Source: Candidatus Eiseniibacteriota bacterium
Lineage (GTDB): Bacteria > Orphanbacterota > Orphanbacteria > Orphanbacterales > Orphanbacteraceae
Assembly (NCBI GenBank): GCA_029262235.1
Contig: JAJCZU010000007.1
Location: forward strand, 62,001 to 126,000
Direction of reading: 5' to 3'
DNA length: 64,000 bases
Shown here: positions 1 to 64,000 of the stretch, in pieces
Layout of the letters: every line of letters starts with the position of its first letter
Position numbering within the stretch: position 1 is the first letter of the stretch
Position numbers and translations under genes: made by a program
The notes under the pieces: generated by a model
What the model was told of the DNA's origin: nothing
The model's input: only the letters and a program-made list of their open reading frames with translations
The model's database searches: none

Positions 1-227
1 TACTTGTCGTGCGCGTCGAGCGGCCCGCCCTGCAGCACTTTCGTCACCGCCCGCACGTAGTAGTCGAGATGAAAGACCAGCATCGCGATCGAGTTGAACC
101 CTTCGGGGCGTCTTGCGGCTTCCTCCCAGGTGAGGTCCGCGACGTGGTCTTTGATGCAAGCACCGACGAAGCCGCCGTCAAAGTAGAGGGACCGGACATC
201 GCTCGCGAATTGTGCCGACAGACTCAT
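1..227 (-). CDS. DinB-superfamily protein, N-terminal part (cut by window edge)
   Basis: Reading from the ATG at 225-227 the frame stays open to the window edge, giving about 75 residues. The end of the visible part (LVFHLDYYVRAV, then LQGGPLDAHDK) resembles DinB/DUF1572-type four-helix proteins, where the histidine in the FH motif is usually a metal ligand. DinB-like proteins are often thiol-dependent transferases or of unknown role, so only the fold is suggested. It lies downstream of the ATP synthase operon, beyond a terminator, and is probably transcribed separately. The C-terminal half with the other metal ligands is not in the window. Confidence 0.7.
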   Translation of the reverse strand, partial: MSLSAQFASDVRSLYFDGGFVGACIKDHVADLTWEEAARRPEGFNSIAMLVFHLDYYVRAVTKVLQGGPLDAHDK

Positions 228-244
228 GATTCACCTTCCCACAG

Positions 245-274
245 AAAAAGGGCCGGAGATTGCTCCCCGGCCCT
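245..274 (-). terminator. Intrinsic terminator of the ATP synthase operon
   Basis: The arms AGGGCCGG (249-256) and CCGGCCCT (267-274) form a perfect 8-bp stem with a 10-nt loop. On the minus strand the stem is followed by a run of five T (245-249). It sits about 95 nt after the atpC stop, where transcription of the atp operon should end. Confidence 0.75.
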
Positions 275-368
275 TCGTATCTCGTCAAGATTGGCCGGAG
301 CCTTTCTTCTTTTCGTATTCAGGCGGCGGGTCTCGGCCTTCCAGCCGCTCCCGCGCTCTCTCCCCGCC

Positions 369-632
369 TTACTTCTCCTCGATCTTGTCCGACAGAATCG
401 TCACCTTGTTCTGCGACACTTCGAGAAAACCGCCTTCGGCGCGCCACACTTTTTCGCCGCCGCCTTCGAGCTCGAGGCGCAGGCGCCCTTTGCCGAGGGC
501 CGCGATCAGGGGTGCGTGGTTATAGAGCAGGCCGAATTCGCCGTCGATCGCGGTGGCGACAACGAGTGTCGCTTCGCCCGCAAAGACGCTTCCTTCGGGC
601 GAGAGAATTTCGCAGTGCAGCGTGCGCGCCAC
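369..632 (-). CDS. atpC: F1Fo ATP synthase epsilon subunit, short form
   Basis: The 87-residue product matches the N-terminal beta-sandwich of the F1 epsilon subunit (ILSPEGSVFAGEA, then GEFGLLYNHAPL). This subunit joins gamma to the c-ring in the rotor stalk. Family members usually have 130-140 residues, with a C-terminal helical hairpin that can inhibit ATP hydrolysis. Here the protein ends at KIEEK, so that hairpin is missing. It starts 3 nt after the atpD stop and is the last gene of the operon. The short form is known from some FCB-group bacteria, so truncation by mutation is unlikely. Confidence 0.93.
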   Translation of the reverse strand: MARTLHCEILSPEGSVFAGEATLVVATAIDGEFGLLYNHAPLIAALGKGRLRLELEGGGEKVWRAEGGFLEVSQNKVTILSDKIEEK

Positions 633-635
633 TGT

Positions 636-2063
<1,428 letters not shown>

Positions 2064-2924
2064 TTAATTCAGCGCTTCTGCGCCGCCGACGATTTCTGCG
2101 ATCTCCTGCGTAATCTTGGCCTGGCGCGCCCGGTTGTACGAGCGCGTCAGGAGACGCTTGATTTCTTCGGCGTTGTCGGTTGCGTTTTTCATGGCGACGC
2201 GCCGCGCGGCCTGTTCGCCCGCCGCGGTTTCGAGAAGCGCCTTGAAGATGCGATTGTTGATGATCGCGGGAATCAGATTCTCGAGAATCTCTTCTGCTGA
2301 CGGTTCGAGAATGTACTCGCTCGTCACTTCTTCGTCGCCTTCGACCTGCATAGGAAGAATCATTTCCGCGACAGGCTTCTGCGAGGCAACGGAAACGTAG
2401 TTCGAATACACGATGCGAAGTTCGTCGACCGTGCCGTCCAGAAAGCGTTCCTGCAGCGTTTCGGCCACGAGGCGCGCGTCTTCGAACGACGGCCAGTCCG
2501 TGATGTTCGTCGTTTTCGACGCCACTTCGTAGCCCATGTAGCGGAGCGCGTTCGCCCCCTTGCGGCCGATTACATGCAGTTCGTACGAAATGCCGTCGTC
2601 GGTCAGCTGCTGGGCCACGTCGCGCGCCATGCGGATCACGCTTGCGTTGAACGCGCCGCACAGTCCGCGGTTCGTCGTCACGATCAGAATCGCGACGCGC
2701 TTGACCTGCTCGCGCTTCTGGAGCAACGGAAACTGCTCGACGTATTCGGCCAGGTTCACCTGGCTCAGAATCTGGCTGAGCTTATCCGCATACGGCCGCG
2801 TCGCATGAAGGCGGTCGGCCGTCTTCTTCATGCGCGACGTCGCCACGAGCTCCATCGTCTTGGTAATCTGCTTCGTCTTACCGAGACTCGTGATGCGTTT
2901 CGATAGTTCGCGTAAGTTCGCCAT
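2064..2924 (-). CDS. atpG: F1Fo ATP synthase gamma subunit
   Basis: The 286-residue protein is the central rotor shaft. Both long coiled-coil helices are recognisable: the N-terminal LRELSKRITSLGKTKQITK with MELVATSRMKK, and the C-terminal MKNATDNAEEIKRLL with YNRARQAKITQEI. The Rossmann-like middle contains the TTNRGLCGAFN motif typical of the family. It lies between atpA (44 nt gap) and atpD (18 nt gap). Confidence 0.97.
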   Translation of the reverse strand: MANLRELSKRITSLGKTKQITKTMELVATSRMKKTADRLHATRPYADKLSQILSQVNLAEYVEQFPLLQKREQVKRVAILIVTTNRGLCGAFNASVIRMARDVAQQLTDDGISYELHVIGRKGANALRYMGYEVASKTTNITDWPSFEDARLVAETLQERFLDGTVDELRIVYSNYVSVASQKPVAEMILPMQVEGDEEVTSEYILEPSAEEILENLIPAIINNRIFKALLETAAGEQAARRVAMKNATDNAEEIKRLLTRSYNRARQAKITQEIAEIVGGAEALN

Positions 2925-2968
2925 TCACTCTTCTCTTTACGAGAACGTCTTATCGAGAAGACTTCTCT

Positions 2969-4483
2969 CTAAGCAAACGATTTCTTGAATTCGTTCGCGG
3001 CTTTGATGAGGCTCTCTTTCGTTCCGTCGCCGATCTTTCCTTCGGTCTTGATCGTGCTCAGCAGATCGCTGTGCTTCGAACGAAGGTAATCGAGTACTTC
3101 GGATTCGAACTGGCGCACCTTCGGAACATCGATGTCGTCGAGAATGCCCTCAGCGCCCATGAAAATGATCGCGACCTGCTCTTCGACCGGCATCGGCTGG
3201 TACTGCGGCTGCTTCAAGATCTCGACCATGCGCGCGCCACGATCGAGCGCACGCTGCGAAGTCCTGTCGAGCTCGGTACCGAGTGAAGCGAACGCTTCGA
3301 GCTCACGATACTGCGCGAGGTCGAGACGAAGCGAACCGGCAACCTGGCGCATGGCCTTGATCTGCGCGTTACCCCCGACTCGCGAGACCGAAAGTCCCAC
3401 GTTGACGGCGGGCAGCACGCCCGAAAAGAAGAGATCCGGTTCGAGATAAATCTGACCGTCCGTAATCGAAATCACGTTGGTCGGGATATAGGCGGATACG
3501 TCGCCCGCCTGCGTTTCAATAATAGGAAGCGCGGTGAGCGAACCGCCGCCGTAGTTGTCGTGCATCTTCACGGCGCGCTCGAGCAGTCTCGAGTGCAGGT
3601 AGAAGACGTCGCCCGGATACGCTTCGCGACCCGGCGGACGGCGGAGAAGAAGCGAGAGCTGGCGATAAGCGGCCGCCTGCTTCGAAAGATCGTCGTATAC
3701 AACGAGCGTGTGCTCGTGCTTGTCGTACATGAAGTACTCGGCCATCGCGCAGCCCGCGTAGGCGGCGATGTACTGGAGCGGCGCGGGATCCGCGGCGCCG
3801 GCCACGACCACTGTCGTGTACGCCATTGCGCCCGCTTCCTGCAGGCGCTCGACCACGCCCGCGATCGTCGACTTCTTCTGGCCGATCGCGACGTAGACGC
3901 ATTTCACGCCCGAGTCCTTCTGATTGATGATGGCATCGACCGCGATGGCCGTCTTGCCCGTACCGCGGTCGCCGATGATGAGTTCGCGCTGGCCGCGGCC
4001 GATCGGAATCATCGAGTCGATGGCCTTGATGCCTGTCTGCATCGGCTCGTTCACCGTCTGGCGTTCAATAATGCCAGGCGCTTTGAATTCGAGCGGCCGG
4101 AACTTGTCGGTCTTGATCGGGCCGCCGTCGTCGATCGGCTGTCCGAGCGGATTCACGACGCGTCCCACGAGCGCTTCGCCGACCGGCACTTCGATGATGC
4201 GGCCGGTTCTCTTCACTTCGTCGCCTTCGGAGATGTGAAGGTAGTCGCCCAGAATCACCGCGCCGATCGAGTCCTCTTCGAGGTTCAGCGCGATCCCGAA
4301 AACGTCTTTCCCGAAGTCGAGCATTTCGCCGGCCATGGCCTTCGAGAGACCGTAGATACGGGCGATGCCGTCGCCGACCTCGAGCACCGTGCCGACCTCT
4401 TCGACAGCGAGCGCCGAGCCGAACTGTTCGAGTCTTTGTTTGATGACCGAAGTAATTTCATCCGGTCTGATTTTGGTCGCCAT
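2969..4483 (-). CDS. atpA: F1Fo ATP synthase alpha subunit
   Basis: The 504-residue protein is the non-catalytic nucleotide-binding subunit of F1. It carries the Walker A loop GDRGTGKT (near residue 170), the signature [14 protein letters not shown] and the usual N-terminal [15 protein letters not shown]. Length is standard. It lies 21 nt after atpH in the usual order. Confidence 0.98.
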
Positions 4484-4504
4484 TCTGAAGCTCCCTTAGT
4501 CCAA

Positions 4505-5053
4505 TCACTCGCTGCTGGCGAGGAGTTTCTGTTTCATGCGCGCCAGTCGATAACGCAGGCTTCCGTCGGCCACGTAATCGTCGTAACGAAGGATGGCGCC
4601 ACCCATCAGTTTCGAGTCGACTTCTTCGTCGAGCTGCACATCGCTTCCGAGCCGGCTCGCCAGTGCGTCCACCAGCCGGTCGCGATCGCTCGTCGTGAGA
4701 GGAACGGCCGTCGTCACTTTCGCGCGCACGACGCCCTTCGACTCCTGGTAGATCTCGACGTAGCTCTCGAGAACTTCGATCAGAAAGAAGTGGCGGTTGA
4801 ACCGAAGCAGAAGAACGATCAGATTGCGCAGTTCGGTCGAAATCGATCCGCCGAACACGTCGTCGATCAGCTGTTCCTTTTCGGTCAGTTTGATCTGGGG
4901 GGAATAGAGGACGTCGAGAAAACGCTTCTCCCGGTTCAATACATCCAGGAGATCGCGCACTTCGTCGAGACGGTCCTGTGCCGCTCCCTTTGCCTGCGCG
5001 GACTCAAAGAGCGCCTGCGCGTAGACCCGTGCGATGGCTCCACCCAGTTTCAT
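4505..5053 (-). CDS. atpH: F1Fo ATP synthase delta subunit
   Basis: The 182-residue protein matches the OSCP/delta family, which ties the peripheral stalk to the top of F1. The N-terminal ARVYAQALFESA and the central ELRNLIVLLLRFNRHFFLIEVLESY segment are typical. The C-terminal LMGGAILRYDDYVADGSLRYRLARMK closes the family pattern. Its ATG overlaps the atpF stop by one nucleotide, so translation is probably coupled. Confidence 0.95.
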   Translation of the reverse strand: MKLGGAIARVYAQALFESAQAKGAAQDRLDEVRDLLDVLNREKRFLDVLYSPQIKLTEKEQLIDDVFGGSISTELRNLIVLLLRFNRHFFLIEVLESYVEIYQESKGVVRAKVTTAVPLTTSDRDRLVDALASRLGSDVQLDEEVDSKLMGGAILRYDDYVADGSLRYRLARMKQKLLASSE

Positions 5054-5556
5054 TACGGTTTCTTCCCTGCGCCGACCTGTTTGATGAAGTCTTCCACCAT
5101 GATGCGGTGGTCGCTTTCATTCAGCGAACGTTCGAGAAGACGGCTTGCGGCGCCGAGCGCCAGGTCGACCGCTTCTTCACGAACGCGCTTGATCGCCGCG
5201 GCCTCTTCGCCGCGCAGTTCCGCTTTCGCCCGTTCCAGAAGCGCGGCCCCTTCGGTCTGCGCCTTCTCCACGATCTTGGCCCGCTCCTCTTCGCCGATCG
5301 CTTTCGCGTCCGCGATCATCTGGCGCGTCTCTTCGCGGGCGCTTTGCAGCGCCGCCCTGTGCTCGGCGAGGACTTTTTCGCCCTCTTCCTTCGCACGCTC
5401 CGCGCTTTCGATCGACTCGCGGATATTCTGCTCGCGCGTTTCGAGGGCCTTCATGATCGGCCCCCACGCGAACTTCGTAAGCAGCGAGAAAAAGATGACG
5501 AAGCTGACGATCGTCCAGACCATCAACCCCGGATTGATACTCAGTAATCCGTCCAT
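5053..5556 (-). CDS. atpF: F1Fo ATP synthase b subunit
   Basis: The 167-residue protein has one N-terminal membrane helix (about residues 8-28, within LMVWTIVSFVIFFSLLTKF). A long charged helix rich in Glu, Arg and Ala follows, as expected for the peripheral stalk b subunit. The WGPIMKALETRE motif after the helix is characteristic. It lies 35 nt after atpE and overlaps atpH by one base. Confidence 0.95.
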   Translation of the reverse strand: MDGLLSINPGLMVWTIVSFVIFFSLLTKFAWGPIMKALETREQNIRESIESAERAKEEGEKVLAEHRAALQSAREETRQMIADAKAIGEEERAKIVEKAQTEGAALLERAKAELRGEEAAAIKRVREEAVDLALGAASRLLERSLNESDHRIMVEDFIKQVGAGKKP

Positions 5557-5591
5557 AGGACACCTCTACGAAGCGAGTAGCAGTCTTCTAA

Positions 5592-5813
5592 CTACGACTT
5601 CGTGGCAAGAAGAATGCAGATCACGAGGGCGAAGAACGCCACACCTTCAATGAGCGCCGCGGAAATGATCATGTTCGCGCGCAGGTCGCCCATGGCTTCC
5701 GGCTGACGCCCCATGCTTTCCAGCGCGGACGCCGCGAGGTTACCGATACCGATTCCGGTTCCGATCACTGCGAGACCAGCACCAATGCCGGCGCCGAGAA
5801 ATCCGAGATCCAT
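5592..5813 (-). CDS. atpE: F1Fo ATP synthase c subunit
   Basis: The 73-residue protein has two membrane helices joined by the polar loop RQPEA. The ion-binding Glu is in the second helix (LIEGVAFFAL). The Gln in helix 1 and the Ser/Thr after the Glu that mark sodium-binding rings are absent, so a proton ring is likely. The first helix is rich in glycine (GIGAGLAVIGTGIGIG), as usual for tight ring packing. Confidence 0.96.
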   Translation of the reverse strand: MDLGFLGAGIGAGLAVIGTGIGIGNLAASALESMGRQPEAMGDLRANMIISAALIEGVAFFALVICILLATKS

Positions 5814-5873
5814 CTTAAGTCTCCTTTACAGCCGCCTCTTCATACGGGGCGGATTTGGTTCAAAACGATCCCT

Positions 5874-6803
5874 CTAGTGCTCCGGATGTACCGCGGAGTT
5901 CACAAAGAGGATCGAAAGCAGAACGAATACGTACGCCTGGAGAAAGGCAACGAGAAGCTCCAGGAAATCAATAAGGACCACGAAGCCGACGGCAAACGGG
6001 GCCAGAATGATCGATTTGAAAAGAAACACGAGGCCGAAGAACGACAGAATGACGACGTGACCGCCGGTCATGTTCGCGAAGAGTCGAATCGTGAGCGCGA
6101 ACGGCCGGATCAGGTGGCCGAGCAGCTCGATCGGAATCATGATGGGCAGAATGAAGATCGGCATGCCGCTCGGAACGTGATGCTTGGCGTAACCCAGAAG
6201 TCCCTGCGAGCGGACCGCGTTCACCTGCGTCATCGCGAACGTCATGAGCGCAAGACCCGCGGCGACCGAAAGGTTCGCGGTGGCCGTTGCCATGAACGGA
6301 ATCAGACCCAGCAGATTCGAGAACAATATGAAGAAGAAGAGAGTGATGAAGAACGGCGCGAACGCGCGGCCCGTCTTCGAGCCCATGATGTCGTACACCA
6401 TGTCCTGACGGATGAAATTGAACAGCGACTCGAACAGGTTCGCCATGAGTCCCTTCGGCGCACCCCCCTTCGCGATGTTCTTCGCGAGCGACGTGAACGC
6501 CACGAGCGAAATAATGCCCGCGATCCACATCATCAGGATCAGCTTCGTGATCGAGAGGTCGAATTCGATGCCGCCGATTGAAAATGTCGGCAGCGGAAGA
6601 ATCACCACGTCTTCGAGATGGTGCAGCAGATGTGTGAAATCGAATGCGTCGCCGTGCGCACCATGTCCGGCGGCTCCGTGCGCGGCATCGACTGCTCCGT
6701 GCGCCGCGTCGACCGCCTCGTGCGCATGATCGGCCGCGTGTTCGGCCGTTCCGTGGGCGTCACCGTCCGGTGCGAAAAAGGGCTGTACGTTCCGTTCCGA
6801 CAT
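5874..6803 (-). CDS. atpB: F1Fo ATP synthase a subunit with His-rich N-terminus
   Basis: The 309-residue membrane protein forms the proton half-channels next to the c-ring. The essential arginine is in the helix reading ALTIRLFANMTGGHV, and several hydrophobic segments follow the usual pattern. The first 60 or so residues are unusual: a soluble extension full of His, Ala and Asp with the near-repeats DAAHGAV and DAAHGAA. N-terminal extensions occur in some FCB relatives, but this His content stands out and could bind metal. It lies 60 nt before atpE. Confidence 0.95.
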   Translation of the reverse strand: MSERNVQPFFAPDGDAHGTAEHAADHAHEAVDAAHGAVDAAHGAAGHGAHGDAFDFTHLLHHLEDVVILPLPTFSIGGIEFDLSITKLILMMWIAGIISLVAFTSLAKNIAKGGAPKGLMANLFESLFNFIRQDMVYDIMGSKTGRAFAPFFITLFFFILFSNLLGLIPFMATATANLSVAAGLALMTFAMTQVNAVRSQGLLGYAKHHVPSGMPIFILPIMIPIELLGHLIRPFALTIRLFANMTGGHVVILSFFGLVFLFKSIILAPFAVGFVVLIDFLELLVAFLQAYVFVLLSILFVNSAVHPEH

Positions 6804-6823
6804 GATCTCCCTGTCCTGGCCCG

Positions 6824-7252
6824 TCAGGGCCGGTCAGCTGTCGCTTCGTTCGCGTTCTTCCGCTTCCCTGCACCCCGAACGATGCAGAACACCTCGAGAA
6901 AGGTGAGCGGGAAGAATGCGGCAAGTATGGCGATCGCGGTGGCTCGTCCGTCCAGGCCGGGCATGCCGTAGGCCGCGAAAATGAATCCTGTCAGCAGGAC
7001 CAACCGCGCCAGGACACCGCCGCCGAATGCGAGGATGAAAGCCTGGTTCGATGCCCGAAGCGCCCAGCGCGACAAGAAGAAACTCGCGCTCACCACCCCG
7101 AGACAAACGATCAATCCGAATGCGAGCGACGCGGTCCACGCGCCCCCGCTTTTCGCGTAAAAGATCGGTCTCAGCCCTAAGAACAGCAAGGCCGTAATCA
7201 GGCAAGACCCGACTAAAAAGAGCCGGGAGTTCCCGTCCGGTGCCGTAGCCAT
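6824..7252 (-). CDS. ATP synthase subunit I-like membrane protein
   Basis: The 142-residue protein has four predicted membrane helices and little else. Its place between atpZ and atpB, 20 nt before atpB, is that of the AtpI-type accessory protein, which helps assemble the c-ring or supplies magnesium. Sequence conservation in this family is low, so the call rests mainly on position, size and topology. Confidence 0.7.
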   Translation of the reverse strand: MATAPDGNSRLFLVGSCLITALLFLGLRPIFYAKSGGAWTASLAFGLIVCLGVVSASFFLSRWALRASNQAFILAFGGGVLARLVLLTGFIFAAYGMPGLDGRATAIAILAAFFPLTFLEVFCIVRGAGKRKNANEATADRP

Positions 7253-7267
7253 TGCAAGGAGCCTCTT

Positions 7268-7540
7268 TTACTTTCTACTATCCCGGGCAGTGAGCTCCCT
7301 GTAGATATAGAAGAAGCCGCCGATTCCCCCGAGAAACGTGCCAAGGAGCGTGAAGATCGGCAGTGTTCCGAGCCACTTGTCGAGCCGATATCCCGCATAG
7401 CAGAAGAGAAGCGCGGCGAGTGCGAACGTGAAGCCGAGGTGCAGATATCTGCCGTACCCCTGCTCCGCTTCGCTCGCGCCCGTCTGGAACCGTTTCAGCC
7501 CCTTTTTGAGGCGCTGAATCGAATTTTTCTTCTCATCCAT
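7268..7540 (-). CDS. atpZ: AtpZ/AtpI-family ATP synthase accessory protein
   Basis: The 90-residue protein starts at the ATG at 7538-7540 (MDEKKNSIQRLKKG). It has a charged N-terminus followed by two membrane helices. The motif GYRLDKWLGTLPIFTLLG followed by GGFFYIYRE is typical of the small AtpZ family encoded first in many atp operons. A longer reading upstream to 7576 would overlap the putative promoter and is less likely. It lies 15 nt before the subunit I gene. Confidence 0.8.
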   Translation of the reverse strand: MDEKKNSIQRLKKGLKRFQTGASEAEQGYGRYLHLGFTFALAALLFCYAGYRLDKWLGTLPIFTLLGTFLGGIGGFFYIYRELTARDSRK

Positions 7541-7561
7541 TTGGCTGCTCAAAAGATGATA

Positions 7562-7591
7562 AGTGTAGCCTTGCACGTCGAACTCTTACAA
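7562..7591 (-). promoter_or_regulatory. Putative promoter of the atp operon
   Basis: On the minus strand a -35 hexamer TTGTAA (plus 7586-7591) and a -10 hexamer TACACT (plus 7562-7567) are 18 nt apart. They stand about 20 nt before the first gene of the operon. The match is reasonable but was judged by eye. Confidence 0.45.
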
Positions 7592-7627
7592 CAAAAAATT
7601 GGCCTCGAAGGAGGCAACCGGACTACC

Positions 7628-8857
7628 ATGTCGGGGAGTCCCGGGGTGGAAGGAGACGTCTTGGTCGAGGCAAAGCTGTTTTATAAGAAACTGGATTCCC
7701 TTCTCTCGAAGATCCAGCATACCGAGGAGCGCACCAGCCTGCTGAGTTCGGTGCTCCGCGATCTGGTCGAGTCCTTCGGCCAGGAGCTATCTATTGTAAA
7801 TGGAAGGCTTTACGGGGTTCGCGGCAACGAACTCAAGTTGCTGCTCGATCTCCAGAGCCCGGAAGGCGAGCTCGGCGACATGCGCGTGAACCTCGACTAT
7901 CCGCCCGTGAAGCTGCTCATGGACCACAAATGCTACATCTTTCACTCGGGGACGCCCGGGCTCGACCATCACTTCGAACACAAGATCATCGGCGGTACCG
8001 ATTCCGCGGCCATTCTCGTCGGGCGCAATCAGCGGGCCGTGCTCGCATTCGGCCTGAAACCGGGCTGGGAGCGCGAAAGCCTCGAATTCGCGCTGAACAC
8101 GATCCGCCACGCGATCGACCATCGCTTCGAAACCGCCTGGATTCACGAAGATCTCGAAGAAGCCCGGCTCATTCAGCGCAGCCTCTTTCCCAAGGGCTTC
8201 CCCGAGTTTGCCGGCTACGACATCGCCGCGCGCTCGATCACGGCCGACGCCGTGGGCGGTGATTTCTTCGACTTTCTCGAACCCGACGACTCCTATATCG
8301 GGATCGCATTCGGCGATGCCAGCGGCCACGGCCTGCCCGCCGCCCTTCTCGTGCGCGATGTCGTGACCGGGCTGCGCATGGGCGTCGAGAAGGACATGAA
8401 GATCACGCCCGTCATCGAACGCCTGAACCGCGTGATTCATCGCTCCACCATCTCGACCAAGTTCGTTTCGCTCTTCTACGGCGAGCTCGAAGACAACGGC
8501 AACCTCATGTACATCAACGCAGGCCACATTCCGCCGTTTCTGCTCGGCGAACGCGGCATGCAGCGCCTCGAAATCGGCGGCGCCATCATCGGACCACTCC
8601 CCGACGGGCAGTACAAGCGCGGCTTCGTGCACGTCGACCGCGGCGCCGTACTCGTGATCGTGTCGGACGGCATCACCGAAAACTTCTCGCCTGGCAAAGA
8701 AGAGTTCGACGACCACCGCGTTGCCGCACTGATCGAAGAACATCGCGACGCTCCCGCGGACAAGATCCTCGAAGCCATTTTCGACGAGTCATTCGAGTTC
8801 GGCGGGAAGGAATGGGGTGATGATGCAACGGCGTTGGTGATTAAGAGAGGGAAGTAG
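7628..8857 (+). CDS. SpoIIE/RsbU-type PPM serine phosphatase with N-terminal sensor region
   Basis: From the ATG at 7628 the protein has 409 residues. Residues about 15-165 look like a GAF-type sensor preceded by a short helix. From about residue 175 a PP2C/SpoIIE domain follows, with EARLIQRSLFP at its start and the metal-binding aspartates in GGDFFDF and GDASGHG. Such proteins dephosphorylate anti-anti-sigma factors or other phospho-serine targets. An AAGGAGG site lies 13 nt before this ATG. An alternative TTG at 7661 with a better spaced AGGAG cannot be excluded. The gene is divergent from the atp operon. Confidence 0.85.
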   Translation: MSGSPGVEGDVLVEAKLFYKKLDSLLSKIQHTEERTSLLSSVLRDLVESFGQELSIVNGRLYGVRGNELKLLLDLQSPEGELGDMRVNLDYPPVKLLMDHKCYIFHSGTPGLDHHFEHKIIGGTDSAAILVGRNQRAVLAFGLKPGWERESLEFALNTIRHAIDHRFETAWIHEDLEEARLIQRSLFPKGFPEFAGYDIAARSITADAVGGDFFDFLEPDDSYIGIAFGDASGHGLPAALLVRDVVTGLRMGVEKDMKITPVIERLNRVIHRSTISTKFVSLFYGELEDNGNLMYINAGHIPPFLLGERGMQRLEIGGAIIGPLPDGQYKRGFVHVDRGAVLVIVSDGITENFSPGKEEFDDHRVAALIEEHRDAPADKILEAIFDESFEFGGKEWGDDATALVIKRGK

Positions 8858-8878
8858 TGGTGGCGGTCGAAAGGCCGC

Positions 8879-9020
8879 GGGGCGGGCGGGCGGTTGTGGC
8901 TTCTCCTCGGCTTCGCCCTGTCGGGCCTGCTCTCACGAATCGCGAAGCCTGATTGCCGAACCCCCGAGCCCTCCAATGGGGCTCAGCCTGTGGGGAACCA
9001 CAACCGCGCCCCCGCCCCGG
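8879..9020 (+). repeat. Palindromic repeat family A, copy A1
   Basis: The element can fold into one long imperfect hairpin. CGGTTGTGG (8891-8899) pairs exactly with CCACAACCG (8998-9006), and outer G-rich and C-rich arms extend it. The inner core has conserved blocks, a pyrimidine-rich TTCTCCTCG...GCCCTGTCGG (about 8900-8925) and CCTCCAATGGGGCTC (8970-8984), shared with copies A2 and A3. It lies 3' of the secreted-protein gene that ends at 9098. A purine-rich stretch follows (about 9036-9070). Confidence 0.85.
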
Positions 9021-9097
9021 ATCACATTCGACCTGTGAGAGGGTGGGGAGAAGAGAAGAGAAGAGGGGAAATCCTGCGGGACTTGCACGCTTCGCCC

Positions 9098-9649
9098 CTA
9101 CCGGAAAATGGACTTTATGCTCCCCCAGCTCGACAGTTCTTCTTTCTTAGCCCGCGCTGCCTCACGATTTAGGTTCCAGCAGTAACGGAGCGTGCTCGCG
9201 TCCAGTCCATACCCCCAGCTCAACGATCCGTCGCCGACCACGTAATAGCGTCTGCCGCCCTGGAGGCATATGGTGATGCGCTCGAAATAGTCGTTGCCCG
9301 CTGAATACGCGATACAATCGTTTTCATCACAACTATTCAGCAGGAATAAGCTGGCGTCAGCGAAGTGAGCATCAGGCCCAGTCTGGGTAATCTGGACAAC
9401 TCGCGAAGGACCAGGGGGGATGTCAAGAATGCAAATGACCTCACCTCCACCCGCCCCGCCGCCCCAACAACTGTAGAAGGGGACATTGCTCGGATGCTCA
9501 TTGGGGTCTCCCCCGATGGTACCGCCGTCGAGCGTGAGCACGATCACATTCTCGTCGCTGCAATCCAGGTTCCCGGCAGGAGCGGACACGGGCGCAAGGA
9601 GAGTGTAAAGAAAGGCGAAGACGAACGCGGAGTTTTGGTAACGAGTCAT
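9098..9649 (-). CDS. Secreted protein of unknown function with SWxxIKxxFR tail (paralog 2)
   Basis: The 183-residue protein has a signal peptide (about residues 1-25, ending near SAPAG). The mature part reads like a single beta-sandwich similar to pre-peptidase C-terminal (PPC) domains: VICILDIPPGPSRVVQ, then DASLFLLNSCDENDC and GRRYYVVGDG. Several Cys could form disulfides. It is a clear paralog of the gene just upstream, 18 nt away. The AAAGGAG site before its ATG is strong. Both end in the same tail, here SSWGSIKSIFR at the very C-terminus. Function is unknown; surface attachment or sorting is a guess. Confidence 0.8.
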   Translation of the reverse strand: MTRYQNSAFVFAFLYTLLAPVSAPAGNLDCSDENVIVLTLDGGTIGGDPNEHPSNVPFYSCWGGGAGGGEVICILDIPPGPSRVVQITQTGPDAHFADASLFLLNSCDENDCIAYSAGNDYFERITICLQGGRRYYVVGDGSLSWGYGLDASTLRYCWNLNREAARAKKEELSSWGSIKSIFR

Positions 9650-9667
9650 CAGGTGCTCCTTTAGACG

Positions 9668-10216
9668 CTAACGAAAGATCGTCTTGATGTTGGTCCACGA
9701 CGAGGGGGTTCCACTCTTTGCCAGACCCTCTTCTCGTTCGATATGACGGAAGCAGTAGTCGACGGTATTCGCCCAGACGAAGTGAGGTCCGCCCTCACCC
9801 ACTACGTAGTAGCGCCTTCCCGGTTCGAGACAGCGCGTAACTTTCTCCAGCGTGCTGCTTGTTGCCGATCGTCCGATGCAATCATTCTCATCACACGAAG
9901 CGAGCAGGAACAGGTCGGCATCGCCATTATGCGGGTCGGGGCCCAGCAGTGTTACGGTGACCACTCGCCACGGTCCCGGCGGAATGTCGAGTGTATAGAT
10001 GACTTCACCGCCCGGCTGTACACTGCCACCACAGCCGTAGAACCGAACATTCGACGGGTGCTCGCTGGGATAGCCGCTTCTCGACCCGGCATCCAGCTCG
10101 AGCGTGGTGAGGTTGCCGGTAGAACAGTCGAGGTCCCCCGCAACGCAGGCCGAATGGTCCAGAGCCAGAAGTATGACGAGTGCGATGAACCAGAAGGAGT
10201 TTCGTGCAGGTCTCAG
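9668..10216 (-). CDS. Secreted protein of unknown function with SWxxIKxxFR tail (paralog 1), CTG start proposed
   Basis: The product has 182 residues if translation starts at the CTG at 10214-10216, which has GGAGG 6 nt upstream. This gives a good signal peptide (RPARNSFWFIALVILLALD) and a length almost equal to the paralog downstream. The frame continues further upstream but runs through the repeat and the promoter, so a longer protein is unlikely. The mature domain is PPC-like (VIYTLDIPPGPWRVVTVTLL, DADLFLLASCDENDC, GRRYYVVGEG). It ends in SSWTNIKTIFR. Absence of any ATG near the signal peptide is odd. Confidence 0.7.
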   Translation of the reverse strand: MRPARNSFWFIALVILLALDHSACVAGDLDCSTGNLTTLELDAGSRSGYPSEHPSNVRFYGCGGSVQPGGEVIYTLDIPPGPWRVVTVTLLGPDPHNGDADLFLLASCDENDCIGRSATSSTLEKVTRCLEPGRRYYVVGEGGPHFVWANTVDYCFRHIEREEGLAKSGTPSSWTNIKTIFR

Positions 10217-10258
10217 GGCGCGCCTCCGGGGAAGAGACAGTCGAAACGCGTAACATTG

Positions 10259-10271
10259 CAAGTATAGCACA
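10259..10271 (-). promoter_or_regulatory. Extended -10 promoter of the paralog pair
   Basis: On the minus strand TGTGCTATACTTG contains TATACT (plus 10261-10266) preceded by TGC, an extended -10 element. It is about 45 nt before the proposed CTG start. The same 13 bases occur in the promoter of the beta-helix gene at 31407-31419. Confidence 0.6.
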
Positions 10272-10335
10272 GCGCCCGTTCCGGGCCTCCCGCCGCCCCA
10301 CACTTCCTTCCGCCTCAAAGGCGAGGACGAATCGG

Positions 10336-10470
10336 AGTGCTTTGTGCGTGTCGGTTCCCCGCAGCCTGAGCCCCATTGGAGGGCTCGGGGGTTCGGTGAT
10401 CGGGTTTCGAGAACAATGAGAGCAGGCCCGACAGGGCGAGGGCGAGGAGAAGCCGACACGCACAAGCGCT
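10336..10470 (-). repeat. Palindromic repeat family A, copy A2
   Basis: This is the inverted copy of A1. The arms AGTGC...GTGTCGG (10336-10354) and CCGACAC...GCGCT (10453-10470) are complementary with few mismatches, though their sequence differs from the arms of A1. The core carries the reverse complement of CCTCCAATGGGGCTC and of the CTCCTCGCCC block, closely matching A1. It lies upstream of the paralog pair and downstream of the metal ATPase gene. Confidence 0.85.
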
Positions 10471-10491
10471 CCTGGTTTGCGCTCGCCCAAC

Positions 10492-12456
10492 TTATTTATA
10501 ACTCAATAATCTCAATCCATTCAGCACAACTACGAGCGTCGACCCTTCGTGCAGTACGACGGCGGGGCCGAGGTCGAGGCCGAAGATCGTGGCGGGTACG
10601 AGAAAGGCGACCATGCCGAGACTGATGAACACGTTCTGCTTGATGATGCGCGCGGTGCGTCGTCCGAGGCCGACGGCGAACGGGAGCTTGGCGATGTCGT
10701 CGCCCATGAGGGCGATGTCGGCGGTTTCGAGGGCGACGTCGGATCCTGCAGCGCCCATGGCGATGCCTACGCTGGCGGTTGCCATGGCGGGGGCGTCGTT
10801 CACGCCGTCGCCGACCATGGCGATATCGCCATCTTCGAGAAGGCGCGCCACGGTTTTGACTTTGTCTTCGGGCATGAGATTGCCGAAGGCCTCGTCGATG
10901 CCGACGTCGCGGCCGATGGCGTCGGCCACGGGCTGGTTGTCGCCGGAGAGCATGACCATGCGCTTGATGCCGAGCGTGCGCAGTCTGGCCACGGTTTCGC
11001 GTGCGGCGGCGCGGGGGGTGTCCATGAGCCCGATCGACCCGAGATAGCGCTCTCCGGCACGAACGACCATCGTCGAGCGTCCGGCGGCTTCGAGTTCGCG
11101 TACTTTGGCAACGAGTGTATCGGAGGGCCTGGTGCCGTCGGACTCGAGGAAGTAGGAAAGCTTGCCGATGTGCAGGGCGTCGCCGCCGGTCAGTCGCGCG
11201 CGGATGCCGAGTCCGGTCATGCTCTGCACTTCGCCGAGCTCGGGGAGCGTGTCGGGATTCGCGCGGTCGCGCAGGTCGCGCACAACGGCTTCGGCGATGG
11301 GGTGGTCGACTTTCATCTCCATGGCTACAGCCATGCGCACGAGTTCGGCTTCGTCGGCGCCTTCGGCGGGCACGATATCGGTGACGCGCGGGCGCCCTTC
11401 GGTGAGGGTGCCGGTCTTGTCGAACGCGATGGCGTTGATGCGCCCCATGACCTCGAGCGGGCCGCCTCCTTTCACGAGCACGCCGGAACGCCCGGCGGTG
11501 GCGATGCCGGCGAGTACGGCGCTCGGCGTCGAGATGGCGAGCGCGCACGGACTGGCGGCCACCATCACTGCCATGGCGCGATAGAACGCCTGATGAAACG
11601 GCTCGCCGAGCATCAGGCCCCCGACAAAGATGACAACATCGAGAACGAGTACGGACGGCACGAACACGCGTTCGAATTTCTCGGCGAATCGCTGGGTGGG
11701 GGACTGCCGGGTTTCGGCTTCGGTCACGAGCTTGACGACGCGCGCGAGTGTGCTCTCGGAGCTTCGCCGCGTCACGATGACTTCGAGAACGCCGGCGCCG
11801 TTCATGGTGCCGGAGAAAACGGCGCTCTCTTCGCCGACGCGCGCGGGCGTTTCGAGTGCGGCGGCGGCGCTGTGCACGGCTCTCTTGTCGACGGGAACGC
11901 TTTCGCCGGTCACGGAGGACTGGTCGACGCTGCTCGTCCCCTTCGCTACGAATCCGTCGGCGGGAATGAGCGCGTCGGGTTTCACGAGAATGCGGTCACC
12001 GACTTCGAGATCGTCGACCGCGACTTCGGTCTGGCGGCCGTCCTGGATGCGAATGGCGAACTCGGGGGCGAGCTCGGCGAGTGCTTCGATCGCGCGGCGG
12101 GCGCGCCCCATCGAGTACGTTTCGAGCGCGTGGCCGGTCGTGAAGAGAAAGAGCAGAAGCGCGCCTTCGAGCCACTCGCCGAGAAACGCCGCGCCTGCTG
12201 CTGCGGCGAGCATCAGAAAGTCGATATTCAGCTGAAGTTTGCGAATGCTGGCGATGGTGTCGCGGAGCGTCGGCAGCGCCCCCAGTATGAAAGCGATGAT
12301 CGCGACCGTGCGCGGGAGCCCCTCATCCCCGCCCTGCCATACGCCGAGGATCCACGAAGCCAGCACGCAGACGCCGGCGAGAACGGCCAGGGTCAGTTCG
12401 ATCTTCGCGGTGCGCTGTTCGGAGTGTTTCGCATGGGGTGCGTGGTGGCTTGTCAC
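10492..12456 (-). CDS. P1B-type (P1B-4-like) heavy-metal transporting ATPase
   Basis: The 654-residue protein has the P-type ATPase core: TGES (183-186), the metal-site motif SPC (302-304) in a membrane helix, the phosphorylated Asp in DKTGT (346-350) and GDGVNDAP near the end. The SPC motif with HEGST in the last membrane segments fits the P1B-4 group, which exports Co, Fe(II) or Zn. There is no N-terminal HMA domain, only a short His-rich start (HHAPHAKH). Its start overlaps the GumN-like gene by 4 nt, and it is last in a four-gene operon beginning with glgC. The exact metal cannot be told from sequence. Confidence 0.9.
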   Translation of the reverse strand: MTSHHAPHAKHSEQRTAKIELTLAVLAGVCVLASWILGVWQGGDEGLPRTVAIIAFILGALPTLRDTIASIRKLQLNIDFLMLAAAAGAAFLGEWLEGALLLFLFTTGHALETYSMGRARRAIEALAELAPEFAIRIQDGRQTEVAVDDLEVGDRILVKPDALIPADGFVAKGTSSVDQSSVTGESVPVDKRAVHSAAAALETPARVGEESAVFSGTMNGAGVLEVIVTRRSSESTLARVVKLVTEAETRQSPTQRFAEKFERVFVPSVLVLDVVIFVGGLMLGEPFHQAFYRAMAVMVAASPCALAISTPSAVLAGIATAGRSGVLVKGGGPLEVMGRINAIAFDKTGTLTEGRPRVTDIVPAEGADEAELVRMAVAMEMKVDHPIAEAVVRDLRDRANPDTLPELGEVQSMTGLGIRARLTGGDALHIGKLSYFLESDGTRPSDTLVAKVRELEAAGRSTMVVRAGERYLGSIGLMDTPRAAARETVARLRTLGIKRMVMLSGDNQPVADAIGRDVGIDEAFGNLMPEDKVKTVARLLEDGDIAMVGDGVNDAPAMATASVGIAMGAAGSDVALETADIALMGDDIAKLPFAVGLGRRTARIIKQNVFISLGMVAFLVPATIFGLDLGPAVVLHEGSTLVVVLNGLRLLSYK

Positions 12457-13451
12457 TCGGGCTCCACCGTGAATCCCGCGTCGCGAAGCAGTCGGATCAC
12501 GCCATCATCCCCGGCAAAATGGCCGGCGCCGCACGCGATGAAACTGCGGCCCTCTTCGTGGTGCTTCGCGATCGCCGGGACCCAGGCGTGATTGCGATCG
12601 ACGAGAAGCAGGTCGTAATACTTTTTCATCTCGGGGCTTTCGAGAAAGAACGTGTGGATTCGCCCGAGGTCCTGCGCGTCATAGGCGTCGTACATGTTCC
12701 GGAACATCGCCTTCGCTTCGTCGGGTTCTTCGATGAGCTCCGCGAGCATCGCGGCCTGTTCTTCGAGCGGAATCGCGTTCACGACCGCGAACTGGCGCTG
12801 CACGTCTTCGAGCCCCCCGATCGCGACGCCGTTCTCGTTCGAGTAGTCGAAGAAATACTGCTCGTAGCTCTTGATGGGCTCGCCGATCAAATTGCGCCCG
12901 AGAAGCGGGATGAGATAGAACGGCTTCATCGTGCTCAGCACGGCCAGATCGAAACCGTAGTCTTCCTGTACACGGACGGCAAGTGCGGCGAAACGCTCCT
13001 CGCCGTAGAGCATCGGGAGGGTCGTGCCCGGTTTGAGGCGCATCTCCCGGCCGGCGCTCAGTGAGAAGTCTTCGTCGCCCATGTTGAACTCGAATACGAT
13101 GCGGTCGGTCTGCTCCAGGATTTCGATTACGCGGTCCGGGACGTGGAAGCGCGATTCGGGAATGATGTGCACGGTGCCGTAAAGATACGAGGCGTGCGCG
13201 ATGCCGGGGCGCGTGATTTTCCAGAGCAGTGAGTGTGCGAGCGGCGCGGATTCGGCGGCGATCGTTTGCGCGGCCATCGGCTGCGCAGCCGTCGGTTGCG
13301 TGCTCGCCGGGTTCGCGACCGCCGTCTGCGTGGTGTCGAGCGTGAGTCCGAGTTCGGCGACCTGGGCCGAAGCGATCGAAAACGGCGCCGGAAAAACGGC
13401 GGTGCAAAGCGCAAGCAGCGTGAGGCGCACACGTCGTAATCGCGTGATCAT
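12453..13451 (-). CDS. TraB/GumN-family protein
   Basis: The 332-residue protein has a signal peptide or membrane anchor at the N-terminus, then an Ala/Gln/Thr-rich linker. The TraB/GumN fold follows with the family blocks ASYLYGTVHII, IVFEFN and, near the C-terminus, CGAGHFAGDDGVIRLL. Relatives include putative metalloproteases of the Tiki/TraB group; the conserved His and Glu residues are present. Start and stop each overlap the neighbouring genes by 4 nt (ATGA), so expression is tied to glgC, the TerB-DnaJ gene and the metal ATPase. Confidence 0.85.
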   Translation of the reverse strand: MITRLRRVRLTLLALCTAVFPAPFSIASAQVAELGLTLDTTQTAVANPASTQPTAAQPMAAQTIAAESAPLAHSLLWKITRPGIAHASYLYGTVHIIPESRFHVPDRVIEILEQTDRIVFEFNMGDEDFSLSAGREMRLKPGTTLPMLYGEERFAALAVRVQEDYGFDLAVLSTMKPFYLIPLLGRNLIGEPIKSYEQYFFDYSNENGVAIGGLEDVQRQFAVVNAIPLEEQAAMLAELIEEPDEAKAMFRNMYDAYDAQDLGRIHTFFLESPEMKKYYDLLLVDRNHAWVPAIAKHHEEGRSFIACGAGHFAGDDGVIRLLRDAGFTVEPE

Positions 13452-14257
13452 CCGTTCGCCCGTTCCTTCTCGATCTTCTCGAAGGCCGCCTGCACCTTCA
13501 GAAACTTTTCCTTCGCCACGTTTTTGAATTCCTCGCCGAGATGGCCCACGCGATCGGGGTGATATTCTTTCACGAGCTCGCGATACTTCGACTTGATCTC
13601 TTCCATCGACGCGCTCTCGGTAACGCCGAGTACTTTGTAGGCGTCGGAACCGGCCTTCCAGTACATCTCTTCGATCCGCTCGAGCTCTTCGCGCATGATC
13701 CCGAAGTAACGCGAGATCTGACGAATGATCTCCTTCTCGGTCTCGTGGGCGTGATCGTCGGAGAGCACGAGAGCGATCAGCGTGTGGATCAGCTGGATCT
13801 TCGAGGGGTGGTCCATCATGCGATGGATCTGCCCGCAGATCGCGGCGAGGTCGAGCGGCTTTTCGAGCGCTTCGCGGTAAACCTGCATCATGTCGGATGC
13901 GTTGTCGACGCCGAAATTGCGGACGAGAAAGTTCTTCACGAACTCCACTTCGCCCTTCGCGACTTTCTGGTCGGCCTTCGTGACGGCCGCAAGCAGCACG
14001 ATGAGCGAAATCGCGGCCGAGGCGCCGTCGCCGGGACGCGGCGCGGTTCCGGGCCCCCCGCGTCCGCCGGAGCGGCCGTACGGATTCGGGCCCTGGCCGC
14101 CGCGATCGAACGGACCCTGCTCGAAGGTGCCGTCGAAACGGCCGGCGCGCATCGTGCGGCCGACGTTACTGCCGATGAGCGAGCCGATCAGCCCGCCGAT
14201 CGGTCCGGCGACCGCCCATCCTATAATGCCGCCGAGGAGCGAACCTGTGAAACTCAA
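13448..14257 (-). CDS. DjlA-like membrane co-chaperone (TerB and DnaJ domains)
   Basis: The protein has 269 residues when started at the TTG (14255-14257) whose last two bases overlap the glgC stop TGA. It has an N-terminal Gly-rich membrane segment (LLGGIIGWAVAGPIGGLIG), a Gly/Pro/Arg-rich linker, a TerB-like domain (about 90-190) and a C-terminal J domain with YHPDR. This layout matches DjlA, which recruits DnaK at the inner membrane. No ATG gives the membrane segment, which supports TTG. It overlaps the GumN-like gene by 4 nt. Confidence 0.85.
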   Translation of the reverse strand: MSFTGSLLGGIIGWAVAGPIGGLIGSLIGSNVGRTMRAGRFDGTFEQGPFDRGGQGPNPYGRSGGRGGPGTAPRPGDGASAAISLIVLLAAVTKADQKVAKGEVEFVKNFLVRNFGVDNASDMMQVYREALEKPLDLAAICGQIHRMMDHPSKIQLIHTLIALVLSDDHAHETEKEIIRQISRYFGIMREELERIEEMYWKAGSDAYKVLGVTESASMEEIKSKYRELVKEYHPDRVGHLGEEFKNVAKEKFLKVQAAFEKIEKERANG

Positions 14258-15540
14258 ACCGTGATCTCCGTGCCGGGTGGGATTTCCGTGCCTTGCGGTA
14301 TAACGAGGATGCCGTCCCGCACATAGTAGTTCTCTTCGTTGCAATCCGCCATCTCGCTGCTTCCGATCAGGCGCGCGCCCTCTCCCACGGTCACGTTCTT
14401 GTCGATGATCGCGTTTTCGATCGTGGCGCGCGGGCCGATTTCGCTCCGGTAGATGCCGCTGTCGAGTTCCTCGTCCATGAAATCGTTCCCGAGAATAATC
14501 GAATTGCGGATGGTTGTTCCCTCGCCGATCGCCGAACGCAGCCCGATGATCGCACGGTTCAGCGTGGCACCATCGAGAATCGAGCCTTCGCCGATAATGG
14601 CCTGATCCACACTGCACCCCATGAGCTTCGCGGCGGGCAGGCTGCGATGACGCGAGAAGATCGGCGTCGACCCCTGATACAGGTTCAGGCGCGGCGCCGG
14701 ATCCGACAGTTCAAGATTCGCTTCGAAGTAACTGCGTATCGTCCCGACATCGACCCAGTAGCCTTCGAACGGATGTGCGTACACGCGGTAGCGCGGCACG
14801 GCCCACGGCACGATCTCGTGCGCGAAGCTCTGCATCGTCGGATCGTCGAGCAGCTCCAGCAGCGCCTCGCGCTTGAAGACATAGATCCCCATCGATCCGA
14901 TATGGCGCGACGTGACGTGGTTCGAGCGAAAATGGTTCAGCACGTCGTCGTCGGACGCCATGCGCTCGATCTCTTCGGGCGACTCCGGCTTTTCGACGAC
15001 TTCGTGAATGCGCCCCTGGACATCGGGTTTCAGGATGCCCATGCGCGGCACGTCGTCCTCGGGGATCATCGTGGCGCCGAGCGTGATGTCGGCATTGTTC
15101 CGGATGTGCGTCGCGAGCAGTTCGCGAAAGTCCATGCGATACATCTGGTCGCCCGCAAGGATCAAAATGTGGTCGACCGGATTGCGCATCAGATAGCGCA
15201 GGTTCCGGCGCACGGCGTCGGCCGTTCCCTGGAACCACTCGACCTGCGTCAGCGTCTGTTCCGCCGCGAGAATCTCGACGAAACCGTCTGAGAAATTGTC
15301 GAGGCGATAGGTGCGCGTGATGTGGCGATGAAGGCCGGCCGAAAGATACTGCGTCAGCACGAAGATCTTGCGAATACCGGAGTTGATGCTGTTCGAGATC
15401 GGGATGTCGATCAGACGGTATTTGCCGCCGAAGCTGATCGCGGGCTTCGACCGCTCGAGCGTCAGCGGAAACAGGCGCGTTCCCTGCCCACCACCGAGAA
15501 TCACGGTCTCAACTTTGTCGAACAAACCCGGGGTCGGCAT
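14254..15540 (-). CDS. glgC: Glucose-1-phosphate adenylyltransferase (ADP-glucose pyrophosphorylase)
   Basis: The 428-residue enzyme makes ADP-glucose for glycogen synthesis. The nucleotidyltransferase signature GGGQGTRLFPLT is near the N-terminus, followed by KPAISFGGKYRLIDIPISN. The C-terminal part is a left-handed beta-helix with hexapeptide-type repeats ending near RDGILVIPQGTEIPPGTEI. The ATG at 15538-15540 is chosen because AGAGGAG precedes it and the family starts here. No other glycogen gene is nearby; instead three membrane or envelope genes follow with 4-nt overlaps. Confidence 0.95.
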   Translation of the reverse strand: MPTPGLFDKVETVILGGGQGTRLFPLTLERSKPAISFGGKYRLIDIPISNSINSGIRKIFVLTQYLSAGLHRHITRTYRLDNFSDGFVEILAAEQTLTQVEWFQGTADAVRRNLRYLMRNPVDHILILAGDQMYRMDFRELLATHIRNNADITLGATMIPEDDVPRMGILKPDVQGRIHEVVEKPESPEEIERMASDDDVLNHFRSNHVTSRHIGSMGIYVFKREALLELLDDPTMQSFAHEIVPWAVPRYRVYAHPFEGYWVDVGTIRSYFEANLELSDPAPRLNLYQGSTPIFSRHRSLPAAKLMGCSVDQAIIGEGSILDGATLNRAIIGLRSAIGEGTTIRNSIILGNDFMDEELDSGIYRSEIGPRATIENAIIDKNVTVGEGARLIGSSEMADCNEENYYVRDGILVIPQGTEIPPGTEITV

Positions 15541-15579
15541 CGCCCTTGGCTCCTCTGCTTGGAAAACGGCTCTGTTCCA

Positions 15580-15590
15580 TACTATTATAG
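15580..15590. promoter_or_regulatory. Palindromic -10 region between glgC and cstA
   Basis: TACTATTATAG offers TATAAT on the minus strand (plus 15584-15589), about 44 nt before glgC, and a TATAG-type hexamer on the plus strand, about 38 nt before cstA. The same 11 bases occur at the divergent promoter at 52082-52094. Confidence 0.5.
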
Positions 15591-15628
15591 AAGGCAGTCC
15601 CGCGCCCCCAAACTTTCCGAGGGTCCGC

Positions 15629-17269
15629 ATGCTCGCCGCGGTTTTTATCGTCAGCCTGATCGGATTCGCGCTCGCCTACCGGTTCTATGGCAGCTTTCTG
15701 GCCCGGCGCTTCGACTTGGACAACGCGAACAAAGTGCCGTCCGAGACCATGTACGACGGAGTCGACTACGTTCCGACGAAGGTGCCGCTGCTGCTCGGGC
15801 ACCACTTTTCCTCGATCGCGGGCGCGGGGCCGATCGTCGGGCCGATCATCGCGGGGCTCGCGTTCGGCTGGGTGCCCGCGATTCTGTGGGTCGTACTCGG
15901 GTCGATCTTCATCGGCGGCGTGCACGACTTCGGCTCGCTGATCGCGAGCGTGCGTCACAAGGCGCGTTCGATCGCCGAAATCGTGAACGTGCACATGTCG
16001 CGCACGGGTTATCTGCTGTTTCTGCTCTTCATCTGGCTCGCGATGGTCTACGTGCTCATCGTGTTTCTCGACCTCACGTCGTCCACGTTCACGACCGACG
16101 GAAGCGTCGCGACCTCGTCATCGCTGTTCGTCCTGCTCGCGATCGTGCTCGGCACGCTTCTCTATCGCACGAACATCGGGCTCGGCCGCGCCACCGTGAT
16201 CTTCCTGCCGCTGCTGTTCGCGGTGCTCGTGATCGGTTACCGGTTTCCGATGACCGCGCCCGCGCTCTTCGGGAGCGAAAAGAAAACGTGGGATCTGCTG
16301 CTGCTCGGCTATTGTCTCGTTGCGTCGATCGCCCCGGTCTGGGTCTTGCTGCAGCCGCGCGATTTTCTTTCGTCGTTTCTGCTCTACGGAACGATTCTCG
16401 GCGGCTTCGTCGGCATCCTGATCGGGGGCGTCTCCGTCGACTACCCCGCGTTCACGAGTTTTCACGCGCCGATCGGGCCGCTCTTTCCGATTCTGTTCAT
16501 CACGGTCGCGTGCGGCGCATGCTCCGGCTTTCACTCGATCGTCGCGTCGGGAACGAGTTCGAAGCAGCTCCGGTGCGAGCGCGACGCGAAACCGATCGGC
16601 TACGGGGCAATGATCATCGAGGGCGTGCTCGCGGTCATCGCGCTGGCGACCGTCATGATCCTGGCGCCCGGCACGACGCTCACGAACACGAACCCCACGC
16701 AGGTCTTCGCGGCGGGCATGGGGCGTTTTCTCGGCACGGTCGGGATTCCCGAAGCGGCCGGCGTCGGTTTCGGCCTTCTCGCGGTCTCCACGTTTCTGCT
16801 GACGACGCTCGATACGTGTACCCGGCTTTCGCGCTACATATTCCAGGAGATGTTCGGCGTAAGCGGCTCCCTGTCACGCGTTCTCGGGTCGGTCGCCTCG
16901 CTGGCGCTTCCTCTCGCATTCGTGTTCGTGACGATTCGCGACGCGTCGGGCGCGCCGGTTCCGGTCTGGCGCGCGATCTGGCCCGTGTTCGGCGCGACGA
17001 ACCAGCTGCTGGCCGGGCTCGCGCTTCTCGTCGTTTCGCTCTGGCTCAAGCGCTCGGGCAAAAATGCCGCGTTCGCGTTCATTCCCATGGTGTTCATGAT
17101 CTCGATGACGCTCTGGGCGCTCGCGCTCCTGATCGTGTCCGGGCAGACAACGGGAATCGTGCGCGGCATCGCCGCCGTTCTCTTCGTGCTTGCCGCGGTG
17201 CTCGTGACCCAGGCGTTTCGCGCGTTCTTCTCGGTGGTGCCGCCGCATCAGACCCCGCAGGAGGGCTGA
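15629..17269 (+). CDS. CstA-family carbon starvation transporter
   Basis: From the ATG at 15629 the protein has 546 residues with about 14 membrane segments. The N-terminal motifs ARRFDLDNANKVPSETMYDG, VDYVPTKVPLLLGHHFSSIAGAGPI and GGVHDFG are diagnostic of the CstA family. Members take up peptides or pyruvate during carbon limitation. The exact substrate is unknown here. The gene is divergent from glgC and followed after 3 nt by a second transporter gene with which it probably forms an operon. Confidence 0.93.
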   Translation: MLAAVFIVSLIGFALAYRFYGSFLARRFDLDNANKVPSETMYDGVDYVPTKVPLLLGHHFSSIAGAGPIVGPIIAGLAFGWVPAILWVVLGSIFIGGVHDFGSLIASVRHKARSIAEIVNVHMSRTGYLLFLLFIWLAMVYVLIVFLDLTSSTFTTDGSVATSSSLFVLLAIVLGTLLYRTNIGLGRATVIFLPLLFAVLVIGYRFPMTAPALFGSEKKTWDLLLLGYCLVASIAPVWVLLQPRDFLSSFLLYGTILGGFVGILIGGVSVDYPAFTSFHAPIGPLFPILFITVACGACSGFHSIVASGTSSKQLRCERDAKPIGYGAMIIEGVLAVIALATVMILAPGTTLTNTNPTQVFAAGMGRFLGTVGIPEAAGVGFGLLAVSTFLLTTLDTCTRLSRYIFQEMFGVSGSLSRVLGSVASLALPLAFVFVTIRDASGAPVPVWRAIWPVFGATNQLLAGLALLVVSLWLKRSGKNAAFAFIPMVFMISMTLWALALLIVSGQTTGIVRGIAAVLFVLAAVLVTQAFRAFFSVVPPHQTPQEG

Positions 17270-17272
17270 GGC

Positions 17273-19834
17273 TTGTCGATCGGGAACATCCAGCGCGACG
17301 AATGGCGCAAACTCGTTCTGCTGGCGAGCCTGCACTTTCTCGTAATCGCCGCGTTTACTCTCGCGCGCATTGCGCGTGACGGCTTCTTCCTCGCGGAGCT
17401 CCCGGCGGAAATGCTGCCGTACGTCTATATCGGCGTCGCCGTCTGGACCGCACTCGTCGTGGCGATCATGGGGCGCGTTTCGGGCGGCGCCCCCTCTCAT
17501 CGCATCCTGCAGTGGGCGCTCTTCGTAACGGGCCTGTCGCTCGTGGGATTCAGCTACTGGTTTCTGCACGCCGGCGAGTCCGCCGCGATCGCATTCTATC
17601 TCTGGAGCGGCGCCTACGGTCTCGTCCTCGTGTCGCAGTTCTGGATCCTTACGAACGAGCGCGTCAATTCGCGCGACGCAAAACGCATGTTCGGCTTCAT
17701 CGGCGCGAGCGGCATCCTGGGCGGTCTCGCAGGCGGTGCGTTCGCGACTTTTCTCGGCGGCATTCTGCCCACTCACGTGATCCTGCTGATCGCCGCGGGT
17801 ATCCACGCGGTCGGGGCGATTTTCGCGGGACGCTGCGCCGTTCTACCGAGCGAGGTCGCTCCGCAGCCGAGAGAACAGGCGCTCGCGGTCAGCATGCGGG
17901 GCGCGCTGCAGAACTCCTACGTGCGTCTGCTCGCGATGCTTTTCCTCGTCGGCGGCATCACGTCGGCCGTACTCGACTACCAGTTCAAGCTCTTCCTGCA
18001 GGATCAGTTCGAGCCGGAAAGAATCACATCGCTGCTCGGTACGTTCTACGGCGCGCAGAATGTGCTCGCCCTGCTTGCCCAGCTCGGCGTGGCCGGTTTT
18101 CTACTGGCGAAGTTCGGAGCGCGCTTCGTTTCGATGGCGCTCCCCGCCGGGATTCTGGTCGGGTCGATCGGAATCCTGGGCGCGCCCGTCTTTCTTTCCG
18201 TCCTCGGTACGCGCCTTTTCGACGCCACCCTGCGCGTTTCCATTTCGCGCACGGCGTGGGAGTTTCTCTACTTTCCCCTTCCCGACAACGTACGCGCGCA
18301 ATCGAAGCGATTCATCGATGTCGTGATCAGCCGAAGCGCCGACGCGGGCGCGGGAATCATCGTCATCGTGCTCGGGCTTGCCGGAGTCACGAGCGTAACA
18401 GGACTCTCGGTCGCCATTCTCGTGCTCGCGGCAGGATGGATCGCCGTCGAGATCGGCGTAAGTCGCAGCTACAAGGAGCAGGTCGCGAAGCAGCTGCGGC
18501 GAGGCGTGATGCAGAGGCCCGATCAGGCGGAGCGCACTTCGGCTCTGAAAGATCTGCATCGGGACTTCGACTGGGAGCGGGAGCTGCAGAGCGATGACGA
18601 ATCGACCGTCGTCTACGCGCTCGACATCCTTCGCAGCACAAGCCCCGAAACGATCGAGAACGAGCGCCAGTACCTGCTTCATCACCCCTCGCCACGGGTG
18701 CGTGCCCGCGCTCTTTCGATCCTGATCGCGAGCGGAGCGAAGGTCGAAGACGTGGCGTGGGAGCAGCCGGTCGACACGACCCTTCGCTCAGGGGACGCGA
18801 CGGCGGAAGTCGCCCTGGAAGAGACACCGGCCGACCGTGTTGCTGTCGCGGCCGCGGCGGCGCGCGGTTTCGGGTCGGACATCCCGAGGCGCCGACTGCC
18901 CGAACTCATCCACGACCCCGAGCCGGACGTCCGCCATGTCGCGTATCGAAGCGCGGGGCAGATCCGCATGCGCGAACTCGTCGGGCCGCTGCTTGAGAAG
19001 CTCGAGGACCCGGCCGAACGCGGTCCGGCGCGAACCGGCCTTACTCTTTATGGAGAAAGTATTGTCGGCGCGCTCGGCGACTATCTTGCCGACCCCGCCA
19101 CGAAGATGTCGATCCGCCTCGAGATCGTGAAGATCCTGCGCGCGACAGGAACGCAGGACGCGGCGCTGGCCCTCTTTCGTTCCGGCCATCTGGCAACGGA
19201 CAGGCTCGTGCTGAACGAGGTACTGCGTGCGCTGAACGACGTGCGGACGCGGGACCCTGAAATCGTGCTCCCCTGGAGCATCGTGCGGAAACGTCTCGAT
19301 CAGGAGATCAAGCGGTTCTGCGAGCGCATCGTCCAGGAACGATCGATCCGCTCGATCCCCGACGAGCCCGTGCGGAACCTGCTCAGCCGCGTCTTGAAAG
19401 AGAAGGCGGACCAGTCTCTCGAGCGCATCTTCCGTCGTCTCGCGCTCGTATACAACGCGCGCGAAACCATACTGGCCTACGACGGGTATCGCAGCGGGAA
19501 CGAGCGCCTCCGCGCGCAGTCGATCGAATACCTCGAATCGATACTGGAAAGCGACCACAAACAGAAACTACTTCCCGTTCTCGAAGCCCGCACGGAGGAA
19601 CAGCGCGTGCGGCTTGCCGGGCTCGTGCTCGAACGCGGTTCCCCTTCTTCCTACGGTACCGTGATGGAGCTGCTCGAAAGCCGCGAGAGTCATCTGAACG
19701 CGTGGGGACTGTTTGCGGTGGGGCGCCTCGCGCTCGACATTCACCTGGACTCCGCGTACGGCGGACTTCGATCGAACGACCCGATCGTACGCGACACGGC
19801 GGAGTGGGCGATCAAACGACTGACGGCCGCCTAG
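17273..19834 (+). CDS. Major-facilitator/nucleotide-translocase-like transporter fused to HEAT repeats
   Basis: The 853-residue protein starts at TTG 17273, with AGGAGG 8 nt upstream. Residues about 1-410 hold 11-12 membrane helices and resemble ADP/ATP translocase-like (NTT) or MFS carriers (RIARDGFFLAELPAEMLPYVYIG, then KRMFGFIGASGILGG). Residues about 430-853 are soluble and built of helical HEAT-like repeats (for example PRVRARALSILIASG and EPDVRHVAYRSAGQI). The substrate is not known, and free nucleotide transport should not be assumed. It follows cstA by 3 nt and overlaps the convergent GNAT gene by 4 nt. Confidence 0.75.
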   Translation: MSIGNIQRDEWRKLVLLASLHFLVIAAFTLARIARDGFFLAELPAEMLPYVYIGVAVWTALVVAIMGRVSGGAPSHRILQWALFVTGLSLVGFSYWFLHAGESAAIAFYLWSGAYGLVLVSQFWILTNERVNSRDAKRMFGFIGASGILGGLAGGAFATFLGGILPTHVILLIAAGIHAVGAIFAGRCAVLPSEVAPQPREQALAVSMRGALQNSYVRLLAMLFLVGGITSAVLDYQFKLFLQDQFEPERITSLLGTFYGAQNVLALLAQLGVAGFLLAKFGARFVSMALPAGILVGSIGILGAPVFLSVLGTRLFDATLRVSISRTAWEFLYFPLPDNVRAQSKRFIDVVISRSADAGAGIIVIVLGLAGVTSVTGLSVAILVLAAGWIAVEIGVSRSYKEQVAKQLRRGVMQRPDQAERTSALKDLHRDFDWERELQSDDESTVVYALDILRSTSPETIENERQYLLHHPSPRVRARALSILIASGAKVEDVAWEQPVDTTLRSGDATAEVALEETPADRVAVAAAAARGFGSDIPRRRLPELIHDPEPDVRHVAYRSAGQIRMRELVGPLLEKLEDPAERGPARTGLTLYGESIVGALGDYLADPATKMSIRLEIVKILRATGTQDAALALFRSGHLATDRLVLNEVLRALNDVRTRDPEIVLPWSIVRKRLDQEIKRFCERIVQERSIRSIPDEPVRNLLSRVLKEKADQSLERIFRRLALVYNARETILAYDGYRSGNERLRAQSIEYLESILESDHKQKLLPVLEARTEEQRVRLAGLVLERGSPSSYGTVMELLESRESHLNAWGLFAVGRLALDIHLDSAYGGLRSNDPIVRDTAEWAIKRLTAA

Positions 19835-20421
19835 GGATTCTCACGGAACGCGCGCTCCAGCCAGATCGGCTTCATTGCGGGAAGTTTCAGAATGCGCGTG
19901 CGGCTCAGCTTCGTGCCGAACTTTTTGCGCGCCCGGATCGAGGGGGCGTTTCTCGTGTCGACGAAGTTCGCGACGATCTCCCACCCTTCCTCCCGCAGCT
20001 TTTCATAAACGACGGCGATCATCGACTGAAACACTTTTCTGCCGCGAAACGCGGGGAATACGTAGCTCTGGTAGTGGTAGGCGACGCCCGGCGGCAGCGG
20101 CCACGCAGGAAGTCCGACGATGTCGAAGCAGGCGCGGTTGATCCATGTGTAACCGGCCACGGCCCCGTCGACTTTCGCGATCCAGCATTCGCTTTCGATC
20201 GCGAGCGCCCGCTCGAAGCTCGCGCGAAGCGCATCATCCCCATTGCGAATGAGTCGGGCGATTTCGTCGGCGGGGGCACGCGAAACGGTGGCCGTGCCGT
20301 CAACCGGCGCAATCGGAATGCCCAGCGAAAACTGGCCGTAGTAGAGATCGTAATAGCGAATGCCGAGCGGCGCGAGGGTATGGCCGAGCAGCGTGCGCAG
20401 CTTCGACAGCGCGCCGCTCAC
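19831..20421 (-). CDS. GNAT-family N-acetyltransferase
   Basis: The 196-residue protein fits the GNAT fold: a central strand AKVDGAVAGYTWINR, then YHYQSYVFPAFRGRKVFQSMI, where the R-G-R-K loop binds acetyl-CoA, and VDTRNAPSIRARKKFGTKL near the end. The substrate is unknown. It overlaps the upstream CPBP gene by 4 nt and its 3' end overlaps the transporter-HEAT gene by 4 nt. Confidence 0.85.
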   Translation of the reverse strand: MSGALSKLRTLLGHTLAPLGIRYYDLYYGQFSLGIPIAPVDGTATVSRAPADEIARLIRNGDDALRASFERALAIESECWIAKVDGAVAGYTWINRACFDIVGLPAWPLPPGVAYHYQSYVFPAFRGRKVFQSMIAVVYEKLREEGWEIVANFVDTRNAPSIRARKKFGTKLSRTRILKLPAMKPIWLERAFRENP

Positions 20422-21170
20422 TGAAAGATGACGCCTTTGCGCCAGAGCGCGAGCAGGTCCATTCCGAGTGCCACGGTACCGTGGAGCAGAACGCCGCCGA
20501 AGATGCTGCGCGTGCGAAGCGCCGTGTATCCGAGCGCGGCCCCCGCGATAATCGACCCGATCGCTTCGGGAAACGGTTTGGCGTAGTGAATCAAGCTGTA
20601 CGGAATCGTCGAGATCACAACCGCGTTGTGAATACCGAACCGTCCTTCGATGCCGAACAGCAGAAATCCGCGGAAGAAGAACTCGAGCGCGATGAAGCGC
20701 GTCACGTAAATCACTTCCCAGATCGCGATCTCGCGCCAGCCTGGCCCCAGGTTTTCGACGAACGGATACTTGCGAATGAACGCGTCCTGCGTGGAAGCCC
20801 AGAAGAGCGCCGGGATCATCACCGCGAGCATGAGCGCGTAGAGAGCCACGGTCCGTCTGCTCAGGTAGATGCGAAATCCGTAACGCGCCGGCGATTCGCG
20901 AAAAATGCCGACAAGAAGAAGAACGGGGAGCGCCAGGTAGAACAGAAAACCCCAGCTTGCCCAGTAGATCCGCGATTCGAGGCCGCGCGGGTCCCAGGAG
21001 CCCCAGTCAGGGTTCAGGTCGCGCGGCCACGGAAAGCCGCCGCGAAAGATCAGCAGGATCAGCAGGACGCACGAAATCCACAGCACGACGCGCGCGCGCT
21101 TGTCGTCGTCGGCAAACGACGGCCTCGGTAGATCGGGAACGGGCCCGAAGATGCGGTCAAGGATCGACAT
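20418..21170 (-). CDS. CPBP-family intramembrane protease-like protein with an altered first motif
   Basis: The 250-residue protein has about seven membrane helices and the layout of CPBP (CAAX protease and bacteriocin-processing) proteins. The usual EExxxR motif appears as LEFFFRG, so the first Glu is replaced by Leu. The second motif region contains YSLIHYAKP and the third LLHGTVALGMD. The His residues remain, so it may still act, or it may be a non-proteolytic relative. It is co-transcribed with the GNAT gene. Confidence 0.75.
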   Translation of the reverse strand: MSILDRIFGPVPDLPRPSFADDDKRARVVLWISCVLLILLIFRGGFPWPRDLNPDWGSWDPRGLESRIYWASWGFLFYLALPVLLLVGIFRESPARYGFRIYLSRRTVALYALMLAVMIPALFWASTQDAFIRKYPFVENLGPGWREIAIWEVIYVTRFIALEFFFRGFLLFGIEGRFGIHNAVVISTIPYSLIHYAKPFPEAIGSIIAGAALGYTALRTRSIFGGVLLHGTVALGMDLLALWRKGVIFQ

Positions 21171-21250
21171 AACGTTTCCTATGATATGATCGCCCGGCTG
21201 AAATGCGAAGCTCCGTTTCCGAAATGTCGCAGGCCCGAGGTACCGCTCTG

Positions 21251-22231
21251 ATGAACGGCGTCAGCATCATCGTTCCCCTCTATAACAAAGAACGTTCGGT
21301 CGTTTCCGCGATCGAAAAGGCCCTCGGGCAATCCTCGCGCGATTTCGAACTGATCGTGGTCGACGACGGAAGCACCGACGGCTCGGTAGCCGCGCTCGCG
21401 CCGTTCGAAGACCGCATTCGGCTGCTGACGCAGAAGAACGCCGGACCTTCGGCCGCACGGAACGCCGGCGCGCGTCTGGCAAAGTTCCCGGTACTCGCGT
21501 TTCTCGACGCCGACGACGAAATCCACGAGAACTTCGTCCGATCCCATCTCGCCGTAAGAAGCGCGCATCCGGACGTGGAACTTTCGCTTAACTCGTTCGA
21601 AGTCGTGCGCGGAGGAAAGCGCGAACGGCGGGAGGACCTGCCCGCCCGCGGGGGCACTCTTCGCGCCGATGTCACGGATTCCACGCCCGGATCCGGCGCC
21701 GCGGACAGCAGCGGCGCGCTGCTCGTGAGCCGCTTTCATTCCCGGTTCGTGATCAACGTGCACTCGGGCGGCTACTGCATCAACCGCTCGCTTTTCGAAC
21801 GGTGCGGCGGGTATGAAGAAGCGTTGCGCTGCTGGGAGATCACGGACGCGCTTACGAAGTTCAGCCTGGAAGCAAAGGAGATCGCCGTACTGGGAGAGTT
21901 CCTTTCGACGAAGATCGAGGACACGGGGAACAGTCAGTGGGGCAACTATAATCGAGACATGAATCAATTCCGTATTTACTGCGCGAACATCATGGCCCGC
22001 ATCCCCGCTATTCCCGACGAGTCGCGCGGGCCGTATTTCGCGGAGATCGAAAGCCTCTGCACGAAACTCTGGCGGTCGTTTGCACTGACCGAACTTGCCG
22101 CCACGTATCGCAAGGCCGCCTCGCTCCCCGGCGCGGCCGGCCACTTCTCTCCTCCGGGCAAGGTCGCGCTGACAGCGAAAATGGCGGGCCTTTTCCTGAA
22201 GCCGCCGGCACCATCGGGCGGGCCGGCATGA
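21251..22231 (+). CDS. Family 2 glycosyltransferase
   Basis: The 326-residue protein begins with the GT2 nucleotide-binding strand VSIIVPLYNKERS, followed by VVDDGSTDGS, AGPSAARNAG and the metal-binding DADDE. The start is placed at ATG 21251, directly before the domain; ATGs at 21203 and 21224 are in frame and possible. The C-terminal third is less conserved. Acceptor and sugar are unknown. Its stop overlaps the Rieske gene start (ATGA), an unusual pairing. Confidence 0.88.
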   Translation: MNGVSIIVPLYNKERSVVSAIEKALGQSSRDFELIVVDDGSTDGSVAALAPFEDRIRLLTQKNAGPSAARNAGARLAKFPVLAFLDADDEIHENFVRSHLAVRSAHPDVELSLNSFEVVRGGKRERREDLPARGGTLRADVTDSTPGSGAADSSGALLVSRFHSRFVINVHSGGYCINRSLFERCGGYEEALRCWEITDALTKFSLEAKEIAVLGEFLSTKIEDTGNSQWGNYNRDMNQFRIYCANIMARIPAIPDESRGPYFAEIESLCTKLWRSFALTELAATYRKAASLPGAAGHFSPPGKVALTAKMAGLFLKPPAPSGGPA

Positions 22232-23349
22232 CGACCTGGCGCGGGAACGGAAAGGACGAACCAGACTCCATGACATTTACGATCGACCCCGATATTCGCA
22301 AAGCCTCCACGCCCCCGTCGCGGGTCTACACCGACTCCGCCGTTTACGAGCGGGCGCTCGAGCACATCTTCGCCCGCTCCTGGCAGTGGGTGGGCCACGA
22401 GGATCTGGCGCGCGTGCCGGGTTCCGTTCATCCGTTCACGCTTCTCGAAGGCTCGCTGGCCGAGCCGCTGCTGCTGACGCGCGACCGCGAAGACGTACTG
22501 CGCTGTCTTTCGAACGTCTGCACGCATCGCGGCAATCTCGTCTGTGAATCGCCCGGGATCGAGGCCGGACTCCGGTGCCGCTATCACGGCCGCAAGTTCG
22601 GGCTCGACGGTTCGTTTCAGTCGATGCCCGAATTCGAAGAAACCGCGAACTTCCCGGCCGAATCGGATTCGCTTCCGAAGCTCGCGCTCGAACGCGAAGG
22701 GCCGTTTCTGTTCACCTCGCTCTCGCCGGCGCATGCGTTCGAAGACTGGATGGCGCCGGTGCGCGATCGCGTGGGCTGGCTTCCGCTCCACGAATTTCAG
22801 TACGACGCCTCGCGCGCGCGCGAGTATCTCGTCGACGCGAACTGGGCACTCTACTGCGAAAACTATCTCGAGGGCTTCCACATTCCGTTCGTGCACGCGA
22901 GCCTCGGGGCCGCTCTCGACTACGGCAGCTACCGCACAGAGCTTTTTCAGCACGGATCGCTTCAGCTCGGCGTCGCAAAAGGGGGCGAAAGTACGTTCGA
23001 CCTTCCCGCAGGCTCTCCCGATCGCGGAACGGCGATCGCGGGCTACTACTTCTGGCTCTTTCCGAACATCATGCTGAACTTCTATCCGTGGGGACTCAGC
23101 GTGAACGTCGTAAAACCGCTCGGCGCTCTTCGCACGCGTGTCTCGTTTCTGCCGTACGTCTGGAAGCCGGAGCTGCTGGGCGAGGGCGCCGGCGCCGATC
23201 TCGATCGTGTGGAGCGCGAGGACGAGGCGATCGTCGAAGCCGTGCAGCGCGGCGTTCACTCGCGACTCTACGACCGGGGGCGCTACTCGCCGACACGCGA
23301 GACGGGTACGCACCATTTTCACCGCATGCTCGCCTCGTTCCTGGCCTGA
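22228..23349 (+). CDS. Rieske-type aromatic-ring/choline oxygenase-like protein
   Basis: The 373-residue protein has an N-terminal Rieske [2Fe-2S] domain with C98-x-H100 (VCTHRGN) and C117-x2-H120 (CRYHG). The catalytic domain carries the mononuclear iron motif NYLEGFHIPFVH. This fits the alpha subunit family that includes ring-hydroxylating oxygenases, choline monooxygenase and CntA. No ferredoxin or reductase gene is adjacent, and the substrate is unknown. An internal ATG at 22270 is a possible start, but the overlap with the glycosyltransferase stop favours 22228. Confidence 0.88.
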   Translation: MTTWRGNGKDEPDSMTFTIDPDIRKASTPPSRVYTDSAVYERALEHIFARSWQWVGHEDLARVPGSVHPFTLLEGSLAEPLLLTRDREDVLRCLSNVCTHRGNLVCESPGIEAGLRCRYHGRKFGLDGSFQSMPEFEETANFPAESDSLPKLALEREGPFLFTSLSPAHAFEDWMAPVRDRVGWLPLHEFQYDASRAREYLVDANWALYCENYLEGFHIPFVHASLGAALDYGSYRTELFQHGSLQLGVAKGGESTFDLPAGSPDRGTAIAGYYFWLFPNIMLNFYPWGLSVNVVKPLGALRTRVSFLPYVWKPELLGEGAGADLDRVEREDEAIVEAVQRGVHSRLYDRGRYSPTRETGTHHFHRMLASFLA

Positions 23350-23472
23350 ACGGTCGCGTTTCCGCTTCCTTGGCTCACGAAATCACGCCGATTCGGGCCT
23401 TTCCTGCCCTTTCCTTCGCCCCCGCCGGCTCTCCCCCCGGAATTGGTAGGTCTCACGCCTCTTCGAATCCCT

Positions 23473-23478
23473 TATGAT
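23473..23478 (+). promoter_or_regulatory. -10-like hexamer just before the kinase gene
   Basis: TATGAT ends only 9 nt before the ATG at 23488. If used, the transcript would begin almost at the start codon and be nearly leaderless. No good -35 is visible. Confidence 0.35.
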
Positions 23479-23487
23479 TGAAAGCAA

Positions 23488-26400
23488 ATGACGCTGCGAA
23501 CAAAAACAATCCTCCCGCTCATTCTCGCGGGGATCGCGATTCTGGGGGGCTGGGCGACGAACCCGGGCCAGGCAGGCGCGAATCCGACCGATGCGCCCCG
23601 GGCGGCGAATCAGTACGACGTCGAGCGGCTCTCTCTCGAAGACGGCGTTTCGCATAATCTCGTTTTCGATATCACGCAGGATCAAACCGGCTTCCTCTGG
23701 TTCGGGACGATGTACGGTCTCGTTCGTTATGACGGCGACGCGTACCGCTTTTATCGCCACGACCCCGACGACTCGCTTTCCCTTTCGAACGACGACATCG
23801 TCACCATTCACGTCGACCGGCGCGGCGATCTCTGGCTCGGCACGTACGGCGGCGGCGTGAATCACTTCGACCGCGCCCGCAACGTGTTCGTCCGCTATCT
23901 CCCGAACGCCGACAACCCCGACGCCCTGCACCACGGCATCATCTGGGACATCGACGAAGACGCGAGCGGTCACATCTGGGTCGGGACCGAAGCCGGCGGA
24001 CTGGCGCGGATCGATCCGGCCACCCGAACCGTGCGGACGTACCGTGCGCATGCCGACGACCCCCGCTCCATTCCCCACGACCACGTCGGCTCGCTGAGCA
24101 TGGGCGCACACGGCCGTCTTTACGTCGGCACGTCAGCAGGCCTTTGCGAATACGACGAAACGACCGACTCGTTCACTCGCATCGACACTATCCCCGGGCT
24201 CGACCCGGAGCTGCTGACGCTTCCCGTGAACGCGCTGGCAACGGACAAAAGCGGCACCACCTGGCTCGGCACGCTCGGCGGCGGCATCATCGGCATCGCC
24301 GGCACCGGCAGCGGCGAAGGCATTGCCGGCAGTGCCGCCGACCATGAACTGCGCGCGCACTACCGCTACGACGCCGGCGACCCCGCGTCGCTCATCTTCG
24401 ACTGGGTGACGACGATCGCCATCGTCGACTCGCGCATCTGGGCGGGGACGTTTCGCGGTATGGCCGCGCTGCGCGAAGACGGTTCGTTCGATCGATACGA
24501 GAACGCGCCGGGCGATGACCACAGCCTGCGCACGAATTACGTCGTCGCGATTCATCAGGATCGATCCGGAGTCGTCTGGGTCGGTTCGTACGAAGGCGGC
24601 GCGCACAAACTGCGCCCGCGCGGATCCCTCGTGCGCCATGTGCGCGGCACGGGAGGAGAAACCGACACACCGATTCAGCATGTCACGTCCCTCGAGCCGT
24701 ACGCGCCAGGAATCGTCGCGATCGGAACGAAGGGCGGCCTGTTCTTCTGGAATCGTGCGGAGAATGTCATCCGCCCGTTCGAAGCAGCGAAGCTGCCGGT
24801 TCCCCGGGTTCGTTCGCTGGCGGCGGATCACGACCGGCGTCTCTGGGTCGGCACGGCCGCCGGACTCGCGGTACTCGCGCCCGACGACGCGACCGGCGAT
24901 GCATACAATACGGCGCAAACGTTCCTGAACGTGCCGGGCGATTCCACATCGCTGCCGCACAATCAGGTGAACGCGCTCCTGGTCGATCACACCGGCACCG
25001 TCTGGGCGGGAACCGGGGGCGGCGGACTGGCGCGTAATCACGCGGACACACAATCGTTTTCCACGTTCCGCCACGATCCGGACGACGCGCGGTCGATCGC
25101 CGGGAACTACATACAATCGCTGTTCGAAGACGCGCAGGGCAGAATCTGGACGTCGAGTTATCAGGGCCTTTCGCGTCTCGACGACCGGCGCACGGGGTTC
25201 GATCACTTTCCGACCGACCCGGCGGACCCCGCGAGCATCAGCAGCAACTACGTGTACGTAATACACGAAGACGAGTCCGGTCGGATCTGGTTCGGCACGG
25301 GGAACGGTCTCAATCTTTACGATGACGCCACGGGCCGGTTTCGCCATTTCCGCGAAGAGGCCGGTCTTCCGAACAACGTGATCGCCGGTATCGCGCCGTC
25401 GTCGGACGGGCGTTTCTGGCTCAGCACGAACCGCGGGCTCGCCGAGTTCGACCCGGAGCGCGGCATGGTCGTGCGCACGGTCGACGCGAGCCAGGGAGCG
25501 CAGAGCAATCTTTTCGCCGAGGGCGCATACGCCACTCTCGATGGCGGCCAGCTCGTGTTCGGCGGCGTGAACGGGTTCAACGTGTTTCATCCCGACAGCG
25601 TGCTTTCGCACGACCAGCCGCCTGAAACCGCCGTCACCTCGTTCTGGAATCAGCGTGACGAGCGGGCGCCGGTCGACGTGGTGACGCCCGCTCCCGTCCG
25701 CCTGCCGCACGACCGGAACCAGGTCGCGATCGGCTTCAGTGCATTCGACTTTCACGCGCCCGAAAAGACACAGTTCGAATACCGGCTGCTCGGAAAGAGC
25801 GCAGACGGCAACGACTGGACCCGCGCAGGGTCGGAACGTCTCGCGATGTATACGAACCTCGCGCCCGGCGAGTACACGTTCGAAGTGCGCGCACGGAACG
25901 CGGGCGGCGCATGGAGCCCGGAACCGGCAAGGCTCTCGCTCACGATCGACCCGCCATTCTGGCGCACGGCATGGTTCGCTGTGCTGGCGGCGCTCGCGAT
26001 CGGCGGGACCCTGCTTCTCACACACACGCTTCGCATCCGGCGCAAACTCGCGCTCGCGCACGCGATTCAGAACGCGCGCCTCGAGGAAGCGGAGATCGTG
26101 CGCAAGAAAGCCGCGGCCGACTTCCACGATGAACTCGGGCATCGCCTCGCCAAAATCGCGCTCTTCAGCGAAGTGATCAAGAACCGCATGACGAACGCCT
26201 CGTCCGACATTCGCGACTATCTGCAGAAGATCATCCGCGAATCGCATACGCTTTCGAACGACACGCGCGACTTCATCTGGTCGCTCGGCTCCGAAGAGAA
26301 GACGCTGCGCGATCTCGCCGCGTATCTGCGCGATTTCGGGAACGAGCTCTACGATCGCACCGACATCCGCTTCCGCTTCGAAGGCTGGGGCGAAGATCTC

Positions 26401-26700
26401 GATCGCATCGTGCTGCCGATCGACGTGCGCCGGCACACCACTGCGATCTTCAAAGAGGGCATGACGAACGCGCTGAAACACGCGTCGTGCAGCGAGGTCG
26501 CCCTGCAGGTCCGCGTGATCGGCGACCTCTACGAGATTTCGCTTCGCGACGACGGCGTCGGCTACACACGCCCCCAGGAAGACGACGGCAACGGTCTCAA
26601 GAACATGGAGAACCGCGCGCGGAAAATTCATGGCGAGATTCAGTTCAAGTCGGAGCCGGGGTCCGGGTCGCGCATCCAGCTCGTCCGGAGGTCGGAATGA
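23488..26700 (+). CDS. Hybrid sensor: beta-propeller (Reg_prop), Y_Y_Y domain and HisKA_3 histidine kinase
   Basis: The 1070-residue protein begins with a signal or anchor peptide. Residues about 40-690 contain repeated Reg_prop blades (for example GFLWFGTMYGLVRYD and GDLWLGTYGGGVNHFD). A Y_Y_Y domain follows (about 735-815), then one membrane helix (about 828-850). The cytoplasmic part has the HisKA_3 box DFHDELGHRLAKIALFS, with the phospho-accepting His near 880, and an HATPase domain ending with DGNGLKNMENRA. The periplasmic propeller probably senses polysaccharide breakdown products or envelope state. It overlaps the regulator gene by 4 nt. Confidence 0.92.
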   Translation: MTLRTKTILPLILAGIAILGGWATNPGQAGANPTDAPRAANQYDVERLSLEDGVSHNLVFDITQDQTGFLWFGTMYGLVRYDGDAYRFYRHDPDDSLSLSNDDIVTIHVDRRGDLWLGTYGGGVNHFDRARNVFVRYLPNADNPDALHHGIIWDIDEDASGHIWVGTEAGGLARIDPATRTVRTYRAHADDPRSIPHDHVGSLSMGAHGRLYVGTSAGLCEYDETTDSFTRIDTIPGLDPELLTLPVNALATDKSGTTWLGTLGGGIIGIAGTGSGEGIAGSAADHELRAHYRYDAGDPASLIFDWVTTIAIVDSRIWAGTFRGMAALREDGSFDRYENAPGDDHSLRTNYVVAIHQDRSGVVWVGSYEGGAHKLRPRGSLVRHVRGTGGETDTPIQHVTSLEPYAPGIVAIGTKGGLFFWNRAENVIRPFEAAKLPVPRVRSLAADHDRRLWVGTAAGLAVLAPDDATGDAYNTAQTFLNVPGDSTSLPHNQVNALLVDHTGTVWAGTGGGGLARNHADTQSFSTFRHDPDDARSIAGNYIQSLFEDAQGRIWTSSYQGLSRLDDRRTGFDHFPTDPADPASISSNYVYVIHEDESGRIWFGTGNGLNLYDDATGRFRHFREEAGLPNNVIAGIAPSSDGRFWLSTNRGLAEFDPERGMVVRTVDASQGAQSNLFAEGAYATLDGGQLVFGGVNGFNVFHPDSVLSHDQPPETAVTSFWNQRDERAPVDVVTPAPVRLPHDRNQVAIGFSAFDFHAPEKTQFEYRLLGKSADGNDWTRAGSERLAMYTNLAPGEYTFEVRARNAGGAWSPEPARLSLTIDPPFWRTAWFAVLAALAIGGTLLLTHTLRIRRKLALAHAIQNARLEEAEIVRKKAAADFHDELGHRLAKIALFSEVIKNRMTNASSDIRDYLQKIIRESHTLSNDTRDFIWSLGSEEKTLRDLAAYLRDFGNELYDRTDIRFRFEGWGEDLDRIVLPIDVRRHTTAIFKEGMTNALKHASCSEVALQVRVIGDLYEISLRDDGVGYTRPQEDDGNGLKNMENRARKIHGEIQFKSEPGSGSRIQLVRRSE

Positions 26701-27329
26701 CGAACGGCGAAACGATCCGCGTCAGCCTCGTGGAGGACGACGACGAGATCCGCGACGCGCTCGCGATTCTGATCGACGCCACCGAAGGCATGAAGTGCCA
26801 TTCGACGTTCGGCGACTGCGAATCCGCGATCGAAAGCGTCTCGAAGGACCCGCCGGACGTCCTCATGATGGACATCGAACTGCCCGGCATGTCCGGCGTG
26901 GAGGGCGTGCAGAAGATCAAAACGGCCCGGCCCGGCATCGACATCATCATGCTGACGATCCACAAGGACGACGATCTCGTGTTTCAGTCGCTCTCGCTCG
27001 GCGCAACCGGCTACCTGCTGAAGGACTCGCAGCCGGACGACATTCTGCGCGCGATTCGCGATGTCAGAAGCGGGGGATCGCCCATGAGTTCGCAGATCGC
27101 CCGGCGGATCGTCGTTTCGTTCCGTAAAGCGGAGAAGTCGCCGCTCACGAAACGCGAAACAGAGGTTCTCGAGAAGCTCTGCGAAGGCCACAGCTACAAG
27201 ATGATCGGGGCCGATCTCTTCGTCAGCGAGGAGACCATTCATTTTCACATCAAGAACATCTATCAGAAGCTGCAGGTCCATTCAAAGTCGGAAGCGGTCG
27301 CTAAAGCCTTGCGCGAGAGGCTGATCTAG
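26697..27329 (+). CDS. NarL/LuxR-family response regulator
   Basis: The 210-residue protein starts at the ATG overlapping the kinase stop. The receiver domain has the acidic pair EDD (13-15), the phospho-acceptor D59 (MMDIELPGMSG) and K109-like region LLKDSQ. The C-terminal LuxR-type helix-turn-helix spans about 143-207 (LTKRETEVLEKLCEGHSYKMI). Together with the preceding kinase it forms a complete two-component system, and the FG-GAP secreted protein gene just downstream is a plausible target. Confidence 0.94.
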   Translation: MTNGETIRVSLVEDDDEIRDALAILIDATEGMKCHSTFGDCESAIESVSKDPPDVLMMDIELPGMSGVEGVQKIKTARPGIDIIMLTIHKDDDLVFQSLSLGATGYLLKDSQPDDILRAIRDVRSGGSPMSSQIARRIVVSFRKAEKSPLTKRETEVLEKLCEGHSYKMIGADLFVSEETIHFHIKNIYQKLQVHSKSEAVAKALRERLI

Positions 27330-27338
27330 CCGCCCCCC

Positions 27339-27388
27339 CCCGAAAAACTACCCGTTTCGGTAGTAGCCGCCACCCCCCTCTTTTCGGG
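27339..27388. promoter_or_regulatory. Nested inverted repeats between the regulator and the FG-GAP gene
   Basis: CCCGAAAA (27339-27346) and TTTTCGGG (27381-27388) enclose a perfect ACTACC/GGTAGT inverted repeat (27347-27364). CCGAAA and TTTCGG can also pair in a competing way. The site may end the regulator transcript or be a binding site for the regulator. Confidence 0.45.
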
Positions 27389-27427
27389 ATCATTAAGAAC
27401 AGCAACAAGCGACTGGAGGGTCATCTC

Positions 27428-29257
27428 ATGAAACGACTACAGACAATCGCGGTGGCGGCGCTTCTTGCGCTCGCACTCGCCGCACCGGCCGAATCACAGG
27501 TATTCTCGACCATCGCCGATTCCTCGAACGGAATCGTCAGCGATAACGGGTCCGCGAACTACACGGGCTGCGCGTGGATCGACTTCGACAACGACGGCGA
27601 CCTCGACCTCAGCGTTGCGGGAAAGGGCGCGATCTTCCGGAATGAAGGCGGTGGCGACTTCCACAAACTCGGCGGCATCATGAAGAAGCAGGGCCAGGCG
27701 CAAGGCATGACATGGGCCGACTACGACAACGACGGCGACATCGACTGCTTTCTCGTCGGCAACGCCGTCCGCGGAAGCTTTCTCTTTCGCAACGACGGAC
27801 CCGGCACCGAGTTCGTAAAAATCCTGACGGGCGTCATTGCCGACAGCCTCGACAACTCGGGATGGGGCGGAGCCTGGGGTGAGTTCACTGGCGACGAATA
27901 CGTGGACCTCGTGATCGCGGCCGCGAACGGTTTCGGCGGCGTGGCGCACGAGAACCGACTCTTCTCGAACAACGGCGACGGCACGTTCACGCGCGAAACG
28001 ACATCGGACGTGGAGCAGGGACTCGGGCCGTACACGGTGCCGACGTGGTACGACTACGACCAGGATCTCGACATGGATCTCTTCATCGCGGCCGGTCCGG
28101 CATCGGGAAATCTCGAACCCGACTATCTCTATCGAAACGACGGCGGCACGCTGAACCGCATCTTCACGGACCCGATCGCAACGGATACCGCGGACGGACA
28201 GACGTGGAACTGGATTGATTACGACAACGACGGCGACCTCGACGCGTACCTCACGAACTACAACACGAATACGCCGGGCTATCTGTATCGGAACGACACC
28301 GGCACGTACGTTCGCATGACGGCGGCCACGGCCGGCGATATCGTGTCGAACACGGGTCTCGCGCTTTCGAACCACTGGCACGATTACGATAACGACGGCG
28401 ACGTCGACTGCATCATTACCTACGACGGATTCAAGAGCGCCGAGTACTACAGCAACGACGGCGACGGCTCGTTTACGAAGCTCTTCGGAACCGGCGCAAC
28501 CGGCCAGCCCGGCCCGAACGCAGGCGTGGCGGCCGCCGATTACGACGGCGACGGCGATCTCGATCTCTTTCTGAACGGGACCGCCATCTCGAAAGCCCTC
28601 TTCCGAAACGACACGGCAAACGGAAACGCCTGGATCATCATTGAGTGTGTGGGAGCCGGTGGTCCGGGCGGATCCAATTTATCGGCGCTGGGAACCGCAG
28701 TCTATACGAAGGCCAGTATCAGCGGCGGCGACGTGTGGCAGCAGCGCCAGGTTGTCGCGCAGAACGCGTTCAACTCGCACAGCATGCTGGCGACGCACTT
28801 CGGGCTCGGCGACGCGGCCGTCGTCGATTCCATCATCGTACGCTTCCCGTCAGGCGCCGTCACGACGATGACGGGCGTTGCGGTGAATCAGAAGATCTTC
28901 GTGACCGAACAGATCACGACCGACGTAGCGGACGGCGCAACCGTCGTGCCGACGCGTCATCGACTCTTTCAGAACGTGCCGAATCCGTTCAATCCGACCA
29001 CGGCCATTCGATATGAGCTCGCGGCCCCGAGCCGCGTCACTCTCCGTGTGTTTGATGTGCGGGGGCGCGAAGTGACGAGCCTCGTCGATGCGATGCAGGC
29101 TCGAGGGGAACACTTCGCCCGGTGGAACGGCACGAATGCGAGCGGAGAAGATGTCGCCTCGGGCGTCTACTTCTACCGCCTCGAAGCCCGCGATCTCGCG
29201 GCGCCCGACGGCAGCGCCCCGTTCCAAACCACGAACAAGATGCTGCTCGTCAAGTAG
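27428..29257 (+). CDS. Secreted FG-GAP/VCBS repeat protein with FlgD-Ig/type IX-like C-terminal tail
   Basis: The 609-residue protein has a signal peptide (1-24, cleaved near AESQ). Residues about 45-400 hold repeated FG-GAP/VCBS blades with the calcium-binding motif DFDNDGDLDL or DYDNDGD in each. An ASPIC/UnbV-like region follows (about 405-500). The last 90 residues (LFQNVPNPFNPTTAIRYEL, then GVYFYRLEA) match FlgD-type Ig or Por-secretion tails used for surface export. A GGAGG site lies 7 nt before the ATG. It is probably an adhesin or surface binding protein. Confidence 0.9.
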   Translation: MKRLQTIAVAALLALALAAPAESQVFSTIADSSNGIVSDNGSANYTGCAWIDFDNDGDLDLSVAGKGAIFRNEGGGDFHKLGGIMKKQGQAQGMTWADYDNDGDIDCFLVGNAVRGSFLFRNDGPGTEFVKILTGVIADSLDNSGWGGAWGEFTGDEYVDLVIAAANGFGGVAHENRLFSNNGDGTFTRETTSDVEQGLGPYTVPTWYDYDQDLDMDLFIAAGPASGNLEPDYLYRNDGGTLNRIFTDPIATDTADGQTWNWIDYDNDGDLDAYLTNYNTNTPGYLYRNDTGTYVRMTAATAGDIVSNTGLALSNHWHDYDNDGDVDCIITYDGFKSAEYYSNDGDGSFTKLFGTGATGQPGPNAGVAAADYDGDGDLDLFLNGTAISKALFRNDTANGNAWIIIECVGAGGPGGSNLSALGTAVYTKASISGGDVWQQRQVVAQNAFNSHSMLATHFGLGDAAVVDSIIVRFPSGAVTTMTGVAVNQKIFVTEQITTDVADGATVVPTRHRLFQNVPNPFNPTTAIRYELAAPSRVTLRVFDVRGREVTSLVDAMQARGEHFARWNGTNASGEDVASGVYFYRLEARDLAAPDGSAPFQTTNKMLLVK

Positions 29258-29335
29258 TCGGAGGGCAGAGCCTTCCCTACGAGGAGAGCCCGGTGGCCGA
29301 GAGGCGCCGGGCTCTTCGCCGTTTGCCGGGGCAGG

Positions 29336-29474
29336 TGTGTGGGTTTTGGGGGGGCGTGTTCTCCTCGCCCTCGCCCTGTCGGACCGTGGGTCAAGATACC
29401 GAAACGATAATGCCGTGCCCGCGGTCCTCCAATGGGGCTCGGGCTGCGGGGAACACGCCCCCCCAACCCACACA
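29336..29474 (+). repeat. Palindromic repeat family A, copy A3
   Basis: The outer arms TGTGTGGGTT (from 29336) and AACCCACACA (29465-29474) pair exactly, then the G-run GGGGGGGCGTGTTC pairs with GAACACGCCCCCC. An inner stem GGACCGTGGG/CCCGCGGTCC also forms. The core shares CTCCTCGCCCTCGCCCTGTC and CCTCCAATGGGGCTCGGGCT with A1 and A2, but the arms are different in sequence. It lies between the FG-GAP gene and the beta-helix gene. Confidence 0.88.
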
Positions 29475-29595
29475 ACCCCGAAGCTTTCGAAGTGAGGAAT
29501 GGGGAGGGGAGAAAAAAGGAAAGAGGGAAGAAAAGGAGAAAAAGAAAGACAAGAACAGAGGGAAGGGGAAAGAGGGGAAAGAGGGGAAAGAAAAA

Positions 29596-29636
29596 GGCTG
29601 TCGTCGGTTTGCAATAACGCAAATCCAACGACAGCC
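29596..29636 (-). terminator. Intrinsic terminator of the beta-helix gene
   Basis: The arms GGCTGTCGT (29596-29604) and ACGACAGCC (29628-29636) pair exactly, and GTTTGC with GCAAAT extends the stem. On the minus strand it is followed by TTTTT (29591-29595). It is 27 nt after the stop of the gene ending at 29663. Confidence 0.85.
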
Positions 29637-29662
29637 ATGAAGAGCAGGGGCTTTCGTTGCTG

Positions 29663-31354
29663 CTACCGGAACAGGGACTTCACTTCGCCCCAGCTGGTTT
29701 CTTCGGTTGCGGTCGAGCCGCCGCAGCCGGTGGGTTCGGATCCCATGTGCCCGCACGCGGCGAGGGCGGCGGGTGACGAGTTGGCGATTGTGTAGTCGTC
29801 GCCGGGCTTGTCGCAGAAGAGCGGGTCGGTATCGATGTTGCCGTTCACGCCGTTCTGGCCGGCGAAGCAGTCGACGTAGTCGCCGGCGAAGTTGCCGTGG
29901 ATGTCGGTGCAGGTGGCGGTGATCGTGCCGCCCACTTCGCAGAAGCCGGCCTGTCCGTTGGCCGCGAATGCGATGATCGACTGGTCGACGGTTACGGTCG
30001 AGTTGCGGGAATGAATGCCGCCGCCGTCGCCACCGCCGCCGTTACAGGCAACCGTGACGGACAGGAGAGTGGCGCTCGAATTCGACCAGATCGAGAGTCC
30101 GCCGCCGTCCAGGGTAGCGACGTTTCTGTAGATCAGACATTCTTCGATGGTGTTCGTGAAGTCGTCACAGAGAATGCCGCCGCCGTACTCACCGGCCTGA
30201 TTGCCGTGGATTTCGTTGCGCGTCAGATAAGGTGACGATTTGAAAGCGTCGACCCCGCCTCCGCTCAAACTGCATTCGTTGTTCGCGATTTCGCAGTCCG
30301 TGATCGAGCTCGTGGAGCCGTCGGTAATGTGCATGCCGCCGCCACGCAGAGCGGCCTGGTTTCCGTCGATCGAGGAACTGGCAATCGACGGGCTTGCCCC
30401 CTGATGCATGAAGACACCGCCGCCGTTCCCGTCGGCCCGGTTCGAATTGATGCTGGAGCCGCTCACCGATCCCGTGCTGCCGTTGTTGTAGTGGATCCCC
30501 CCGCCGTCGCCCGCCGTGCGGTTGTTTTGAATCGTGACGTTCGTCAGTGTCGGGTTCGAATTGCGCACATGAAGTCCGCCGCCGCCGACCGCAGCGCCGC
30601 ACGAGTCATCTTCTACTGTGCAGTTCGTGAACGTGGCCGTCGTGTTCACCCACATCGAGATCCCGCCGCCGCCCCATCCGGCTACGTTATTGCGGAAGTC
30701 GCAGCCATCGATGGTTCCGGATGATTCGTGGCAGAGGAGTCCGCCGCCATATTCACCGGTCGTGTTGCCGTCGAATACGGTGTTCGTGATGTTCGGCGAT
30801 GATTCGAACGCGCAAACGCCCCCGCCGTCGAGCGCGCTGCTGTTGTTCTGAATCGTGCACGCGTCGATCGCGGGGTTCGAGTTTCCGCGCAGGTCAATGC
30901 CGCCACCACGCTCCGTCGCGTAGCAGTTCTCGATCACGCACTCGGAGATCGTGGGGCTCGAACCGTTCAGGCAGTAGATGCCCCCGCCATAGGGCACGCC
31001 GAGTCCGTTTCTCAGCGTAAGGCGTTCGATGCGCGCGGCGCTCGTTTCGCCGCTCTGCAGAATGAAGAGCCGGTCCGCGTCTTCCCCGTCGAGAATCGAA
31101 AGCGCCGCGCTGTTCACGGAACGAACGACCACGTCTTTCCCGCTGAAGTCGATGCCGCGATTGCCCGCTCCCGTGAACGTGCCGTCGTCAACGAGCACCG
31201 TGTCGCCGGACACACCGGCGGCGTCGATGCCGTCCTGAATCGTCGGCACGTCGCCGGTTCCGTCAGACTTGATCAGCCAGCTGGCGGCGTGTGAAGAAGA
31301 TGTGATCAGAAGAAAGGCAAGGAGAACGGTCAGCAGGCAGCGCATGGTTGTCAC
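29663..31354 (-). CDS. Secreted right-handed beta-helix protein with SWxxIKxxFR tail
   Basis: The 563-residue protein has a signal peptide (1-24, cleaved near SHAAS). Residues about 30-530 form a long series of roughly 22-residue parallel beta-helix coils, with repeated GGGI or GGGV turns and strands such as TISECVIENC and NTTATFTNCTV. Such proteins often bind or cut polysaccharides, but no catalytic residues can be assigned. It ends in TSWGEVKSLFR, like the two secreted paralogs at 9098-10216. It is monocistronic, with its own promoter and terminator. Confidence 0.9.
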   Translation of the reverse strand: MTTMRCLLTVLLAFLLITSSSHAASWLIKSDGTGDVPTIQDGIDAAGVSGDTVLVDDGTFTGAGNRGIDFSGKDVVVRSVNSAALSILDGEDADRLFILQSGETSAARIERLTLRNGLGVPYGGGIYCLNGSSPTISECVIENCYATERGGGIDLRGNSNPAIDACTIQNNSSALDGGGVCAFESSPNITNTVFDGNTTGEYGGGLLCHESSGTIDGCDFRNNVAGWGGGGISMWVNTTATFTNCTVEDDSCGAAVGGGGLHVRNSNPTLTNVTIQNNRTAGDGGGIHYNNGSTGSVSGSSINSNRADGNGGGVFMHQGASPSIASSSIDGNQAALRGGGMHITDGSTSSITDCEIANNECSLSGGGVDAFKSSPYLTRNEIHGNQAGEYGGGILCDDFTNTIEECLIYRNVATLDGGGLSIWSNSSATLLSVTVACNGGGGDGGGIHSRNSTVTVDQSIIAFAANGQAGFCEVGGTITATCTDIHGNFAGDYVDCFAGQNGVNGNIDTDPLFCDKPGDDYTIANSSPAALAACGHMGSEPTGCGGSTATEETSWGEVKSLFR

Positions 31355-31406
31355 CTCTTTGTTGAATGAGCGCTCGGTTGTCGGTCAGTTTGAGGGTTTG
31401 ATCTTT

Positions 31407-31438
31407 CAAGTATAGCACATGGGGTAAACCCTAATCAA
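31407..31438 (-). promoter_or_regulatory. Promoter of the beta-helix gene
   Basis: On the minus strand TTGATT (plus 31433-31438) and TATACT (plus 31409-31414) are 18 nt apart. TATACT sits within TGTGCTATACTTG, identical to the element at 10259-10271. It lies directly after the stop of the Omp85-like gene. Confidence 0.65.
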
Positions 31439-31439
31439 A

Positions 31440-32651
31440 TCAGAACGCCTCGTCGAGGCTCAGATCGAAACGGACGTCCTCCTGCCCGAAAGCCACGTCG
31501 GCGCGCGCTACGATCCCGTTCAGGCTTTCCGTCCGAAACTGGAGCCCGACCCCCGCGGTCGGCCGCAGATACCTGGCCTTCAGGTCGGCGAGCTCCGGCG
31601 CCACCACGGCAGCTCCCGCGAACGTCGTAAAGCCGAGCCGGCGATAAAGCGGGCAGCGATACTCCGCCTGAAACGCACCCAGAACCTTGTCCCGGTAGCG
31701 CGCCTGCTTGTATCCGCGCGTGTGCGTGTGCCCGCCTAGCTGCGCGAGCCGAAAGAATGGAACGTTGCCGTCGGTTCCGAACAGAAAGAACTGTGTCGCG
31801 AAAACGTGATTCTTCCTGAGCCCGATGTAGTTTCTGAGATCGATCACGTACTGATTGAAATCGAACTCGCTGCCTGCGTCCTTGTCGAACCAGAGGCCGA
31901 ACATCTGCCAGTGAATTCCGTTTGTGGGTGAATATCTCGCATCCGTCGTATTCAGATCGAGGACACCGCCGAATCCGAAAACGCGCGAGTTCGTCTGGTC
32001 GGCCAGCTGGTCGCTCGCAATCAGCCCGTCCTTTTCGAACGAAATCGACTCGACCAGGTTTGCCTCCGTTCGAACCCCGACGCGGAGGGCGGGAAGAACG
32101 TTGCGAAAGAATTCCACGTAAGCGAAGTAGTTGCGGGGCCGAAATTCCTCCGCGTTCGATCGAGGTGTATTGGGCCCGATTCCGAAATAGTCGAAAGCGA
32201 GATCGGTATAGGCGAGGCGGGCTTTCGCGTGGTAGCGATTGTCGCCGAGGAAGAGAGTCGCGGTGGTTTCGACCTTGCCCTGGCCCTTGTGCGTAATGCG
32301 CCCCTTGACTCGATAGTCCGAGAGCGGCGTCGTGTCCGCGCTGCCCGCACACCGGAAGGGGGCGATCAGCTGGCCGCCGACGCCGAAGCCCGAGGTTGAG
32401 GAGTAATACACCTTCGGCAGATAGATCAGGCGCCCGACAACGAGTCGCGGGGGAAAACGCTTCGCCCGTTTGCTGGCAAGCTCCCTCTCGACAGAAACGG
32501 CCTCCGGGGACGCATCCGTCGAGTCGAAAGCGGCGCTTTCCGCCGCCACGGCCATCCGCGGAGCGGCGATCGCCAGCAGCAAACAGCCTGAAATCGCCGC
32601 GATCGTCAGGGACAATCCTGCGTGCATCCGGGGCATACGGGCCAACGGCAC
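31440..32651 (-). CDS. BamA/TamA-like (Omp85, surface antigen) outer-membrane protein
   Basis: The 403-residue protein has a signal peptide (cleaved near AVAAES) and then a beta-barrel of alternating strands up to the last residue, a terminal Phe (LSLDEAF). The segment GGHTHTRGYKQARYRDK matches the conserved loop 6 motif (RGY) of Omp85 barrels. There are no POTRA repeats, so it belongs to the short surface-antigen group rather than being BamA itself. The GTG at 32651 is used; ATG codons at 32636 and 32627 also fit. It is divergent from the menaquinone operon. Confidence 0.82.
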   Translation of the reverse strand: MPLARMPRMHAGLSLTIAAISGCLLLAIAAPRMAVAAESAAFDSTDASPEAVSVERELASKRAKRFPPRLVVGRLIYLPKVYYSSTSGFGVGGQLIAPFRCAGSADTTPLSDYRVKGRITHKGQGKVETTATLFLGDNRYHAKARLAYTDLAFDYFGIGPNTPRSNAEEFRPRNYFAYVEFFRNVLPALRVGVRTEANLVESISFEKDGLIASDQLADQTNSRVFGFGGVLDLNTTDARYSPTNGIHWQMFGLWFDKDAGSEFDFNQYVIDLRNYIGLRKNHVFATQFFLFGTDGNVPFFRLAQLGGHTHTRGYKQARYRDKVLGAFQAEYRCPLYRRLGFTTFAGAAVVAPELADLKARYLRPTAGVGLQFRTESLNGIVARADVAFGQEDVRFDLSLDEAF

Positions 32652-32726
32652 AGACTCACTTTCCGGGCGGAATCTCGCTCGCTCCCGCGGAAGGCGGGCC
32701 TTCTAGACGAGTTCGGGGGTGGTTGC

Positions 32727-32732
32727 TATACT
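32727..32732 (+). promoter_or_regulatory. Extended -10 promoter of the men operon
   Basis: TGCTATACTT places TATACT at 32727-32732, 73 nt before the menF start. It shares ten bases with the two secreted-protein promoters. The leader contains an imperfect palindrome around TTCGACTTCGTTCGAA. Confidence 0.5.
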
Positions 32733-32805
32733 TCGACTTCGTTCGAAGCCGTCTCCTATTAAATGTCCTGCGCATTGTAGCAGATCCGTTCCGCGAGGTC
32801 AGACC

Positions 32806-34242
32806 ATGCACGTAGTCACCGGCGATACGAATCGAGTTCCCGCGAAAGCCGACTGGCTGCGTTCGCTCGCGTCGTGGCTCGACTCCGTGCGGGACCTGAG
32901 CGGGCCGCACATGACCACGTTTCCCGCTCCGCACGGCAGCCCTGAAAAGCTGCTTCGGCTGTTTCCGCAGGAAGACGCGCACCTCTGGATGCCGCCGCGC
33001 GGCCCGGTCTCGTTCGGCCTCGGAGTGCTGCGCACATTCGCGCCCGCGGGCGAAACGCGTTTCGACGCGGTGCGTGACGAAGCGGCGCGCTATATCAGGA
33101 CGCTGCACAAGAACGGAGGCGCGAGCGAAGCGGAGCCGCACTCGATTGCGCTCCACGGCGGGTTTTCGTTTTCGATCGACGACGACGAAGGCCCCTGGGA
33201 ACCGTTTGGAGACGCGCGCTTCGTTCTCCCCCGCTGGACCGTGACCTGGGACGACGGGCACGCATCGATCTCACTCGCGATTGCCGGGAAGAACGCAGAG
33301 ACGCAAACGAACGTGCCGCTGTCGAACGACGCGATCATCGAAGAAGCCTCCGGGCTCTGGCAGGCGCTTGCGGATCAGGCGCCGATCGGCGACCCGGGCG
33401 TCACGCTTCGGTCGTTCGAACAGACGGCCGAGTCCGACTGGGCCGCTCTCGTGCAGGACATTCGCGAAGAGATCGCGGAAGGGCGCTTCGAAAAGATCGT
33501 GGCGGCCCGACGGTCGACGGCCGTCTGCAACGACGCGATCTCGCTCGACGCCCTCATGCACGAACTCGGCTCGTCCTACCCCGAGTGCTACCGGTTCGTC
33601 TATCGAAAAAATGGCGTCTCGTTTCTCGGGGCCACGCCGGAGCGCCTGATCCGGAAAGAGGGCGACGTACTTTCGACCGAGGCGCTCGCCGGGTCGATCG
33701 GCTCCCCGGAACGCGCGACGGAAGACGAACGAACCGCGCTTGCGGCGGAACTGCTTTCGAGCGAAAAGGATCGCGGCGAACACGCGATCGTCGTCGAGGC
33801 GATTCGCGGCAATCTCGCCCCGCTCTGCGCGGCGCTCGCGATCGAAGACGTTCCCACTGTCCGCTCGTTCAAACACGTTCTGCATCTCCAGACGCCGATC
33901 CAGGGCACGCTTTCGTCGCCCGACTCGCACGTGCTCGATATCGTCGCGCGCCTGCACCCCACGCCTTCGGTCGGCGGCGTCCCCTCGCGGGAAGCCGTAC
34001 GCTGGATCGGCGAACACGAGCCGATTGCACGCGGATGGTACGCGGGCCCGATCGGGTGGTTCGACGAGAACGGCGACGGTGAGTTTGCCGTCGCGCTCCG
34101 CTGCGGGCTGCTCGAGGGAGAACGCCTGCACCTCTACGCGGGCGCCGGCATCGTGCGCGACTCGGACCCGCACAAGGAATACGTCGAAACCGACATCAAG
34201 CAACTCGCACTCCTCCGCGCACTCGGCGTCCGGTCCGTGTAG
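32806..34242 (+). CDS. menF: Isochorismate synthase
   Basis: The 478-residue protein converts chorismate to isochorismate, the first step of menaquinone synthesis. The chorismate-binding domain occupies the C-terminal half, with STEALAGSIGSPERA and LHPTPSVGGVPSREAV. GLLEGERLHLYAGAGIVRDSDP at the end is typical. The ATG at 32806 is preceded by GAGGTC. It is the first gene of menF-D-H-B-A-C-E, which runs with short gaps or overlaps to 41123. Confidence 0.93.
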   Translation: MHVVTGDTNRVPAKADWLRSLASWLDSVRDLSGPHMTTFPAPHGSPEKLLRLFPQEDAHLWMPPRGPVSFGLGVLRTFAPAGETRFDAVRDEAARYIRTLHKNGGASEAEPHSIALHGGFSFSIDDDEGPWEPFGDARFVLPRWTVTWDDGHASISLAIAGKNAETQTNVPLSNDAIIEEASGLWQALADQAPIGDPGVTLRSFEQTAESDWAALVQDIREEIAEGRFEKIVAARRSTAVCNDAISLDALMHELGSSYPECYRFVYRKNGVSFLGATPERLIRKEGDVLSTEALAGSIGSPERATEDERTALAAELLSSEKDRGEHAIVVEAIRGNLAPLCAALAIEDVPTVRSFKHVLHLQTPIQGTLSSPDSHVLDIVARLHPTPSVGGVPSREAVRWIGEHEPIARGWYAGPIGWFDENGDGEFAVALRCGLLEGERLHLYAGAGIVRDSDPHKEYVETDIKQLALLRALGVRSV

Positions 34243-34244
34243 TC

Positions 34245-36077
34245 ATGGCGCCGCGCGATCTCCACTCCACCTGGGCGCGCCTGCTCGTGCAGAGCCTGGC
34301 GGACGCCGGCGCGCGCGACATCGTATCGAGCCCCGGCGCGCGATCGACCCCGCTTCTCGTGGCCGCGCTCGCCCACCCCGACCTCACCGTGCACTCGATC
34401 ATCGACGAGCGATCCGCGGCGTTTTTCGCCGTCGGACAGGCGAAAGTAACGGGGCGGGCTTCGGTGCTTCTCTGCACGAGCGGTTCCGCCGGAGCGCACT
34501 ACTATCCGGCGATTGTCGAAGCGAGCGAAGCGGGCGTTCCCGTGATCGCGATCACGGCCGACCGGCCGCGCGAACTCCAGGGGAACAAAGCGCCGCAGAC
34601 GATCGACCAGACGAATCTGTACGGGCGCTTCGCGCGCGCGTTCTGCGACACGGGCATGCCGGGTGAAACGGAAGACGAGCTCCGCTCGCTGCGAAGGAAG
34701 ATGGCGCAGGCCTGGTCGCGCGCGCATGGCGCGAAGCCGGGGCCCGTGCAGATCAACGCGCCGTTCCGCAAGCCGCTCGAGCCTTGCGAAGCGAACGACG
34801 AAGATCGCGGCCCCCGCAAGATGGCAGACGAGATCGCGCGCGAACCGATCGTGCGCGCCGAACAACCGGTAGCGCGTGCGCACCCGGACGCGATCGAACG
34901 ACTCGCGGGCCGAGTGCGGATGGCCCGCCGCGGTGTCATCGCGTGCGGACCGGGCGCGCTTGCGAACGGGAAGGCCCGCGCCGCGCTCTACTCCCTCGCC
35001 ACGCGTCTCGGCTGGCCCGTGCTCGCCGAGTCGACGAGCCAGTTCCGTTTCACGGGTGAGTCGAGCGAAACGCGCATCGATTTCTTCGACACCGTTTTGC
35101 GATCGGCCCGTTTCCGCGCGCAGATGAAGCCCGATCTCGTTCTTTCGATCGGCGGTACGCTCACTTCCATGTCATGGCCGCTCTATCGGGCGGAGCACCC
35201 GGACGCGTTTCTGGCTCTTCTCTCCGAGCACGACTGGGCGGACGCGTCGAACCGCGCACGGGAAATCGTGTTCGGCCCGATCGCGCACACGATCACGACG
35301 CTCGCGCGGGCGCTCGATCGCAGGCAGGATGCGGGCAACGATTCCGTCCGGCCCGCCCCCGTCACTCCCGACTCGATCGGCCCCGATCCACAATGGCTGG
35401 CGTCGTGGAAACGCGCGGACGCCCACGCCGGCAAGGCGGTCGCGGGCCGCTTCGAGAACGACGCGCCGCTCACCGAAGGCGCGCTCACGCACTACCTTGT
35501 GCACGCACTTCCCGCCGGTTCGCTGCTCGCGCTCGGCAACAGCCTCCCCGTGCGGGATGTCGACTGGTTCGTTCCGGGAGCCGCCCGCGACCTCGCCGTC
35601 TGGTCGCAGCGGGGCGCAAACGGGATCGACGGGCTCCTGTCCGGAGCGGCGGGTGCCGCGTCAAAGTGGCCGGGACGGGCGGCGCTTTACGTCGGCGATG
35701 TATCGCTTCTTCACGACCTTCACGGCGTTCTTACCGCGGTGCATGCCCCGAAGCCGCTGACCGTAATCGTCCCCGCAAACGGCGGGGGACGCATTTTCGA
35801 TCTGCTCCCGCTTGCCCGCAAACGGGCCGTTCCCCAGGAAGCCCTCCCGTACTGGACAACGCCCCGGGAGCCCGATTTCAACGCCCTCGCCCGTTCTCTG
35901 GGCGCAGCCTGCTTCGCGGCCGACACGGTCTCATCCCTCGAAAAAGCGCTCGCCGAGTCGCACGAAATGCCCGGTTGTACTATGATAGTAGCGAGCATCG
36001 CACCCCGCACCGTAACCGCAGAACAAGACGAAATCAGGGCCGCGGCCACACACGCGATCGACCAGGATCACGCTTGA
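34245..36077 (+). CDS. menD: SEPHCHC synthase (2-succinyl-5-enolpyruvyl-6-hydroxy-3-cyclohexene-1-carboxylate synthase)
   Basis: The 610-residue thiamine-diphosphate enzyme joins isochorismate and 2-oxoglutarate. The N-terminal SPGARSTPLLVAALAH and DERSAAFFAVGQAKVTG are family signatures. The diphosphate-binding region near the C-terminus reads GANGIDGLLSGAAGAA and YVGDVSLLHDLHG. Length is near the family norm. It starts 2 nt after menF. Confidence 0.95.
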   Translation: MAPRDLHSTWARLLVQSLADAGARDIVSSPGARSTPLLVAALAHPDLTVHSIIDERSAAFFAVGQAKVTGRASVLLCTSGSAGAHYYPAIVEASEAGVPVIAITADRPRELQGNKAPQTIDQTNLYGRFARAFCDTGMPGETEDELRSLRRKMAQAWSRAHGAKPGPVQINAPFRKPLEPCEANDEDRGPRKMADEIAREPIVRAEQPVARAHPDAIERLAGRVRMARRGVIACGPGALANGKARAALYSLATRLGWPVLAESTSQFRFTGESSETRIDFFDTVLRSARFRAQMKPDLVLSIGGTLTSMSWPLYRAEHPDAFLALLSEHDWADASNRAREIVFGPIAHTITTLARALDRRQDAGNDSVRPAPVTPDSIGPDPQWLASWKRADAHAGKAVAGRFENDAPLTEGALTHYLVHALPAGSLLALGNSLPVRDVDWFVPGAARDLAVWSQRGANGIDGLLSGAAGAASKWPGRAALYVGDVSLLHDLHGVLTAVHAPKPLTVIVPANGGGRIFDLLPLARKRAVPQEALPYWTTPREPDFNALARSLGAACFAADTVSSLEKALAESHEMPGCTMIVASIAPRTVTAEQDEIRAAATHAIDQDHA

Positions 36078-36113
36078 GGCCCCGGCCCGCACCGCGCACA
36101 GCGAGGGAACACC

Positions 36114-36926
36114 ATGGGAGCCATATCACTTCGTTACTGGTCGACCGGTCCTGAGAACCCTCCCGTAATCCTGCTCCACGGCTTTACCGGGAACGGACGA
36201 AGCTGGAGCCGCGTGGCCGCCAAAATGCGCACGGAACGCACCGTTGTTGCCGTGGACTTTCCCGGGCACGACGGGCGCACAAGGCCCGCCACGATTTATC
36301 ACGACTGGAACGGCGTCATCGACGCGCTCGCTCTTGCCATTCGCAAAGCGAATCTGCACGAATCGTACCTCGTCGGCTACTCACTCGGCGGCCGTGTCGC
36401 GCTCGGCCTGCTCGTCGAGCACCCGGATCTCTTCGTCGGCGGCACATTGATCGGCGCAAGTGCAGGACTTCGCAACGCGGCGGAACGCGCGGAACGGCGC
36501 GCGCAGGATCAGGCGGTGATCGATATTCTGATGAACGAGGGAATCGAAGCGTTCGTCGACCACTGGGAATCGCTCCCTCTGTTCGCGTCGCAGGCGCGCG
36601 TGCCGGAACCGTGGTTCAAGGAGCAGCGCGCCCGTCGTCTTGCGCACGACGCCGAAGCGCTTGCAGGATCGCTCCGCACACTCGGGCTCGGCGTCATGCC
36701 GGACTACTGGGACAAACTCGGCGAGATCGAAGTGCCGGTTCATGTCGTGGCGGGCGAGGAAGACGAAAAGTTCAGACGCATCGGACAGAGCATGGCGGCG
36801 AAGATCCCGCAGGGTTCGTACGGAATCGTCGCGCAGTCGGGCCACAACATCCCGCTCGAAGCGCCCGAGCAGGTCGCGTCGCTCATCGAAACGAACTTGA
36901 GACAGAAAGAAGGAATCCCGCTTTGA
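36114..36926 (+). CDS. menH: SHCHC synthase, alpha/beta hydrolase fold
   Basis: The 270-residue protein has the alpha/beta hydrolase oxyanion segment [12 protein letters not shown], the nucleophile elbow GYSLGGR with its Ser, and a late His (SGHNIPLE). In this operon it is expected to remove pyruvate from SEPHCHC to give SHCHC. GSY-type residues cannot be placed with certainty. It lies 36 nt after menD and overlaps menB. Confidence 0.88.
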
Positions 36927-37765
36927 CCATTCCCGAAACCGTAACAACCCCGCGCTGGGAATCGCTCCCCGGGTACGAGGATATCCGTTACGAAAAGTCG
37001 GGCGACGGCATCGCGAAGATTACGATCTGCCGGCCCGAAGTACGGAACGCGTTTCGCCCGCTCACCGTGCAGGAAATGGAACGCGCGTTCGCCGACGCAC
37101 GCGACGACGGTGGCGTCGGCGTCGTGATCCTGACGGGCGAAGGCAAAGACGCGTTCTGCAGCGGCGGCGACCAGAGAATTCGCGGCGACGCCGGATACGT
37201 CGGAGCCGACGGCGTGCCGCGCCTGAACGTGCTCGACCTGCAGCGCCGGATCCGCACGCTTCCGAAACCCGTGATCGCGATGGTGGCCGGGTACGCCATC
37301 GGCGGCGGCCACATTCTGCATCTCATGTGCGACCTCACGATTGCGGCAGACAACGCGCGCTTCGGTCAGACCGGGCCTAAAGTCGGCAGCTTCGACGGCG
37401 GGTACGGCGCGTCCTACATGGCGCGCATCGTCGGCCAGAAGAAGGCGCGCGAAATCTGGTTCCTGTGCCGTCAGTACGACGCCCAGCAGGCGCTCGACAT
37501 GGGGCTCGTGAACACCGTTGTTCCGTATGCCGATCTCGAAGCCGAAACCGTAAAGTGGTGCCGCGAAATTCTCGCGCACAGCCCGATGGCGCTTCGCTGC
37601 CTGAAAGCGGCGCTGAACGCGGACTGCGACGGCCAGGCGGGACTCCAGGAGCTCGCCGGCAACGCCACGCTCCTTTTCTATATGACAGAAGAAGGACAGG
37701 AGGGCCGGAACGCGTTCAACGAGAAGCGGAAGCCCGACTTCGACCGCTTCCCGCGCCTGCCGTAG
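36923..37765 (+). CDS. menB: 1,4-dihydroxy-2-naphthoyl-CoA synthase
   Basis: The 280-residue crotonase-fold enzyme closes the second ring of the naphthoquinone. The N-terminal [22 protein letters not shown], the oxyanion loop [11 protein letters not shown] and [12 protein letters not shown] are typical of MenB. The start is TTG 36923, sharing two bases with the menH stop (TTGA); no ATG fits. It is followed by menA after 21 nt. Confidence 0.94.
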
Positions 37766-37786
37766 AACGCCGCGTTTCGTTTCATC

Positions 37787-38713
37787 ATGCAGAAAGCCGC
37801 TACGCTCCCTGAAACCAGCACGCCCGGCTCCGTGCGCGCGTGGATTCTGGCCATGCGCCTGCCCACGCTGACCGCGGCCGCCGCGCCCGTACTCGTCGGC
37901 GCAGCCGTAGCCGCCGCGCTGCACGCATTCGCGCCCGGACCCGCGCTCGCCGCGCTCGCGGGCGCGCTGCTGATACAGATCGGCACGAACTTCGCGAACG
38001 ATCTCTTCGATTACGAAAAGGGCGCCGACAACGCGCAGCGGCTCGGGCCCGCGCGCGCCGTGCAGCAGGGCTGGATCAAGCCCGCCGCGATGAAGCGCGG
38101 CATGATCGTCGCGTTCGCGCTCGCGATGATCGCGGGCGTCTATCTCGTCACGGCCGCCGGATGGCCCGTGATCGCGATCGGGCTCGTTTCAATCGCAAGC
38201 GGCATCGCCTACACCGGCGGACCGTATCCGCTCGGCTACAACGGGCTCGGCGATCTCTTCGTGTTCGCGTTCTTCGGTTTCGTCGCCGTATGCGGCACCG
38301 TGTTCGTGCAGATGGGCGCGGTTCCCCCGCTCGCGATCATCGCGTCGGTGCCCATGGGCGCGCTCAGCACGGCCATTCTCGTCGTCAACAATCTTCGCGA
38401 CCGTGACACCGACAGCGCCGCCGGGAAACGCACCCTCGCCGTCCGCTTCGGCCGCACGTTTGCCATCGCCGAATACACGACGCTGGTCGCCGCCGCGTAC
38501 GCGACACCCGCATTCCTGTACGTAGCTTCCGGCTTTCCGCTTCCCGTGCTTCTGCCTTTCGTTACACTTCCCCTTGGAATCGCTCTCGTCATGCGTGTCG
38601 TTCGGGGGGAGACGGGAGCCGCGCTCAATGTCATACTGAAGAGGACGGCGATTCTGCTGTTCGTATTCGGCGTACTGTTCGCCGCGGGACTCCAGGGAGG
38701 GAGCGGACCATGA
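37787..38713 (+). CDS. menA: 1,4-dihydroxy-2-naphthoate polyprenyltransferase
   Basis: The 308-residue membrane protein of the UbiA family attaches the isoprenoid tail to DHNA. About eight to nine helices are present. The first Asp-rich motif is [14 protein letters not shown] and the second is [20 protein letters not shown]. It overlaps menC by 4 nt. A DHNA-CoA thioesterase gene is not in the cluster. Confidence 0.94.
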
Positions 38714-39795
38714 AGATCGTGAATGTGATTACACACGCGTTCGAAGGCGACCTCAATCATCCCGCTTCGAACAGCCGCTCCGTTTGGATGACGCGCAGAG
38801 GAACGCTGCTCCAGCTCGTGGACGAACTCGGAAACGTGGGCCAGGGCGAAGCGTCGCCGCTTCCCGATTTTTCGACGGACCTGCCCGGGCTCTGCAGCAC
38901 GACGCTCGGCAATCTGGAGCCGTCGCGTTTTCCCGCGTTCGATATTACGGGCGACGTACTCACGCAAGTGCAGGAAGCGCTTTCGCTCGTCGATCTCAAT
39001 GCGCCGGCTGCCAAGTTCGCGCTCGAAACCGCGCTGCTAGATCTGTTCGGGCAGCGTCTGAACGTTCCGATCGCGGCACTCCTTCGTTCGCGGCCGCATC
39101 GCGATCCGATCGCGCTCTCTTCCGTCATCTATTCCGAAGACAAGATCGGCGCGCTTGCCGAGACCGAGACGATCTGGGAGCGCGGCATTCGCAACGTGAA
39201 AATCAAGATCGGCCGCATTCATCGCTTCGACCGTGAACTCGAAATGATCGAAGCCGTGCGCGAGCGGTTCGGCAGGGACCTCGCGATCCGCGCCGACGTA
39301 AACGGCGCGTGGGACCTGATCGAGGCCCAGGAGAAACTCGAAGCGCTGACGCCGTTCGACCTCGAATACATCGAGCAGCCGGTGGTGCCGTACCTGCTGC
39401 TCAAGCTCGGCGTGTCCCCGATCGACGTCGCGGCCGACGAAACCGTAGCGATCCCGGGCGGCGTCGAACGACTCGCGCTCGTCAAGTCGTGCAACGTGCT
39501 CGTGCTGAAGCCGATGGTTCTCGGCGGCGCGATGGCGGCTCTCCGGATCGCGAAGATCGCGCAGGCGCGGAAGTACCGGCTCGTGATATCGCATCTGTTC
39601 GACGGGCCGATCGGACTGGCGGCGGCCATGCAGCTCGCGTGCGCGCTCCCGTATCCGCCGCTGGCGTGCGGCCTCGACGAGCACCCCGGCCTTTCGATCT
39701 GGCCGGACGCACTCCCCGCAGGCATGGGCGACAGCTCGTTCCAGCTCGACGAACGCCCCGGCCTCGGCCTCCCCCTGCTGCAACCGGTCGCCTGA
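38710..39795 (+). CDS. menC: o-Succinylbenzoate synthase
   Basis: The 361-residue enolase-superfamily enzyme dehydrates SHCHC. The catalytic KxK motif is in RNVKIKIGR, and metal ligands lie in [14 protein letters not shown] and DETVAI, with a second Lys near VLKPMVLGG. Its start overlaps menA by 4 nt and its stop shares one base with the menE start. Confidence 0.93.
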
Positions 39796-41123
39796 TGCCC
39801 GCGCGCGGGTTCCTGAATCGTGCGGCCGAGCAATGGGGCGATCGCCCCGCGCTCATCTTCGACGACCACGACTGGTCGTACCGGAAACTCGCCGACATCG
39901 TCAAGGCCCGCAGGCAGGCCCTCGGTCTGAGCAGCGCATCGGAGCACGCCGACGAACCGGCCGGCGATCCTTTGCAACTGACACTGCATCTCGACCCCAT
40001 CCAGCTGACACCACACTTTGACGACGAATCGCTGGTCGACATTCTCGCTTACTGGTCCTCGAACGATCCCTTCGCCCTGCTCCACCCGGGATGGACGGAG
40101 CGCGAACGCGAGAATGCCGGCGCGCTTCTGCGCCGGGGCGGGCTCGGCCGCGGAGACGTCGTCTTCTTCACGTCGGGAACGACCGGCCTCCCCAAAGGAG
40201 TCGTGCACACGCGCGAATCACTTTTCGCCGGAGCGCAGGCGATTGCCGGGCACTTCGAACTGGCCCCGCGCGACCGCTGGTTCTCGCCGCTCTCGCCGGC
40301 GCATGTCGGTGGTTTTGCGCCGGTCCTGCGTACGCTCATGACGGGCGGCGCGCTCGTTCTTCCGTCGCACGCAGGCGCTCACATGCTCCGCGGGGCGATG
40401 CTCGAGCGGGAGGTCACGATCGCGTCTCTCGTGCCTTCCATGCTCCGCACGCTGCTGCGCGATCCCGCGGTGCCGAGTCTTCGCCTCCTGATGATAGGAG
40501 GCGACGCACTCGACGAGGACGACCTCGTACTCGCGGAAGCGCGTGGCTATCCCATCGTCCCGACCTATGGCATGACGGAAACCGGTGCCGCCATCGTTGA
40601 CCTCTTGACCGGGCGCGCGATCGGCGAAGCCGCGCTCCGGGCGGGCGCGAACGGCGCGCTTTCCGTGCGCGGCCCCTCGCTCTTCCGCGGCTACTTGAGC
40701 GAAACGGGCGTCGAGTCGCCCCTCGACGAGGACGGCTGGTTCGCAACGGGCGACCGCGGCCGCGTTTCCGATTCCGGGGACGTCGTGATCGAGGGCCGCA
40801 TACTGCCCACTTTCATCACGACCGGGGGCGAAACGATCGACGCGAACGAAGTCGAAACGGTGCTTCTCGAGATCCGCGGCGTGACCCGGGCTCTCGTCGT
40901 CGGAGTTCCCGACCCCACCTGGGGCAAGGTCGTGGGCGTCGTACTCTGGCCGGCCGACGCGATCACCGCAGAGTCAGTCCGAGATCATTGCCGCGCACGG
41001 CTGGCGAGTCACAAACGCCCGCGACTCCTCGCAGTCGTTTCCCCCGAACGGCCCGCGCCCGCCGACACGACGGCGGCTGTTGCACACTTGCTGGAACACG
41101 GAACTCCTGTTACGTACCCGTGA
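39795..41123 (+). CDS. menE: o-Succinylbenzoate-CoA ligase
   Basis: The 442-residue acyl-adenylating enzyme activates o-succinylbenzoate. The P-loop is FFTSGTTGLPKGV, the A5 motif YGMTETGA, and the hinge and core WFATGDRG. The catalytic Lys of the C-terminal domain lies near SHKRPRLLAVV. It is last in the cluster. No MenG/UbiE methyltransferase follows, so demethylmenaquinone methylation must be encoded elsewhere. Confidence 0.93.
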   Translation: MPARGFLNRAAEQWGDRPALIFDDHDWSYRKLADIVKARRQALGLSSASEHADEPAGDPLQLTLHLDPIQLTPHFDDESLVDILAYWSSNDPFALLHPGWTERERENAGALLRRGGLGRGDVVFFTSGTTGLPKGVVHTRESLFAGAQAIAGHFELAPRDRWFSPLSPAHVGGFAPVLRTLMTGGALVLPSHAGAHMLRGAMLEREVTIASLVPSMLRTLLRDPAVPSLRLLMIGGDALDEDDLVLAEARGYPIVPTYGMTETGAAIVDLLTGRAIGEAALRAGANGALSVRGPSLFRGYLSETGVESPLDEDGWFATGDRGRVSDSGDVVIEGRILPTFITTGGETIDANEVETVLLEIRGVTRALVVGVPDPTWGKVVGVVLWPADAITAESVRDHCRARLASHKRPRLLAVVSPERPAPADTTAAVAHLLEHGTPVTYP

Positions 41124-41222
41124 GAAGCGTGCGGTTCCGGACATTCCTCTTTCGCGCCTCCCGCTCGCGTCACCGCCGCGCCCGCGCTTCCTTTCCACTG
41201 GCGATCCGTCGCTTCCGTCCCC

Positions 41223-41228
41223 TACAAT
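41223..41228 (+). promoter_or_regulatory. -10-like hexamer close to the YjbR-like gene
   Basis: TACAAT ends 7 nt before the ATG at 41236, which would make the transcript leaderless. The -35 region is not recognisable. Confidence 0.3.
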
Positions 41229-41235
41229 CATTCGC

Positions 41236-41595
41236 ATGAGCGAGCCCCGGAACCATCCCTACCTCAAGAAACTGCGCACCCTGACCGCGCAACTGCCCGA
41301 AGGGCAGGAAGTGGAAGCGTGGGGCCACCCGACGTTTCGCGCGGGGAAAAAACTGTTCGCGATTTTCGGCGACTACGAAGGCAAACCGGCCATTGCGATC
41401 AAGAGCACTCCCGCCGAGCAGGCCGGCCTGACCGAGCGCCCCGAATATTACCTGCCGCCGTATGTCGCAAACGCGGGATGGATCGGTGTGCGCATTCAAA
41501 AAGTGAAGTGGAAGGAAGTCGAAACTTTGCTCGTAAAGGGATACCGGCTCGTCGCGCTGAAGCGCATGCTCAAGGCGCTTGACGAAGTGTCATAG
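41236..41595 (+). CDS. MmcQ/YjbR-family protein
   Basis: The 119-residue protein matches the YjbR fold: EVEAWGHPTFRAGKKLFAIFG, AIAIKSTPAEQAG, YYLPPYVANAGWIGVRI and VKGYRLVALKRMLKAL. Members bind DNA or have no assigned role. It is convergent with the kinase-propeller gene and separated from menE by 112 nt. Confidence 0.85.
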   Translation: MSEPRNHPYLKKLRTLTAQLPEGQEVEAWGHPTFRAGKKLFAIFGDYEGKPAIAIKSTPAEQAGLTERPEYYLPPYVANAGWIGVRIQKVKWKEVETLLVKGYRLVALKRMLKALDEVS

Positions 41596-41632
41596 GACTG
41601 ACAATGAACCTCAGAAGACTGACGAAGCTGCG

Positions 41633-44506
41633 CTAGTTCTTGACGAGCCCGCGCCAGTTCAGCACCAGGTTGATCGGGATCGCACCACTGTCGTCTACGG
41701 GCTCGATCGCCCAGACCCGGTTGCCGTCGCGCGACAGATCCACGTCGATCGCCCGCCGCACGTCCATGTAGATTTCCGGCCGAAGGATCGTGAGGTCGTC
41801 TCCATCGACTTCGTATCCGGCTCTCATGAGCTTCCCGAGTTTCCCCGCGTAGTACACGATCTCACGGCGTGTCCCGCCGAATTGCGGGCCCAGGCCCTGC
41901 TCGCTGCCGGAGATCTGCCATTTCCGCCCTCCTGCGGGAAAGGCGGTCACATAGGCGTGGGAAACACCGGTTTCGTCGGACATGAACGCCAGCCACTTCC
42001 CGTCCGGCGAGAAAGACGCATCCCGCTCGATGAAACCGGAACTCGTCCACTGCACCGGGTCGCGCTCCGGATCGAACGGAACGAGCCAGAGCTTGTCGTC
42101 GTTGGCGGAGCACATCACGAAAGCGCTGTCCGGATGCCACGCTGCCGGCCAGAAATGCGCCGTTTCACTCCGGAATATTTCGACTTTCTCCGATCCACCG
42201 AAGACGCTCTTTCGATAGAGCACGCGCTCCTTCGCTTCCATCGCCTGGTAGATTACTTCGGTGCCGTCCGGGGACCAGGCCGGACTGAATTCGTCCTCGC
42301 GTCCGAAGGTCAGGCGCGTTTCGATCCCGCGCTCCAGATCGATGATCCAGATATCGTTCGAACCGCTCTCCTGATCGTTCACCGTTGCCGCGAGAAACTT
42401 GCCGTCGGGAGAAACACGAGCCTCCCCGTAGTACCCCTTGCTCTCGAAGATCCGCTCGAGCTTTCCTTCGCGATCGTACGCGACGAACTGCGTGAGACTC
42501 GCGTCGGTATCGGGAAGATAGACGAGTTCGCCATGTTCCGAGACCGAGAACACGCCGTACGAGGCGCCCGAGAGAAACTCCACCTGATTCACGAGCGGAA
42601 AGGCGTCTCCTGCGAACTCCCTCTTCTTCGCGTCGAAGGGGTGGGCCATCAGCGCCCCTTCCTTGAGATAGAAAACATGTCCGTCCGCATATGTCGCGCC
42701 CGTGACCGAGGGCACGAGCTCTCGATTTGCCCCCTCGAAGTCCGCAAGCCGAACCGATCCCTCGCCCTGATCCCGGCGCGCAAAGTAGAGAAAATGCTCG
42801 CCGTCGGGGAGAAACTGCGGGAAACGATGGCTGTTCTCGGAAAGAGACGAGTCGAGTTTCGTAACCGGGGCGGGTTCACCCCCGGCAGCGGGCACCCGAT
42901 ACACGGCTTCATTGTAGTCGGGTGTGAAGAGAATCGTGCCGTCGGCATGCCAGCTTCCTCCCTTGCCGCGGCGGGCGTCGCAGATCGAAAGTACGGACTC
43001 GCTGCTGAGCTCCACTTTTCGCAGCTTACCGTCCGCAAAAAACCCGACATGCGAACCGTTCGGCGACCAGAACGGGTAACCAGCTCCGGTGGTTCCCGGT
43101 ACCGGGTGCGCTCGCGATTCGGCCAGGTTTCTGACGAAGAGCATCGCGTTTCCGAGCGTGTCTGTTGCCGTGAACACGACGTTCGAGCCGTCGGGTGAAA
43201 TCGCCGGCGGACCGGGATGCACTCCCATCAGCTCGAAAGTGTAGTCAGCCGGCTGCTGGATCGAAGCCTGCACGACGCGCGGCGGCTCCGGTTCGGGCTG
43301 GTTGGTGTAGAGCCATCCGAGCACCCCCGCCGCCACGAGCCCGAGTATGGCGACAGCCCATGGAACAGCGGGCGTGCGCCCCTTCGGAGCGAGCCCCGCG
43401 TGAAGACCGGACCCCGATTGCGGATGAAGGCCGGATCCCGACGGCGGATGTACGCCCGGATCGGTTTGTGCGTGCATGCCCGATGACGAGTCCGGCGGCG
43501 GAGCGCCCGACGGATCCCCGGGCGTGGGCGCAGGCGGAGGAGTTACGGGAATCGCCGGAGAAACGGGAACGCCCCCGATCGGAGACGCGGGCGCGGCGCC
43601 GGCCGCGGCGGCCGAAGGCGCAATTCCGCTCGACGGATCATCGAGCCCGGCGAGAATCGATTTCATCTCGAGCGCGATGTCGTGCATCGACTGGCGTCGC
43701 TCGTCAGGATCTTTCAGCAGGCAGACGCGCACGAGTTCGTCGAGGCGCGCCGGCGTGGTCGGCGTAAGCGCAGACGCGCGCGCGGGCTCACGCTCGAGAA
43801 CGGCCGCAATCACGCTCGCCTGCGTCTTGCCATGAAACGCCTTCTGCCCCGTAATCATTTCGTAGAGCATCGCGCCGAAGCCGAAAATGTCGCTTCGCTT
43901 GTCGGCCGTCTGCCCGTCGAGCACTTCGGGCGCGATGTACTGATACGTACCCACGATCGTGCCTTCGGTCGTAAGCGGACTCGTGAGCGTCGGCGACGCA
44001 CTGAGATCGCCCGCGCTCCCGGCAAGAGTCGCGTTCTTCGCAAGACCGAAGTCGAGGAGTTTGGCGCCCATCTTCGTCAGCACCACGTTGCCGGGTTTCA
44101 TATCGCGGTGCAGAATCCCCTCGCGATGCGCCGCTTCGAGCGCTTCGGCGATCTGGGCCCCGAACTTCAGTGTTTCCGTGAGCGGAATCGGACCCTTCGC
44201 GAGACGCTGCGCGAGGTTGTCCCCTTCGAGGTATTCCATCACGAGGTACGAAATCCCGGACTCGTGACCGATATCGAAAAGCTGGCAGACGTGCGGGTGC
44301 GAGAGCTTTGAAATCGCGCGCGCTTCGCGTTCGAAACGCTGGCGCAATTCTTCGGATGACGAAAGGTGCTGCGGGAGGATCTTGAGCGCGACAATGCGAT
44401 CGAGTCGCGTGTCGCGCGCCTTGAACACCTCGCCCATGCCGCCCGCACCGAGTGGTTCGATTACCTGATACGGGCCGAGCGATGCCCCTGGGGAGAAGGA
44501 ACTCAT
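41633..44506 (-). CDS. Ser/Thr protein kinase with membrane helix and TolB-like beta-propeller
   Basis: The 957-residue protein begins with an eukaryotic-type kinase domain (about 12-275): GAGGMG loop (20-25), K42, HRDMKPGN (133-140) and DFG (152-154). A Pro/Ser/Gly-rich linker follows, then one membrane helix near 378-398 (VPWAVAILGLVAAGVLGW). The outer part (about 410-957) is a six- to seven-bladed WD40/TolB-like propeller with motifs such as AISPDGSNVVF and PAWSPDGTEVIY. It probably phosphorylates cytoplasmic targets in response to an extracytoplasmic signal. Confidence 0.93.
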   Translation of the reverse strand: MSSFSPGASLGPYQVIEPLGAGGMGEVFKARDTRLDRIVALKILPQHLSSSEELRQRFEREARAISKLSHPHVCQLFDIGHESGISYLVMEYLEGDNLAQRLAKGPIPLTETLKFGAQIAEALEAAHREGILHRDMKPGNVVLTKMGAKLLDFGLAKNATLAGSAGDLSASPTLTSPLTTEGTIVGTYQYIAPEVLDGQTADKRSDIFGFGAMLYEMITGQKAFHGKTQASVIAAVLEREPARASALTPTTPARLDELVRVCLLKDPDERRQSMHDIALEMKSILAGLDDPSSGIAPSAAAAGAAPASPIGGVPVSPAIPVTPPPAPTPGDPSGAPPPDSSSGMHAQTDPGVHPPSGSGLHPQSGSGLHAGLAPKGRTPAVPWAVAILGLVAAGVLGWLYTNQPEPEPPRVVQASIQQPADYTFELMGVHPGPPAISPDGSNVVFTATDTLGNAMLFVRNLAESRAHPVPGTTGAGYPFWSPNGSHVGFFADGKLRKVELSSESVLSICDARRGKGGSWHADGTILFTPDYNEAVYRVPAAGGEPAPVTKLDSSLSENSHRFPQFLPDGEHFLYFARRDQGEGSVRLADFEGANRELVPSVTGATYADGHVFYLKEGALMAHPFDAKKREFAGDAFPLVNQVEFLSGASYGVFSVSEHGELVYLPDTDASLTQFVAYDREGKLERIFESKGYYGEARVSPDGKFLAATVNDQESGSNDIWIIDLERGIETRLTFGREDEFSPAWSPDGTEVIYQAMEAKERVLYRKSVFGGSEKVEIFRSETAHFWPAAWHPDSAFVMCSANDDKLWLVPFDPERDPVQWTSSGFIERDASFSPDGKWLAFMSDETGVSHAYVTAFPAGGRKWQISGSEQGLGPQFGGTRREIVYYAGKLGKLMRAGYEVDGDDLTILRPEIYMDVRRAIDVDLSRDGNRVWAIEPVDDSGAIPINLVLNWRGLVKN

Positions 44507-44520
44507 CGTACGAGTTTACA

Positions 44521-45138
44521 TCACATCGGCCGCGCCGCGCCCCAGAATTCATAGCTCGCGAACTTCGGTCCGGGGATATACATCTGTTCCATGTCACGAT
44601 CGCGGAATCCCGCATCGTCCAGTATCGCGGGGATGTCGCGATTCAAATGACAGCCGCCGCCCATGATCTTCCAGAACGGATTCAGAAAATTCTGGAGACG
44701 GCGCACACCGGCATCCGGCGCGACTCCGTGTTCGCAGAACACCAGCTGCCCGCCCGGCTTCAGCAGGCGGCGCACTTCGGCGAGCGCGGGGGCGGCGTCC
44801 GGAATCGTGCACAGCGTGTACGTGATGACCACCGTGTCCGCAATTCCGTTATCGAGCGGGATCGAAGCCGCGACGCCCTCCACGAATGTAACGTCGAGAC
44901 CGGCCCCCGCCCCTTCCTTCTCCGCGATCGACCATGCGCGGCGCGAGGGATCGATGCCCCAGACACGCTTCACCTTCAACCGATCATAGAAGGGGAGGTT
45001 CAGGCCGGAGCCGATTCCGACTTCGACGACATCACCATGCACGTGAGGGATGATCTTGAGGCGCTGCTTTGCGACGGGGCTGACGCCGCACGACCTGTGC
45101 ACGAGATGCGGAAGAATGTAACGGCTGTAGGGTCCCAT
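44521..45138 (-). CDS. Class I SAM-dependent methyltransferase
   Basis: The 205-residue protein has the SAM-binding motif DVVEVGIGSGLNLPFYD, then GIDPSRRA and TVVITYTLCTIPD with LLKPGGQLVFCEHG. This matches small UbiE/METTL7-like methyltransferases. The substrate is unknown. It is not a close match to MenG, which has longer conserved blocks absent here. It is probably co-transcribed with the DUF1572 gene, 32 nt upstream. Confidence 0.85.
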   Translation of the reverse strand: MGPYSRYILPHLVHRSCGVSPVAKQRLKIIPHVHGDVVEVGIGSGLNLPFYDRLKVKRVWGIDPSRRAWSIAEKEGAGAGLDVTFVEGVAASIPLDNGIADTVVITYTLCTIPDAAPALAEVRRLLKPGGQLVFCEHGVAPDAGVRRLQNFLNPFWKIMGGGCHLNRDIPAILDDAGFRDRDMEQMYIPGPKFASYEFWGAARPM

Positions 45139-45170
45139 GAATGCTCGACTCTCGAGTGGGCGGTGGCGGG

Positions 45171-45737
45171 CTACGCTTTCGGTTTGAAGTCGGGCGCCCA
45201 CCAGTCGCCGTACTTCTCGCGCATCTTTGCGTTGTTCTCTTCGCTGCTGCCGGGCGGGACGCTGAGCGACTTCCACTCGTCCGGTCCACGAATCGCGCGG
45301 GCGAGCTGCACGATCTGTCCCGTGTGATACGAAACGTGCAGCACGTTGCGATGAATCGCCTCCCACACGCGGTACGACTGTCCCCGGATCGTGACCGTGC
45401 GATCCAGGTCGGGCGGCTCGAGACGCCCGAGTTCGTCGAGCGCGATCGTCCACCCCTCGTTCCAGTGAGCCGCAATCGTTTCACGCGTTTCCCATGCGTC
45501 GGAAAACTCGCTCTCGCGATCGCGGTCCTTCTTTTCGCCATCGGTCGTCAGGAAGTCGAGCCAGCGCGAACGCAGGTTACGCGCGGTATGTTTCATGATC
45601 ACAGCCACGCTCATCGCAACGCCGCCCGGGCGCGCGAAGATTTCCTCGTCGCCGAGCTGCACGGCGGCGCTGTCAGCCAGGGACTTGTAGTAGCGATACT
45701 GATAGGCGATGTCGTCGAGATAGAGTCGGCCGTCCAC
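45171..45737 (-). CDS. DUF1572/DinB-superfamily protein
   Basis: The 188-residue protein matches DUF1572: IMKHTARNLRSRWLDFLTTDGEK, then WTIALDELGRLEP and NVLHVSYHTGQIVQLAR. The conserved His residues (MKHTA, HVSYH) are likely metal ligands of the DinB fold. Start is put at GTG 45737, which has GGGAG in good position; the frame stays open upstream to 45818. Function is unknown. Confidence 0.82.
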   Translation of the reverse strand: MDGRLYLDDIAYQYRYYKSLADSAAVQLGDEEIFARPGGVAMSVAVIMKHTARNLRSRWLDFLTTDGEKKDRDRESEFSDAWETRETIAAHWNEGWTIALDELGRLEPPDLDRTVTIRGQSYRVWEAIHRNVLHVSYHTGQIVQLARAIRGPDEWKSLSVPPGSSEENNAKMREKYGDWWAPDFKPKA

Positions 45738-45841
45738 AGCGCTCTCCCGGGGCCAATGGAACCACACGACAACTTTACCACAACGGAATCGAGGCCGAAA
45801 AGGGGCGGGGGCGAGCACTGGAAGTCGTGCGGCCCGCAGAC

Positions 45842-45847
45842 TATACT
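45842..45847 (+). promoter_or_regulatory. -10-like element before the MprF-like gene
   Basis: TATACT at 45842-45847 lies 84 nt before the ATG at 45932 and in the divergent interval to the DUF1572 gene. No clear -35 is visible. Confidence 0.35.
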
Positions 45848-45931
45848 GGCCACGTTCGCGCTCGGTGCGCGCCTGGAGCGCACGCCCGGCACGCCGCCGC
45901 CGAGCCCCCCTGTCGTCGTTCCTGGAGACCC

Positions 45932-48475
45932 ATGAAGTTTTGGAGAAAACTACTGCCCCTGGTCGGTCCTCTCGCGCTCTCCGCCGCTCTCTTCATTCTC
46001 TATCGTGAAGTACAGAGCCTGCACCCGCGCGACATCCTCGCCGCCGTGCGCGCCGTTTCCTCCGACAAAGTGCTCACGGCGATCGGCTTCACGGCGCTCA
46101 GCTATCTCATGCTCGGGCTCAGCGACCTGCTTGCCGTGCGTTATGCCGGACTCGACCTGCCCGCCCGCAAAGTCATCCCGGCTGCTTTCACGGCGTTCGC
46201 GTTCAGCAACAGCGCGGGCAATCCGATTCTGACGGCGACCCCGCTTCGATTCCGTCTCTACTCGTCGATGGGGGCCGACGCGGACGGGCTGGCGCGCATC
46301 GTCACGTTCGGATATCTGACAACGTGGATCGGGATCTTCATCGCCGGCGGGGCGGCTTTCGTATGGGACGCGCCGCCCCTGCCCGCCTCGATTCCGCTGT
46401 TCGAAACCGCGCGCATTCCCGGCGCCCTGTTTCTCGCGATCGGACTCGCGTGGATCGCCATTGCATCGGTACGATCGACACCGATCCGATTCCGGAGCTG
46501 GAGCTTCCCCGTACCGGGCCTCCGCCTGTCGCTCGCGCAGGTCGTCGTGTCGGCCGCCGACTGGATCGCATCGGCCCTCGTACTCTGGGTTCTGCTCCCC
46601 GACGACATACGAATCGCGTTCGTGCCTTTTCTCGGCGTGTTCTTCCTGGGACAGGTCTTCGGCATTGCCAGTCAGGTCCCCGGCGGTTTCGGCGTCTTCG
46701 AAACCGTGGTCGGACTCTCCATTACAACGACGGGCAATGCTCCCGCAGTATTCGGATCGCTTCTCCTCTTTCGTTTCATCTACTACGTCTTTCCGCTCAT
46801 TGGCGCGACGGCGTTACTCGGCCTGCATGAGTACTCGCGCCGGAAAGAAGTCATCGGCCGTGTCGGGCGGCAACTCGGCGACTGGGTCTCCGAGGCCGTC
46901 CCGCAGGTACTCGGATTTCTCGTATTTGCGGCCGGCGCTTTTCTACTCCTGTCCGGATCGCTGCCTTCGGTGCAATGGCACGCCCGTCTGTTCGGCCTGT
47001 CGAATGCTCCGTTCGTCGAGATCTCTCACTTCGCGGGCAGCATTCTCGGCATGGGTCTCATTCTTCTGGCACGCGGCCTGCAGCGCCGCGCCGACTCCGC
47101 GTGGACCGGAGCGCTCGTGCTGCTTGCAACAGGAACTCTCGTCACCCTGCTCCGCTCGCAGTTCGCGCACGCCGCGCTTCTCGCGCTGCTGCTTCTTCTC
47201 CTGCTCCCAAGCAGAAGGCAGTTCTATCGCCCCACCGCGTTGACGGCCGTATCGTGGACGCCCGGCTGGATCGCGCTCGTTCTGACCTCGCTTCTCGGGG
47301 CCGCGATCGTGCTGCTCTTTTCGTTTCGACGTCTCGAATACTCCGGCGATCTCTGGTGGCGGTTCGCGCTGAACGAGGAAGCCCCGCGTGCCATGCGCGC
47401 GATCGTCGGCGCGTCCGTGGTCGCCAGCGCGTTCACAATCGCGCGCCTGCTCCGGCCGAACACCCCGCCGCCGCCGCTCGGTACGGCTGAAGATATCGAA
47501 GCGGCCTGGAAGATCGTGCAGGCGAGCCCCGACTCGAGCGCGCACCTCGCCCTGCTCGGCGACAAGCGCTTTCTATTCAACGATGAGAGAACGGCGTTTC
47601 TGATGTACGGCGTTCGTGGCCGTGCCTGGGTAGCGATGGGCGATCCGCAAGGTCCTCTCGTCGAACGCACCGAGCTTGCCTGGAAGTTCCGCGAACTGGT
47701 CGACCGGAACGGCGGGATCCCCGCTTTCTATGAAGTCGGTGCCACGAATCTCGGTCTCTATGTCGACCTCGGTCTCACGCTTCACAGCATCGGCGAAAGC
47801 GCACGCGTTCCGCTCGCGACGTTTTCGATGCAGGGGGGGGACCGCGCCGCCCTGCGCAAGACACTGCGGCGCCTCGAAGAGCGTGAGGGTTGTTCGTTCG
47901 CGGTGCTGGCGCCGGAAGAAGTGCTTTCTGTCATGCCGCGTCTGCGTGCGATCTCCGACGACTGGCTCACCGAGAAGAAGGGAAAAGAGAAGAGCTTCTC
48001 CCTCGGTTCGTTTCGTGAAGATTATCTCGCACGGTTTCCGGTCGGGATCGTGAAGCGGAACGACGAAATCATCGCATTCGCGGATCTCTGGCAGAGTGGC
48101 GGCAAAGCGGAGCTCTCTCCCGACCTCATGCGCTATGCGAGCAACGCCCCCGACAGCACGATGGAGTATCTGTTCATTCGACTCATCCTCTGGGCGCAGG
48201 AACAGGGATACGCGTGGTTCAATCTCGGCATGGCGCCGCTCTCCGGTCTCGAGAATCATGACCTCGCGCCGATTTCGCACCGGGTGGGCGATCTCGTTTA
48301 CCGGCACGGAGAAGCGTTCTACAACTTTCAGGGCCTGCGACGCTACAAGCAGAAGTTCGATCCCGTCTGGGAGTCGCGCTACATCGCCTGCCCGGGCAGC
48401 TTTGCGCTTCCGCGGGTGCTGCTCGGCGTGACGGCGCTCGTCGGCGGCGGCATTCAGGGCGTGATCCGGAAATAG
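45932..48475 (+). CDS. MprF-like phosphatidylglycerol aminoacyltransferase/flippase
   Basis: The 847-residue protein has an N-terminal flippase part of about 14 membrane helices (1-530), with FSNSAGNPILTATPLRFRLYS and SQVPGGFGVFETV typical of the UPF0104/MprF family. The soluble C-terminal part (about 545-847) is a DUF2156 transferase domain with ISDDWLTEKKGKEKSFSLGSF and YKQKFDPVWESRYIA. Such proteins attach Lys or Ala to phosphatidylglycerol and flip it, lowering surface charge. The amino acid is not predictable. TGGAG precedes the ATG. Confidence 0.88.
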   Translation: MKFWRKLLPLVGPLALSAALFILYREVQSLHPRDILAAVRAVSSDKVLTAIGFTALSYLMLGLSDLLAVRYAGLDLPARKVIPAAFTAFAFSNSAGNPILTATPLRFRLYSSMGADADGLARIVTFGYLTTWIGIFIAGGAAFVWDAPPLPASIPLFETARIPGALFLAIGLAWIAIASVRSTPIRFRSWSFPVPGLRLSLAQVVVSAADWIASALVLWVLLPDDIRIAFVPFLGVFFLGQVFGIASQVPGGFGVFETVVGLSITTTGNAPAVFGSLLLFRFIYYVFPLIGATALLGLHEYSRRKEVIGRVGRQLGDWVSEAVPQVLGFLVFAAGAFLLLSGSLPSVQWHARLFGLSNAPFVEISHFAGSILGMGLILLARGLQRRADSAWTGALVLLATGTLVTLLRSQFAHAALLALLLLLLLPSRRQFYRPTALTAVSWTPGWIALVLTSLLGAAIVLLFSFRRLEYSGDLWWRFALNEEAPRAMRAIVGASVVASAFTIARLLRPNTPPPPLGTAEDIEAAWKIVQASPDSSAHLALLGDKRFLFNDERTAFLMYGVRGRAWVAMGDPQGPLVERTELAWKFRELVDRNGGIPAFYEVGATNLGLYVDLGLTLHSIGESARVPLATFSMQGGDRAALRKTLRRLEEREGCSFAVLAPEEVLSVMPRLRAISDDWLTEKKGKEKSFSLGSFREDYLARFPVGIVKRNDEIIAFADLWQSGGKAELSPDLMRYASNAPDSTMEYLFIRLILWAQEQGYAWFNLGMAPLSGLENHDLAPISHRVGDLVYRHGEAFYNFQGLRRYKQKFDPVWESRYIACPGSFALPRVLLGVTALVGGGIQGVIRK

Positions 48476-48489
48476 CCGGACACGCAATA

Positions 48490-48543
48490 GGGGTATTCGG
48501 CGCAACAAAATACCCCCTTTTTGATTGCAATACCCCCATTTTT
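48490..48543 (+). promoter_or_regulatory. Repeated operator-like motif before the Fic gene
   Basis: AATACCCCC with a following T-run occurs at 48509-48522 and 48529-48543, 20 nt apart, about two helical turns. An inverted half-site GGGGTATT is at 48490-48497. The region is AT-rich compared with the surroundings and ends 18 nt before the Fic start, so it may hold an operator and promoter. Confidence 0.5.
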
Positions 48544-48560
48544 CGACGTAGAGTCAGACC

Positions 48561-49598
48561 ATGCATTCACTGACAGCCGCCAAACGTGATTCGATCCTGC
48601 TCACGCAAAGGCAGGCATCGGCGCTCCGGGCGCTCGGGGAGGCGCGCGGGCGCCAGGAGCTCTACACGCACCAGCGCGCCGAAACGCTCGCGGCGCTCCG
48701 CACCCTCGCGCGAATCGAATCGACCGAAGCGTCGAACAGGCTCGAGGGAATTACGGCGCCCGCCTCACGCGTGAAGGGGATCGTGACCGGCGACGCGACA
48801 CCGCGCAACCGGTCCGAAGAGGCGATCGCCGGATATCGCGACGCGCTCAGGCTCATTCACGAGTCGTACGACGAGCTCGCTGTAAGCGAAGACGTGATTT
48901 GCGAGCTGCACCGCTTGATTCATGCGTATCAACCCGAAGCCGGCGGCGACTACAAATCCGCGGACAACACGATTCGCGAATGGCGCGCCGACGGCAGCGT
49001 GCGCGTGCGCTTCACGCCCGTGAGCGCGACCGAAACGCCCGCCATGATGCGCGCGACGCTCGACGCGTATCACGAGGCCGACCGGGACGGCTTCGAACCC
49101 CTGCTCGCCATTCCGTTGCTCGCGCTCGACTTTCTCTGCGTGCATCCGTTCGCCGACGGGAACGGCCGCGTGTCGCGACTCCTTGCGCTGCTCGCGCTCT
49201 ATCAGGCCGGGTACGAAGTGGGGCGCTACATCAGCATGGAACGCGTGTTCTGGGAGTCGCGCGAAACATATTACGAGGCGCTCGAGAAGAGCTCGCACGG
49301 ATGGCACGAGGGCACGCACGACATCATGCCGTGGCTCTCGTACTTCTGGGGCGTGCTGACGCGCGGGTACGGCGAGTTCGAAACGCGGGTCGGCGCGGCC
49401 GAGGGTCGCGGACACAAGTCGGAACGCGTGCGCGCCGCGATCGAACGCCAGGTCGCGCCGTTCAAGATGGCCGACATCGAACGCGAATGCCCGGACGTGA
49501 GCCGCGCCACGATACGGAAAGTGTTTCGCGAAATGAAATCCGCGGGCGCGATCGACGTAACGGGCCGCGGTCCGGGCGCGCGCTGGAAGCGGGAGTGA
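48561..49598 (+). CDS. Fic-domain protein with N-terminal inhibitory motif and C-terminal winged helix
   Basis: The 345-residue protein has the Fic active-site motif HPFADGNGR (about 195-203), with the catalytic His. The inhibitory motif S/TxxxEG is at 58-63 (SNRLEG), which marks class II Fic proteins that hold their own AMPylation in check. The last 70 residues look like a winged-helix domain (KMADIERECPDVSRATIRKVF). It is likely an AMP transferase or de-AMPylase that also binds DNA and may act on the operator repeats before it. Confidence 0.92.
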   Translation: MHSLTAAKRDSILLTQRQASALRALGEARGRQELYTHQRAETLAALRTLARIESTEASNRLEGITAPASRVKGIVTGDATPRNRSEEAIAGYRDALRLIHESYDELAVSEDVICELHRLIHAYQPEAGGDYKSADNTIREWRADGSVRVRFTPVSATETPAMMRATLDAYHEADRDGFEPLLAIPLLALDFLCVHPFADGNGRVSRLLALLALYQAGYEVGRYISMERVFWESRETYYEALEKSSHGWHEGTHDIMPWLSYFWGVLTRGYGEFETRVGAAEGRGHKSERVRAAIERQVAPFKMADIERECPDVSRATIRKVFREMKSAGAIDVTGRGPGARWKRE

Positions 49599-49607
49599 GA
49601 ACGAAAA

Positions 49608-49639
49608 CGGGGCCGAACAACACGTGTTGCCCGGCCCCG
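49608..49639 (-). terminator. Terminator between the convergent Fic and barrel genes
   Basis: CGGGGCCG (49608-49615) pairs with CGGCCCCG (49632-49639) around the palindrome CAACACGTGTTG. On the minus strand it is followed by TTTTCGTT, so it best serves the barrel gene that ends at 49686. Confidence 0.7.
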
Positions 49640-49685
49640 AAAGGTTGCCGTGTCAATCGAGGGCACGCCCGCCCGGTCAGCAGCT

Positions 49686-50729
49686 CTAGATTCCGACCCT
49701 CACCATCACGCCCACTCCCTGCTCGAACGCGTCTTCTTCATCCGCAAGCAGGCGCTGTGAAACCGGAATGCGCACGTCCACGCCAAGCGCCACGCCCCGG
49801 AGATTGTAGCTCGCGCCGAACATCACACTGTGCGAAATGAGCCCGGAGTTCTTGTCGCGCTCGCCATCCCATGCAGACGGCCCCTGGCGAAAGAACAGAT
49901 AGTTCGCGCGGAAACCGACCGGACCGACGGCGCGTGACACGCCCGTCATTGCCGTGATCTCGCGCGAACCGCGATACGCCTTGTCGTTTTCGTAGACAGG
50001 GAGTCGCGCGGAAACGAAACTGTTCGCAGTCACGCCCGCCATGACAGCCGTCGAATACAGCAGCTCGGCGATCGGATCGAACGTCCCGGTACCGAACTGA
50101 ATATGCAGGTGCTCCTTACCGGCTTCGCCCAGTTCCCACGGGTTGTGTTCGGTCTGGCCGACGGGAATCGTGGTCCCGATACCGAAACGAACCCTGTCGT
50201 GCTCGCGAACGACTCCCGAGAACGCGGTCTGCGCCAGGAGCGACAGGTCCGAAAACCCCGTGTACGTTTCATCCCGGTGGTGAATGTCGCCATTCCGCTG
50301 CATCGCCGCGATCTCTTCGGGCGTCGCATCGTCAATGGGATTAATCGTAACCGACTGATCTTTCCGTTCGTACGGCACACGAAGCGCTGCCTGCCAGCGA
50401 TCCGTTACACCGTAGCGCGCTTCGACCTCGACGCGCGACAGGTCGATCGTGATGTCGTGACGGTGCAGCGGCACATTCACGAGTTCGCCGCCCGGGGTCA
50501 GCCCCTTGCGCTCGTCGTGCCCGCCTTCGAGATCGAACGTCTGCGCCACATTCAGGCGCACTTCCCACTCATTTTTTTCGATGGAGACCGAACCGGCCCC
50601 CCAATCCTCGGTTCGAGGAACGCTGGGATTGCTTCAAGCGGGTCATTGGGCGAACAGGTCGGGACTGCTCAGAATCAGCATGCCGAGCGCGAGGGTCAGG
50701 CCCGTCGCGAGACGTGGGAAGTTCCTCAA
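49686..50729 (-). CDS. Outer-membrane barrel protein with two in-frame UGA codons (possible selenoprotein)
   Basis: A TTG (50727-50729) overlapping the upstream stop begins a textbook signal peptide (MRNFPRLATGLTLALG, cleaved near LFAQ). The same frame then meets UGA at codon 29 (50643-50645) and at codon 32 (50634-50636), then stays open for 315 codons to 49686. The open part reads SNPSVPRTEDWGAG and continues as alternating beta-strands up to VGVMVRVGI, like metal- or phenol-type outer-membrane transporters. The UGAs have CxxC spacing (U-P-A-U). Readthrough as selenocysteine, a pseudogene, or an independent start near GTG 50561 are all possible; only the last lacks a signal peptide. Confidence 0.6.
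50600..50627 (-). other. SECIS-like hairpin downstream of the UGA pair
   Basis: On the minus strand TCCTCG and CGAGGA pair around a three-base loop, and CCCA with TGGG extends the stem beyond a small internal loop. The loop lies about 21 nt after the second UGA and 30 nt after the first, within the range known for bacterial SECIS elements. The tiny AAC loop lacks the usual exposed G. Confidence 0.3.
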
Positions 50730-51430
50730 CTCTTCGCCCCTTTCGCATCCGCGCGCGCGATCACCTCGCGCACTTTGTCGATGTAGTTCCCTTTTACTTC
50801 GCCGAGCAGCTTGCCGTCCGGGCCGAAAATGCGCACGAACGGAAGCCCCGAGATCTGGAAATCCTTCGTCGCCTGCTTCGAGGCGTCCGACTTCCAGTCG
50901 ACGAGGTCGACCTTGCGAATCACGAGACGATCGTCTTCCAGGAGCAGCCGTTCGATCTTCGGCGTCAGGATCTTGCACGGCTTGCACCAGTCGGCGTAGT
51001 AATCGACGATCGTGATCTTGCCTTCGGGCATGTGCTTTTTCACGTTGACCTTTTCGCCGGTCGAAATGGTCTGGATGTCGAGGCCCGTGCGCTCCGCTTC
51101 CGTAAGCGGCAGAATCAGCGTCTCGCCGGGAAAGAGCAGTTCGTAGCCGCCGATGGCAAGCGCCTGCTTCAGCGCGTCGCGGTCGATCGCGTCGGGGCCT
51201 TCGAACGAACCCCCGCTTTCCGCGAATTTGACGACAGGGTTCGCGACCCCGTCGACGCTTTCGAACAGCTTCACTGCCTTCGGCTCACACGCTTCGCAAT
51301 CCATGCCATACAGCTTGAACTCATAGACCGCGGCGGTCGCAGCGGCCGGAAGCAGCAGTGCAGCGCAGAGAGCCAGCGCAGTTACTGCCCTGCACGTCGG
51401 GATGATGGTATCGAGCAGACTTCTATTCAT
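50726..51430 (-). CDS. Exported thioredoxin-like protein with N-terminal HMA-like domain
   Basis: The 234-residue protein has a signal peptide (1-33). An HMA-like segment follows with YGMDCEACEPKAVKLFESVDGV, where the CxxC could bind a soft metal. Residues about 125-225 are a thioredoxin domain with active site DWCKPCK and cis-Pro in SGLPFV. It may transfer metal or disulfides in the periplasm. The start ATG at 51430 has AAAAGGA. Its stop overlaps the TTG of the barrel gene (TTGA), tying the two in translation. Confidence 0.88.
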   Translation of the reverse strand: MNRSLLDTIIPTCRAVTALALCAALLLPAAATAAVYEFKLYGMDCEACEPKAVKLFESVDGVANPVVKFAESGGSFEGPDAIDRDALKQALAIGGYELLFPGETLILPLTEAERTGLDIQTISTGEKVNVKKHMPEGKITIVDYYADWCKPCKILTPKIERLLLEDDRLVIRKVDLVDWKSDASKQATKDFQISGLPFVRIFGPDGKLLGEVKGNYIDKVREVIARADAKGAKS

Positions 51431-51512
51431 GGTTCCTTTTCCAGTCGAACGAGTAGATATGGAGATTCGAGGCGTGGTTTCGCCTCGAAGAACGGACACG
51501 GTCAGTGGGAAA

Positions 51513-51974
51513 TCAGCGCAGAAAAACGGAGTAAAGCAGATGCGTCGGCGGTGACGGATGGTCCGTCTCCCGCGTCGCGGAGTTCGCAAGGACGCCAGGC
51601 CTGGGCGGGGGCGCAATGGCAAGAACGCTCGCATGAAGCGAACCTGCCAGGCCGGGCGCGCCGGACAATCCCGCCAGGTCGTGCGCCGGCGCCGAAGACT
51701 TCGCGGCTTTCCCGATGGTCCGGTCGATCGCGGGAAGAACGGCATAGCGCGAAGCCTCGCCGATCGCGGCCATCAGACAGCAGTCGCCGATGGCGTCCTC
51801 GCAGTTCGCGCTCGTCTTTTCCCCCGCGCAGCAATCGTCGGCAGGCGCCTCCGCCGGACCGCAGCATGCGCAGGCCGCAATCGAGGCCGAGGTCGAAGCC
51901 GGGCACGCGAGCGCCCATACGACCACGAGCACGAGCCACGACGCAAACCATCGATTGTCGCGAGAAAGACGCAA
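51513..51974 (-). CDS. Small Cys-rich secreted or membrane protein
   Basis: The product has 153 residues if started at TTG 51974, with GAAGGAG 6 nt before it. It has a hydrophobic N-terminus (SWLVLVVVWALACPAS) followed by a Cys-rich cluster (ACACCGPAEAPADDCCAG, then NCEDAIGDCC). The C-terminus ends in SPPTHLLYSVFLR. It resembles small proteins found next to metal-efflux genes, but no family is certain. It heads an operon with the thioredoxin/HMA and barrel genes, 82 nt apart. Confidence 0.65.
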   Translation of the reverse strand: MRLSRDNRWFASWLVLVVVWALACPASTSASIAACACCGPAEAPADDCCAGEKTSANCEDAIGDCCLMAAIGEASRYAVLPAIDRTIGKAAKSSAPAHDLAGLSGAPGLAGSLHASVLAIAPPPRPGVLANSATRETDHPSPPTHLLYSVFLR

Positions 51975-52081
51975 ATCGGCTCCTTCGGTCGGTAGCGGGA
52001 TCCCTTCAGTCACCCTGCTCCCCAAGGATCGGTTCCCCGGACTCTCCAGTTGAGTCCGCACGTGGGTTCCGATATTCTGCT

Positions 52082-52094
52082 TACTATTATAGTA
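52082..52094. promoter_or_regulatory. Palindromic bidirectional -10 region
   Basis: TACTATTATAGTA gives TATAAT on the minus strand (plus 52086-52091) toward the Cys-rich gene and TATAGT on the plus strand (52088-52093) toward the lipoprotein gene. The extended palindrome GCT-ACTAT-ATAGT-AGC is nearly perfect. Confidence 0.5.
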
Positions 52095-52160
52095 GCAGAG
52101 GACAGGCGCCGCTCCATCCGGGAATTGTCCTCGTTCCGACACCACCAGGGGGAGACCCAG

Positions 52161-53066
52161 ATGAAACGATTAATCCTGCTTCCCGCGCTTTTGCTCGTTC
52201 TTCTCATGCAGGGCTGCGTCGACTACAACGAGTGGCTCACCTTGAACAAGGACGGATCGGGCACCATCAAGATGCGCGTCGCGATCGACGAAGAGCTGCG
52301 AGCCCAGATGAAATCGGCAATGGAACAGTTCTCCTCGAGTCTGGGCGACGCCATGGACATGCCCGATCCGATGGCCGGGATGAACGAGAAGGACATCAAG
52401 ACAAAGCTGGCCACGCGCAAGTCCGGCGCCAAACTCAAATCGTTCTCGCATAAGTCGAGCGGCGGAGACGAAGTCACCGAAATGGAGTTCTCGTTCCAGA
52501 GCATGGCCGATTTCGAGGACATGGCATACGCGCTCGACAGCGAAGGCGACGGTGACGTTTCCGTCCCCTTCACCTACGCCAAGGGGAGCGACGGCCTCTG
52601 GGTCTACACGCGCGACCTCGACCCGGAGACGATGTCTTCGGGTGCGGGCATGCCGGAATATGCGGGCATGGACGCGGGGATGTCCGGGGGTTCGAGCGCC
52701 CCTAAGGGAATGCCCGAGGGCATGCCGAAGATCCCGGGCCTGGGTGACTTCGATCCGTCGAAGCTTGCCAGCATGTCCGAGGAAGAGCGCGAAGCGGCCA
52801 TGAAGAAAATGATGGAAGACCTCCAGGGCGGTCTCAAGGATCTCGAGAAGAATATGGGCAACCTGGAAAAGCAGGCGGGGTCGCTCGAGGCCACCATGGA
52901 ACAGTCGATGGAAGGGCGATCCATGCGCTTCGAGGTCACGTTCCCCGGCAAGATCGTCGAGTCGAACGCGACGAAGGTCAATGGAAGCACCGCGATCTGG
53001 GAGTTTCCTCTGAACGACATGAAAGACGGCACCATCGACAACTTCTCCGCGAAAGTGAAGCAATAA
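52161..53066 (+). CDS. LppM-like lipoprotein
   Basis: The 301-residue protein has a lipoprotein signal peptide with Cys19 (LLVLLMQGC). The N-terminal domain (VDYNEWLTLNKDGSGTIKMRV) resembles LppM/DUF3153-like lipoproteins. A Met/Gly/Pro-rich stretch (about 155-205) and a coiled-coil of Glu, Met and Lys (about 210-265) follow. Function is unknown. GGGGGAG lies before the ATG. It is divergent from the Cys-rich operon. Confidence 0.8.
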   Translation: MKRLILLPALLLVLLMQGCVDYNEWLTLNKDGSGTIKMRVAIDEELRAQMKSAMEQFSSSLGDAMDMPDPMAGMNEKDIKTKLATRKSGAKLKSFSHKSSGGDEVTEMEFSFQSMADFEDMAYALDSEGDGDVSVPFTYAKGSDGLWVYTRDLDPETMSSGAGMPEYAGMDAGMSGGSSAPKGMPEGMPKIPGLGDFDPSKLASMSEEEREAAMKKMMEDLQGGLKDLEKNMGNLEKQAGSLEATMEQSMEGRSMRFEVTFPGKIVESNATKVNGSTAIWEFPLNDMKDGTIDNFSAKVKQ

Positions 53067-53103
53067 CAGTCGCGCACGCACGGGGCGCGGCCGGACACAC
53101 GGA

Positions 53104-54318
53104 ATGATTCTCTATCTCCTTAAGTTTTTTCCGAAGCTTTCGGAGGCGTTCATTCTCGACGAACTGTGCGAAGTGAAGCGGCGCAGCATCCCGCTTCGCG
53201 TATGGGCGCTCGGACGCTGGCCGGACGACGACGGCGAGCATCCGGAAGTGGCGGTCGTGCGGAACGATGTCGAGTATCTGGACCAGGACGGGCCGGGCAG
53301 AATCCGGAAAGGGATCGCCCTGGCCCGTCTTTCCATGCGCGCAAAGAAGAGAGTGGCGCGCGCAAAGCGCATTCTGCGGGACGACCACGCCGATCACTAT
53401 GGCTACATCTATACGGAATCCCTGCCGCGGGCGATCCGTCTGCGAAAGCTCGGAGTTACCCACATCCACGCTCACTTCATGAGCGAAGCCGCGGATCACG
53501 CGCTCGCGCTTTCTCTGCTGTCGGGGATTCCATTCAGCGTGACGGCGCACGGCTCGGACATTCTTCTCTATCCACATCCGCATCTCGGCCTGATCGCCGA
53601 ACACGCGACCGCGATCTTCACCGCCAGCAAACACAACAGAAAGCACCTGCTTTCCGAAGGTGTGCGCGAGGATCGGATTCGTGTGATTCCGAACGGTGTC
53701 GATACGAACGCCTTTGTTGCAACGGACCGCGCGGGTCGTTCCGAAAGCGCGCCGCCGCACCTGCTCACCGTGGCGCGGCTGACGCCGGTCAAGGGCATCG
53801 ACATCCTGCTTCGTGCGTATGCGAAGTTGAACGAGCAGGGAGTTTCCTTCCGCGCCACGATCGTGGGAGGCGGCCGCGAGCGCGCGCGATTGATCGCCCT
53901 GCGCAATAAATTCGGTCTCATCGACATCGTGAACTTCGCGGGCGACCAGCCCCGGAACGCGGTGCACGACGCCTATCGTGATGCCGATCTCTTCGTGCTC
54001 GCCAGCCGGTCCGAAGGCTTTCCCGTCTCGGTGCTCGAAGCGATGGCCTCGGGCCTTCCGGTCGTGGCCCCGGACATTACCGGGCTTCCGGAGCAGATCG
54101 AAAACGGCGTGCAGGGCCGGCTATTTCCCGCGGAGGATTTCTCCGCCCTGGCCGATACTCTGAAAGAGCTGCTCGCACCCGCGAACCGGGGCGCGCTCCA
54201 CGCGATGGGCGGGGCCGCCCGCGAGCGCGCCGCGACCGATTTCTCTCTCGCGCATACCGTCGACATGCGGCTCGCGCAGTTCGAAGCACATCCAACGCCG
54301 TCACCCCGTGAATCGTAA
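53104..54318 (+). CDS. Family 4 glycosyltransferase
   Basis: The 404-residue protein has the GT-B fold. HIHAHFMSEAADHAL and VTAHGSDI lie in the N-terminal half; VIPNGVDTNAF, LLTVARLTPVKGID and SRSEGFPVSVLEAMASGLPVV with the EX7E-type glutamates lie in the second half. It probably adds a sugar to a surface polysaccharide. A flippase gene follows after 6 nt. Confidence 0.93.
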   Translation: MILYLLKFFPKLSEAFILDELCEVKRRSIPLRVWALGRWPDDDGEHPEVAVVRNDVEYLDQDGPGRIRKGIALARLSMRAKKRVARAKRILRDDHADHYGYIYTESLPRAIRLRKLGVTHIHAHFMSEAADHALALSLLSGIPFSVTAHGSDILLYPHPHLGLIAEHATAIFTASKHNRKHLLSEGVREDRIRVIPNGVDTNAFVATDRAGRSESAPPHLLTVARLTPVKGIDILLRAYAKLNEQGVSFRATIVGGGRERARLIALRNKFGLIDIVNFAGDQPRNAVHDAYRDADLFVLASRSEGFPVSVLEAMASGLPVVAPDITGLPEQIENGVQGRLFPAEDFSALADTLKELLAPANRGALHAMGGAARERAATDFSLAHTVDMRLAQFEAHPTPSPRES

Positions 54319-54324
54319 GGCGAC

Positions 54325-55803
54325 ATGACCGAAGACAACCACTCGCACCATCCCGGCCTCAAGATGCAGGCGGCCCGCTCCGTCGCGTGGACATCGTTCG
54401 CGCAGGTCGGCGCGCAGGCCATCTCGCTTATCGGGACGCCGATTCTCGCGCGGGCGCTCATGCCCGAAGACTTCGGCGTGGTGGTTACGGTCAGTATTCT
54501 GACGGGACTCGTCACGCTGCTCGGTGAGTTCGGCCTGGGCGCCGCGATCATCTATCGCCAGGACGTCACGCAGGAACACATCGCGACCTCGTACTGGTTC
54601 AACATCGTGATCGGGGCCCTGCTGACGGGCATCACGATCCTCGGCGCACCGTTCGCTGCCGAATATTTTCATAATCCGCTCGTCCGCCCTGTCGCCTACG
54701 TTCTCGCCTTCACGTTCCTGATCAACTCGTTCTCCTGGGCACACGGGTGCCTCATGATGAAAGATCTGCAGTTCAAGGCGATGGCGATCATCAATATCGG
54801 GAGCATTGCACTGCGCGTCATCGTTTCGGTCGTGCTTGCCGTTTATTACGACATGGGCGTCTGGGCGCTCGTGTACGGTGAAATCGCCAAGACGATCGTG
54901 AGCTCGATCGCGCGCTTCTTCGCACACCCCTGGCGCCCCGTGCTCGCGTTTCACTGGGACAAGTTTCGCGAGCTGTTTTCGTACGGGATCAACCTGACCG
55001 GCGCGCGCATCTTCGACTACTTCTCGAAGAACGTCGACTCGATCCTGATCGCGCGGCTTCTGAACGCGACGCAGCTGGGCTTCTATAATTTCTCGACGTC
55101 GATGCCGAACAAGGTGCAGTACGAATTCACGCAGTCGATCAACCGCGTGCTCTTCCCCGTTTACTGCCGCGTGCAAAGCGACAACCCGCGCTTCGGCGTC
55201 GGTCTCGTGAAGACGCTGCGCCTGATCGCCCTGATTTCGATGCCGCTGCTGATCGGGCTCATGATCGTGGCGGAACCGTTCGTGCACCTCTACTACGGGC
55301 CCGGCTGGGATCCGGTCATCGCGCCGCTCCGCGTTCTGTGCATTGCCGGCATCGCGCGCGCCATTCTCGGGACGAACGGTGCCGTACTGAACGCGAAAGG
55401 GCGCCCCGACGTCATTCTCTGGTGGAGCATCGTTCGTCTGCCTCTCACGGTCGCGCTGATCTGGTTCTTCGCGCCGCGCGGCGTAGTCGGCATCGCCACC
55501 GGCGTCACGATCGCGGCCTTCGCGTCGATCGTCACGGCATGGATCGGGACGAGACTGATCGAGCTGCCGTTCACGAGGTGGCTCGGCGCGCTGGTCCCGG
55601 CGACCGTGAGCACGTGCGTGATGGCGGCCGTACTTCTCGGCGTGCAGCGCTATGCGCTGCCGATCGGTGCTTCGGAAGCGCTTCAGCTCGGGATCCTGAT
55701 TCCGCTCGGGGGGCTCGTCTATCTCGCCATGGTCCGCACATTTTATCGCGAGGTCTTCGAGGAGATTCTGCAGACGGGCCTCAGCGTGTTCCGCAAGGAG
55801 TAA
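54325..55803 (+). CDS. Polysaccharide (lipid-linked oligosaccharide) flippase, MOP superfamily
   Basis: The 492-residue membrane protein has about 12-14 helices. The N-terminal MQAARSVAWTSFAQVGAQAISL and GTPILARALMPEDFGVVV are typical of Wzx-type lipopolysaccharide exporters. It probably moves undecaprenyl-linked sugars across the inner membrane together with the adjacent glycosyltransferase. Confidence 0.9.
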   Translation: MTEDNHSHHPGLKMQAARSVAWTSFAQVGAQAISLIGTPILARALMPEDFGVVVTVSILTGLVTLLGEFGLGAAIIYRQDVTQEHIATSYWFNIVIGALLTGITILGAPFAAEYFHNPLVRPVAYVLAFTFLINSFSWAHGCLMMKDLQFKAMAIINIGSIALRVIVSVVLAVYYDMGVWALVYGEIAKTIVSSIARFFAHPWRPVLAFHWDKFRELFSYGINLTGARIFDYFSKNVDSILIARLLNATQLGFYNFSTSMPNKVQYEFTQSINRVLFPVYCRVQSDNPRFGVGLVKTLRLIALISMPLLIGLMIVAEPFVHLYYGPGWDPVIAPLRVLCIAGIARAILGTNGAVLNAKGRPDVILWWSIVRLPLTVALIWFFAPRGVVGIATGVTIAAFASIVTAWIGTRLIELPFTRWLGALVPATVSTCVMAAVLLGVQRYALPIGASEALQLGILIPLGGLVYLAMVRTFYREVFEEILQTGLSVFRKE

Positions 55804-55828
55804 TCGCGGGGGGCGCGCAGAGACGCTT

Positions 55829-57013
55829 TCAACGCTCGACTGTAAATCCCGTCACGATTGCCGCCATCCGTTCCGCCACGATTCGGTTCCCCGACTCGCC
55901 GAGGTGAAGGGGATCGATGTAGCGCGGCTCCCGATCACTTTGAAACAGATCCTGGAGATCGTAAAAGTCCGCAGTCGCGGGCACCACTTCCCCTTCGGCT
56001 ATCGCCGCGTACGCCGCCTCGACCAGGGCGCGCGTGCGGCCATCCCGGCGTGCAAGCAGTTCGGATTCGTATTCCGTGATGTCGCCCTTGCCGAACAGCA
56101 GCGGCTGCCAGAAGAAGAGCGGCCGAAAACCGTATTCATCCCCGAGCGCCGTCACCACGCGCACGTTCTCGCGGTAAACCTCGAGCGCGTCTCGAGCGAG
56201 GAGCGAGTCCGCTGCGGTCAATGTCTCGACCCGTTCCGCGCCGCTCTTGCTTGTGCGCGCCTTCCGGGCCCGGCGGCCCGGAACCCGGTTGAAAGTTTCG
56301 CGGAGCGCGGAGTTATTGACGAGGTCCAGCAGCAGCACGGGCAGCACTTCCGCCCGCCGCTCTTCCTTGAATGCGTTGAACTCCCGGACTCGATTGCTCT
56401 CGTTCTGCGGAATCCCGGCGACTCCATTCTGCAGCGCGGCGTAAATGTCGTTGCAGCCGTCGTAAAAGATCACGATGTCCGGGGGTGCCTGCTTGCGCAG
56501 CTCCAGCATCAGGCGGAGCATCTCCTGCGTGCTGACGTAACCCGACTCGCCGAAGTTCGTGGCGTTTGCCGGTGTCCCGGCGTCTGTCAGAAGGCGCGAC
56601 AGAATCGACGGGATCGTATGTTCGTCACGCGCACCGGTTCCCCAGAGCGTCGAGCCGCCGAACATCCAGATGCGGAGGGCGTCGGGCGTTTCCGGGGGTG
56701 CTCCGCCTGCAGTCGCGCGCACGCCGCGCTCGTCGACGTTGATGTACTTCCCCGCGTACGGCGCCCGCTTCCAGTACACGTACGGCGACCACTCCGACAC
56801 ATACGCCGCGTCGAACTCTTTGAAATACTCCGGCACCCAGTCGGCCCCGTGATACGTGTCGGCGGCCGCGCGGGAGTCGAGCGGTTCCCTGCCGCCGGTG
56901 CCGAGGGCGCGACAGGCCAGTTCGAGCACAACCAGCAGAACGAGCGTAGCGCCGAGTATCAGCCATGCGTCGCGTGTAAAACGGGCAAGGAGCCTGCTTT
57001 GTTTTCGTATCAA
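55829..57013 (-). CDS. SGNH/GDSL-like hydrolase with N-terminal membrane anchor
   Basis: The 394-residue protein has one N-terminal membrane helix (LILGATLVLLVVLELAC). The SGNH blocks are IWMFGGSTLWG with the nucleophile Ser, GESGYVSTQE, VIFYDGCNDI with the Asn, and DPLHLGESGN with the catalytic Asp and His. Such anchored enzymes often acetylate or deacetylate exported polysaccharides, which fits the neighbouring flippase and glycosyltransferase, although it is on the opposite strand. Confidence 0.85.
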   Translation of the reverse strand: MIRKQSRLLARFTRDAWLILGATLVLLVVLELACRALGTGGREPLDSRAAADTYHGADWVPEYFKEFDAAYVSEWSPYVYWKRAPYAGKYINVDERGVRATAGGAPPETPDALRIWMFGGSTLWGTGARDEHTIPSILSRLLTDAGTPANATNFGESGYVSTQEMLRLMLELRKQAPPDIVIFYDGCNDIYAALQNGVAGIPQNESNRVREFNAFKEERRAEVLPVLLLDLVNNSALRETFNRVPGRRARKARTSKSGAERVETLTAADSLLARDALEVYRENVRVVTALGDEYGFRPLFFWQPLLFGKGDITEYESELLARRDGRTRALVEAAYAAIAEGEVVPATADFYDLQDLFQSDREPRYIDPLHLGESGNRIVAERMAAIVTGFTVER

Positions 57014-57145
57014 CTTTCACCGCCCTGCCTGTCTCGAAAGCAAACGAGCATAGGTACGCATCGGCGATCCGTTGCGCAGGCGAGGCGAACAACCCCGACC
57101 GCGCTCCTTGAGTCTAGCCCCTGACAAGTCCGGCCGAAACACGAA

Positions 57146-57175
57146 AACGCCCGACCTCCTGCGAGACCGGGCGTT
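57146..57175 (-). terminator. Terminator of the MsrB-MsrA gene
   Basis: AACGCCCG (57146-57153) and CGGGCGTT (57168-57175) form an 8-bp stem. On the minus strand TTTTCGTGTTT follows. It lies 41 nt after the stop at 57217. Confidence 0.65.
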
Positions 57176-57216
57176 CGTAATCTTCGTTCGTTGCCGATCG
57201 TCAGAGATCGGCCGTG

Positions 57217-58356
57217 TCAGTCAACTGCCTGGAACTTGCGCACGTAATGGCACGTGTACCCGTTCGGGTTCTTTTCGAGGTAGTCCTGGTGATAGTCCTC
57301 CGCTTTGTAGAACGGACCCGCCGCCACCACTTCCGTTACGATCGGTTTCTTCCAGTAGCCGGCTTCTTCCACCTTCTTGATCACGCGCACGGCGGTTTCG
57401 CGCTGGTCATCGTCGTGGAAAAAAATCGCCGAACGATACTGTGACCCGCGATCGTTCCCCTGCTGATCCTTCGTCGTGGGATCGTGCATGCGGAAAAAGT
57501 GATCGAGAAGGGTTTCGAAGCTGACCGCTGACGGATCGAACGTGATTTGAAGCGTTTCCGCGTGGCCCGACCGTCCGCCGCTTACATCACGATACGTAGG
57601 ATTATCGACCGTGCCGCCGGTATATCCGACTTCGGTTTCGATCACGCCGGGGATCTCGCGCAGAATGTCTTCCATTCCCCAGAAACACCCACCGGCCAGC
57701 GTTGCTGTTTCAGTCTTGCCGGTCATCGCTGCCGCCTCCTGTTCTTCATCCGGAAACATCATGGCAAACTCCCCGTACCCCTGCGCGCTGAGCTGCGCGG
57801 CAGGAATAAAATCGAGGGCCGCCGAATTGATACAGTAACGCAAACCGGTCGGCGCCGGTCCGTCTTCGAACACGTGCCCGAGATGCGAGTCGGCATTTTT
57901 CGAGCGGACTTCCATCACGCGCGTTTGATACTTCGGGTCCTGGCGTTCGACAACAAGTTCGTCCACGAGCGGCTTCGTAAAGCTCGGCCACCCGGTGCCC
58001 GACCGAAACTTGTCCTTCGAGCTGAAGAGCGGTTCCCCGGATACCACATCGATGTAGATCCCCGCTTCCTTGTTGTTCCAGTACTCGTTCTGAAACGGAT
58101 ACTCCGTGCCATCGCGCTGTGTCACACGGTACTGCTCTTCGTCGAGCGCTTCGCGCAGCACATCATCGGAGGGCTTCGAGAACGTGCGCCACTCACCCGC
58201 CGCGCGATCCGGCCCGCGGCCCGATTTCATGTTCTCGCTCGTCGGGCTCGATCCGGTCTCCTGCGCCGTTCCCTTCTTCGCGATCATCGAAAAACCCGCG
58301 ATCAGGGCGATCACCGAAACCGCCATACCCAGAAATCGAATCGGATTGTCGCTCAT
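57217..58356 (-). CDS. Bifunctional methionine sulfoxide reductase MsrB-MsrA
   Basis: The 379-residue protein starts at ATG 58356, which has GGAG at good distance; ATG 58362 is also possible. A membrane or signal segment (about 8-26) precedes an MsrB domain (about 50-190) with the catalytic Cys in [13 protein letters not shown]. It lacks the CxxC zinc pairs seen in many MsrB. The MsrA domain (about 215-365) has GGCFWG with the active Cys. The order B-A is the reverse of many fusions. It repairs oxidised Met, probably in the periplasm. Confidence 0.92.
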
Positions 58357-58506
58357 TTTCATACTCCAAAGGTAACAGGGGTGGGCGCTCTCCTCAGCCC
58401 ACCTTACGAAAAGGTCTGTCCATTGTGACCGTCCGTCAAGGGAGAGGCCCCGCCCCCCGCATACAGGTGGCCTGTCGGGCGCTCCCCTCGGCATCTACAG
58501 GAGCTA

Positions 58507-58520
58507 TTAGGCCAGCCTAA
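58507..58520. promoter_or_regulatory. DtxR-type box before the regulator gene
   Basis: TTAGGC-CA-GCCTAA is a perfect 6-2-6 palindrome similar to the core of DtxR/IdeR boxes. It is 73 nt before the regulator start, just upstream of the putative -35. The reverse complement of the same 14 bases is before the TonB receptor gene. Confidence 0.7.
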
Positions 58521-58528
58521 CTTTTACC

Positions 58529-58557
58529 TTGTCGATCCGCCCACGCTTCGGTATCTT
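58529..58557 (+). promoter_or_regulatory. Putative promoter of the DtxR-type gene
   Basis: TTGTCG (58529-58534) and TATCTT (58552-58557) are 17 nt apart and 36 nt before the ATG. The DtxR box adjoins the -35, in a position suited to regulation. Confidence 0.5.
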
Positions 58558-58593
58558 CTTCAGTGTATTCGATCACCGAGCCCGGAGTGCCGT

Positions 58594-59076
58594 ATGGACG
58601 TCCATCTTACGCCGAACATGGAAATGTACCTGAAGACGATTCTTGAAATCGATCTCGAGGGGTCCGAGGCACGCGTCAAGATGATCGCGGACCGCCTCGG
58701 CGTGACCATGCCGAGCGTCAGTGGTGCCGTAGACAACCTGCGCAAAAAGGGCCTCGTCGGCCACAACCCGTACGGCAAGGTCGCGTTGACCGAGGAAGGG
58801 CGGATCGTTGCCCTTAAAGTCAAAGAGCAGAACGACTTACTGTATCGGTTCCTGCGCGAGGTCCTTGGCGTTCCCGACCGTATCGCCAAGGAAGACGCCT
58901 GCACGCTGGAGCACGTCGTGAGCCGGACGACCTTGAATCGACTCTCGCGGTTTCTCGAGTTCGTGCAGGTATGCCCGCTCGGCCCGGGGGATATCGTGGC
59001 CGATTTCGTGAACTGGGTGAATGAGACCGACCAGGCGCGCGGCGCCCAGCCGCAGCAGGAGCGTACGGCCTCGTGA
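58594..59076 (+). CDS. DtxR/MntR-family metal-dependent transcriptional regulator
   Basis: The 160-residue protein has an N-terminal winged helix (EMYLKTILEIDLEGSEARVK, ADRLGVTMPSVSGAVDNLRKKGLV) and a dimerisation/metal domain with DRIAKEDACTLEHVVS, which carries the Cys, Glu and His ligands expected in DtxR-type regulators. The C-terminal SH3-like domain of IdeR is absent. With Fe(II) or Mn(II) it should repress target genes; palindromic boxes stand before itself and the TonB receptor gene. Confidence 0.92.
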   Translation: MDVHLTPNMEMYLKTILEIDLEGSEARVKMIADRLGVTMPSVSGAVDNLRKKGLVGHNPYGKVALTEEGRIVALKVKEQNDLLYRFLREVLGVPDRIAKEDACTLEHVVSRTTLNRLSRFLEFVQVCPLGPGDIVADFVNWVNETDQARGAQPQQERTAS

Positions 59077-59098
59077 CGCGCTTTTACAGGGGCATGAG

Positions 59099-59142
59099 TT
59101 AGCCGCCCCTAATTTTTAGAATGTCTAGTTAGGCTGGCCTAA
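59099..59142 (+). promoter_or_regulatory. DtxR-type boxes before the TonB receptor gene
   Basis: TTAGGC-TG-GCCTAA (59129-59142) is a perfect palindrome and the reverse complement of the box at 58507. An imperfect second site TTAG...CTAA is at 59099-59112. They lie 80-125 nt before the receptor start. Confidence 0.7.
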
Positions 59143-59222
59143 CTTGGCCCGCCCTGCTGCCTGGATACAGACCTGCGTGATCGCAGGATCGCATCGTCAC
59201 GATGTGCGAAAGGACCAAAACA

Positions 59223-61628
59223 ATGAGTCGCCGCCTTCTCCGTACCTGCTGTGCAGCACTGGTGATCGCCGCTTCCGCCGGGCTGTTCCCGCCCGTCACA
59301 CACGCCGACGAAACACCCGCGCAGGTGCATGCTCCCGAACGGGAATCCGCATCCGGGCAGAAGTCGGCTCTCGAACGGAAACTGGCCCCCGAAAAGGAAA
59401 CCGCCGGTTCGCGGGCTGATTCAGGAGCCGCCGGGGACGAGATCCTTGTCGTGGCAGCCGGAAGCGGATCGATTCCCGAACGGATCGCGAGGCGCATTCG
59501 TGTAACCGGCGCGCCGAATCGCGTCGATCAGATCCCGGGCTCGGCAGACTACCTCGACTTTCGCGCTCTGCAGAATCAAAACCAGGGCTTCGACGACATT
59601 CATCGCATTCTGTTCCGCCTGCCCGGCATCAACATCACGGAAGAAGACGGCTACGGACTGCGACCGAATATCGGCATGCGCGGCACCGGCACCGAGCGGA
59701 GCGCGAGTATCACGGTAATGGAAGACGGCATTCTCGCCGCGCCCGCCCCCTACTCGGCGCCGAGCGCGTACTACTTCCCGATCGCCGGCCGCATGGAAGG
59801 CGTGGAGGTGCGCAAGGGGTCGAGCCAGATCAAGTTCGGCCCGCGCACGAACGGCGGCGCGCTGAACCTGCTCTCGACGAGCGTTCCCGACGACCTTCGC
59901 TTCCGGCTTCGCATTGCGGGCGGCCAGGATCGCATGCGCAAGCTGCACGCGAGCTACGGCGACGCCCGCTCGCTCGGTGCGGGCGCGGGCACTCTCGCCT
60001 GGCTCGTCGAAACGTACCAGATCGAAAACAACGGGTTCAAAGAGCTGCCGAACGGCGACAACACCGGGTTCGACGTCGTGGATTACATGGGGAAACTTCA
60101 GTACCGTACCCCCGCAAGCGCGCGTTTCCCGCAGGAATTCACGTTCAAGGCGGGACGGACCGACGAAACCTCGCACGAAACGTACCTCGGGCTGACGGAG
60201 GCCGACTTTGCCGCGAATCCGTACGCACGCTACGCCGGGTCACAGGAAGATGAAATGACCACGGACCACGAGCAATACTCGTTCCGCCACTTCTTCCAGG
60301 CGAGCGAGAACCTCGACTTCACGTCGACCGTCTATCGCAATGACTTTTCGCGCAACTGGTACAAGCTCGACAAAGTGGACGGCGCTTCGATCGCCACGAT
60401 ACTGAGCGACCCCGGCGCGAACGCCGACGCGTTCGCGATCGTGAAAGGCGGCGCGAGCGGCGACGACGCGCTCGCCGTAAAGGCCAACAATCGCACGTAC
60501 TACTCGCAGGGTGTCGAACTCATCACCGGATACGGTTTGCGCGCCGGTCGCAGCTGGCACGATCTCGAGTTCGGCATTCGCCTTCATGAGGACGAAGAGG
60601 ATCGCTTTCAGCACAGCGATCTTTACCGCATGGAGGAGGACGGTTCGATGGTGCTCACGACCGCCGGCACACCCGGGGCGGCCGGGGGCGGCGACAACCG
60701 GGTGAACGCGGCCCGTGCCCTCGCGCTGTTCGCCCAGGACCGCATCGTCGCCGGCGACTTCACGATCATTCCCGGCATTCGCTTCGAAACGATCGACACG
60801 AAGCGCGAGCAGTACGGCGCGAACGACGCCGACCGCGCGACCGCACCCGCGACATCGCGCGCCACCACGCGTGCCCTCGTTCCCGGCGCCGGTATCAGCT
60901 ACCAGTGGAATCGCGCCGTCTCGACCTTCGGCGGCGTGCATAAAGGCTTCGCGCCTCCGGGCCCCGGCATGAGCAACGACACGAAGGCCGAAACGAGCGT
61001 CAACTACGAACTCGGCTCGCGTTACGAGCACCGCGACCTGCAGGCGCGCGCCGTCGGTTTCTACAATCGCTACGACAACCTGCTCGGCAAGGACACGTTC
61101 TCGTCCGGCGGAACCGGGAGCGGCGACCTCTTCAATGCCGGCCAGGTCAACGCATACGGTCTCGAGACGAACTTTGCCATCGACGCCGGACGCCGGCTCG
61201 CATGGCCCGTCGGCGTGCCCGTCACGTTCGCCTACACGTACACCATCGCCGAGTTTCAATCCTCTTTCGACAGCGCCTTCGAACCGTGGGGCGCCGTCGA
61301 TTCCGGCGACCGCATTCCGTATATCCCCGAACACCAGTTCAGCGTCGGCCTCGGTTTCGAGCGCGCCCGCTGGCGTGCCGAAGTGTTCGGCAACTACATG
61401 AGCGAGATGCGAACAGAAGCCGGCCAGGGCGCGATTCCCGATAATCAGAAGACCGACGCCCGCATCGTTCTCGATGTAACCGGCGAGCTTTCCCTTGCCG
61501 ACAACGTGCGCGGATTCCTCTCGATCAACAACATCACCGACGAGACCTACAACACCGCGCGCCGCCCCGCCGGACTTCGGCCGGGACTGCCGAGAAGATT
61601 TATCACGGGAGTGAAATTCGGATTGTAG
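59223..61628 (+). CDS. TonB-dependent outer-membrane receptor (iron or siderophore type)
   Basis: The 801-residue protein begins at ATG 59223 with AAAGGA before it. A signal peptide (1-28), a Glu/Lys-rich linker and a TonB-box-like segment (EILVVAAGSG) precede the plug domain (about 90-215: VDQIPGSADYLD, LPGINITEEDGYGLRPNIGMRG, GVEVRKGSSQIKFGP). The 22-strand barrel follows to the end (ITGVKFGL). FecA-like features and the DtxR boxes upstream point to ferric chelate uptake. An Fbp-type ABC importer follows after the repeat cluster. Confidence 0.93.
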   Translation: MSRRLLRTCCAALVIAASAGLFPPVTHADETPAQVHAPERESASGQKSALERKLAPEKETAGSRADSGAAGDEILVVAAGSGSIPERIARRIRVTGAPNRVDQIPGSADYLDFRALQNQNQGFDDIHRILFRLPGINITEEDGYGLRPNIGMRGTGTERSASITVMEDGILAAPAPYSAPSAYYFPIAGRMEGVEVRKGSSQIKFGPRTNGGALNLLSTSVPDDLRFRLRIAGGQDRMRKLHASYGDARSLGAGAGTLAWLVETYQIENNGFKELPNGDNTGFDVVDYMGKLQYRTPASARFPQEFTFKAGRTDETSHETYLGLTEADFAANPYARYAGSQEDEMTTDHEQYSFRHFFQASENLDFTSTVYRNDFSRNWYKLDKVDGASIATILSDPGANADAFAIVKGGASGDDALAVKANNRTYYSQGVELITGYGLRAGRSWHDLEFGIRLHEDEEDRFQHSDLYRMEEDGSMVLTTAGTPGAAGGGDNRVNAARALALFAQDRIVAGDFTIIPGIRFETIDTKREQYGANDADRATAPATSRATTRALVPGAGISYQWNRAVSTFGGVHKGFAPPGPGMSNDTKAETSVNYELGSRYEHRDLQARAVGFYNRYDNLLGKDTFSSGGTGSGDLFNAGQVNAYGLETNFAIDAGRRLAWPVGVPVTFAYTYTIAEFQSSFDSAFEPWGAVDSGDRIPYIPEHQFSVGLGFERARWRAEVFGNYMSEMRTEAGQGAIPDNQKTDARIVLDVTGELSLADNVRGFLSINNITDETYNTARRPAGLRPGLPRRFITGVKFGL

Positions 61629-61688
61629 ATGGGAAGGAAAAGAAGGGGCTCGCCTCGGAATCAATTCTCTCGACCGCTCGGCCTGGGG
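61629..61688 (-). repeat. Family B, half copy B0
   Basis: This 60-nt block equals the first 60 nt of B1 (61689-61748) except for a G/A change and differences at the end. It is a tandem duplication of one arm and part of the core, without the complementary arm. Confidence 0.85.
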
Positions 61689-61821
61689 ATGGGAAGGAAA
61701 AGAAGGGGCTCGCCTCAGAATCAATTCTCTCGACCGCTCGGCCTGGCCAAATGGCCAAGTAAAGAGGCCTCGCGGATCCGAGAACTGATTCCGCGCCGAG
61801 GCTTTCGTTTCCTTTTTGGAA
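61689..61821 (-). repeat. Family B, copy B1
   Basis: The arms CGCCTCAGAATCAATTCTC and GAGAACTGATTCCGCGCCGAG are complementary around the core. The core carries a doubled TGGCCA (TGGCCAAATGGCCAA) and a GGATCCG near one arm. Confidence 0.85.
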
Positions 61822-61855
61822 GCGGGAAGAAAAGAGAAGAGTAGAAGGCGGAAGG

Positions 61856-61984
61856 GATGGGAAAGGAAAGAAGGGGCTCGGCTCGGAATCAATTCTCTCG
61901 ACCGCTCGGCCTGGCCTAATGGCCAAGTAAAGAGGCCTCGCGGATCCGAGAACTGATTCCGCGCCGAGGCTTTCGTTTCCTTTA
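61856..61984 (-). repeat. Family B, copy B2
   Basis: It is nearly identical to B1 (a few changes such as CTCGGCTCGG in the arm and CCTAATGGCC in the core) and ends in the same TTTCGTTTCCTTT tail. Confidence 0.85.
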
Positions 61985-62077
61985 TTGAGGGCGGGAAGAG
62001 AAGAGGCGGAAAGGCGAGCGGAGTGGGCGGTGCAGTTGGGGTGGCGAGCGATGGCGAACCGCTTGCGCTCTTGATTC

Positions 62078-62097
62078 TTCCCGCCGCGCGGCGGGAA
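62078..62097. repeat. Perfect 20-bp palindrome
   Basis: TTCCCGCCGC followed by GCGGCGGGAA forms a perfect inverted repeat with no loop. It marks the boundary between the minus-strand copies B0-B2 and the plus-strand copies B3-B5. Confidence 0.75.
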
Positions 62098-62150
62098 TGT
62101 CGAGGCGCCACGGAACAGAAACCATCGCAGTGCTTCGTGCGATGAAGATG

Positions 62151-62258
62151 TTTTCCTTCCGGGGCGCGACGGGCTTCCCGGATCCCGCGAGGCTCCGTAC
62201 TTGGCCAGTTGGCCAGCCGAGCGGGTCGAGGGAAGTTCGAGCGCCCCGGACCAGAAAG
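62151..62258 (+). repeat. Family B, copy B3
   Basis: The core (GGATCCCGCGAGGCTC, TACTTGGCCAGTTGGCCA, CCGAGCGGGTCGAG) matches the reverse complement of B1 and B2. The arms are different: TCCGGGGCGC pairs with GCGCCCCGGA and CTTCCC with GGGAAG. Confidence 0.85.
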
Positions 62259-62289
62259 CCCTCTTCTGTTCGCTCGTGCGATGAAGATG

Positions 62290-62398
62290 TTTTCCTTCCG
62301 GGGCGCGATGAGCTTCCCGGATCCCGCGAGGCTCCGTACTTGGCCAGCTGGCCAGCCGAGCGGGTCGAGGGAAGCGCAAGCGCCCCGGGCCGGGGTTC
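62290..62398 (+). repeat. Family B, copy B4
   Basis: It lies 139 nt after B3 and shares the 14 or more bases preceding it (GCGATGAAGATG) with B3, as well as the same core and arm class. The right arm reads GGGAAGCGCAAGCGCCCCGG. Confidence 0.85.
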
Positions 62399-62431
62399 CT
62401 TATTCCTGTCGCATGAACAGCGCAGATGAAT

Positions 62432-62540
62432 CCATTCCGGGGCGCGACGGGCTTCCCGGATCCCGCGAGGCTCCGTACTTGGCCACTTGGCCAGGCGAGC
62501 GGGTCGAGGGAGGCTCAAGCGCCCCGGACCGGGTTTTATC
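62432..62540 (+). repeat. Family B, copy B5
   Basis: It lies 142 nt after B4 with the same core. The right arm GGGAGGCTCAAGCGCCCCGG keeps pairing with CTTCCC and CCGGGGCGC. It ends 45 nt before the iron-binding protein gene. Confidence 0.85.
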
Positions 62541-62584
62541 TTTTGCAAAACAATCGCGGGTGTATCCCGCTTCGAGGAGATCTC

Positions 62585-63631
62585 ATGTTTCGTTTGCGTA
62601 GCTGGCCTGTTCGAATCGTACTCTTGTCTACGGTGCTCGTGTTCCTGTCATGCTCGCGCGACGGCGGGCAAGGGGCGGAGAACGGCGGCGACTCGTCGAA
62701 GGAATCGCTGGTGCTGTATTGCGGGCGGAGTCAGAGCCTGGTGGACGACATCGTGAAGATGTACGAGGAGAAGTCGGGCGTCGACGTCCGCATCAAGTAC
62801 GGCAACACGGCAGAACTCGCGCTGGCGATTCAGGAAGAGGGCGCGAAGAGTCCGGCGGATGTCTTCTGGGCTCAGGACGCGGGCGCGCTGGGAGCGCTTT
62901 CGCGCAAGGGGCTGCTGCAGACGCTTCCGCCGGTCGTGATCACGCGGGTTCCCGGGCTGTTCCGCAATACGTCGCATCACTGGGTCGCGACGAGCGGACG
63001 CATGCGCGTGTTCGCGTACAGCCCCGATCGTGTTTCGCTGGACGACATGCCGTTTTCGGTCTTCGAACTCGCGGAGGAGAAGTGGAACGGCCGGGTTGGC
63101 TGGGCGCCCACGAACGCTTCGTTCCAGTCGTTCGTAACGGCGATGCGCGTGATGAGCGGCGAGGAGCGTACGGAGAACTGGCTTCGCGGGATGAAGGCGG
63201 GTGGCGCGAAGTCGTACCCCAAGAACACGGCGATCATCGAAGGCATCTACGCGGGCGAAATCGACCTCGGACTGCCGAACCACTACTACCTGCTTCGGTT
63301 CAAGGCAGAGGACCCGAATTTTCCGGTCGAGCAGTCCTCGTTCGACGCCGGTGATGTCGGCAATCTCGTGAATATCGCGGGCGTGGGTGTTCTGGGTTCG
63401 AGCGGCAACGCGACGGGCGCGCAGAAGTTCATCGAGTTTCTGCTTTCGGACGAAATGCAGAAGTACCTCGTCGAGAACACGCACGAGTACCCCGTGATCC
63501 CGATCCTGCACGACCACGATGGTCTCCTGATGTATGAGGCGCTGGAAGAGCTGGCGCCCCCGATCGAACTCGCGGATCTCGAGGACCTCGACGGCACTCT
63601 CGCTCTTCTCCGGAAGGTCGGGCTTTTGTAG
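62585..63631 (+). CDS. Iron(III) ABC transporter substrate-binding protein (FbpA-like)
   Basis: The 348-residue protein starts at ATG 62585 after GAGGAGA. A signal peptide ends in a lipobox-like FLSC, so it may be a lipoprotein. The N-terminal LVLYCGRSQSLVDDIVKMYEEKSGVDV and the paired Tyr in GLPNHYYLLRF match FbpA-type periplasmic binding proteins, where two Tyr hold Fe(III). It is followed without a gap by the permease gene and lies downstream of the TonB receptor. Confidence 0.92.
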   Translation: MFRLRSWPVRIVLLSTVLVFLSCSRDGGQGAENGGDSSKESLVLYCGRSQSLVDDIVKMYEEKSGVDVRIKYGNTAELALAIQEEGAKSPADVFWAQDAGALGALSRKGLLQTLPPVVITRVPGLFRNTSHHWVATSGRMRVFAYSPDRVSLDDMPFSVFELAEEKWNGRVGWAPTNASFQSFVTAMRVMSGEERTENWLRGMKAGGAKSYPKNTAIIEGIYAGEIDLGLPNHYYLLRFKAEDPNFPVEQSSFDAGDVGNLVNIAGVGVLGSSGNATGAQKFIEFLLSDEMQKYLVENTHEYPVIPILHDHDGLLMYEALEELAPPIELADLEDLDGTLALLRKVGLL

Positions 63632-64000
63632 ATGCGCCGGCGGCCGCCCTGGTACCTGACTTTCTTTCCCGCGCTCGTTTCGATCGCGGTGGGCCTGCCG
63701 ATCGCTTACCTCGCGGTCCGTGCGTCCGAAGTCGATGCCGCAATGTTGCGGGAAATTCTGCTGCGCGAACGAAACCTGCTGCTCGTACGCAACACGCTCG
63801 GTCTCATGCTCGGCGTCATCGCCGGAAGTTCGCTGCTCGCGGTGCCGCTTGCCTGGCTGGCCACGTCGACGAACATTCGGGGGCGCGGCATCGTGACACT
63901 TCTGTCCGTGCTTCCGCTCGCGATACCGGGCTACGTTCTCGGCTACTCTCTCCTCGCGCTCGGCAGTCCGTACGGTCCCGTGCAGGAGCTCTTCGGCGTG
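63632..64000 (+). CDS. Iron(III) ABC transporter permease, N-terminal part (cut by window edge)
   Basis: The ATG follows the binding protein stop directly. About 123 residues are visible, with a membrane segment near residues 10-28 (LTFFPALVSIAVGLPIAYLAV), another at 55-78 (LLVRNTLGLMLGVIAGSSLLAVPLAW) and a third near 90-110 (TLLSVLPLAIPGYVLGY). This matches FbpB-type permeases. The EAA loop and the second half lie outside the window. Confidence 0.88.
   Translation, partial: MRRRPPWYLTFFPALVSIAVGLPIAYLAVRASEVDAAMLREILLRERNLLLVRNTLGLMLGVIAGSSLLAVPLAWLATSTNIRGRGIVTLLSVLPLAIPGYVLGYSLLALGSPYGPVQELFGV

What the first reader, a model, noticed from the sequence alone, without database searches (positions are those of the whole stretch)
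50634..50729. Signal peptide and outer-membrane barrel in one frame, joined across UGA-CCC-GCU-UGA: candidate UxxU selenoprotein
From a TTG overlapping the upstream stop, the frame encodes an ideal signal peptide ending LFAQ. It then meets UGA, Pro, Ala, UGA, and continues as SNPSVPRTED and a full barrel. Two UGA three codons apart, just after the cleavage site, copy the spacing of a CxxC motif. Two independent nonsense mutations at exactly this place would be a coincidence. The neighbouring genes encode CxxC-rich proteins (thioredoxin/HMA and a Cys-rich secreted protein), which fits a thiol/selenol or metal-binding role. Other genes in the window end normally in TGA, so a general UGA reassignment is not implied.
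Basis: partly seen in the sequence, partly recalled or inferred. Interest (0 to 1): 0.88.

Follow-up and report, generated by a model that had tools for sequence, protein, structure and literature searches.

The report
Double-selenocysteine outer-membrane channel protein
The two in-frame stop codons almost certainly encode selenocysteine, giving a previously unlisted family of outer-membrane channel proteins that carry a selenium-bearing UxxU tag just behind the signal peptide and often sit beside mercury and copper genes.

Summary
On the minus strand, a TTG-started frame (50729..49686) encodes a signal peptide, then UGA-Pro-Ala-UGA (50645..50634), then a 12-strand barrel. The selenocysteine interpretation passes every test I could run. 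The genome has tRNA-Sec, SelA, SelB and SelD. In relatives from Gemmatimonadota-like, Planctomycetota, Poribacteria and Bacteroidota genomes, the two positions read only UPAU, UGAU, CPAU or CPAC. All CPAC forms are Bacteroidota, whose genomes lack SelA. A covarying hairpin with a GU apex sits 40-46 nt after the second UGA in most UGA forms and in none of the Cys forms. Codon-position bias shows protein constraint on both sides of the UGAs. Pfam, NCBIfam 2026 and two reviews of prokaryotic selenoproteins hold no such family. Neighbours point to soft-metal handling: an HMA-thioredoxin gene directly upstream (overlapping in the window), Cys forms in MerTP/MerA, CopA and CzcA clusters, CPAU forms in Cus-like efflux clusters. 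Most likely it is an outer-membrane channel whose periplasmic N-terminal selenol pair binds or exchanges a soft metal, such as Hg or Cu, with the HMA-thioredoxin partner. The Sec assignment is near certain; the metal role is inferred.

The parts
49686..50729 (-). selenoprotein gene: signal peptide, U-P-A-U, 12-strand outer-membrane barrel (TTG start, TAG stop)
50649..50729 (-). signal peptide LRNFPRLATGLTLALGMLILSSPDLFA (cleavage FA|Q inferred)
   Evidence: sequence; conserved with codon-position bias 3/2/14 in L010
50643..50645 (-). UGA1 = Sec at mature position 2 (U-x-x-U)
   Evidence: aligned to Cys or UGA in all relatives
50634..50636 (-). UGA2 = Sec at mature position 5
   Evidence: aligned to Cys or UGA in all relatives
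50602..50631 (-). hairpin 1 in the mRNA directly after UGA2 (possible SECIS part or spacer)
   Evidence: RNA folds
50583..50601 (-). hairpin 2 GGGGGCCG-GUU-CGGUCUCC, candidate SECIS, apex 40 nt after UGA2
   Evidence: conserved place, compensatory changes, absent from CPAC forms
50726..51430 (-). upstream partner gene: signal peptide, HMA domain (CEAC), thioredoxin domain (WCKPC); stop overlaps the barrel start (TTGA)
   Evidence: same order in L010, L051 and eight Bacteroidota loci
51513..52145 (-). ORF of a Cys-rich secreted protein upstream in the same direction (true start probably internal)
   Evidence: no family hit

Best explanation
The gene encodes a selenoprotein. SelB delivers Sec-tRNA at both UGA codons, directed by RNA hairpins just downstream in the coding sequence (the Sec reading is strongly supported; which hairpin serves which UGA is not known). 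The protein is exported. Signal peptidase removes the leader, leaving a mature N-terminus Q-U-P-A-U-SNP on a tail of about 27 residues in front of a 12-strand outer-membrane channel (fold predicted). I infer that the two selenols on this periplasmic tail bind or exchange a soft metal such as Hg(II), Cu(I) or Ag(I), or become a diselenide that the co-encoded periplasmic HMA-thioredoxin reduces. In this way metal handed over by HMA proteins would be captured at, or moved through, the channel; invariant histidines in the outward half of the barrel may complete the path. My probabilities: Sec at both sites 0.97; outer-membrane channel 0.9; soft-metal handling 0.6; the transfer mechanism as described 0.35.
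For: Sec machinery in the genome: tRNA-Sec 70.7 bits, SelA 538 bits, SelB 370 bits, SelD 349 bits, itself with one in-frame TGA. Motif forms in relatives: UGAU 41, CPAU 27, CPAC 8, plus UPAU in the window, L010, L025 and L051. SelA above cut-off in all tested UGA-form genomes except G001 (82% complete) and the L097 MAG (fragments only); no SelA in any of nine Bacteroidota genomes with the Cys type. Hairpin 2: 94.8% of cells paired, 6 of 8 pairs with double changes, 20 such cells against 5.7 shuffled and at most 5 when slid; apical stem reached by about 1% of synonymous shuffles in UGAU and CPAU, 67% in CPAC. Barrel model pLDDT 86.5, pTM 0.83, closest to FapF and COG4313 channels. Metal context: HMA-thioredoxin directly upstream in 8 of 9 Bacteroidota loci, plus the window, L010 and L051; L052 has ArsR-MerTP-MerA-HMA/Trx-barrel; L038 CopA, L074 CzcA; 18 of 27 CPAU loci have YHS, TolC-like and CusB-like genes downstream. 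Seven invariant His in 44 sequences.
Against: No peptide or 75Se evidence. The hairpin apex lies 40-46 nt after UGA2, farther than in the textbook E. coli fdhF SECIS (from memory), unless hairpin 1 folds away the spacer. In the window's own class (UPAU, four sequences) the synonymous-codon test is weak (23% of shuffles). The UGAU Poribacterial paralogue sits beside an aldo/keto reductase and an oligopeptide ABC transporter, not metal genes, so the metal role may not hold for all members. The N-terminal tail is predicted with low confidence, so its place relative to the barrel is unknown.
Confidence: 0.88

Rival explanations
1. The selenoprotein reading is right, but the function is redox rather than metal handling: the N-terminal UxxU is a selenol redox centre (peroxide, disulfide or selenite reduction at the outer membrane) recycled by the co-encoded thioredoxin domain.
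For: A thioredoxin with WCxPC is the immediate upstream gene; most known selenoproteins are thought to be redox proteins (PMC13188914); the UGAU paralogue is next to an aldo/keto reductase.
Against: The thioredoxin is always fused to an HMA metal-binding domain; the Cys forms lie in mer, copA and czcA clusters and CPAU forms in Cus-like efflux clusters.
Confidence: 0.3
2. Pseudogene, sequencing or assembly error: two nonsense mutations broke an outer-membrane protein.
For: Two TGA codons interrupt one frame.
Against: The same two TGA codons occur in independent assemblies from at least three phylum-level groups, with purifying selection on both sides and Cys codons in organisms without SelA.
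Confidence: 0.01
3. UGA is reassigned or suppressed as another amino acid (Trp, Gly) rather than Sec.
For: UGA is read through in frame.
Against: Both neighbouring genes end in TGA; the sense codons at these sites in relatives are Cys; the full Sec machinery is present.
Confidence: 0.01
4. Only one UGA is Sec and the other is read inefficiently, so that most product stops at UGA1.
For: CPAU relatives keep only the second Sec and retain hairpin 2; one clear GU-apex hairpin serves two UGAs.
Against: UGA1 is conserved as UGA or Cys everywhere, and all 41 UGAU relatives keep both UGAs.
Confidence: 0.08

Closest known systems
COG4313 / Phenol_MetA_deg (PF13557) outer-membrane channels and FapF (PDB 4RL8, 5O65, 5O67)
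   Same: 12-strand barrel with short periplasmic turns; Foldseek E 1e-8 to 1e-10, TM about 0.57-0.61 by query; 13 of 44 family members match PF13557 weakly
   Different: The window protein itself has no Pfam hit; about 11% identity; the known structures have no N-terminal CxxC/UxxU that I know of
GSU2204-type MtrB/PioB barrel selenoprotein (NF041027) and TonB-dependent receptor FCYXU selenoprotein (NF049945)
   Same: Outer-membrane barrel selenoproteins listed in the 2026 review (PMC13188914)
   Different: No NCBIfam match to those models for the window protein or the family; those entries list one Sec
UxxU metal-binding HMA selenoprotein (NF041115) and MerT/CopZ fusion selenoprotein (NF045683)
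   Same: Sec in soft-metal-binding proteins; the two-Sec UxxU motif (NF041115)
   Different: A small HMA domain, not an exported barrel
mer and cus operon outer-membrane components (CusC/TolC-type OMF)
   Same: Metal-resistance neighbourhood
   Different: CusC is a trimeric OEP-family protein; this is a single-chain 12-strand channel that sits beside separate OEP genes (cluster 8)

Membership tests
Bacterial SECIS-dependent selenoproteins | in-frame UGA conserved among homologues, replaced by Cys in others | tested here: met
   UPAU, UGAU, CPAU, CPAC at aligned sites
Bacterial SECIS-dependent selenoproteins | tRNA-Sec, SelA, SelB, SelD in the genome | tested here: met
Bacterial SECIS-dependent selenoproteins | Sec forms only in Sec-decoding genomes, Cys forms allowed elsewhere | tested here: met
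   SelA in UGA-form genomes (two incomplete MAGs aside), none in nine Cys-form genomes
Bacterial SECIS-dependent selenoproteins | SECIS hairpin downstream of UGA with GU/GG at the apex | tested here: met
   spacing of 40-46 nt is long; SelB binding not testable here
Bacterial SECIS-dependent selenoproteins | selenium detected in the protein | not testable with these tools
   needs mass spectrometry or 75Se
COG4313 / Phenol_MetA_deg channel | match to PF13557 above gathering score | tested here: not met
   window protein no hit; 13 of 44 relatives weak, best E 5e-5
COG4313 / Phenol_MetA_deg channel | 12-strand barrel fold | tested here: met
Known selenoprotein families of NCBIfam release 20.0 | match to a curated model | tested here: not met
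mer operon component | encoded with merA/merT | tested here: inconclusive
   true for L052 (MerTP, MerA); MerT/HMA-type genes in 6 Bacteroidota loci; not seen in the window or in the Poribacterial loci

The most novel reading that the evidence does not exclude
A so far undescribed outer-membrane route for soft metals: an exported channel whose N-terminal diselenol, fed or reduced by a periplasmic HMA-thioredoxin, captures Hg/Cu/Ag and passes it along conserved histidines through the barrel. In the marine bacterium of L051 both partners appear to be double-Sec proteins.
Probability: 0.35. Interest if true: 0.85.

Novelty: new variant of a known kind. Interest (0 to 1): 0.74.

Why it matters
It adds a selenoprotein family of at least 70 UGA-containing genes that standard annotation would read as truncated signal peptides or as barrels without leaders. 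It places two selenocysteines at the mature N-terminus of an outer-membrane protein, which is unusual, and it ties Sec to mercury/copper gene clusters. The Cys forms in Sec-free Bacteroidota and the Sec forms elsewhere make a natural experiment on what Sec buys in metal binding.

Tried and rejected
Rfam on the window found nothing at gathering scores. Comparing the window's Cys-rich ORF with the Poribacterial Cys-rich neighbours (cluster 4) gave no homology, so I do not call them the same gene. Plasmid tblastn found no relatives. Profile search against PDB sequences found none. Pseudogene and general UGA reassignment were considered and rejected on conservation, Cys counterparts and neighbouring TGA stops. 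Haft and Tolstoy 2025 was not held; its families were seen only through the review table. The phylum-wide search held only 7 genomes. Within the window's family, G002-G006 lack the barrel although G002-G005 have SelA. One automatic reference for L010 (in A4) started 5 residues late; it does not affect the conclusions.

Full report
OBSERVATION. The finding lies on the minus strand. The frame starts at TTG 50729..50727, sharing bases with the TGA stop of the upstream gene (TTGA overlap), and runs to TAG 49688..49686. Reading TGA as U gives LRNFPRLATGLTLALGMLILSSPDLFAQ-UPAU-SNPSVPRTEDWGAG... and on through the barrel without another stop. UGA1 is 50645..50643 and UGA2 is 50636..50634. The two neighbouring genes end in TGA, so UGA is not generally reassigned.

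SELENOCYSTEINE MACHINERY. The same genome has tRNA-Sec with anticodon TCA (70.7 bits over a cut-off of 47), SelA (538 bits), SelB (370 bits) and SelD (349 bits). One SelD copy itself has an in-frame TGA; a second copy does not.

RELATIVES. Whole-genome search found a same-genus gene (84% identity, L010) with both TGA codons in the same place, and two paralogues in an unrelated genome (L011, L013, 38-41%) that read ESUGAUSNP. A scan of about 85,000 species genomes gave 80 loci. At the two aligned sites the forms are UGAU 41, CPAU 27, CPAC 8 and UPAU (window, L010, L025 and L051); nothing else is seen, apart from L090, where unreadable bases hide the second site. In the tree, CPAC forms one Bacteroidota group and CPAU one Poribacterial group, with the fewest possible changes. 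SelA is above cut-off in the genomes carrying UGA forms, except an 82%-complete MAG and one with fragments only, and is absent from all nine Bacteroidota genomes with Cys-type genes. Between window and L010, differences fall at codon positions 1/2/3 as 3/2/14 before the UGAs and 42/12/111 after, so both sides are translated in this frame. The stretch from UGA1 through 14 codons past UGA2 has only 3 of 18 codons changed, against 139 of 320 overall, as expected if an RNA element overlaps the code.

SECIS. Just downstream, most UGA forms can make a hairpin of 7-8 pairs with a G[U/G]N apex, 40, 43 or 46 nt after UGA2. In the window it is GGGGGCCG-GUU-CGGUCUCC (50601..50583). Across 29 distinct versions, 94.8% of cells pair, 6 of 8 pairs show compensatory changes, and 20 double-change cells compare with 5.7 in shuffles and at most 5 when the partner is slid. 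Only about 1% of synonymous recodings reach the observed stem in the UGAU and CPAU classes; the CPAC class has no such stem (67% of recodings do as well). For the four UPAU sequences this test is weak (23%), partly because L025 and L051 have a mismatch or a larger loop. RNAalifold and single folds also give a first hairpin between UGA2 and hairpin 2. My inference is that hairpin 1 either shortens the effective distance to hairpin 2 or helps UGA1; this is not tested.

WHAT THE PROTEIN IS. AlphaFold2 with 44 sequences gives a confident barrel (pLDDT 86.5, pTM 0.83) with 12 strands by my count, short turns on one side and long loops on the other, both ends on the short-turn (periplasmic) side, and a low-confidence N-terminal tail carrying UxxU at mature positions 2-5. 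The closest solved folds are FapF and the COG4313 channel. The window protein matches no Pfam or NCBIfam model. Across 44 members at 35-45% identity to the window protein (L010 is 85%), seven histidines (mature H44, H62, H64, H123, H124, H180, H182) are invariant. By the strand order they fall in the outward half or outer loops (inference).

NEIGHBOURHOOD. The upstream gene encodes an exported HMA domain fused to thioredoxin. It directly precedes the barrel in L010, L051 and eight of nine Bacteroidota loci; L081 shows the same domains in the upstream frame. Around the Cys forms lie ArsR, MerTP and MerA (L052), CopA (L038) and CzcA (L074). In Poribacteria the CPAU form follows a Cys-rich secreted protein in 26 of 27 loci, and in 18 precedes YHS, TolC-type and CusB-type genes, the last with heavy-metal-binding domains. 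The UGAU form sits by an aldo/keto reductase and an oligopeptide ABC transporter, so its role may differ. In L051 the HMA motif itself reads GMT-U-PSG-U, so the partner may be a selenoprotein too.

MECHANISM. Shown by conservation: UGA decoding at Cys positions, Sec machinery, covarying RNA hairpin. Predicted: outer-membrane channel with a periplasmic tail. Inferred: the diselenol binds or exchanges a soft metal, or is reduced by the HMA-thioredoxin. A purely redox role remains the main rival (0.3).

NOVELTY. The 2022 and 2026 reviews list no such family (PMC9312934, PMC13188914), nor does NCBIfam release 20.0. The main text of the deep-Sep paper does not mention outer-membrane barrels or these phyla. 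SelA/SelB co-occurrence in sponge symbionts was reported before (PMC5649159). Haft and Tolstoy 2025 could not be read directly. The family therefore appears new within a known kind (bacterial selenoproteins).

Noticed in passing
L051:1025-1738 (+): The HMA-thioredoxin partner gene of a marine MAG has two in-frame TGA codons at the HMA metal-binding motif (GMT-U-PSG-U), so the partner may be a selenoprotein as well. The spacing is UxxxU, not UxxU.
   Followed up: partly
L105 (G000:C3:455857-456780): SelD of the window's own genome carries an in-frame TGA (selenoprotein SelD); a second SelD without TGA exists at C3:267519-268475.
   Followed up: no
L072 barrel gene: A third in-frame TGA at mature position 35 in one Poribacterial UGAU member; possibly a sequencing error or a true extra UGA.
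   Followed up: no
window 51513-52145 (-): Cys-rich secreted ORF with CACC, CC and CC motifs upstream of the HMA-thioredoxin gene; Poribacterial CPAU loci also have a Cys-rich secreted neighbour, but no sequence homology was found.
   Followed up: partly
L048:5321-5761 and 25 other CPAU loci: Conserved Cys-rich exported protein of about 146 aa without Pfam or NCBIfam match, just upstream of the CPAU barrel.
   Followed up: partly
window 52050-53066 (+): Divergent lipoprotein gene with a weak LppM-domain match (1.1e-6), also present beside the barrel operon in L010.
   Followed up: no
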